Source: Candidatus Aenigmatarchaeota archaeon (GTDB lineage Archaea; Aenigmatarchaeota; Aenigmatarchaeia; CG10238-14). Taken from it: 32,897 bases of DNA. The notes beneath the pieces were generated by a model. That model saw nothing but the letters and a program-made list of their open reading frames with translations. It made no database searches and was not told where the DNA came from. A program made the position numbers and the translations under genes. Of the stretch, positions 1-32,897 are shown in pieces. The stretch is from the NCBI GenBank assembly GCA_014728985.1, contig WJKS01000066.1, positions 1 through 32,897 of the forward strand. The letters are read 5' to 3'. The first letter of the stretch is position 1; each line of letters starts with the position of its first letter.

Positions 1-1
1 T

Positions 2-2434
2 CTTACCGTCAACACTTCTGGGTTGGTTGGATATTGGAGGTTGGAGTCTTTTAATTCCACTAATGGAACTGATGATTATTCAGGCTATGGTAACGATGGT
101 GTTGGGTACGGTTTTGATACCGATCCTGCTTCTACTGTTAGTGGTAGATTTGAACAGGGAGTTGATTTTGATGGAAGTAATGATTACATCAAATACGATA
201 ATTCAGATTTCAGTGGAGAAGTTAGTGTTGTGTTGTGGACAAAAATGGGAAGTGCGGGACAATCTGAATGGACAGGGATATTCTCGACTTCAGATGATGG
301 CAGTTTAGCACAATCTTTTCAAATTGATTTAGATGGAAGTAATAATTATAGATTAGAAGAAGGAGAGTCTAATAATATTATATTTGGTCCCGCTTCTATA
401 ACTGAATATAGTTTCTTAGCAGTGAGTATAGATAGTACAGATGGTTTGAAGCTATATATGAATGGAACAGAGGTAAATAGTGATGCAGATGTAACGTCGG
501 GGCAAATAAATGTCTTTAAAGTGGGTGTGAATAGAGGAGATAGTTTGTATTATGATGGAGTTGTTGATGAAATTATGATATTCAATCGGTCCCTTTCGGC
601 AGACGAAATCAAGGAACTCTACGAGTCCCGGGTAAATTATGGAACAGTAACAACATTCACAGGAACCTGCCCGGAACAACTTACATGTGGTTTCTACAGA
701 AATACTACAGATAAACTATCAGCAGAGAATGGAACCAGTTTAACAATACCAGCAGGGTATCATTACTATGTGTTCAACACTTCAGGTAATGCTAACTATA
801 CGAGATCTTCAATATTGTTACCATTGAATGTAGATAGAGCCATACCATCTTTCTCAACTTCAGTTAGTTCTTCATTGGATTATGGGAATCCATCTGATTA
901 CTCAGGTTCAGAAAGTAACTCAGTTGATTCCGACTGTACTTATGAGCTATTAAGAAATGGTAGTTCAATTGATTCTGGCTCCTCAGTTTCTGATACAACA
1001 AATTTGGCAGCAGATGCTTACAATTATACTTACTATACGAGTGGATGTACAAACTTTACCTTTGGTAGTGATGAGAGTTTTCTTACTGTTAACAAAGTCT
1101 CTTCCAGTATTTCAGTAGATTTCTTACCTTCATCTTCAGAGACTTATGGTACCGAGACAACATCGACCTGTTCAATAGATAGTGGTGATTCAACCGCTAC
1201 ATTAACTTTATTTAGGAATGAAAGTCAGATAATTCAGGGCTCTGGTAACCAGAACGAACAATTAACTTTAGCGGCGGCTATTTGGAATTACTCTTGTACT
1301 TATGATGAAAGTGAGAATTATACTTCTTCTTCCACATTGAATAATTATCTGACCATTTCCAAGGCATCACCAGTTGTTAATTTACTTTTGAATGGAACAG
1401 ACGGAGATAGGAATTATAATGTAACTTCAGTAATTAACAGTACAATTGAACTAACAACGCCTTCAGGGACATCTGAAAATGTTAATCTGGATACAAACAT
1501 TACTGGTTGGACTCTTGACTCAGGTACAACATCCCATGAAAATATGACTTCTATATCAACAATAGGTGTTTATAATTTTACAGGATTTTGGAATGGAAGT
1601 GAGAACTACACCAGTGGATTTGAAACTCATTATGTAACAATCGGTCAGCCCGCCTATCTGGAAGTTGTATTAGTAAATCCACCTTCTACTTTGAGTGTAA
1701 CCAGAGAAACAAACTTCACAGTCAATGCTACAGTCTATTGTAGGGATGGTTCATGTGGTAATGTCCAAGGTACAGTAAGATACAATCTTTCTTCGGTAAA
1801 TCCAGATACACCTGTGAACACAAGTTCAGGAGATTCACCTCTTTATGTGCAGGATTCACCACAGTCAGCCTTGAAATCATGTGGTACTAACCCATTAGCA
1901 CAGGACGAATATTGTAATATATCTTGGGTGATCAATGCAACTGGTTTGGAAAATTCAGGGTGGGAGTTAGGGGTATTGTTCAATTCAACCGCTTCCGGAA
2001 TATCTGATAACCATACAACTAACGCAACAATAACAATAACACACTGTTCTTGTGATATCACTCTTTGGTCTCCTGCGGAGATAGATTTTGGTACATTAAA
2101 TCCAAATACGGACGAGAATACAGCAGCAGGCAATTCAGCTAATGATTACAATATTACCGTCAACGAAGGAAGTTGTGATAGCAATTTGTGGATAAAGGGG
2201 GAAGACTTAACCAACTCAACTTACGGAACAACAATCAGCATTGGTAACGTTACTTGGAGTAATTCTACGGATGATTACAGTTCATCTTACAATATGACAA
2301 CAGATTACTCTTTAATTAACATGAGCGTTGGCGAGCGTAAAAGAATTACTACTTACTATTGGATTAACACACCTATAATTCTGGCAGGAAAATACACTGG
2401 CAATGTTACTATTTTTGCTAATGAGACTGAGTAG
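2..2434 (+). CDS. Large secreted/surface protein, LamG (concanavalin-like) domain plus Ig-like repeats; 5' partial
   Basis: Frame is open to the left edge (LTVNTSGLVGYWRLES...), so the annotated TTG at 23 is probably not the true start. LamG signature GLVGYWRLE...YSGYGNDG...DEIMIFNRSLSADEIKELYES. Many N-x-S/T sequons. C-terminal 'EIDFGTLNPNTDENTAAGN' domain. Confidence 0.85.
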   Translation, partial: LTVNTSGLVGYWRLESFNSTNGTDDYSGYGNDGVGYGFDTDPASTVSGRFEQGVDFDGSNDYIKYDNSDFSGEVSVVLWTKMGSAGQSEWTGIFSTSDDGSLAQSFQIDLDGSNNYRLEEGESNNIIFGPASITEYSFLAVSIDSTDGLKLYMNGTEVNSDADVTSGQINVFKVGVNRGDSLYYDGVVDEIMIFNRSLSADEIKELYESRVNYGTVTTFTGTCPEQLTCGFYRNTTDKLSAENGTSLTIPAGYHYYVFNTSGNANYTRSSILLPLNVDRAIPSFSTSVSSSLDYGNPSDYSGSESNSVDSDCTYELLRNGSSIDSGSSVSDTTNLAADAYNYTYYTSGCTNFTFGSDESFLTVNKVSSSISVDFLPSSSETYGTETTSTCSIDSGDSTATLTLFRNESQIIQGSGNQNEQLTLAAAIWNYSCTYDESENYTSSSTLNNYLTISKASPVVNLLLNGTDGDRNYNVTSVINSTIELTTPSGTSENVNLDTNITGWTLDSGTTSHENMTSISTIGVYNFTGFWNGSENYTSGFETHYVTIGQPAYLEVVLVNPPSTLSVTRETNFTVNATVYCRDGSCGNVQGTVRYNLSSVNPDTPVNTSSGDSPLYVQDSPQSALKSCGTNPLAQDEYCNISWVINATGLENSGWELGVLFNSTASGISDNHTTNATITITHCSCDITLWSPAEIDFGTLNPNTDENTAAGNSANDYNITVNEGSCDSNLWIKGEDLTNSTYGTTISIGNVTWSNSTDDYSSSYNMTTDYSLINMSVGERKRITTYYWINTPIILAGKYTGNVTIFANETE

Positions 2435-2435
2435 A
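2385..2435 (+). repeat. 51-bp direct repeat, copy 1 (3' end of LamG gene through stop codon)
   Basis: caggaaaatacactggcaatgttactatttttgctaatgagactgagtaga, identical to 3168..3218. Confidence 0.95.
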
Positions 2436-2499
2436 TTTTAAAATCGTTTTTATATATATCCATCCCAAAATAATTATTAGAAAAATCTAGGTGCTATTA

Positions 2500-2793
2500 A
2501 TGAGTAAAAAAGATGAACTCAGGGATTTGAAGAAGAAAATTGTGTATATATTGAAAAAGAATAATGTAAAAAAAGCAGGATTATTCGGATCTTTTGTCAC
2601 GGGTGAAGCTACAGAAAAAAGTGATATAGATATACTAATTGAATTCAAGAGAGGAAAGAGTTTACTTGATCTTATTGGCTTGGAAATGGAATTGGAAGAG
2701 TCCTTAAAAAGGGACGTAGATTTATTGACTTATAATTCTATCCATCCTTTGTTAAAGGATACTATTCTATCTGAAGAGGTAAGGATAATATGA
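2500..2793 (+). CDS. mntA: MNT-type minimal nucleotidyltransferase (MntA antitoxin family)
   Basis: GSF-x-D-x-D motif 'GLFGSFVTGEATEKSDIDILIEF'; overlaps the start of the downstream HEPN gene. The ORF track starts at a GTG (2491); ATG at 2500 is more likely. Confidence 0.9.
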   Translation: MSKKDELRDLKKKIVYILKKNNVKKAGLFGSFVTGEATEKSDIDILIEFKRGKSLLDLIGLEMELEESLKRDVDLLTYNSIHPLLKDTILSEEVRII

Positions 2794-3131
2794 AAAAAGA
2801 CCCTAAAATTTTCATTAAACACATTTTGGAAAACATAGAAAAGATTGAAAAGTATACTAAAGGAATTGATAAAGAGAAATTCCTAAAAGAAGAACAAATA
2901 CAGGATTTAGTCATAAGAAAATTGGAAATTATTGGCGAGGCGAGTAAAAATATACCGAAAAAATTCAGGGAAGAACACGAAGGGATTGAATGGGTTAAAA
3001 TAGCTGGATTAAGAGACAAACTAATCCATCATTATTTCGGCGTTGATTTAGAGCTAGTATTTGATCTAGTTAGAAAGAATATACCCGAACTTAAAATTAA
3101 AATTCAGAAAATCCTGAGAGAAATGGAGTAA
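2790..3131 (+). CDS. hepT: HEPN-domain toxin (HepT/DUF86 family)
   Basis: RX4HXY motif 'RDKLIHHY', DUF86-like 'IQDLVIRKLEIIGEASKNIP'; 4-nt overlap with mntA. Confidence 0.9.
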   Translation: MKKDPKIFIKHILENIEKIEKYTKGIDKEKFLKEEQIQDLVIRKLEIIGEASKNIPKKFREEHEGIEWVKIAGLRDKLIHHYFGVDLELVFDLVRKNIPELKIKIQKILREME

Positions 3132-3133
3132 TA

Positions 3134-3218
3134 ATTTATTATTGGGTCAATAAGATTATAATCCTCACAGGAAAATACACTGGCAATGTTACTATTTTTG
3201 CTAATGAGACTGAGTAGA
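3134..3218 (+). pseudogene. Remnant 3' end of a paralogue of the upstream surface gene
   Basis: Translates IYYWVNKIIILTGKYTGNVTIFANETE*, versus TYYWINTPIILAGKYTGNVTIFANETE* at the end of the 2..2434 CDS. Confidence 0.85.
3168..3218 (+). repeat. 51-bp direct repeat, copy 2 (downstream of hepT)
   Basis: Identical to 2385..2435. Confidence 0.95.
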
Positions 3219-3260
3219 CAATTTTATACCTTTAAGATAATAATTATTTGATAGGTTTGT

Positions 3261-3902
3261 ATGAAGTTTAAACTAATAATTTTCATATCGGTCTTAATTC
3301 CTATGATCTATTCGTTCAATTTTGGGACCGTTCCTAAGAATGATTACCAATCTGTCGAAGCAGGGGAAAGTACCGAATTCATAATTTTGCTTTGGAATCT
3401 AGGACAAAATTCCTATCCTGTTAATGTGAGATTACTAAACGATTTACCCGGTTGGGATATCATTGTCAGACCGCAAGAATTTGTTTTGAGTCCCACTCCT
3501 GTTGCTAAGCCTCCTTACACTGGTGGAGAATATTTTAAGGTCTCAGGAATGGGTATAGTAAAAACAGAAACTCTTAGATTGTTTGTAAAAACTCCAAAAA
3601 ACGTGGAACCAGGACTATATGATTTAGATATGGTTGCGATAGCCGGGGATTCAGATGAACAGGTATCTGTTCTTCAGGAGAGACAATTCAAGTTAAAACT
3701 CGAGGTAAAAGAAAAACCTACAGTATTTGAAAGAACTTATAGCTCCTTAAAATTGACTGGAGAGAAAATAAATGAGAGAGTTAAAAATGCTAGGAATTCC
3801 ATGACGGGAATGTTAACTGGTATAAACCTAAGTTCAAATTTACCCTTTTTCTTAGGTTTAATTTTAATTGTAATTGCGATCGCAATTGTTATAGTAAAAT
3901 AA
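3261..3902 (+). CDS. Secreted, C-terminally membrane-anchored NEW3-like beta-sandwich protein
   Basis: N-terminal signal peptide, 'NFGTVPKNDYQSVEAGES', C-terminal TM helix 'LPFFLGLILIVIAIAIVIVK'. Confidence 0.75.
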   Translation: MKFKLIIFISVLIPMIYSFNFGTVPKNDYQSVEAGESTEFIILLWNLGQNSYPVNVRLLNDLPGWDIIVRPQEFVLSPTPVAKPPYTGGEYFKVSGMGIVKTETLRLFVKTPKNVEPGLYDLDMVAIAGDSDEQVSVLQERQFKLKLEVKEKPTVFERTYSSLKLTGEKINERVKNARNSMTGMLTGINLSSNLPFFLGLILIVIAIAIVIVK

Positions 3903-3948
3903 TTCTTTTATGCAAAACTATTTAGCATAATATTTAAACAATATTAGT

Positions 3949-4230
3949 ATGGATTATGATATACTCTCAAAAAAGCCTATTAAGTCATCCGATTTGAAAA
4001 TAATTGATCATGTAGGTATACTTTACGGTACTGTTAATGGTGAAAAACTTTGGGAAGTAGATAAAGTCGCTTGGGAAATCCTTAAAATGTGTGAGGGGAA
4101 TAAGACAGTAGATCAAATAATATGGAGTATATCCAAAAAATTCGAACTAGATATGGATGATGTTAAACCTATAGTAACGGCGGTTATGAAGGAATTGAAA
4201 AGAATAAATTTTATCAGATTTAAGAACTAG
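3949..4230 (+). CDS. PqqD-like (RRE-fold) small protein
   Basis: LWEVDKVAWEILKMCEGNKTVDQIIWSISKKFELDMDDVKPIVTAVMKEL is typical of the PqqD family. Confidence 0.75.
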   Translation: MDYDILSKKPIKSSDLKIIDHVGILYGTVNGEKLWEVDKVAWEILKMCEGNKTVDQIIWSISKKFELDMDDVKPIVTAVMKELKRINFIRFKN

Positions 4231-4454
4231 TCAATCTGTTTCTTTATTTTGTCTAATATTTCCTTTTCCTTTACCATCTCTACGAACCTTTTTTTTGCAT
4301 AGCAGAGTTTAGCTGCTCCTACTTTCCTTTGATAGACCCTTCCTTCACCGATTAATTCATGAATATATTTTGTAGCCGTGATTCTACTTAAACCTACCAT
4401 TTCAGATATTTTCTGAATTGTAAGGCCTTCTGGGTGTTTCTTAAGTATTCCCAA
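4227..4454 (-). CDS. Winged-helix/HTH transcriptional regulator
   Basis: HPEGLTIQKISEMVGLSRITATKYIHELIGEGRVYQRKVG; TTG start, because no in-frame ATG precedes it. Confidence 0.7.
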   Translation of the reverse strand: MGILKKHPEGLTIQKISEMVGLSRITATKYIHELIGEGRVYQRKVGAAKLCYAKKRFVEMVKEKEILDKIKKQID

Positions 4455-4629
4455 AATTCTTTCCTTTTGTTTATTTTCTATTTAAATCCCCCTCTGTTAT
4501 TATATTTGTTTAACATGAATATTAATATATTATAGTAAACAGTAATATTTAAATATAGTATATCTGCATAAATTATACATAAGTTTAATATGGAAAAGAA
4601 TCAAAATTAATATTGGAGGTAAAATAAAA

Positions 4630-5529
4630 ATGAAATCTGATTTGATGTTTCTGGGCTTGTTTCTACTTTTTGCTTTAACGGTAACTTTATTGCCAAATAC
4701 ATTAGCAATTCCGAGCGATAATGCTACTATAGATGTGGAAATAGGTTCAGTTGCTGAATTAAGGTTGAACACTACAGGTTTTACAGGTATAGACTTTGGT
4801 AGCGTTAACCCTGCGGGTAACAGCTCTGGAGTTTTAATAAGGGCACATAATGTAGGATCAACTACTCTAAGTGATCTTTATGCGATTGTTGATACAATGG
4901 AAAAGGGCGGAAGTAATCCCCGAGGAAGTGCTGGTTCTTCTACAGATTGGGCAGCAACCAATTTCTTGGCTTTAGCAAATGATACCTCCAGTCCAGAATA
5001 TTTTTATGTGGGAAAAATTGCATGGAATTATTCAACTGATGAGGATTCCAGTAATTTTACTTTAGATACTGCAGCTGATGCTTGGGGAGAGTACTGGGCC
5101 GGTGGTGATACAGATCCAGGTGATCATTGGTATTGGCAGTTAAATGGTTCAGTGGCTAACAATGACTGGTGTAATGAAAGTGAGGCGACTCTAAAGATTA
5201 ATAATGCAAGAGGAGATATGGATGTATCCAGTGGTACTTCAATGACAAATGAAGCTCAAGGAGAAGATTGGGCAGTTTTCACAGTAGGGTCTGGTCCTTG
5301 GACAGACTATTGTGTATACGCCTATTACAATTGTGAGAAAATATATATTACTAGATGGGATTTGAACTCAACCTTTGCGCCAGCATGTTCAAAGGAGGAT
5401 TATATACATCCACCGAATATGAGTCCTGGTAATTACTATGACTTCTATTTGAAAGAAATAATACCACCAGGAATACCTAGTGGTTCAGCAGCTCAGACAA
5501 ATCTTAGAATATATGCAAGTACAACTTAG
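4630..5529 (+). CDS. Secreted surface protein, possible major subunit (camelysin/TasA-like beta-sandwich?)
   Basis: Good SD (ggaggt), signal peptide, 'GIDFGSVNPAGNSSGVLIRAHNVGS', no C-terminal TM helix. Confidence 0.7.
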   Translation: MKSDLMFLGLFLLFALTVTLLPNTLAIPSDNATIDVEIGSVAELRLNTTGFTGIDFGSVNPAGNSSGVLIRAHNVGSTTLSDLYAIVDTMEKGGSNPRGSAGSSTDWAATNFLALANDTSSPEYFYVGKIAWNYSTDEDSSNFTLDTAADAWGEYWAGGDTDPGDHWYWQLNGSVANNDWCNESEATLKINNARGDMDVSSGTSMTNEAQGEDWAVFTVGSGPWTDYCVYAYYNCEKIYITRWDLNSTFAPACSKEDYIHPPNMSPGNYYDFYLKEIIPPGIPSGSAAQTNLRIYASTT

Positions 5530-5565
5530 ACAATTCTTTTATTTTCTTTTCTCCTATATTTGTTT

Positions 5566-6528
5566 ATGATAAAATACGTCAATTCATTTTTGGTTTATTT
5601 TATATTATCTCTAATTCTTTTACCTTCTTTAGTTAATTCAGTTTCAATTGGTATATCCCCTGGACATTTGAATCTGGGGGAAATTGAACCTGGGGACTCA
5701 AAGATAGTCAGATTTTATATTGTGACTTCGTCAGATGATTTATTTTTGGTTTCTCTTTCTCCAGTTAAATCAGTAGGTCTGGGGCTTTTTGAAAGAGAGG
5801 ATTACAAAAATCTTTTGAAGTTTTATTCAGAACAAGATCCTAGTCCTTGGGTAAATTTTATAGAGAACCCCATTGAATTACTGCCTCCCGAGGAAGATTA
5901 TGATAATACAGGAGGAGGCGCTTCACTAAGAGGGCTTAGAGAGATTAAATTTGTAATAAACGTACCTGAAAACGCTGAGCCTGGATATCATATAGGTGAA
6001 ATAACCATGTCACCTAAGATTGTACATGATGATAAGTCAGTATCTCTTGTTTCTGTTGTTCCTATGAAATATATTTTTAAGGTTACGGGAAATGCGGTTA
6101 GGAAAGGACAGATAATTGATGTAAAGTCTAATGGAATATATGATGGTAGACTTTGGTTGAAAGTTTTGTACAAAAATACAGGTACTGTTTCAGTTACAAT
6201 AGACGGAGGCGAAATAGATATTTTTGATAAGTATGGGAGATATCTAATGAGTACTGAGACTAGCCGTGGTTTTATTAAACCAGGGGAAACTAAAGAATTA
6301 AATTCCTTTGCTGATTATGGTTTGTTTGAAGAGGATTCATATAATGTAAATGCAAAAATTAGTTATTTAACTGGGGAAGTTGAGAAAGAGGGGACTATAG
6401 AAATACCAGAAATTTCAGAGATACCGACAGGAAAGGTTATTGAGGGGGAAAAAGAGAATAAATTTCCTGTTTGGTTAATAATACTTTTGATTATTATAAT
6501 TGTAACTCTGGTAATAATTTTCAAGTAA
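5566..6528 (+). CDS. Membrane-anchored DUF916/WxL-interacting-like beta-sandwich protein
   Basis: Signal peptide, 'VSIGISPGHLNLGEIEPGDSKIVRFYI', C-terminal TM helix 'FPVWLIILLIIIIVTLVIIFK'. Confidence 0.7.
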   Translation: MIKYVNSFLVYFILSLILLPSLVNSVSIGISPGHLNLGEIEPGDSKIVRFYIVTSSDDLFLVSLSPVKSVGLGLFEREDYKNLLKFYSEQDPSPWVNFIENPIELLPPEEDYDNTGGGASLRGLREIKFVINVPENAEPGYHIGEITMSPKIVHDDKSVSLVSVVPMKYIFKVTGNAVRKGQIIDVKSNGIYDGRLWLKVLYKNTGTVSVTIDGGEIDIFDKYGRYLMSTETSRGFIKPGETKELNSFADYGLFEEDSYNVNAKISYLTGEVEKEGTIEIPEISEIPTGKVIEGEKENKFPVWLIILLIIIIVTLVIIFK

Positions 6529-6536
6529 GTGATTGA

Positions 6537-7091
6537 ATGAAAGAGAAAAGGGTTTTGGTAATAAATCTGAAAAAGACAATTCTTATTTTATCTTTAACCC
6601 TTGTTGTAATTTTGTTTCTGATTCAGATGACTTCCAGGTTAGACATAGAACCTTCCGAGAAGTTGAATGGGAGTACCAATATATTTGAACAGAGGGAGAA
6701 CTATTTCTTCAGTTATGAGATTATTAGATATCATTCAAGGGTTAATATTTCAGAAATAACTAATATAACAACAAGAGATATCGGTATAAACGCTGATAAA
6801 ACAAATCTGCATCTCGGAAGAATTCCAAGGGGTTCCTCGAGTAAAAAAACTATTAATTTAACCAATAATCAAGGAAGGCCTTATAGGATTAAGTTTTTAG
6901 TATTTGGGAACATAAGTGAATTAATTAGGCTGGAAGATAGCATTGTGATTAAGCCTGGGGAAAATGTAGAATACTCCGTTATAGCTGAGACAGCTGAAAG
7001 TACTCCAATTGGCATGTATAGTGGTGAGATAGATTTGGTAATAGTTAAACCAAAAAACTTTATATCAAAGGCTATTCAATGGGTGATTTAG
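6537..7091 (+). CDS. N-terminally anchored beta-sandwich protein
   Basis: N-terminal TM helix 'TILILSLTLVVILFLIQM', 'LHLGRIPRGSSSKKTINLTN'. Confidence 0.65.
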   Translation: MKEKRVLVINLKKTILILSLTLVVILFLIQMTSRLDIEPSEKLNGSTNIFEQRENYFFSYEIIRYHSRVNISEITNITTRDIGINADKTNLHLGRIPRGSSSKKTINLTNNQGRPYRIKFLVFGNISELIRLEDSIVIKPGENVEYSVIAETAESTPIGMYSGEIDLVIVKPKNFISKAIQWVI

Positions 7092-7097
7092 ATTAGG

Positions 7098-7844
7098 TTG
7101 TTGAAACGGATTTTAATTCTAATATTGGTTTTACCGATAGTTTATGCACCTTCAGTCAATTTAGGTATATCAAAAGCTTTGATCGTGAATTTAGCTGAAA
7201 TGAATTACGAATCTCACCTTGACAACGAGCCACTTGAATTAAATTTCATTTTTGTTAATTCTGGAAATATCCCCTTTAAATCTAGAGGAAGGTTAGATAT
7301 TTTTGATGGTACTAGGAAGATTTTTACTGGTTGGAGTGAAGAGACAATACTCAGGACAGGGCAGATAAGGAGAATTCCAATTTATTGGTTTCCATATAGC
7401 ACAGAAGGAAAATTTAGGGGAGTTTTGAAAATTTATTATGGTACTGAAGTAATGGAGGGAGGAGAGTTTGAGTTTGAAGTTGTTAACACTGAAATCCCAG
7501 AGAAGATAATAAACATAACCAAACTTAGGACCTATGATAATGAGATGGTTCTAACCTTGAGTAGTCATAAGCACCTTGAAGATGTTATTATAATACCTGT
7601 AGATTACCCTCCTGGATGGTTTTTTGAGCAAAAGGGAATTGGGAAATTGAATGGTTCTAAAAAAATTGAATTAATTTACGAACCCAGTTTTTGGGAACCA
7701 GGTAATGAAATCAAATTTCAAGTGGTAACAAAGGATGGAAAATATTATGGTGAGAAAACGTTCAAAATTGAGAAAGAGGGGATCCTAAGTAGATTTATTT
7801 ACTATTCCTCGAAGAGAATAGAGAGATTTTTCAAAAATTTATAA
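7098..7844 (+). CDS. Secreted beta-sandwich (CARDB/NEW3-like) protein
   Basis: Signal peptide 'LKRILILILVLPIVYA', beta-rich repeats; tight spacing to flanking genes. Confidence 0.65.
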   Translation: MLKRILILILVLPIVYAPSVNLGISKALIVNLAEMNYESHLDNEPLELNFIFVNSGNIPFKSRGRLDIFDGTRKIFTGWSEETILRTGQIRRIPIYWFPYSTEGKFRGVLKIYYGTEVMEGGEFEFEVVNTEIPEKIINITKLRTYDNEMVLTLSSHKHLEDVIIIPVDYPPGWFFEQKGIGKLNGSKKIELIYEPSFWEPGNEIKFQVVTKDGKYYGEKTFKIEKEGILSRFIYYSSKRIERFFKNL

Positions 7845-7869
7845 TGTCAGAAAATCAAATCTAATATAT

Positions 7870-8616
7870 ATGTATCCAAGAGTAATTGGTGTAATCTCTG
7901 GAAAAGGAGGTGTAGGAAAAACTACCACTGTTCTAAATCTTTCTGCGGCCTTGAATGAGATGAACAAGAATGTTGTTGCTATTGATGCTGACGTTAAGAT
8001 GTCAGGCCTCGCACTACAATTAGGGATGTATTATTTTCCTGTAACATTAAATGACGTACTCAAGGACATAGAAGATCTTTATAGGGCTGTATATATACAT
8101 TCATCCGGGTTAAGGGTAATACCGGCCTCAATTTGTCTTGAAGATTGTAATATCTCCAATCTTAAGAAAATCTTAAATCATACTTCAATGCAGAACAATA
8201 TGATTATTGTTGACGGTCCTCCAGGCCTTGAAAAAAATGCATTATCGGTTATGGAATCCTGTAAGAGGATATTGGTGGTTACAGAACCAGAGTTACCTGC
8301 AATAACTGATGTGATGAAAATAGTTAACCTATGTAGAGAAAGGGAAGTCAAGTTAATTGGGGTTGTGATCAACAAATACAGGAAAGGTAGAGAGCAAATC
8401 ACTAAGGAAGAGATTGAATCAACTCTTCAGGTCCCAATAATTGGTGTGATTCCTGAGGATAAAAATGTCAAGAAAAGCGTTTTCAGAAAAAAACCAATCG
8501 TATTGGCTAAGCCATATTCACCTGCCTCAGTGGCTTACAAGAAAATTGCGGCAAGATTAGTGGGTGAAAAATACGAAGAGGAGAACATAATAAAAAGATT
8601 AGTAGGAAGGTTTTAA
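7870..8616 (+). CDS. minD: MinD/ParA-family P-loop ATPase
   Basis: Deviant Walker A 'ISGKGGVGKTTTVLNLS', 'VVAIDADVKMSGLALQLG', 'MIIVDGPPGL'; C-terminal 'ENIIKRLVGRF' resembles a membrane-targeting amphipathic helix. Confidence 0.92.
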   Translation: MYPRVIGVISGKGGVGKTTTVLNLSAALNEMNKNVVAIDADVKMSGLALQLGMYYFPVTLNDVLKDIEDLYRAVYIHSSGLRVIPASICLEDCNISNLKKILNHTSMQNNMIIVDGPPGLEKNALSVMESCKRILVVTEPELPAITDVMKIVNLCREREVKLIGVVINKYRKGREQITKEEIESTLQVPIIGVIPEDKNVKKSVFRKKPIVLAKPYSPASVAYKKIAARLVGEKYEEENIIKRLVGRF

Positions 8617-8618
8617 AA

Positions 8619-10958
8619 ATGAGGAAATTTTTACTCACATTAACACTTCTAACATTAACAGTAGGTATTGCGAATTCAACTCCTGATTTATCAGTTGTGG
8701 TTGAACCAGATAATAATCTATGGGTAGGTGAAGAATTGAATATTTCCTTAACTTGTCTGGATAATAATCCAAACGCTACTATTGAATCTGCTTATCTTAA
8801 TGTTACTGGTCCCGGGGACTTTTTTGTGTACTATGATATGGAGGAGAATTCCTATGGGAGTTATTCTAAGTATATAGATGATTTTAATCAGGTTGGGGAA
8901 TATGATGTGAATATTTATTGTGAGAATAATCTAACTGAGATTTCAAACGAAGAGATTAATGTCAAAGTATCAGAATTTACTGTGGATATAGTAGAGATGA
9001 ATCCTGACCCTGCTTATATTGGTGATGAGTTAGAACTGGGAATTGCCACAAAAATAGACGGAGAACCCCATCATTATCAGGGAATTAACTTTACCGTAAA
9101 AATCGGAAATATTGAGGAGAGTTTTGACACTTCAGTTCCCTACCGGAATGGTATGTGGGAGATTAATATTGAGCCACCAGAATCGATAGGAACTCATGAT
9201 GTCTCTGTTCAGGCTGATTATGATAGAACTACAGCTTACTCTGAGGGTGAAATAGAAGTTAAGTCACCATTACAATTTGAACTGGTAGATATTGATAAAA
9301 CTTGGATAAAAGAAGATGATAATATCACGCTTACATTTCGAAATTCTTTCAAGGGCGAACCCTTTTATCTAACTAAAAATAATCTTAATGTTAGAATAGA
9401 TGGTTATAATTGCGAAATACTTGAAACTTCACGGGGAGGAAGTTATTCTTATGTTAAGGTAGATACCCCTGATCTTTCTTCGGGGACTTATGATTTAAGG
9501 ATAGAATTAAACTATAATAATGAATGGATAGGGAAGGCGTCTGATAAAATAAGCTATGTAGTTCCAGTAATTGGTGAAATTGTTAACCCCAAAGATAAGG
9601 CGATAAGTACGACAATAACATTTGAGAAAGGAGATTTGAAAAACTCTATTGGAACTGATGGAAAAGGTGCTTACTCCTCGGAAATACCTCGAGGTACTTA
9701 TGATATTGAATTAGATTTCCCTCGCTCAAATTTATTATTAGAGGATGTTGAGATAAAAAGTTTTGAAGATCCTATAAGGTATGATGAAATTACTTCTGGT
9801 TTTGAGCTAGAAGGAATAGGTGTTAATGCTATTTTCGTTTATGAGGTCGCCTTGGATTATGATGAGGCTCATCTGGAAATGACTTATGATGACAGCCTGG
9901 TCTCCAACGAGGAAAGGATAACGGTTTATAGATGTCAAAAATGGAATTTTGGTGCAAGAGTATGTAACGGAGATTGGAAAGAAGTTACCGCAGATATAGA
10001 TACAATTAGAAATGAGGTTAGTATTGATACTATCACATTGTCAGCATTTCTGATTGGTTATAAGAAAGAGATGATAATTGATGCCAATATTGAAAAAGAT
10101 AACTACTTTTTGGAGGATATAGTGAAAGTTCTTGGTATAGTTGAAGACGAAAACCAAAGAGCGATAGAAGGTGTTAAGGTAAATGGAGAGATAAGGGGAA
10201 CAGAAATAACTTTTACCGCTGAGACCGATAGTGGTGGGGTATTTACCAAAGAATTTCAAGGTCCTTCTACTGAGGGGAAACATGATTTGATACTTACCGC
10301 GGAAAAAGCGCCTTATGATGACGTTGATCAGACATTAGAGTTGGAAATGATTAGAAGTAAAAAACTAACTTTAACAGTCCCTAATAGTTTGGAATTGAGG
10401 GCGGGAGATAGTGCAAATACGGAATTTCTGTTAAATAATATCGGTCAGACCGATTTTTACGATCTTACTATTACCCTGAATGGAATCTCAACAGACTTCT
10501 ACATCCTAGGATTTACTGATATTGACAAGATAGAAGCAGGAGAAGAAAAGAGAGTACCGATTTCATTTAATCTCTCTAATTCTGTGGTTGAGGGCAGTTA
10601 CCCTGGCACAGTGAGGGTAAGAGGAGAAGATGTTGATTTGGAGGAAAGTTTTACACTTAAGGTTCAAAGCAAAGAGACCACAGAGGTTGAGGAATCTAAA
10701 TCAAAATTCCCATCTGCCAATATAGTGATCCCTAATTTTTCCTGGGAAACATTAGCTGTCTCAGTTTTTGGTGTTTTCTCAATAGGTGGTGCGATCTGGT
10801 TTAAAAAGAAAAAACAAAAACCAGGTAGAGAAAGGGAAGATGTCAAAAATATACTTTTAAACATCAAGAGTGAGGTAGAAAAAAATAAAAAACCTGTGAA
10901 GGTTAAGAAAAAGAACAAGAAAGATAAATCTGATGATTCTGTCTATTACGCAAGTTAA
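8619..10958 (+). CDS. Large surface protein with multiple beta-sandwich domains, TM helix and Lys-rich cytoplasmic tail
   Basis: Signal peptide, CARDB/NEW3-like 'LELRAGDSANTEFLLNNIGQTDFYDLTITLNG', TM 'LAVSVFGVFSIGGAIWF' followed by a basic tail 'KKKKQKPGRERED...KVKKKNKKDKS'. Confidence 0.8.
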   Translation: MRKFLLTLTLLTLTVGIANSTPDLSVVVEPDNNLWVGEELNISLTCLDNNPNATIESAYLNVTGPGDFFVYYDMEENSYGSYSKYIDDFNQVGEYDVNIYCENNLTEISNEEINVKVSEFTVDIVEMNPDPAYIGDELELGIATKIDGEPHHYQGINFTVKIGNIEESFDTSVPYRNGMWEINIEPPESIGTHDVSVQADYDRTTAYSEGEIEVKSPLQFELVDIDKTWIKEDDNITLTFRNSFKGEPFYLTKNNLNVRIDGYNCEILETSRGGSYSYVKVDTPDLSSGTYDLRIELNYNNEWIGKASDKISYVVPVIGEIVNPKDKAISTTITFEKGDLKNSIGTDGKGAYSSEIPRGTYDIELDFPRSNLLLEDVEIKSFEDPIRYDEITSGFELEGIGVNAIFVYEVALDYDEAHLEMTYDDSLVSNEERITVYRCQKWNFGARVCNGDWKEVTADIDTIRNEVSIDTITLSAFLIGYKKEMIIDANIEKDNYFLEDIVKVLGIVEDENQRAIEGVKVNGEIRGTEITFTAETDSGGVFTKEFQGPSTEGKHDLILTAEKAPYDDVDQTLELEMIRSKKLTLTVPNSLELRAGDSANTEFLLNNIGQTDFYDLTITLNGISTDFYILGFTDIDKIEAGEEKRVPISFNLSNSVVEGSYPGTVRVRGEDVDLEESFTLKVQSKETTEVEESKSKFPSANIVIPNFSWETLAVSVFGVFSIGGAIWFKKKKQKPGREREDVKNILLNIKSEVEKNKKPVKVKKKNKKDKSDDSVYYAS

Positions 10959-11018
10959 TCCCATTCTAAGGTATCAGATATATAAAAAGTACTCCCCAAA
11001 CTATTCTAGAGGGTATCT

Positions 11019-11744
11019 ATGTTAATAGCAGCTACTGCGGATATACATTCACCACTTCATTACGATTTGTTTGTGAAGGAAATAAACAATATTGCGGTTC
11101 AACCTGACTTATTTTTAATAGCTGGAGATTTGGTTGATAGGAACGCTACCAGGAAATCTGGTCCTTTTGGAGAATTAAGGAAAGTTTCAAATGCCATGTT
11201 CGGGAAGATTAATTGTCCGATATTTGCCTGTTTTGGTAATAATGAGTTCATTCAGCACTGGGATCAGATAAGGGAAGAAAACCCTGAGATAAAATTCCTC
11301 CAGGACGAGAGTGTGATTGTTGAAATTGATGGGAAAAAAGTGGGTATAGTCGGAAGTAAGGGGAGTTTGGATAGACCCACTTGGTGGCAGAGAAACAATA
11401 TTCCTGGAATTGCTGAGAAATATACCAAAAGGATTAGTAGAATTTCTGACTTACTTGCTAATCTGGACGTTGATTATAAGATACTTCTGATACATTATCC
11501 ACCTACTTATAAGATTCTTGGTACAGAAAATCCCAGAAGTCATCCAGAACTTGCATGCGGAAGAATGGAGAAAGTTTTGATTGAACAGAAAGTGGATTTG
11601 GTTATATCTGGTCATGCTCATCGTGGGAAGAAAGAGGCTTGGGTTAACGGGACTCCTGTTCTTAATGTTGGTTTGGAACTGAACGGTGGCATAGTTGAAA
11701 TTAAGCCTGAGGATTTGAAGCCTGGGTTGGAGAAATTCTTTTGA
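11019..11744 (+). CDS. Calcineurin-like metallophosphoesterase
   Basis: Motifs ADIHS, AGDLVDR, GNNE, GHAHRGK. Confidence 0.9.
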   Translation: MLIAATADIHSPLHYDLFVKEINNIAVQPDLFLIAGDLVDRNATRKSGPFGELRKVSNAMFGKINCPIFACFGNNEFIQHWDQIREENPEIKFLQDESVIVEIDGKKVGIVGSKGSLDRPTWWQRNNIPGIAEKYTKRISRISDLLANLDVDYKILLIHYPPTYKILGTENPRSHPELACGRMEKVLIEQKVDLVISGHAHRGKKEAWVNGTPVLNVGLELNGGIVEIKPEDLKPGLEKFF

Positions 11745-11792
11745 TCGAAATTTTTCAATTAAAATAAATAATTTCTATTCTAATGATCTTAC

Positions 11793-12050
11793 ATGGTTTA
11801 TGTGAGAGTCATAGGGTCCTGGACATATGTAAATAGAGATCCACCGGAAGATTATGGGAGTTTAGATTTAGGCAAATGGGATAATAGGGATCGAATAGTT
11901 AGTTGGGGAGGTAGAAACGCTGATAGGGAAGGGATAACTTGTGTTTCTTTGGCGGGAACTCTTGCAATGGAATTGGAAAAAATATCGGCTTATAAAACTG
12001 GTACTATTCTGCTAGATAGTGGGAACATTTTTGTTTCTTGTCTTCGATAA
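11793..12050 (+). CDS. Hypothetical small protein
   Basis: 85-codon ORF in an otherwise uncovered interval; no recognised family. Confidence 0.5.
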   Translation: MVYVRVIGSWTYVNRDPPEDYGSLDLGKWDNRDRIVSWGGRNADREGITCVSLAGTLAMELEKISAYKTGTILLDSGNIFVSCLR

Positions 12051-12068
12051 AAATACATTGAAGATATT

Positions 12069-12335
12069 TTAATCCTCTTCAACAACAGTGTAAAATGGTA
12101 TGAGTTCCCCGGTAAAACCCATATCACCGACCAAGTCTGCATGACGGCAGCGTTTTGCATAAAGTTCCCTTCTAGTTCCCATAGCAAGAGTACACCAAAT
12201 TATCCCGTTTCCGTCTGGATTGGACATATATTCACAAGGAGGACTTTTCCCTGGGTTGACAGTTTTTTCTACTGCTTCGTAATGGTTCTTCCCTTCCTTG
12301 TCAGTATAGAGTTCTCCATCACATTTAATAACCAT
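12069..12335 (-). CDS. Hypothetical small Cys-containing protein
   Basis: MVIKCDGELYTDKEGKNHYEAVEK...CEYMSNPDGNGIIWCTLAMGTRRELYAKRCRHAD; internal Met at 12335 chosen over the longer 12458 start because the N-terminal extension looks non-coding. Confidence 0.5.
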   Translation of the reverse strand: MVIKCDGELYTDKEGKNHYEAVEKTVNPGKSPPCEYMSNPDGNGIIWCTLAMGTRRELYAKRCRHADLVGDMGFTGELIPFYTVVEED

Positions 12336-12476
12336 AGGAAATCCTTTTTTATTAACTTTTAAATATACCTTTCTTTCCAATGGCTTTTTAGGTGCTGGAA
12401 ATGCACGGTGAAAGTTGGGTACAAAACTAAGAAGAATAGTGATACTTTTAAGTCTCATTCTACAAATCTAATATCT

Positions 12477-14825
12477 ATGAAGTTCAAACCTAAGATCAAG
12501 AAGAAGAGATGGGATAAGTCTTTAGAGAAGTCTCTTTGGGATATGTGGCAGGAGAAAAAGATATTCAAATTCAATAAAAAGTCCAAAAAACCCTTATTTT
12601 CTATAGACACTCCACCACCTTATGTTAACTCGCCCATCCATATTGGTCACGCTTATACCTATGTTTGGCAGGATATTATGGCTAGATCCAAGAGGATGCT
12701 TGGCCATGAAGTATTATTCCCCTTGGGACTTGATAAAAATGGTTTACCAATAGAAGTTCAGACCGAAAAAGTCTATAATATTAACATGCATGAAACTCCC
12801 AGAGAAGAATTCATAGAATTATGTAAAAAAATGATTGAAAAATCAGGTGATAAGTCGTTAGATTCATTTAAAAGATTGGGATTAAGCTGTAATGAATGGG
12901 ATGTTAAGTATGAGATTTCCGGAAGGTACGATACTGATGATCCTGAGTATAGAAGATTAACTCAGGAAACATTCATTGACCTCTGGAAAAAAGACCTAGT
13001 TTATGAGGATTTAAAACCAACTAATTACTGCTCAGTTTGTGGTACAGCTATTGCTGATGCAGAAGTTGAATACAGAGAGAAAACTACCCAGCTGAACCAC
13101 GTTAAATTCAAGGTTAAGGGCTCAGATGAGGAAATAATTATCGCTACCACAAGACCGGAATTACTATGTACTTGCAAAATCGTTCTCTACAATCCTGAAG
13201 ATGAAAGATATCAACATTTAAAAAATAAAAAAGCAATTGTTCCAATTTTTGACCAAGAAGTGAAGATAATTCCACATCCTATTGCTAAACCTGAGTTTGG
13301 GTCTGGTTTAATGATGATTTGTTCTTTTGGTGATTATACTGATATAAGGACACTCCGGGAATTGGAAATAGACCCTACATACGCCATCAATACGGAAGGT
13401 AAAATGACCGATGTCGCAGGAGATTATCAGGGGATGATAGTAGAAGAAGCGAGAGAAAAAATAATTGAAGAGCTCGGAGAACAGAATCTTCTGGTTAAAC
13501 AAGAAAAAACTCATCAGAGACAACCAATCTGCTGGAGATCAAAGACGCCAATTGAATTTGTTGCATTAAAAGAATTCTACCTTAAACAGGTCGATTATAT
13601 AGATCAGTTGAAAAAAATTTCAAACAAAATGAGATTCTTTGCTCCTGAAAGTAAGCAGATACTCATGGACTGGATAAATTCCATAACGATTGACTGGGTT
13701 TTATCAAGGAGGAGATATTATGGTACAGAAGTTCCTCTTTGGTATTGTGAGAAATGTGGTTATACTTACGTTCCTGAAAAGGGTAAATACTATCAGCCAT
13801 GGAAGGATCCTTGTCCAATTGATAAATGTCCTGAATGTGGGGGAGATAAATGGAGAGGCGAAGAAAGAACATTCGATACATGGTTTGATTCCTCTTCGTC
13901 CGAAGCTTATATCTTGGGATATCTCTGGGATAAGGAATTCTTTAAGAAGAATATGCCCTGTTCAATGAGACCTCAGGGAAAGGAGATAGTCAGATGTTGG
14001 TTGTATTACACGATTCTTAAATCAATGCATCTCTATGGTATGGAACCTTTCGAACATTGCTGGATACATATGCATGTTGTTGATGAAAAAGGGATAAAAA
14101 TGTCCAAATCACTTGGGAACGTTATTGATCCCCAGGAAATAATCGAGAAATATGGTGCTGATGCATTCAGGATCTGGTCCTGCCTTGAGGGTAATATTAC
14201 CCGGGGAGACATCAGATGTTCATTTGAGAGAATTGAGGGTAATGCCAAATTTTTGACAAAGCTCTGGAATGTTAGCAGGTTTATTTCAATGTTTCCTGAA
14301 CCTGAGGAAGCAAGTTTAACAGATTCAGATAAGTGGATACTTGATGAATTGGGTGCATTGATAGAGAGAACTAAGAAGAACTATGAGATATACGAATTCA
14401 GTCTAATTGCTGAGGACGTTAGAAATTTTGTTTGGGATACATTTGCTTCTCATTACATTGAAATGGTTAAATCGAGAGCTTACGGACAGGAGTTTAACGA
14501 AAAAGAACAAAGAGCGGCCTGGTATACTCTTCATACTGTTTTGAAAAATATTTTGAAAATATTATCCCCGGTTATACCATTTGTAACCGATCATATCTGG
14601 TTGGATTTATATTCTGATAAGAACATTTGTACGGTTTCTTATCCCGAAACTGAATGGGAATATGGTATGCAGAAGTTAACTGAAGGACTTTTAGGTTTTA
14701 ACAGTAAAGTTTGGAAGATGAAAAAGGATAAAGATCTGAGCATGAAAGACGAGGTTAAAGTTGATATTCCTGATGATCTGAAGAGATTTAAGAAGGATTT
14801 GGTTAGGATGCATCATATTATTTAA
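12477..14825 (+). CDS. valS: Valyl-tRNA synthetase
   Basis: HIGH-like 'HIGH' in 'SPIHIGHAYTYVWQD', 'KMSKSLGNVIDPQEIIEKYGADAFRIW', archaeal 'GLDKNGLPIEVQTEK', Zn-binding Cys pairs. Confidence 0.93.
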   Translation: MKFKPKIKKKRWDKSLEKSLWDMWQEKKIFKFNKKSKKPLFSIDTPPPYVNSPIHIGHAYTYVWQDIMARSKRMLGHEVLFPLGLDKNGLPIEVQTEKVYNINMHETPREEFIELCKKMIEKSGDKSLDSFKRLGLSCNEWDVKYEISGRYDTDDPEYRRLTQETFIDLWKKDLVYEDLKPTNYCSVCGTAIADAEVEYREKTTQLNHVKFKVKGSDEEIIIATTRPELLCTCKIVLYNPEDERYQHLKNKKAIVPIFDQEVKIIPHPIAKPEFGSGLMMICSFGDYTDIRTLRELEIDPTYAINTEGKMTDVAGDYQGMIVEEAREKIIEELGEQNLLVKQEKTHQRQPICWRSKTPIEFVALKEFYLKQVDYIDQLKKISNKMRFFAPESKQILMDWINSITIDWVLSRRRYYGTEVPLWYCEKCGYTYVPEKGKYYQPWKDPCPIDKCPECGGDKWRGEERTFDTWFDSSSSEAYILGYLWDKEFFKKNMPCSMRPQGKEIVRCWLYYTILKSMHLYGMEPFEHCWIHMHVVDEKGIKMSKSLGNVIDPQEIIEKYGADAFRIWSCLEGNITRGDIRCSFERIEGNAKFLTKLWNVSRFISMFPEPEEASLTDSDKWILDELGALIERTKKNYEIYEFSLIAEDVRNFVWDTFASHYIEMVKSRAYGQEFNEKEQRAAWYTLHTVLKNILKILSPVIPFVTDHIWLDLYSDKNICTVSYPETEWEYGMQKLTEGLLGFNSKVWKMKKDKDLSMKDEVKVDIPDDLKRFKKDLVRMHHII

Positions 14826-14873
14826 GTTATGGTATTATAATTCTCTATTTTTGAAAAATTATCTAATAGTATT

Positions 14874-15242
14874 CTAATATCTGTTATATTGGTTAGTAGA
14901 TAGAATGAATTTTATAGGTTCGAAATAAATCTCATCTTTTATGGGAGATCCAACTCCTTCACAGACTTGCCTTAAGAAATTTACCGCCCCCTGTTCTTTC
15001 TCAGCTCCTTGCCTAACAAATTGTAGACTTAAAACCCCTCGACCTCGAGAACCATCTATCTCCCATTCCATGTACTTAGACGTAAATAGTAATCTTCCTA
15101 AACTCGGATGTCTACCAGTTAAACCACCAGTATAATCATTCGCATGTCCATCAGAAATAGTTAGTCCTGGGATTTCAGCTAGAGCTTTGGTTAAAATAGG
15201 GATTTCAAGTTGCTCATTTAAGGGAATATATCGATATCCCAT
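14874..15242 (-). CDS. Hypothetical protein
   Basis: 122-codon ORF filling an intergenic interval between convergent and divergent neighbours. Confidence 0.5.
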   Translation of the reverse strand: MGYRYIPLNEQLEIPILTKALAEIPGLTISDGHANDYTGGLTGRHPSLGRLLFTSKYMEWEIDGSRGRGVLSLQFVRQGAEKEQGAVNFLRQVCEGVGSPIKDEIYFEPIKFILSTNQYNRY

Positions 15243-15313
15243 AGATTTAAATTTAGTGTAAATCCTTAAATAACCTACTCATCAGTATTAAAATACCTAG
15301 AATTCTAAATAAT

Positions 15314-15940
15314 ATGTTTATGCCTGAAAAAATACTTGTAGTCCCTAAGGAAATCCTCTTCGGAAAAAAGAATGAAAGATATTTCCAAGGCTTTAAGCCG
15401 AGAAAAAATCTAGATTTTGAAAATGTAATCAAAAATCACTCAAAGTTTATCCTGAGGAAAACTACTTCACATAAACAGTCTGTCCCAGCTGAGCAGGACG
15501 AGTCAATGAAACAGATAATACCATACATAGTTTTCAGACATAAGGACAAGTATTTTGTCTATAAAAGATTACCTAAAAGTGAGGAAGAAAGATTAGTTGA
15601 GAAATATTCAATGGGTGTGGGTGGCCATATTAATCCGATTGATGAGAATAGTTCAACTAATATTCTATGGGAGGGTATGAAAAGAGAGTTTGAAGAAGAA
15701 GTAGATTATCCTTATGATTATAAAACCAAAATAATCGGATTTATCAATGATGACAAGGACAGTGTGGGTAGGGTTCATTTCGGTGTTGTTTTTCTTGCTG
15801 AAGGTCTGAATGACAGAATAGAAGTTAGGGAAATGGATAAATTATCTGGTAAGATGATGACATTGTTAGAGGTTAAGAGGATAAGAGATAAACTAGAAGG
15901 TTGGTCACAGATTGTGTTTGATTGGTTGAGAAATTCTTGA
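15314..15940 (+). CDS. NUDIX-family hydrolase
   Basis: NUDIX-like box 'GVGGHINPIDENSSTNILWEGMKREFEEEVD'. Confidence 0.75.
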   Translation: MFMPEKILVVPKEILFGKKNERYFQGFKPRKNLDFENVIKNHSKFILRKTTSHKQSVPAEQDESMKQIIPYIVFRHKDKYFVYKRLPKSEEERLVEKYSMGVGGHINPIDENSSTNILWEGMKREFEEEVDYPYDYKTKIIGFINDDKDSVGRVHFGVVFLAEGLNDRIEVREMDKLSGKMMTLLEVKRIRDKLEGWSQIVFDWLRNS

Positions 15941-15975
15941 TCCATATTTAAGGTTAAAAATACTCTTCTAATGAC

Positions 15976-16236
15976 ATGAAATACAGTGGTAGAACTACTG
16001 TCTTGATACATGGGGGGGGTCATTCCAGAACTCTTTCAAGTGCGATTGGTGATTCCAGTCTAAAAGTTTTCTATTCCCGTCGATTCCCCAGTAGAGGTGA
16101 TATTCTATTAACACTTCCTTGTGATCAAGTTCCTCTCCTTGAACAAACTCTTGATCCCTATATGCATGATGATGGAATAAGGATTGAAGATATAGGATTC
16201 TTTGGAGGAATTAATTTCCTTTTAGGAAATGATTAA
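15976..16236 (+). CDS. Hypothetical small protein
   Basis: 86-codon ORF; includes a G8 homopolymer encoding HGGGH. Confidence 0.45.
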   Translation: MKYSGRTTVLIHGGGHSRTLSSAIGDSSLKVFYSRRFPSRGDILLTLPCDQVPLLEQTLDPYMHDDGIRIEDIGFFGGINFLLGND

Positions 16237-16312
16237 CTACTCTACTCTAACAACTGAATTTTCTACTAGACCACCTAAATCAGCTTAAATTTTTTAAGAG
16301 AGATTATTACTT

Positions 16313-17566
16313 ATGAAATGGTTCCGGAAGTTAGGTCAGGTAGGGATAGTAGATACAAAAGTTACCAAGCTTATAAAATCGGAAATCAAAAGACAGGAAA
16401 ATACAATTGAGTTAATCGCATCAGAGAATTTTGCAAGTCCCGCGGTCATGCAGGCACAGTCAAGTGTAATGACCAACAAGTATGCAGAAGGATATCCCGG
16501 TAAGAGATATTATGGTGGTTGTGAATATTATGATGAAGTCGAAAACATAGCAAGAGATAGGATAAAAGGGTTGTACAACGCAGAGCATGCTAATGTTCAA
16601 CCACATTCAGGTACTCAGGCCAACTTTGCGGTCTATTTTGCAATGCTAGATGTAGGAGACAAAATACTCTCTATGGATCTCTCACACGGTGGACATCTCT
16701 CACACGGTAGCCATGTTAATTTTTCCGGAAGAAATTATAAGGTTCATTTTTACGGAGTTGATAAGTTAACTGAGAAAATAGATTATGATGAAGTAATGAA
16801 GATAGCAAAATGGTTTAAGCCCGATATGATTGTGTGTGGCGCGAGCGCTTATCCTAGGACAATAGATTTTGAAGAATTCGCTTACATCGCGGATAAAGTT
16901 AACGCTTATCTTATGGCTGACGTTGCCCATATAGCTGGTCTGATTGCAGCAGGTGAGCATCCTCAACCATTTCCCCATGTTGATATAGTAACCACTACTA
17001 CTCAGAAAACACTTAGAGGTCCCAGAGGCGGAGTGATAATGTGCAAAGAGGAATATGCTAAAAAAATTGATAAAGCAGTCTTCCCAGGAACACAAGGAGG
17101 ACCATTAATGAATACAATTGCAGCAAAGGCAGTTGCATTCAAAGAAGCCGAAAAACCATCTTTTAAGAAATACCAACAACAGATCGTGAAAAATGCAAAA
17201 GCACTTGCAGAAGAATTAATTGTTAATGATTTCAGGTTGGTTTCAAGGGGTACAGATAATCATCTGATGTTGGTTGATCTAAAAGACAAGGGAATAACAG
17301 GTAAACATGCGCAAATAGCTTTTGAAGAGATTGGTATAACTTTGAATAAAAACGCTATTCCATTTGATACTGAACCACCTTGGATAACTAGTGGTGTTAG
17401 GTTGGGTACACCTGCTATAACTACCCGTGGAATGAAAGAACCACAGATGAAAGAGATTGGTAAGATATTCTCTGCTTTTGTTAAAAATGAGAAAGATCAG
17501 AAGATAAAAGAACATCTTAAAAAACGGGTTGCTGGTCTGTGTAAGAAATTTCCTTTGTATTATTGA
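16313..17566 (+). CDS. glyA: Serine hydroxymethyltransferase
   Basis: [17 protein letters not shown]...[23 protein letters not shown]-Lys motif '[15 protein letters not shown]'. Confidence 0.95.
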
Positions 17567-17605
17567 ATCAGTGGATTATTTAAGTTTAAAATCCATTTTT
17601 CCTTC

Positions 17606-17809
17606 ATGGCAATTGGGGATGTTACAAAAGAAGGAAGAATTTTTGTGTATGAAACAGAACGTGGGGCACATGTAAGAGTTTCTCCTCACCAGGAATTTCA
17701 GGCAACTCCTAGAAGAAGGATACCAGGATATCGAAAATGGCAGGAAGTACCTCACCGAAGATTAGATTCTTATTATCCGGCTCATAGAATAAGAGTAGTT
17801 CTTGAATAA
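17606..17809 (+). CDS. Hypothetical small basic protein
   Basis: 67-codon ORF with its own upstream TATA-like sequence (tttaagtttaaaa). Confidence 0.45.
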   Translation: MAIGDVTKEGRIFVYETERGAHVRVSPHQEFQATPRRRIPGYRKWQEVPHRRLDSYYPAHRIRVVLE

Positions 17810-17878
17810 TCTATAGAACATTCAATTCTCTAATAACTCATAAACTAATTTATTTCTTAAAATCTATACTAACTTGGG

Positions 17879-18754
17879 GTGCTAGTTTTGAAACCATACT
17901 TAGATATTGTTAAACAAATCCTAGAAAAAGGTTCTAAAAAAGAAGACAGAACAGGTACAGGTACTATTGCTATTATGGGTACTATGTTCAAACATGATAT
18001 GAAAGACGGATTTCCACTCATTACAACAAAATCCGTTCCTTTAAGGTTAGTGGCTTCTGAATTAGAATTTTTTATCAAAGGTATAACAGATAAGAAGTGG
18101 CTTCAGGAAAGGAATAACCATATTTGGGATGAATGGTGTTCACGAGATATTGTTCCTTATGCCCATGATGAAGAAACCAAGAAAAAAATGTTGAAAGAAA
18201 GAGAATTAGGTCCCATTTATGGATTTCAATGGAGAAATTTTGGTTCAGATTATCAAGCCTACAATAGAAAACCAAAAGGAAAAGGAGTAGATCAGTTGAA
18301 GAATCTAGTTGAAAAAATCAAAGAAGACCCTAGTGACAGAAGAATGATAGTAAATGCATGGAACCCAAGTGATATTCCAAGCATGGCTTTACCGCCTTGT
18401 CATTACAGTTTTCAGGTTACAGTTATGAATAATAGGCTAAACCTTATGTGGAATCAGAGATCTGTTGATGTGGCTTTAGGATTACCTTTCAATATAGCTA
18501 GTTATGGGTTGCTATTACATTTATTGGCGAAGGAATCGGGTTTCAAAGAAGGAAACCTCGTCGGATTTCTAGGAGATACCCACATTTATGTTAATCATGT
18601 TAATGGTTTGAAAGAACAACTCAAAAGAGAACCCTATCAATTACCGGAAATCAAGACAGATAATTTCACATCCATCTTTGATTGGAAGTATACCGATTCA
18701 AAAGTTATTAATTACAGACATCACTCAAGAATTAAATTCGAGATAGCCGTATGA
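17879..18754 (+). CDS. thyA: Thymidylate synthase (ThyA type)
   Basis: 'DRTGTGTIAIMGTMFKHDM', 'ALPPCHYSFQ', 'MWNQRSVDVALGLPFNIASYG'; GTG or TTG start. Confidence 0.95.
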   Translation: MLVLKPYLDIVKQILEKGSKKEDRTGTGTIAIMGTMFKHDMKDGFPLITTKSVPLRLVASELEFFIKGITDKKWLQERNNHIWDEWCSRDIVPYAHDEETKKKMLKERELGPIYGFQWRNFGSDYQAYNRKPKGKGVDQLKNLVEKIKEDPSDRRMIVNAWNPSDIPSMALPPCHYSFQVTVMNNRLNLMWNQRSVDVALGLPFNIASYGLLLHLLAKESGFKEGNLVGFLGDTHIYVNHVNGLKEQLKREPYQLPEIKTDNFTSIFDWKYTDSKVINYRHHSRIKFEIAV

Positions 18755-19230
18755 CCCAAATAATCGTAATTGCAGCTGTAGCAAGGAATAATGTTATTGG
18801 TAAAGACGGCGATATACCTTGGCATATACCTGAGGATCTTAAACACTTCCGGGATGAAACTTCAGGTTTTCCTGTGATAATGGGGAGAAAAACTTACGAA
18901 TCCTTACCCAAAAAACCGTTAAAAGGGAGATTGAATATTGTTCTCACTAGAAGAAAAGACTATAAACCAGGCAAAGGAGTCGTGGTAAAAAACTCGTTAA
19001 AAGAAGCTATAGAATACTGTGAAAAGAAGAATTATGTCAGGGCTTTTATTGGAGGAGGAGCCTCTATCTACAAGCAGGCCTTATCTTTTGCTGATAAGTT
19101 GGATATTACGAGAGTCCATAAAGACTATGAAGGAGATACATATTTTCCTGAAATTGATCCTGATAAATGGCAGTTAGTTGAGAAGGATGATCAGAATGGG
19201 TACTCATTCTTGGTTTACGTGAGGAGATGA
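18751..19230 (+). CDS. folA: Dihydrofolate reductase
   Basis: 'AAVARNNVIGKDGDIPWHIPEDLKHF', 'IMGRKTYESLP', 'RAFIGGGASIYKQAL'; ATGA overlap with thyA. Confidence 0.95.
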   Translation: MTQIIVIAAVARNNVIGKDGDIPWHIPEDLKHFRDETSGFPVIMGRKTYESLPKKPLKGRLNIVLTRRKDYKPGKGVVVKNSLKEAIEYCEKKNYVRAFIGGGASIYKQALSFADKLDITRVHKDYEGDTYFPEIDPDKWQLVEKDDQNGYSFLVYVRR

Positions 19231-19281
19231 TTACGCAGTTTTCATAAGAATCCCAGTTAATAGCGAGGGGAAACCTTTATA

Positions 19282-19301
19282 TAGTATTACGCGTAATACT
19301 A
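19282..19301. promoter_or_regulatory. Perfect 20-bp palindrome between TATA box (tttatata) and vapB ATG; candidate autoregulatory operator
   Basis: tagtattacgcgtaatacta equals its own reverse complement. Confidence 0.75.
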
Positions 19302-19304
19302 ATT

Positions 19305-19535
19305 ATGAGTGAGACAAAAGTAACCACGAAATATCAAACAACTATACCAGAAGATATCAGAAAATATCTCAAGGTAAAACCAGGAAGTAAAGTGGAATGG
19401 TATATGGTTAAGGGATTTGCTATAGTGGATGTACCTAATAAAATAAAAAATCCTGTAGATTTTCTTACTTCTCAAATTAAACTTGACCTGGATGCTGTAA
19501 AACTTGTAAAAGAATCACGTGAGGACTTTAAATGA
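19305..19535 (+). CDS. vapB: AbrB/MazE-fold antitoxin (VapB-like)
   Basis: TKVTTKYQTTIPEDIRKYLKVKPGSKVEW; overlaps the PIN gene by 4 nt. Confidence 0.88.
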   Translation: MSETKVTTKYQTTIPEDIRKYLKVKPGSKVEWYMVKGFAIVDVPNKIKNPVDFLTSQIKLDLDAVKLVKESREDFK

Positions 19536-19957
19536 AGTATCTTGATACCAATGTAATAATATATGCTATTGAAAACCATCAAAAATATGGTAAAAAATGC
19601 AAAAAGATTCTAGAAAAAGTCCAGGGTAGTAAATTAGAGGTGGGTTGCTCTATTCTTGTTTTAGTCGAATTAATTAATGTTCTTAAAAAAATTAATAAAG
19701 AACTGAAAAAGAGAAAGAAGGAAGTTCTTGATATAAAGAAAAATATTGATGCTGTTTTATCCCTTCCAATAATTTGGTTTGATATTGGAATTATTGTAGT
19801 TAAACGGGCTTCTGAATATGAATTTAATGTTAATGGAGTTGATTACCTACATATAGCCACAATGGAACTTAATTCTATAAATGATATAATAACAGCTGAT
19901 AAAGATTTTGATAAGGTCCATATTGTTAGGAGATTAGATCCTCTGATGACTAGATAA
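19532..19957 (+). CDS. vapC: PIN-domain ribonuclease toxin (VapC)
   Basis: MKYLDTNVIIYAIENH...LVLVELINVL...NGVDYLHIATMELNSINDIITADKDFDKV. Confidence 0.9.
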   Translation: MKYLDTNVIIYAIENHQKYGKKCKKILEKVQGSKLEVGCSILVLVELINVLKKINKELKKRKKEVLDIKKNIDAVLSLPIIWFDIGIIVVKRASEYEFNVNGVDYLHIATMELNSINDIITADKDFDKVHIVRRLDPLMTR

Positions 19958-19987
19958 TAATTCTTCCTGAAAAATAGATCTTCATAG

Positions 19988-20308
19988 TTAAGTAGATAAT
20001 TTAACCTTCTCAGTCTCAGGTATGGGTTCTTTGATAAGTCTTCTTTCTATTTTTATTAATCCTTTGACCATCGAATTTTCTCTGTTTAATTTGTAAAGTT
20101 TGGTTTTACCATATTTTCTTGAGACTTTGACTATACCGAAATTTTCAATATCTTTCCATACTTTGTAAAATGTAGTTTTGCTCATCCCCACTTCTTCTAT
20201 TATCTCCTTTTTACTGAAATCGAATAGTTTATTGTCTAAGAAAAAATCTATTATCCTCATTTTGGGGGATTTTCCAAATGCTTGTATTAATACTGAATCG
20301 TCTTCCAT
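19988..20308 (-). CDS. Winged-helix transcriptional regulator
   Basis: SPKMRIIDFFLDNKLFDFSKKEIIEEVGMSKTTFYKVWKDIENFGIVKVSRKYGKTKLYKLN. Confidence 0.75.
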   Translation of the reverse strand: MEDDSVLIQAFGKSPKMRIIDFFLDNKLFDFSKKEIIEEVGMSKTTFYKVWKDIENFGIVKVSRKYGKTKLYKLNRENSMVKGLIKIERRLIKEPIPETEKVKLST

Positions 20309-20386
20309 GGATTCTCATCAAGTTAATTATACCAGTAATTTCATATTTTGGTTATAGTAATAATTGATGGATAAGTATTTAAATAT

Positions 20387-20403
20387 ATACCTTTCAAGGG
20401 TAT
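20387..20403. promoter_or_regulatory. 17-bp imperfect palindrome between TATA-like box and ORF 20418
   Basis: atacctttcaagggtat; one mismatched pair plus the centre base. Confidence 0.45.
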
Positions 20404-20417
20404 CAAAAGTGTACTAA

Positions 20418-20693
20418 ATGGGTAGGAGAAAACTGACAGACGAAGAAATAATATCTACCATATTTGATAAAATGGCGAGAAAAAGAAAATGGAATGCTTC
20501 CCATATTCCTATGGATACAATAGTTAGGTGGATCAGTAATAAAATAAAGAGAAATGGTAATAGAGTTAAGAAAATACTGACTAATTTAATAAAAGAAGGG
20601 TTTATTTTCTCAAAACCAGCTCACTATGGGACTGAGATATCACTTAACTCAAAAGAGTCGGAGAAAATATTGGAGTTAACAGAAGAATTGTAG
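20418..20693 (+). CDS. Small winged-HTH-like protein
   Basis: IPMDTIVRWISNKIKRNGNRVKKILTNLIKEGFIFSKPAHYGTEISLNSK. Confidence 0.6.
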   Translation: MGRRKLTDEEIISTIFDKMARKRKWNASHIPMDTIVRWISNKIKRNGNRVKKILTNLIKEGFIFSKPAHYGTEISLNSKESEKILELTEEL

Positions 20694-20732
20694 CCACTAA
20701 TCTAAAATTCTTGTTGACCCATAATTAGCCTT

Positions 20733-21155
20733 ATGCATGTACTAATATTCACAGTGGTCTTCCTGGTTTTGGATGTACTAATTAACCTTATCTCTCTCAG
20801 AACGTTTAAGTTACTTGGGATTGATTTCCTGTTCTTTGCATCTTGGTTGGCTGGAATTAATTATGGAATAGGTCCAGGAATAGTTGTTAGTTTGGTTCTT
20901 CTCGCTGAGCACACATTTATTCATTTCAGAAAGAGTAAGTACATAGCATTGTCTTTTCCTGCCCAGATTATTTCTGTTGTTTCAGGTTATTTTCTTGGAG
21001 TTAATGGATTTTTTATTTCTTTGGGTATCTATCAGGTAATTAATAGTGGTTTGATGCTCATTGTTGGTGGTTTAGGGCCATTTTTCTTAAATTTTTTGGT
21101 TATTAACAGTGCTTTTAATGTAATTTTATATAGGATTTGGTTGTGGGTAGTCTAA
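20733..21155 (+). CDS. Small multi-spanning membrane protein
   Basis: Four to five hydrophobic segments; family not identified. Confidence 0.65.
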   Translation: MHVLIFTVVFLVLDVLINLISLRTFKLLGIDFLFFASWLAGINYGIGPGIVVSLVLLAEHTFIHFRKSKYIALSFPAQIISVVSGYFLGVNGFFISLGIYQVINSGLMLIVGGLGPFFLNFLVINSAFNVILYRIWLWVV

Positions 21156-21210
21156 TGTTATTCCACCGAAAATACTTAAATTCTCTTTTAATCTAATTAA
21201 AATAAGGTGA

Positions 21211-22434
21211 ATTGTATTTAGCGAAGTTGATGAGAAGACATTAATTAAGTTGAAAAAACTAGTCAAAAAACTAGAAGAAATACGGGGAAGACACACTGAA
21301 TTGGTATCCCTTTACGTTCCTTCAGGGTATAACCTTAATGAAATCCAGAATATGCTTCAGTCAGAATATTCTCTTACACAGAACGTGAAATCCAAGCAGA
21401 CCAGGAACAATGTTCTAGATGCACTTGAGAAAATAATGAATCATCTAAAAGTTCTGCAAAGAACCCCTGTGAATGGTCTTATAGTATTTGCTGGGAATAC
21501 TTCTGGAAAAGAGGGTAGTTCTGACATAGAACTTTGGTCAGTTGAACCTCCGCAGCCATTGGAAAAGAAGGTTTATTGGTGTGATCAGACCTTTGTACTT
21601 GATCCTCTGAAAGATATGCTTCGGGAGAAGGAGATCTATGGATTGATAGTGATAGATGGAGGAGGTGGAGATGTAGGTTTCCTAAAAGGCAAAAAGGTAA
21701 TTCTGGAAAAACACATAGAGTCAATGGTTCCTGGGAAAACTAAAGCTGGAGGATGGTCACAGATGAGGTATTTAAGAATCCGTGAGGAGGCTAAGAAAGA
21801 CCACATGAAAAAGGTTGCGGAAATTGCTAATAGGCTATTTTTACCAGAAAAAGAAAATTTGAACGGAATAATAATTGGTGGACCAGGACCATTTAAAGAG
21901 AAGTTCAATGATGGTGAATATCTGGATCATCAGTTAAGGAAGAAGAAATTAGGGGTAGTTGATACCAGTTATACAGGTGATCAGGGACTACAGGAACTGG
22001 TTAAACGTGGAGAAAAACTCATTGAGGATGCTTCTGCAGTTAAGGAAAGGCAGATTATGGAAGAATTCTATGCTAATCTCCAAAAGGACAATGGATTATC
22101 GGTCTATGGCCTGGATGAGGTTAAGAGAGCCATGGAACTGGGGTCAATAGATACGCTTCTGATTAGTGAGGATTATGACTGGATCAGGGTTAAGTTAGAA
22201 TGCCAGTGTGGAGAAACAATTACTAAGGACACCCCTCCTGAGAAGGAACATAAATGCCCTAATTGCGGTTCAGTAATGGAATTAGTTGAAGAAGAAGAAC
22301 TAATGGATATACTTTCCGAAGAAGCTAAGAATTATGGAACTAAGACTGAGATTATTTCAACCGAAAGCCGGGAAGGAGAACAGTTCAGTAATCTTGGCGG
22401 TATTGGTGGAATACTTAGGTTTAGAGTTGGTTAG
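21211..22434 (+). CDS. prf1: Archaeal peptide chain release factor aRF1
   Basis: 'KLVKKLEEIRGRHTELVSLYVPSGYNLNEI', 'IIGGPGPFKEKF', C-terminal Cys cluster. Conventional start TTG at 21250; the frame is open to ATT at 21211, giving (M)VFSEVDEKTLIKLKK. Confidence 0.9.
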   Translation: MVFSEVDEKTLIKLKKLVKKLEEIRGRHTELVSLYVPSGYNLNEIQNMLQSEYSLTQNVKSKQTRNNVLDALEKIMNHLKVLQRTPVNGLIVFAGNTSGKEGSSDIELWSVEPPQPLEKKVYWCDQTFVLDPLKDMLREKEIYGLIVIDGGGGDVGFLKGKKVILEKHIESMVPGKTKAGGWSQMRYLRIREEAKKDHMKKVAEIANRLFLPEKENLNGIIIGGPGPFKEKFNDGEYLDHQLRKKKLGVVDTSYTGDQGLQELVKRGEKLIEDASAVKERQIMEEFYANLQKDNGLSVYGLDEVKRAMELGSIDTLLISEDYDWIRVKLECQCGETITKDTPPEKEHKCPNCGSVMELVEEEELMDILSEEAKNYGTKTEIISTESREGEQFSNLGGIGGILRFRVG

Positions 22435-22478
22435 GAATGATATTTAACTTTCAGAAATAATTTCAATTGTGTGTTCGT

Positions 22479-22763
22479 ATGGCTAAGTATCAGATTCTTA
22501 TTAATTGTGAACGCCCTTATAACTACTCTGGTGAAGGATGTGAAGATCCTGTTTTTGATTGTAAACAGCCCCAACATTTAGTTATTGAATCGGATCAGGG
22601 TCAAGGATTTCCGTTGTCCGAGATTGACCGATTAAATGGTGTTTATCAAGTCCCTGATTGCTCGCAGACAGGATTTCGTAGATTTCTCTGCAATACGGTG
22701 CTTAAGGCAACTGATCCTCCCGAGTTTACTCATTATACTCTGGGAGATTTGAGAAGAAAATAG
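22479..22763 (+). CDS. Hypothetical Cys-containing small protein
   Basis: MAKYQILINCERPYNYSGEGCEDPVFDCKQPQ...PDCSQTGFRRFLC. Confidence 0.5.
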   Translation: MAKYQILINCERPYNYSGEGCEDPVFDCKQPQHLVIESDQGQGFPLSEIDRLNGVYQVPDCSQTGFRRFLCNTVLKATDPPEFTHYTLGDLRRK

Positions 22764-22832
22764 TTTGTATTTTTGGAATATTCCCAAACCGACCCTAAAC
22801 CTTTAAATATCGTAAAAACGTATTCTGAAAAC

Positions 22833-23258
22833 ATGATTAACGTCAAAAAACTTGAAGAAAAGGAAAACAAAGTATTGAAAAGAAAAGATATACTTCTTAT
22901 GTTAGATCACAAGGGAGAAGCAACACCGAGTGAGTCTAAAGCAAAGGAATTAATCAAGGATAAATTCAAGGCAGATCCAAAGAAAACAGAAATAGTCTAT
23001 ATGTTCTCTGAAAAGGGAAAAGCAGCTACCAAAGTCAAAGCCTTTGTTTGGGATAAGAAAATAGTTGAGAAACCTGAGGAAAAGAAAAAAGAATCAAAGG
23101 AAGAATCAAAAGATCAAGAGCCTGAAGAAAAACAGAAAGGGAAAAAAGAAGAAAAGACCGAAGAGAAAGAAAAGAAAATAGAAAAAAAGAAGGAAGAAAA
23201 ACCAAAAGAAGAGGAAAAGACTAATAAATCTGAAGAACAAAAACAGAAAAGTGGTTAA
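22833..23258 (+). CDS. rps24e: Ribosomal protein S24e with long Lys/Glu C-terminal extension
   Basis: NVLKRKDILLMLDHKGEATPSESKAKELI...VYMFSEKGKAATKVKAFVWD; followed by S27ae. ATG at 22833 preferred over the track start at 22773. Confidence 0.88.
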   Translation: MINVKKLEEKENKVLKRKDILLMLDHKGEATPSESKAKELIKDKFKADPKKTEIVYMFSEKGKAATKVKAFVWDKKIVEKPEEKKKESKEESKDQEPEEKQKGKKEEKTEEKEKKIEKKKEEKPKEEEKTNKSEEQKQKSG

Positions 23259-23450
23259 ATGAAGCACAAATCAACAAAACAATGGGAAATACTAAAGGTA
23301 GAAGGAGATAAAATAGTTAAAACCAGAGAGAATTGTCCAAGATGTGGAGATGGTGTTTACATGGCTGAACACAAACAAAAAGACGGTAAGGTCAGAAAAT
23401 ATTGTGGAAGATGTCATTACACTGTCTGGAACAATAATTCCGAATCCTAG
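23259..23450 (+). CDS. rps27ae: Ribosomal protein S27ae
   Basis: RENCPRCGDGVYMAEHKQKDGKVRKYCGRCHYTVWNN zinc ribbon. Confidence 0.93.
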   Translation: MKHKSTKQWEILKVEGDKIVKTRENCPRCGDGVYMAEHKQKDGKVRKYCGRCHYTVWNNNSES

Positions 23451-24229
23451 AATATTATAATAAACGTCTCAATTACTGCTCCTATAATTAGGCAAACAAA
23501 AGAGATAATCATCAATCCTGCAGAATCTTTAACAATATATCCGAATTTTCCTGTACCGTCTTTCATTACGGCTGCAGATATTAGACCTCCTGCTATAGCA
23601 CCGATAAAATAGGCAACTATCTCAAAAGTACCATGTGGGATAAATATTAACACTGCGACCGGTATTCCTGTCACTCCACCCAGGCTATTAGCGATTAGTC
23701 CTATAGCTGCCGAGAGTACAGAAGCATTCCACGCCAGGATTAAAACCGCACCTGTACCAAGTAAAAACGAGAAAAGGAACGCAAGCATAAGTACACTTGT
23801 GTTATTTGCGATTATATCAAGGAATTGATTACCAAAAGTGAATTTCCCCTGGATTATGTTAACTTCATTGATCTGATGGTCAAATATGGTCTCAACCACA
23901 TCTCCAGGTAGGATTACGAATGCTACTGACATGGCAAGAAGCATTCCTAGGAACATTGTCCCGTAAGCCATGATAACGTCCCCATGTCTTTTGAAGAAAC
24001 CTTGACCTTCACCTGTTTTTTCGGTTTCTTCCTCTTCATCTGCCATCATAGTGTTCATAAAAGGAACCATTATCAATGAGATTATAACAACTGTGAATAA
24101 CCCGGTGTTTTGCTTAAATACTGTGTAAGAGATGAATATTGAGATAACAGAGATAAGAACACTCAGTAAGAATATCATCATAGGCTGTTTACGGTTTTTC
24201 TGCCCTGACAAGATACTTTCCAATACCAT
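23447..24229 (-). CDS. SpoIIM/DUF95-family membrane protein
   Basis: 'FLFSFLLGTGAVLILAWNASVLSAAIG...IPHGTFEIVAYFIGAIAGGLIS' is characteristic. Confidence 0.85.
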   Translation of the reverse strand: MVLESILSGQKNRKQPMMIFLLSVLISVISIFISYTVFKQNTGLFTVVIISLIMVPFMNTMMADEEEETEKTGEGQGFFKRHGDVIMAYGTMFLGMLLAMSVAFVILPGDVVETIFDHQINEVNIIQGKFTFGNQFLDIIANNTSVLMLAFLFSFLLGTGAVLILAWNASVLSAAIGLIANSLGGVTGIPVAVLIFIPHGTFEIVAYFIGAIAGGLISAAVMKDGTGKFGYIVKDSAGLMIISFVCLIIGAVIETFIIIF

Positions 24230-24272
24230 GCTATCAATAACTAATTTGGGATTGAGTTGATATAAGTTTTTG

Positions 24273-24557
24273 TTATTTAACTATGTATTTCTCCTTGACT
24301 GATTCAACTGTTTTGTCAAATGCAGTCTGTAGATCCACTTTGTATCTTATTGCTAATGTTAACAGACAGAGTAGAATATCACCCATTTCTTTTTCCATAT
24401 CAACTTGAGTCTTCTTCCCGTGCTCTATTTTACGAATAGCCTCTCCCAGTTCTCCACATTCCTCCATGAATGAAGCTAATTCCGCAACTTTACTCATTCT
24501 CTTTTCGCTTCTAGACCAAGCGTCTTTTACCCATTCTTGTGCTTCTCTTATTTGCAT
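24273..24557 (-). CDS. MazG-like nucleotide pyrophosphohydrolase
   Basis: ELASFMEECGELGEAIRK...DMEKEMGDILLCLLTLA (EExxE...ExxD motif). Confidence 0.85.
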   Translation of the reverse strand: MQIREAQEWVKDAWSRSEKRMSKVAELASFMEECGELGEAIRKIEHGKKTQVDMEKEMGDILLCLLTLAIRYKVDLQTAFDKTVESVKEKYIVK

Positions 24558-24604
24558 GGATTATTATTATCTTTATTAAGTTAAAATATTCTGTAATTAG
24601 TGTT

Positions 24605-24750
24605 GCCAGGATAGCAGAATCAGGTAATGCGCTGGATTCGAGTAATATTCGATGAAGAGAACCTGAGGTATCTGATCAGTGATGATACGTCGATGTTCAG
24701 AGAAATCCAGTGTCCTTCGGGACTTGTGGGTTCAAATCCCTCTCCTGGCG
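24605..24750 (+). tRNA. tRNA-Ser(CGA), intron-containing
   Basis: Acceptor GCCAGGA/TCCTGGC, discriminator G, anticodon stem CTGGA/TCCAG around TT-CGA-G, long variable arm gtccttcgggac, T-loop TTCAAAT. Intron 24643..24704 at the canonical 37/38 position. Confidence 0.88.
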
Positions 24751-24943
24751 TTCTGAATTAATGTTTTATACCCGAACTTATTACGTAAATACTCAACACA
24801 TTGGAACCAGCTAAAGTACCAATAAAAATACCCTAAAAAACGAGAATTTAGTAGTCTAAGAGCCTCTAGATAAAGAAAAACGAATTAATAACTAATCAAT
24901 AGTCACATAAGATTTTAAATTCCGTATCCCCTAAACATTATTT

Positions 24944-25294
24944 ATGGCAAAGAAAAAAACGAACAAATGGGGAAAATGGGCATTCATAGTAGGAGTAATA
25001 CTGGCATTACTTGCAGGATTGTTCCCAGGAGCTCTGGACGTAGGTTCAGTAGCGTTGATACTAGTGGTACTTGGGTTAGTGGTAGGATTGTTGAATATCC
25101 AGGAAAAAGAAGCAGTCAATTTCCTTGTAGCGACAATAGCTTTGATGGCCGTAGGTTCGGCGGGAGTGGAAGTGATAGGATTATTTGGCCTAGGTTCCTA
25201 TTTGGAGCAGGTAGTCACTAATATTGCACTCTTTGTTGCTCCGGCAGCAGCAGTTGTATCCCTGAAATTAGTCTATGATTTAGCCAAGGATTAA
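24944..25294 (+). CDS. Small integral membrane protein
   Basis: Four hydrophobic segments after a basic N-terminus MAKKKTNKWGKW. Confidence 0.7.
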   Translation: MAKKKTNKWGKWAFIVGVILALLAGLFPGALDVGSVALILVVLGLVVGLLNIQEKEAVNFLVATIALMAVGSAGVEVIGLFGLGSYLEQVVTNIALFVAPAAAVVSLKLVYDLAKD

Positions 25295-25353
25295 GAATAG
25301 TGTTTTCTTTTTTCTTTTTATTTTTGTAAATTGTTAGTGTTAACTAGTTATGT

Positions 25354-25427
25354 GCGACTATGATCCAGTCTGGTTAAGATCCGAGCTTCCCAAGCTCGTT
25401 ACGCGGGTTCAAATCCCGCTGGTCGCA
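25354..25427 (+). tRNA. tRNA-Gly(CCC)
   Basis: Acceptor GCGACTA/TGGTCGC, anticodon arm CGAGC-TTCCCAA-GCTCG, T arm GCGGG-TTCAAAT-CCCGC, discriminator A. Confidence 0.9.
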
Positions 25428-25479
25428 TTAGTTCTAATTTTAATTTAAATATAAACCTCCAAAAAACTATACTGATATC

Positions 25480-27567
25480 ATGCTTGTGGGTAGGATAGTA
25501 GGTAAAACCTCGCCTGAATCTTTCCGATTTGAGGTATCAGATATAATAAGGAAGATGGACTTTATCGCAGTCAGAGATCCTGAAAGACATATGGTCTTGG
25601 GTAGAATAGATGACATCTTCCAGAAAGAGGATAGAGCAATAGCCGAAGTTACAGTAATCGGTTACAAAGACAACCGAGGACTAGTCCAAAGACCGAGAAT
25701 GCCGTTCAAGCCCGGAAGCATGGTTTACAGTGCTGACGATGCTCTGATAAAAAGGGTTCTCAACCTTAAACAGTCCGGATTCTACATAGGACTCCTGAAA
25801 AATTCTGAGAGTTTAAAGGTCCACATGAGCCCGAAAAAACTTATTACAAAACACCTTGCTGTTCTGTCAAAGACCGGTATGGGTAAGTCATATTTTATAG
25901 GTGTGATGCTTGAAGAATTTCTGGAAAATAATATACCTGCTGTTGTTATTGACCCGCACGGGGAATATTCATCCTTAGTAGAACCTAACAAGAAGAGAGA
26001 AGAAATAAAGTACATGGAAAGATATGGAGTAAAACCAAAGGGTTATAAGAAAGATTTACAGATTTTTTCACTTGAAAAGAATCTTTCCCAAGGAATGAAG
26101 AAGCTCAAGCTAAATGGTAATCTAACACCAAAAGAAATCTTTGAGATGCTACCTTTTAGGTTAACTTCAAGTCAGTTGAACATAATTTACTCAATAGTTA
26201 GGGAGACCGAGGACCAGAAAAGATTCACAATCGAAGAGCTCAAAAAAGAGATACTCAAATCCAAAAGCAGGGCAAAGTGGAACGTGTTAACCGTTCTTGA
26301 TTACTTGACAGGGACCAAGATATTTGACAAGTCCAAATATGTTAAGCCAGAGGACTTGGTAAAACCGGGAAAATTAACAATAATTAATCTCAAAGGTATA
26401 GAACCAGATGTCCAGCAGCTACTAGTCTACAAAATTACCAAAGATCTGTTCAGTTCCAGAAAAAAGAAAAAGATACCCGCGTTCCTTTTGGTTGTTGAGG
26501 AAGCACATAATTTCTGTCCGGAAAGAGGTTTTGGTGGCCAAGCAGTTTCTTCAGGTATTCTAAGAACCATAGCATCGGAAGGTAGAAAATTTGGGATGGG
26601 CCTGGCCGTAATTTCACAAAGAGCGGCAAGGGTTGAAAAGAGTGTACTGTCCCAATGTAATACCCAGGTTTTCCTCAGAGTTACAAACCCAAACGATATC
26701 AAAACAATCATGGATTCTGTAGAAGGTGCTACAAAAGGTATAGAAAGTGAGATAAAGTCGTTGCCAGTCGGTACAGGTCTAGTTGTTGGTGTTATAGAAC
26801 AGCCTTTATTGGTTGATATAAGAATCAGGAGGACCAATCATGCGGGCGCAGCCATTCTCACTGACAAGAAAAAGGAAAAAGAACCTGATAAGTTATTCTA
26901 TTTCCCTAAGTTCCTTGAGTTAGATGTTAAAAAGAGTATTAAGAAAAAACTGGAGCAATTCAAACTCATTTATTATCCTATGTGGAGATTAAGCTGTAAG
27001 TTCAGTACGAAGGAAGGGGAGAAGATTGATGACATATTTCTTGATGGGATAACTGGGGAATTGGTTTATTTTCAGGATAACATGCTTAAGAGAACTTCTG
27101 GTATGCCTGAAGTTGTGGGACTGAGTAGGAAAGAAAAGGCCGTGTTACTTTATCTCACCAGTTATGGTATCTCCACTATGGGTGAAATTTCAAAAAAACT
27201 TAAGATAAATGAGAACCGATTGAGTAAGATAATTGAATCCCTCGGAAAAAAAGATCTGATTATGGAAAGAGGCAATGAATACCAAAGTTTACTTAAGATT
27301 AATTTTGAGGATATAGTTAAGAACCCTTTGGAAGACGATACTGTTGATTACAAGCACACCGGACAATTGGTTGATTTTAAGGTAAGTGAGAAGGATACTA
27401 ACAAGGTTTTGGACATATTTAATCCTGATATGGTTGACAGGAAGAAGCTCTACTATCCGTTTTGGTTGATTTTCTATGATGATGGTCGGGTGGATGTGGT
27501 TGATGCTTTGACAGGAGAAAGGGATGATTATCTTTCTGAAGGAAGTTTTGAAGAACTGGCTATTTGA
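25480..27567 (+). CDS. HerA-like (DUF87) hexameric ATPase
   Basis: N-terminal HAS-barrel-like region, Walker A 'LSKTGMGKSYFIG', 'VVIDPHGEYSSL', 'LLVVEEAHNFCPE', 'IASEGRKFGMGLAVISQRAARV'. Confidence 0.88.
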   Translation: MLVGRIVGKTSPESFRFEVSDIIRKMDFIAVRDPERHMVLGRIDDIFQKEDRAIAEVTVIGYKDNRGLVQRPRMPFKPGSMVYSADDALIKRVLNLKQSGFYIGLLKNSESLKVHMSPKKLITKHLAVLSKTGMGKSYFIGVMLEEFLENNIPAVVIDPHGEYSSLVEPNKKREEIKYMERYGVKPKGYKKDLQIFSLEKNLSQGMKKLKLNGNLTPKEIFEMLPFRLTSSQLNIIYSIVRETEDQKRFTIEELKKEILKSKSRAKWNVLTVLDYLTGTKIFDKSKYVKPEDLVKPGKLTIINLKGIEPDVQQLLVYKITKDLFSSRKKKKIPAFLLVVEEAHNFCPERGFGGQAVSSGILRTIASEGRKFGMGLAVISQRAARVEKSVLSQCNTQVFLRVTNPNDIKTIMDSVEGATKGIESEIKSLPVGTGLVVGVIEQPLLVDIRIRRTNHAGAAILTDKKKEKEPDKLFYFPKFLELDVKKSIKKKLEQFKLIYYPMWRLSCKFSTKEGEKIDDIFLDGITGELVYFQDNMLKRTSGMPEVVGLSRKEKAVLLYLTSYGISTMGEISKKLKINENRLSKIIESLGKKDLIMERGNEYQSLLKINFEDIVKNPLEDDTVDYKHTGQLVDFKVSEKDTNKVLDIFNPDMVDRKKLYYPFWLIFYDDGRVDVVDALTGERDDYLSEGSFEELAI

Positions 27568-27891
27568 TTAAAGTTCCATACCTTCTTTCAATGCTTGACT
27601 AACTATTGTAACTTTATTTTTCATTTCTTCAAATTCTTTTAGGGTATAACAGATAAAGTCCACGGGAAAGTCCTTCCCTTGTTCTACATGTCATTCCCAA
27701 GACATTTTTGACATAAACTCACTTCTTTTCCATATTTTATCAGAAATTACTAGCAGGTCTATATCACTCCATTTATGAGATTTACCAGTTTCAAATGATC
27801 CGAATAGAATAATCTTACTTATACCATATTTCCTAGCAATTTTCTTTTTAAAATCTCTCGCTAATTCTAGAGCTTCAGTTTCCTCCCCCAT
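27568..27891 (-). pseudogene. MNT nucleotidyltransferase with in-frame premature TGA
   Basis: MGEETEALELARDFKKKIARKYGISKIILFGSFETGKSHKWSDIDLLVISDKIWKRSEFMSKMSWE*HVEQGKDFPVDFICYTLKEFEEMKNKVTIVSQALKEGMEL*; TGA is at 27691..27693. Confidence 0.85.
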
Positions 27892-28115
27892 TCATTCACC
27901 TTCCTTCCCTTTTTGATTGTATCTTCTGTAGTTTTCTTATCAATCTCTTCTTCCATATCAGGGTATCTTGAAATTGTATAAAAGGATTAACATCTTTACA
28001 AAATCTCAAGATTTTCCTCGGGACCTTGACTTTTTTAGCAAGAGTTAGTAAGTCATGTAGTTTGTCAAAATTATTTGGTTTCTCATAATTTACGGAAGTG
28101 AAAAGATTTTTCTGG
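27867..28115 (-). pseudogene. HEPN-domain gene fragment, 5'-truncated and frameshifted
   Basis: NYEKPNNFDKLHDLLTLAKKVKVPRKILRFCKDVNPF [frameshift at the A-run ~27980-27983] YTISRYPDMEEEIDKKTTEDTIKKGRKVNEW; overlaps the MNT start. Confidence 0.75.
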
Positions 28116-28219
28116 CAGTCTCGGGAAATAAGGAATTTAAGGAAAAAGTAGGAGAGGAGCTAGGAAAGTATTGCCATGATATAAAACCTGAAGAATCCTT
28201 ATATTTTTTGAGTAACTAA
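28061..28219 (+). pseudogene. Possible C-terminal fragment of an unidentified protein
   Basis: Start-less frame KIIWFLIIYGSEKIFLAVSGNKEFKEKVGEELGKYCHDIKPEESLYFLSN*; soluble-protein-like composition. Confidence 0.4.
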
Positions 28220-28257
28220 TAAATCTTCAAATAGATTACTCTACAAGAATTAGTTAT

Positions 28258-28332
28258 GCTCCCGTAGTCTAGCCCGGTCAAGGATATGGGCCTCTCGAGC
28301 CTAAGACGCGGGTTCAAATCCCGCCGGGAGCA
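28258..28332 (+). tRNA. tRNA-Glu(CTC)
   Basis: Acceptor GCTCCCG/CGGGAGC, anticodon loop CTCTCGA, T arm GCGGG-TTCAAAT-CCCGC, discriminator A. Confidence 0.93.
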
Positions 28333-28410
28333 CTTATCTTAATTAATTGAATCTTGATGAGATTTTTGATGAATTAAACGAATTTAAGTTTTATTGTCTC
28401 TTAATAAAAC

Positions 28411-28755
28411 ATGAAAGTCAGAATACCGGTCTTTTATTCAAAGGATGAGGTAATAGGTTTTGAAAATCCATATGGTACGAGAATACTCGCACCTGAACCT
28501 TTATATAGAGCCTATGGTGGTTTTGCCCGAGGAATAGTAGACGGAGTAACTCAAGAGGCACTTGAGCATGGATTTGATGCGCCCGATGAATTAGCACCAG
28601 AAATGGAAAGATATATTCTTATAGAAGCATGGGACAGGTTAGATAGGTTTGCACTTTTAACTGATGTGGTAGCCGTAAAAGGAGGAGTAACAGTTTTGAA
28701 TTATCCCGGAATAACCGCTCAAAGACTTATTGATAAGACTTTAGGTAGAATATGA
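28411..28755 (+). CDS. Hypothetical protein
   Basis: 114-codon ORF with balanced composition and an upstream TATA-like region. Confidence 0.6.
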   Translation: MKVRIPVFYSKDEVIGFENPYGTRILAPEPLYRAYGGFARGIVDGVTQEALEHGFDAPDELAPEMERYILIEAWDRLDRFALLTDVVAVKGGVTVLNYPGITAQRLIDKTLGRI

Positions 28756-29370
28756 TTAATCTAGCCTTTCTAGTACCTTTTTAATACCAATCTTCTTTTC
28801 CTCTTCCAGAATAACACTTAACTTAGCCTTAGTACTAGGTTTATCGGGAACAATAGAACAACAGCCAGCATGAACAATCCCTTGGCCGAAAGTCCCTATC
28901 TCCCTTCCTATTTCCATGATTTCTTCCTTGTCCATCCCAAGCAAGGGTCTGATTATTGGAACTTTTACACTTTGGGAAATTACCACAATATTCTGAAGGG
29001 TCTGTGAGGCTTTTGATCCCAAGAATTCCCCGGTAACTATAGCATCTGAACCGAATTTCTCGCACAATTTCTCTGCAATTCTGAACATCATTCTCCGACA
29101 AAGAACACAAGTATATCTTCTTTCGCATTTCTTGGATATTTCTAACAAGTTCTTACCATTAGGAACAGCAATAAGTTCACCAATATCCACATGTTCCCTT
29201 AGTCTTTCAATAGAATCTCTAACCCTTTTTATATTCTTCTCAGCTGTAAAAGGACTGTTGTCAAAATAAATAGGAATTACTTTATACCCAAGTCTACCCA
29301 CCATATAAGCTGCTACAGGACTGTCTATCCCGCCAGATATCAGTGATATTACAGACTTCATAATAAACAA
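28756..29370 (-). CDS. ThiI-like PP-loop protein (THUMP-less)
   Basis: PP-loop 'SLISGGIDSPVAAYM', 'CVLCRRMMFRIAEKL', 'AIVTGEFLGSKASQTLQNI', 'RPLLGMDKEEIMEIGREIGTF'. Confidence 0.88.
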   Translation of the reverse strand: MFIMKSVISLISGGIDSPVAAYMVGRLGYKVIPIYFDNSPFTAEKNIKRVRDSIERLREHVDIGELIAVPNGKNLLEISKKCERRYTCVLCRRMMFRIAEKLCEKFGSDAIVTGEFLGSKASQTLQNIVVISQSVKVPIIRPLLGMDKEEIMEIGREIGTFGQGIVHAGCCSIVPDKPSTKAKLSVILEEEKKIGIKKVLERLD

Positions 29371-29394
29371 TAGTCAAGAAAAGTTAAAAATCAA

Positions 29395-29757
29395 TTATTG
29401 TGCCTTAACTTCTTCAGGAGATTGCCTGTACACTCTTGCAAATTGTGGACATATGACCAGGAAATTATCATCTACTCCTACAATATCTCCGCCCATTGCA
29501 ATTGAACCCTTTCTGAGCTTTTGAACGGCTCTCTTAAGTTCACCCAAATTCTTCTCTCTTAAGGCTTTAATTTTCAGAAAAACAATATTTCCCTCCCTAA
29601 CAAGTCTTTGAACAGCTTCAACATCTCTGTAATCTTCAAGGTCTTCAATTCTAACCCTTACTCTCTGTTTGTTGTCAGTTGAACTATGATCCAACTCAAT
29701 AAACTGTTCTTCTAAGTTTCTCTCTTCGTCTTCCTTCTTGAATAACCCTAAAACCAA
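29395..29757 (-). CDS. sepF: Archaeal SepF cell-division protein
   Basis: 'VRVRIEDLEDYRDVEAVQRLVREGNIVFLKIKALREKNLGELKRAVQKLRKGSIAMGGDIVGVDDNFLVICP'; TTG start. Confidence 0.88.
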   Translation of the reverse strand: MVLGLFKKEDEERNLEEQFIELDHSSTDNKQRVRVRIEDLEDYRDVEAVQRLVREGNIVFLKIKALREKNLGELKRAVQKLRKGSIAMGGDIVGVDDNFLVICPQFARVYRQSPEEVKAQ

Positions 29758-29809
29758 TCATCTCACCTCTTAATCCTTACTTTTGATTTAACAAATTAAA
29801 TTTAAATAA

Positions 29810-30064
29810 CTATGACTCCTCATGAATACTCTCTAACATGCTAACAACGTTCCAAATCTGTGTTCTAGTGTACATTGGTATGTTAGGATCATTTGTTATC
29901 TCGTCAAGGTTTGATATGACTGAGTTCAATCTTACATCCATCTCTTTAGAGTCATCTTCCAGACTGGTTTTTGCCTCCTCAATCACTGATCTGACGTTTC
30001 TCGGGACTGTTCTGTCGTCTGCAATTTCTCCTAACAGGTTTATTATTGTTTCTAATTTTGACAT
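29810..30064 (-). CDS. UPF0147 family protein
   Basis: INLLGEIADDRTVPRNVRSVIEEAK...NDPNIPMYTRTQIWNVVSMLE. Confidence 0.9.
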   Translation of the reverse strand: MSKLETIINLLGEIADDRTVPRNVRSVIEEAKTSLEDDSKEMDVRLNSVISNLDEITNDPNIPMYTRTQIWNVVSMLESIHEES

Positions 30065-30082
30065 AAAAGCCCCTCATAATCA

Positions 30083-30412
30083 TCATTTCATCATTTTTTT
30101 AACGTTTTCTTCTATTTCTTTCAGGTTTTTGGTTACCCTATCCTCTGCTTTTTTAAGGGTTTTTAACCTCAGATCAATATCATCATTTTTCTCTTTTAAT
30201 TCGGTTTTCAGGTCCTTTGAGTCCTTTTTAATCATTATAGGACCTGAGATTTTATAAACCTTTTTGGATTTTCCTGCTTCCAGTTCTTCTAAAGCATTTT
30301 CCAATTCCAATTTCTGTAGTCTCAATTGCTCTTTCTGTAGCATGATTGTCTGATATTGTTGCTGATACATCTGAAACTGTCCTAGTATGTTAGAACTATC
30401 TAAATCAACCAT
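30083..30412 (-). CDS. pfdB: Prefoldin subunit beta
   Basis: QMYQQQYQTIMLQKEQLRLQKLELENALEELEAGKSKKVYKISGPIMIKKD. Confidence 0.9.
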   Translation of the reverse strand: MVDLDSSNILGQFQMYQQQYQTIMLQKEQLRLQKLELENALEELEAGKSKKVYKISGPIMIKKDSKDLKTELKEKNDDIDLRLKTLKKAEDRVTKNLKEIEENVKKMMK

Positions 30413-30474
30413 AATTAATCTCCTCTAATATTCAGGTATTTACAATGTTAAATAAGTTTGGTCTAGTATCTTAA

Positions 30475-30606
30475 TTACCTAGCCTGAACCTTCTTAATGG
30501 TCTTAGGTCTTTTCTTAGAAAAAATTCTGTACCCACAGAAAGGGCATCTAACTCTATCAATTACCTTTTCAACCTCTTTACCACATTTTAAGCATTTGAA
30601 TACCAT
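30475..30606 (-). CDS. rpoP: RNA polymerase subunit P (Rpb12-like); absent from the supplied ORF track
   Basis: [43 protein letters not shown]; start overlaps the L37Ae stop (TAATG). Confidence 0.9.
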   Translation of the reverse strand: MVFKCLKCGKEVEKVIDRVRCPFCGYRIFSKKRPKTIKKVQAR

Positions 30607-30842
30607 TATTCACCACTACTCCTTTTGGTTTTCGGGGTATATGCGCCTCCAGTCAATTTGGACCCACATCCTTTGCATTTCCATATACCGGCAGCCACCC
30701 TTTTAAGTTTCATTTTTTTACAGACAGGACATTGATGTTTTTTCTTCTGTTCTTTTTCTATCTTCCCAAGCAGTACTTTGGCCCTTCTTCCATATCTTGG
30801 ACCAAATCTTCCTGTTGTTCCGACCTTCTTTGTCCTTCCCAT
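30606..30842 (-). CDS. rpl37ae: Ribosomal protein L37Ae
   Basis: [22 protein letters not shown]...[33 protein letters not shown]. Confidence 0.94.
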
Positions 30843-30847
30843 TTAAA

Positions 30848-31117
30848 TCATCTTATTATTTTGAATTTATTCTTTTTGTTGGTCAATAAATTTAACAGTT
30901 CTTTTAGTTGTTTATCATCAATCATTTGTTTAATTTCACCAGACTGATATAATTGGACCAGATAGAGTTCCAATTGGTTTGCTAACTCTGGTTTCACAAG
31001 CTTTATTCTTCCCATCCTTTGTATAGCATCTTTGGTTAATATCTTCCTTACTATAGTCTTTTTCATTTGCTCGATTTCTTGCATTTTTTCTAATTCTTCA
31101 GGTGTCATTTCAGTCAT
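30848..31117 (-). CDS. PDCD5-family DNA-binding protein
   Basis: RKILTKDAIQRMGRIKLVKPELANQLELYLVQLYQSG. Confidence 0.92.
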   Translation of the reverse strand: MTEMTPEELEKMQEIEQMKKTIVRKILTKDAIQRMGRIKLVKPELANQLELYLVQLYQSGEIKQMIDDKQLKELLNLLTNKKNKFKIIR

Positions 31118-31539
31118 TTCTTAACCTCAGAGACTACCTCTTTAACAAACTTTCTCCCTTGCTCTGTTAAGACCCTACCTCTCTTCAGACCCTTATTTTT
31201 GGTTTCAACCAATCCAGCTGATTCTAGTTGCTGAAGTATCTTTCTTATGTGGTTTCCTCCCGCTCTCCTGAATCTTTCTGGTTTGTGACCCCGTTCTTTC
31301 CTACCTCCATATTCTGTTCTTAATCTTGATACACCTAGATAGGGACTTATTTCTAGTTTTCTAATTATAGATGCTGCACGGGTATACCACCAATCCTTTT
31401 TATGCGGTGGGAATTTAACATGAGACCCTGTCTTTGCAAAAATAGCCCATTCAGGTGGTTTCAACTCTTTATAACTCTTTTTCAGTTTCTCTTTGGCCAC
31501 TTCGATGAACTTAATTGGTTCGACTTCCTTGATTCGCAT
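31114..31539 (-). CDS. rps19e: Ribosomal protein S19e
   Basis: PPEWAIFAKTGSHVKFPPHKKDWWYTRAASIIRKLE...GGRKERGHKPERFRRAGGNHIRKILQQLE. Confidence 0.94.
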   Translation of the reverse strand: MRIKEVEPIKFIEVAKEKLKKSYKELKPPEWAIFAKTGSHVKFPPHKKDWWYTRAASIIRKLEISPYLGVSRLRTEYGGRKERGHKPERFRRAGGNHIRKILQQLESAGLVETKNKGLKRGRVLTEQGRKFVKEVVSEVKK

Positions 31540-31597
31540 ATTAACACAACTTTCAAATCTTAGTATATTAATGTTTATATTTGTTTTACATTCTTAA

Positions 31598-31918
31598 CTA
31601 TTTGGGTATTTTCTTTTTTTCTCCGCAGTTTAGACATTTAACAACCTTTAATTCAGGTAGTTTATCGCTGGTTATTTTGGCAGTTTTACCTATATATAAT
31701 AATGTATTGCATTTTTTACAAAAAGATCTTTTTCTCTCCTTGGATAATCTTATATTATATCTTAATCCTATTTTTCTGGCCAATTCCACATATCTCCTTG
31801 ACCTTTTTGGATATTTTTTTAACTCTTTCTTAGCAAGTTCAAAAAGTATATCTATCCTTTCTTTTGCTATTTTTAATTGCCACTTAGGTTTTTTTGACCT
31901 TCTCCTCATTTTCTTCAC
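31598..31918 (-). CDS. rnp4: RNase P protein component 4 (Rpp21/Rpr2)
   Basis: AKERIDILFELAKKELKKYPKRSRRYVELARKIGLRYNIRL...CKKCNTLL...CLNCGEKKKIP. Confidence 0.9.
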   Translation of the reverse strand: MKKMRRRSKKPKWQLKIAKERIDILFELAKKELKKYPKRSRRYVELARKIGLRYNIRLSKERKRSFCKKCNTLLYIGKTAKITSDKLPELKVVKCLNCGEKKKIPK

Positions 31919-32056
31919 TCTAAAATATGTATTTTTAAGTCTAAATTAACTTCACTTAGTTAAAATTAGTTACTACTATTGTATAGTTAAATATAGAAAA
32001 GTTTAAATACCTTTTGGATGTATTATTACTAGTTAATAGTAAATATGGGTGGATAG

Positions 32057-32897
32057 ATGAAGATGTTTAAGATATTCAGTTTAATTGTATTGTTTTTGTT
32101 AATTTTTTCAGTAGCAATTTTTGCTTGGGTTAATATTAATACTCCAGCGGATGGGGGAACTATAGTAAATAAATGTGGTGACAGTTGGGGTGCCTGTGGA
32201 CCTCATTGTTACGTTTCTGGGAATCATGCTTACTGTACTGCTCCTCCAGGGGGTAGAGTAGATAGGTACACATGCGATGGACATACATCTGAAGGCAATC
32301 CTTATGGTTATCCGGAATGTAGAAGTAATGGAGAATCATTAGGTGGAGGTACATATGGAATAACAGCAACTGGTTATAAAACTCAGCAGTTGGATGTTTA
32401 TTCTTGTTCAAGTGGCTATGATTGTCTGGTAGATTTTATTGTTTGGTATGGTCCTTATAGTAGTCCCACAACAACTACGACCACCACTACAACCAGTACA
32501 ACTACCACAACAACAATTCCACAGACATGTACTTTGGACATCTATGTATGGGATGCAGGAGATTTCACACCTTTAGATGCAAATATTTATATTGATAATA
32601 ATTTCCAAGGTTATAATGATCATTTAGCAGTTACTTTAAATGTAGGTACATATTCAGTTGAAGCAACTAAATCAGGATATAATTCTGACCAAAAAATTGT
32701 AAGTTGTTCATGTGGGCAGATAAAGAGAGTTGATCTATACTTAGATGAAATTTATATCAATCAGCCACCTGTAGCAATTGCAGGACCTGACCAGACTGTA
32801 TACGAAGGTGAATCCGTCACTCTAAACGGTTATGATTCATATGATCCAGACGGTTACATATCAGGTTACCAATGGAAAGAAGGATCAAGTATCCTAA
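32057..32897 (+). CDS. Secreted protein with Cys-rich domain, Thr-rich linker, PEGA-like and PKD domains; 3' partial, absent from the ORF track
   Basis: MKMFKIFSLIVLFLLIFSVAIFAWVNINTPADGG...PTTTTTTTTTSTTTTTTIPQTCTLDIYVWDAG...NQPPVAIAGPDQTVYEGESVTLNGYDSYDPDGYISGYQWKEGSSIL; open to the window end. Confidence 0.85.
   Translation, partial: MKMFKIFSLIVLFLLIFSVAIFAWVNINTPADGGTIVNKCGDSWGACGPHCYVSGNHAYCTAPPGGRVDRYTCDGHTSEGNPYGYPECRSNGESLGGGTYGITATGYKTQQLDVYSCSSGYDCLVDFIVWYGPYSSPTTTTTTTTTSTTTTTTIPQTCTLDIYVWDAGDFTPLDANIYIDNNFQGYNDHLAVTLNVGTYSVEATKSGYNSDQKIVSCSCGQIKRVDLYLDEIYINQPPVAIAGPDQTVYEGESVTLNGYDSYDPDGYISGYQWKEGSSIL

Follow-up and report, generated by a model that had tools for sequence, protein, structure and literature searches.

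The locus raises the question of why a MinD-family ATPase is encoded amid genes for exported and membrane-anchored proteins, and whether it serves them or simply lies beside them. The window, the whole 32,897-nt stretch of DNA analyzed, comes from a genome of Candidatus Aenigmatarchaeota and contains a run of six plus-strand open reading frames (p1 to p6). As the initial annotation had described, these are tightly spaced, with gaps of 2 to 30 nt (p1-p2, 30 nt; p2-p3, 8 nt; p3-p4, 6 nt; p4-p5, 25 nt; p5-p6, 2 nt). All six are real genes, because homologues in conserved order occur across Aenigmatarchaeota. The gene set is conserved in this little-known archaeal phylum and is apparently undescribed, and the source genome carries a second, diverged copy of the operon with its own MinD (locus L030). 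Scans of viral contigs with p1 and p2 gave no match.

Operon structure and the surface proteins p1 to p4

The tight unit is p2 to p6, with p2, p3, and p4 contiguous in 31 loci. The gene for p1 is often divergent or its own transcription unit (as in genomes G006, G020, G028, and G060), and because of this, together with a T-rich p1-p2 gap in the window, it is uncertain whether all six genes share one transcript. The system is also larger than the six-gene unit proposed at the outset, with further genes that are discussed below. Inspection by eye alone picks out a TATA-like TTTAAATATAG and a Shine-Dalgarno GGAGG upstream of p1 (4548..4619, plus strand).

The p1 protein (4630-5529; 299 aa), characterized by its signal peptide and alignment, is a secreted subunit without a membrane anchor, as first thought, and has four conserved cysteines and about 10 NxS/T sites. 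It is present in one to three tandem copies among relatives (tandem in L037, L110, L117, L119, and L124). By eye, p1 N-termini resemble Sec signal peptides with Ala-x-Ala-type sites, not class III signal peptides. Comparison of p1 with Pfam, NCBIfam, and PDB gave no match, and a structure model built from two sequences was unusable (pLDDT 45).

The other three proteins are organized around sandwich domains. p2 (5560-6528; 322 aa) has tandem Ig-like domains and a C-terminal transmembrane (TM) segment followed by a tail of 2 to 10 aa, consistent with the initial description of a C-anchored protein. The kinship to DUF916/WxL-interacting proteins (WxLIP) proposed with it is a weak lead: the WxLIP families PF06030 and PF11797 match 1 of 16 members of the p2 family, with E values of 0.03 and 0.11, and in Foldseek searches the AlphaFold model falls among Ig proteins that include the WxLIP structures 9i1y and 9i25, with a low TM score and low confidence. 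The fold match is a lead only, because just the second Ig domain of the model is reliable (pLDDT 80 to 90). p2 is a candidate partner or anchor of p1. p3 (6537-7091; 184 aa) is the small N-anchored sandwich protein that had been predicted, with a TM segment at residues 14 to 32 and a single ASH/HYDIN-type Ig domain predicted to face outside; its profile matches HYDIN chains (E value, 6e-9), and family members have ASH/HYDIN matches in Pfam (best, 2e-8). p4 (7098-7844; 248 aa), first described as secreted, is exported, with a signal peptide, two sandwich domains, and a C-terminal helix that is basic. At the position of this helix, its counterparts in several families carry a genuine C-terminal TM segment. 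The p4 profile resembles those of p2 and of the p6-like protein of a second module described below.

MinD and its pairing with p6

By its family score and motifs, p5 (7870-8616, plus strand; 248 aa) is a bona fide archaeal MinD, in accord with its first assignment. It scores 235.3 bits on TIGR01969 (curated cut-off, 201.75) and has intact ATPase motifs, namely a deviant Walker A GKGGVGKT with the signature lysine at position 11 and the switch I and switch II aspartates in DAD at 39 and IIVDGPPG at 112, with residues that are invariant in the MinD alignment. MinD C-termini in the family are basic-amphipathic (e.g., EENIIKRLVGRF and LIFKRIFKGIKK), a character that in most copies does not reach significance in comparison with shuffled sequences.

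The p6 protein (8619-10958, plus strand; 779 aa), identified by its synteny with MinD and its topology, is a multidomain protein with a signal peptide, a C-terminal TM segment, and a short cytoplasmic tail; the TM segment is weak by hydropathy in the window copy and clear in homologues. Matches to carboxypeptidase-regulatory-like and Ig-like domains are below the cut-off. The topologies first assigned to p1, p2, p3, p4, and p6 broadly agree with these results, except for the "very basic" p6 tail, which had been proposed as the cytoplasmic contact. The basic portion is variable, and in G004, G008, and G010 the protein stops right after the helix. The conserved element is instead a short amphipathic segment of the type I-K-N-L-L-x-x-I-K-x-E-I, found by tail comparison and common to most of 25 p6 tails and to most of the hold-out tails; a strict regular expression for it matches 13 of the 25, compared to 0.2 in shuffles. 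In the window, this motif is VKNILLNIKSEV (10842..10877, plus strand), and it is plausible that p6 is a cytoplasmic contact for MinD through this predicted helix.

MinD is a dedicated, phylum-wide neighbor of p6, as supported by a gene neighborhood survey. Of 25 loci representing about 12 families, 22 have a same-strand MinD directly adjoining p6, and so do 9 of the 10 testable hold-out loci, 31 of 35 testable p6 loci combined. The pairing is present in both operons of the source genome and occurs in both gene orders, including MinD-p6-MinD arrangements in G028, G035, and G041, and p5 and p6 remain together where p2-p3-p4 are divergent (L112, L117, L119, and L127). Nothing lies between minD and its neighbors in the window, and 4-nt overlaps at the MinD junctions are found in many relatives. 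The association of MinD with these genes, which a lack of synteny in related genomes could have undone, survived. The exceptions are p6 genes without a directly adjacent MinD in G001 (same genus, 97% complete), G055, G132, and G022, so MinD is either dispensable there or acts in trans.

These exceptions, and the number of MinD genes, often two to five per genome, are what speak for an ordinary chromosomal or housekeeping MinD lying beside surface genes by chance. That explanation is highly improbable, being contradicted by the synteny survey: p6 abuts MinD in nearly all testable loci, and other MinDs are not so enriched. A C-anchored surface protein adjoins 10 of 66 other MinDs, and 15 of 112 background genes are themselves proteins of this type; there is thus no general enrichment of anchored surface proteins beside MinDs. 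A general pairing of this kind in Aenigmatarchaeota, hinted at by L086, L103, and L104, is rejected by the same control. Moreover, the window MinD groups in an eight-row clade of p6-linked MinDs (support, 100/99), apart from the source genome's C18, C97, and C16 copies. The cluster MinDs do not form one clade in the tree, in which the label changes six times. The components and their topology are shown here, as are the conservation of gene order and the specific pairing of MinD with p6.

The adhesin module and winged-helix neighbors

Other genomes place two further genes of the window in the system. The first codes for an adhesin with a LamG/ConA-like lectin domain (23..2434, plus strand; PF13385, E value of 3e-18), repeats, and a conserved C-terminal domain that 10 loci of this system have in common; its start is at the contig edge. 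The second, p0 (3261..3902, plus strand), is a small sandwich protein with a C-terminal anchor; it is related to p2 but short (hhalign, 96%) and is by synteny a partner of the adhesin, which it directly follows in L032, L037, L041, L042, L110, L111, L118, and L123. In other genomes, the LamG adhesin and p0 come with a MinD and a p6-like protein of their own, as a paralogous module.

This arrangement recalls the WxL/WxLIP (DUF916-DUF3324) clusters of Firmicutes, which likewise combine a small secreted WxL subunit, a large WxL adhesin with a conserved C-terminal domain, and a C-anchored double-Ig WxLIP (PMC10599100, PMC9772566). The locus could accordingly be an archaeal functional counterpart, with p1 as small subunit, the adhesin as large subunit, and p2 and p0 as strand-donating anchors of an adhesive coat, not a filament, to which MinD would be a secondary add-on. 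The position of p0 after the adhesin and the weak WxLIP matches of p2 agree with this; nonetheless, it is unlikely. No significant sequence match links the two systems: neither p1 nor the adhesin matches a Pfam WxL family, and homology between p1 and the adhesin C-terminal domain is not claimed here (hhalign, 16%). p3, p4, p6, and MinD have no equivalent in WxL loci as described, and archaea lack peptidoglycan, the proposed ligand of WxL domains.

Two small genes lie between p0 and p1. One codes for a 93-aa PqqD-like protein (3949..4230, plus strand; PF05402, E value of 3.5e-8) that is found beside p1 in four loci (including L027, L031, and L032), and the other is winged-helix gene A (about 4227..4475, minus strand; HMM E value of 2e-42), whose start codon is unsure and which has the same position beside p1 in L027, L031, L032, and L041. 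A second small winged helix, of 70 aa, is directly upstream of MinD or p6 in seven loci, often overlapping it, and is fused to MinD in L030 and to the p6 N-terminus in G020. With a winged-helix gene adjoining or fused in nine loci, a regulatory role is a serious alternative. The MinD-p6 pair might then be mainly a transcriptional feedback switch, in which p6 senses assembly or attachment outside, MinD relays this, and the winged-helix protein tunes expression of p1 and the operon, in the manner of FlhG/FleN and flagellar regulators. Both winged helices fit such a role, the second through its proximity to MinD and p6 and gene A through its flanking of p1. As the main role, this is rather unlikely: the window operon and most families lack the winged helix next to MinD, while the MinD-p6 pair is kept.

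A proposed adhesion apparatus and its relation to known systems

The preferred reading, given an even chance here, is a dedicated cell-surface adhesion apparatus whose scaffold, p6, is partnered by a dedicated MinD. p1 would be exported as the main extracellular subunit and held by the membrane-anchored Ig proteins p2 to p4, with p6 spanning the membrane as scaffold. The cytoplasmic amphipathic helix of p6 would bind an ATP-dimer of MinD, which would be tethered to the membrane by its own basic-amphipathic C-terminus, and by ATP hydrolysis MinD could gather or release p6 and so control the site or the number of complexes. The LamG adhesin and p0, elsewhere also with their own MinD and p6-like protein, would be a parallel binding module. 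Positioning of the apparatus is an inference, and so are filament formation and transcriptional feedback. In Haloferax there are precedents: cells in which MinD2 is deleted are impaired in the assembly of archaella, in shape, and in motility (PMC11588486), and MinD4 sets the position of the motility machinery (Nussbaum 2020, as cited in PMC7613921). A broader proposal is tentative, namely that the phylum has a surface apparatus with no relation to type IV pili, in which the transmembrane scaffold, the dedicated MinD switch, and a winged-helix DNA-binding protein act as one circuit. Through this circuit, assembly or host attachment on the outside would govern placement of the complex and transcription, and parallel paralogous modules would each have their own MinD.

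Like the bacterial FlhG and TadZ/CpaE and Haloferax MinD4/MinD2, the ATPase is a deviant-Walker MinD apparently tied to an envelope machine, but here it shares its operon with sandwich-fold surface proteins that are not of the type IV kind, and it has one transmembrane scaffold partner. In Wzz/CpsC-CpsD (BY-kinase) systems, a membrane protein has a short cytoplasmic tail to which a MinD-fold ATPase binds. The MinD-p6 pair is similar in composition, with the contact proposed here, but differs in that there are no polysaccharide genes and the C-terminal 20 residues of MinD hold zero to two tyrosines, not a tyrosine cluster. The Haloferax MinDs affect archaella, cell shape, and chemosensory arrays, and none of them is responsible for placing the division ring (PMC7613921).

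Archaeal filaments made without the type IV machinery, namely Pyrobaculum bundling pili, Sulfolobus threads, and Methanothermobacter Mth60 fimbriae, resemble the cluster in having subunits with Sec-type export that do not belong to the type IV pilins, and in paralogous subunits encoded side by side. In the threads and bundling pili, donor strands join one subunit to the next. Comparison of p1 with Pfam and PDB gave no match to TasA/camelysin proteins. No PilB-type ATPase is encoded within the cluster, and T2SSE ATPases are found elsewhere in these genomes. In text searches of the respective papers, the Mth60 text has 0 occurrences of MinD and the thread text assigns no assembly factor to the Sulfolobus cluster.

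Archaea are abundant in MinD proteins, most without an assigned cargo, and the conserved pairing of MinD with a scaffold that has a short candidate contact helix opens the question of what an archaeal MinD positions to direct testing. The cluster also supplies candidate attachment proteins for a phylum whose cell surface has very little literature, and it leads us to suggest that an adhesive surface structure is actively positioned or regulated in these tiny archaea.

Composition and conservation of the surface-protein operon

The operon lies on contig C49, part of a 1.0-Mb genome (82% complete) whose closest public relatives are Candidatus Aenigmatarchaeota MAGs. The parts of the operon, their topology, and their order are shown here. 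As the initial annotation described, there are six forward-strand open reading frames (p1, 4630-5529; p2, 5560-6528; p3, 6537-7091; p4, 7098-7844; p5, 7870-8616; and p6, 8619-10958), with intergenic gaps of 30, 8, 6, 25, and 2 nt. The only named member is the MinD ATPase p5 (235 bits in NCBIfam, where the curated archaeal MinD cutoff is 202), and p1, p2, p3, p4, and p6 match no Pfam or NCBIfam family above cutoff. A structure model and Foldseek searches predict that p2 is a tandem Ig protein; p3 is a member of the ASH/HYDIN Ig group, and p6 has carboxypeptidase-regulatory-like and Ig-like domains, both below cutoff. Directly 3' of p1 is a T-rich stretch (TTCTTTTATTTTCTTTTCTCC, 5530-5559); it may act as an oligo-T terminator of the archaeal type and, if so, could raise p1 abundance above that of the remaining operon products.

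A p2 search of 156 Aenigmatarchaeota genomes, with surroundings fetched and genes mapped, gave strong matches (E below 1e-40) at 36 places in 35 genomes. The p2-p3-p4 order is present on a single strand in 31 loci, p1 is close by in 20 (with tandem copies in several), and a LamG-type adhesin is close by in 10; these loci share descent, and the counts are thus not of independent events. The genome carrying C49 also has a second, diverged operon copy (L030, contig C57), containing p2, p3, p4, a CBM96 protein, MinD, and p6; the extra 615-aa CBM96-containing protein is coded at L030:8733-10580, between p4 and MinD.

MinD pairs specifically with the p6 family

In 22 of the 25 loci with a full-length p6, a same-strand MinD abuts it at a distance of no more than 50 nt, and MinD lies directly upstream of p6, with 4-nt overlaps in most, in 9 of 10 previously unused loci that came from a later p6 search and have the 5' side of p6 on the contig. 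The association of MinD with surface genes proposed in the initial annotation extends to related genomes; exceptions to adjacency are G001, G055, G132, and G022. Among 66 control MinDs, nearly all from other places in the same genomes, a C-anchored surface protein adjoins in 10 cases, compared with 15 such proteins among 112 background genes, and the pairing is thus specific to the p6 family. Both MinD-p6 and p6-MinD orders occur, p6 is flanked by MinD on both sides in G028, G035, and G041, and p2-p3-p4 are divergent at L112, L117, L119, and L127, yet the pair is intact. That two orders and several rearrangements exist suggests a maintained pairing rather than simple inheritance of one frozen block.

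In a tree of 60 sequences, the window MinD falls within a starred clade (support, 100/99) of eight p6-linked MinDs. Most MinDs preceding p6 share one group (20 of 23 rows; support, 86/97), and those following p6 fall in a second one, which is linked with the adhesin module.

The basic p6 tail, originally proposed as the cytoplasmic contact, is variable, and in G004, G008, and G010 the protein stops a few residues past the helix. Common to most p6 tails is a short amphipathic segment some 7 to 60 residues past the membrane (e.g., VKNILLNIKSEV, IKNLLLDIRREI, LLIGIKSEI, and IVSLLNEMRKEI). The strict pattern is present in 13 of 25 tails versus 0.2 expected in shuffled tails, and the segment recurs in the later-found p6 proteins (e.g., GIMFNIKNEIEK and MLADIKKEIYS). 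It is the best candidate for a putative MinD contact.

Adhesin module and associated small genes

In several genomes the operon continues into a second module of MinD, a LamG adhesin, p0, and a p6-like protein, often followed by another MinD. P0 is a short p2 relative (hhalign, 96%), and the p6-like protein is related to both p6 and p4 (hhalign, 98% to each). The adhesin (23-2434, forward) and p0 (3261-3902, forward) of this module occupy the left edge of the window. Between them, at 2491-3225, we read from the sequence a two-gene cassette coding for a 100-aa MNT nucleotidyltransferase-like and a 113-aa HEPN-like protein, 3' of which the final 83 nt of the adhesin gene recur as a second copy (87% identity), an arrangement that looks like an insertion with gene-end duplication. 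Second-module p6-like proteins (L086, L103, L110:12351-13655, and L118:1759-2982) share a short RPK(I/L)LxR tail motif and adjoin other MinD clades. Large C-anchored surface proteins (L104, L139, L098, L041:3-4211, L118:11543-17398, and L125:619-6474), some with MinD alongside, have in common another conserved tail on the cytoplasmic side, similar to LLEKEFKEGIISENAYNELRKKNVEKL and reminiscent of SHOCT domains.

Two small winged-helix genes belong to the system, one flanking p1 (4227-4475, reverse) and another that immediately precedes MinD or p6 at seven loci. This second winged helix is fused to the MinD N terminus in the second operon of the same genome and to the p6 N terminus in G020; given these fusions, a DNA-binding protein is likely to be functionally linked with MinD and p6, and regulation becomes a serious part of the picture. 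Four genomes carry, beside the winged-helix gene and p1, a gene for a PqqD-like protein (window 3949-4230, L027:1136-1402, L031:8893-9174, and L032:8490-8774).

Known systems and a proposed mechanism

The cluster resembles WxL clusters in its small subunit, large adhesin, and C-anchored double-Ig protein (PMC10599100, PMC9772566); membership fails by sequence, and the archaeal system also has extra parts. A type IV pilus is rejected, as p1 signal peptides are Sec-like and the T2SSE ATPases are located elsewhere. Archaeal donor-strand filaments offer a possible analogy, but the publications consulted on Mth60 fimbriae and threads do not describe a MinD-type partner. Our search of the open-access literature gave no article describing a cluster of this kind.

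Judging from the families involved, p1 would be exported by Sec and then kept on the cell surface through the anchored Ig proteins, where it may assemble into a filament or a coat or act in single complexes, with p6 as a putative transmembrane scaffold and the adhesin predicted to supply carbohydrate binding. In Haloferax, MinD2 influences the motility machinery (PMC11588486), as does MinD4 (as cited in PMC7613921). By analogy, the MinD of this cluster, presumably a membrane-cycling ATPase, would bind the p6 tail helix and so gather or count complexes.
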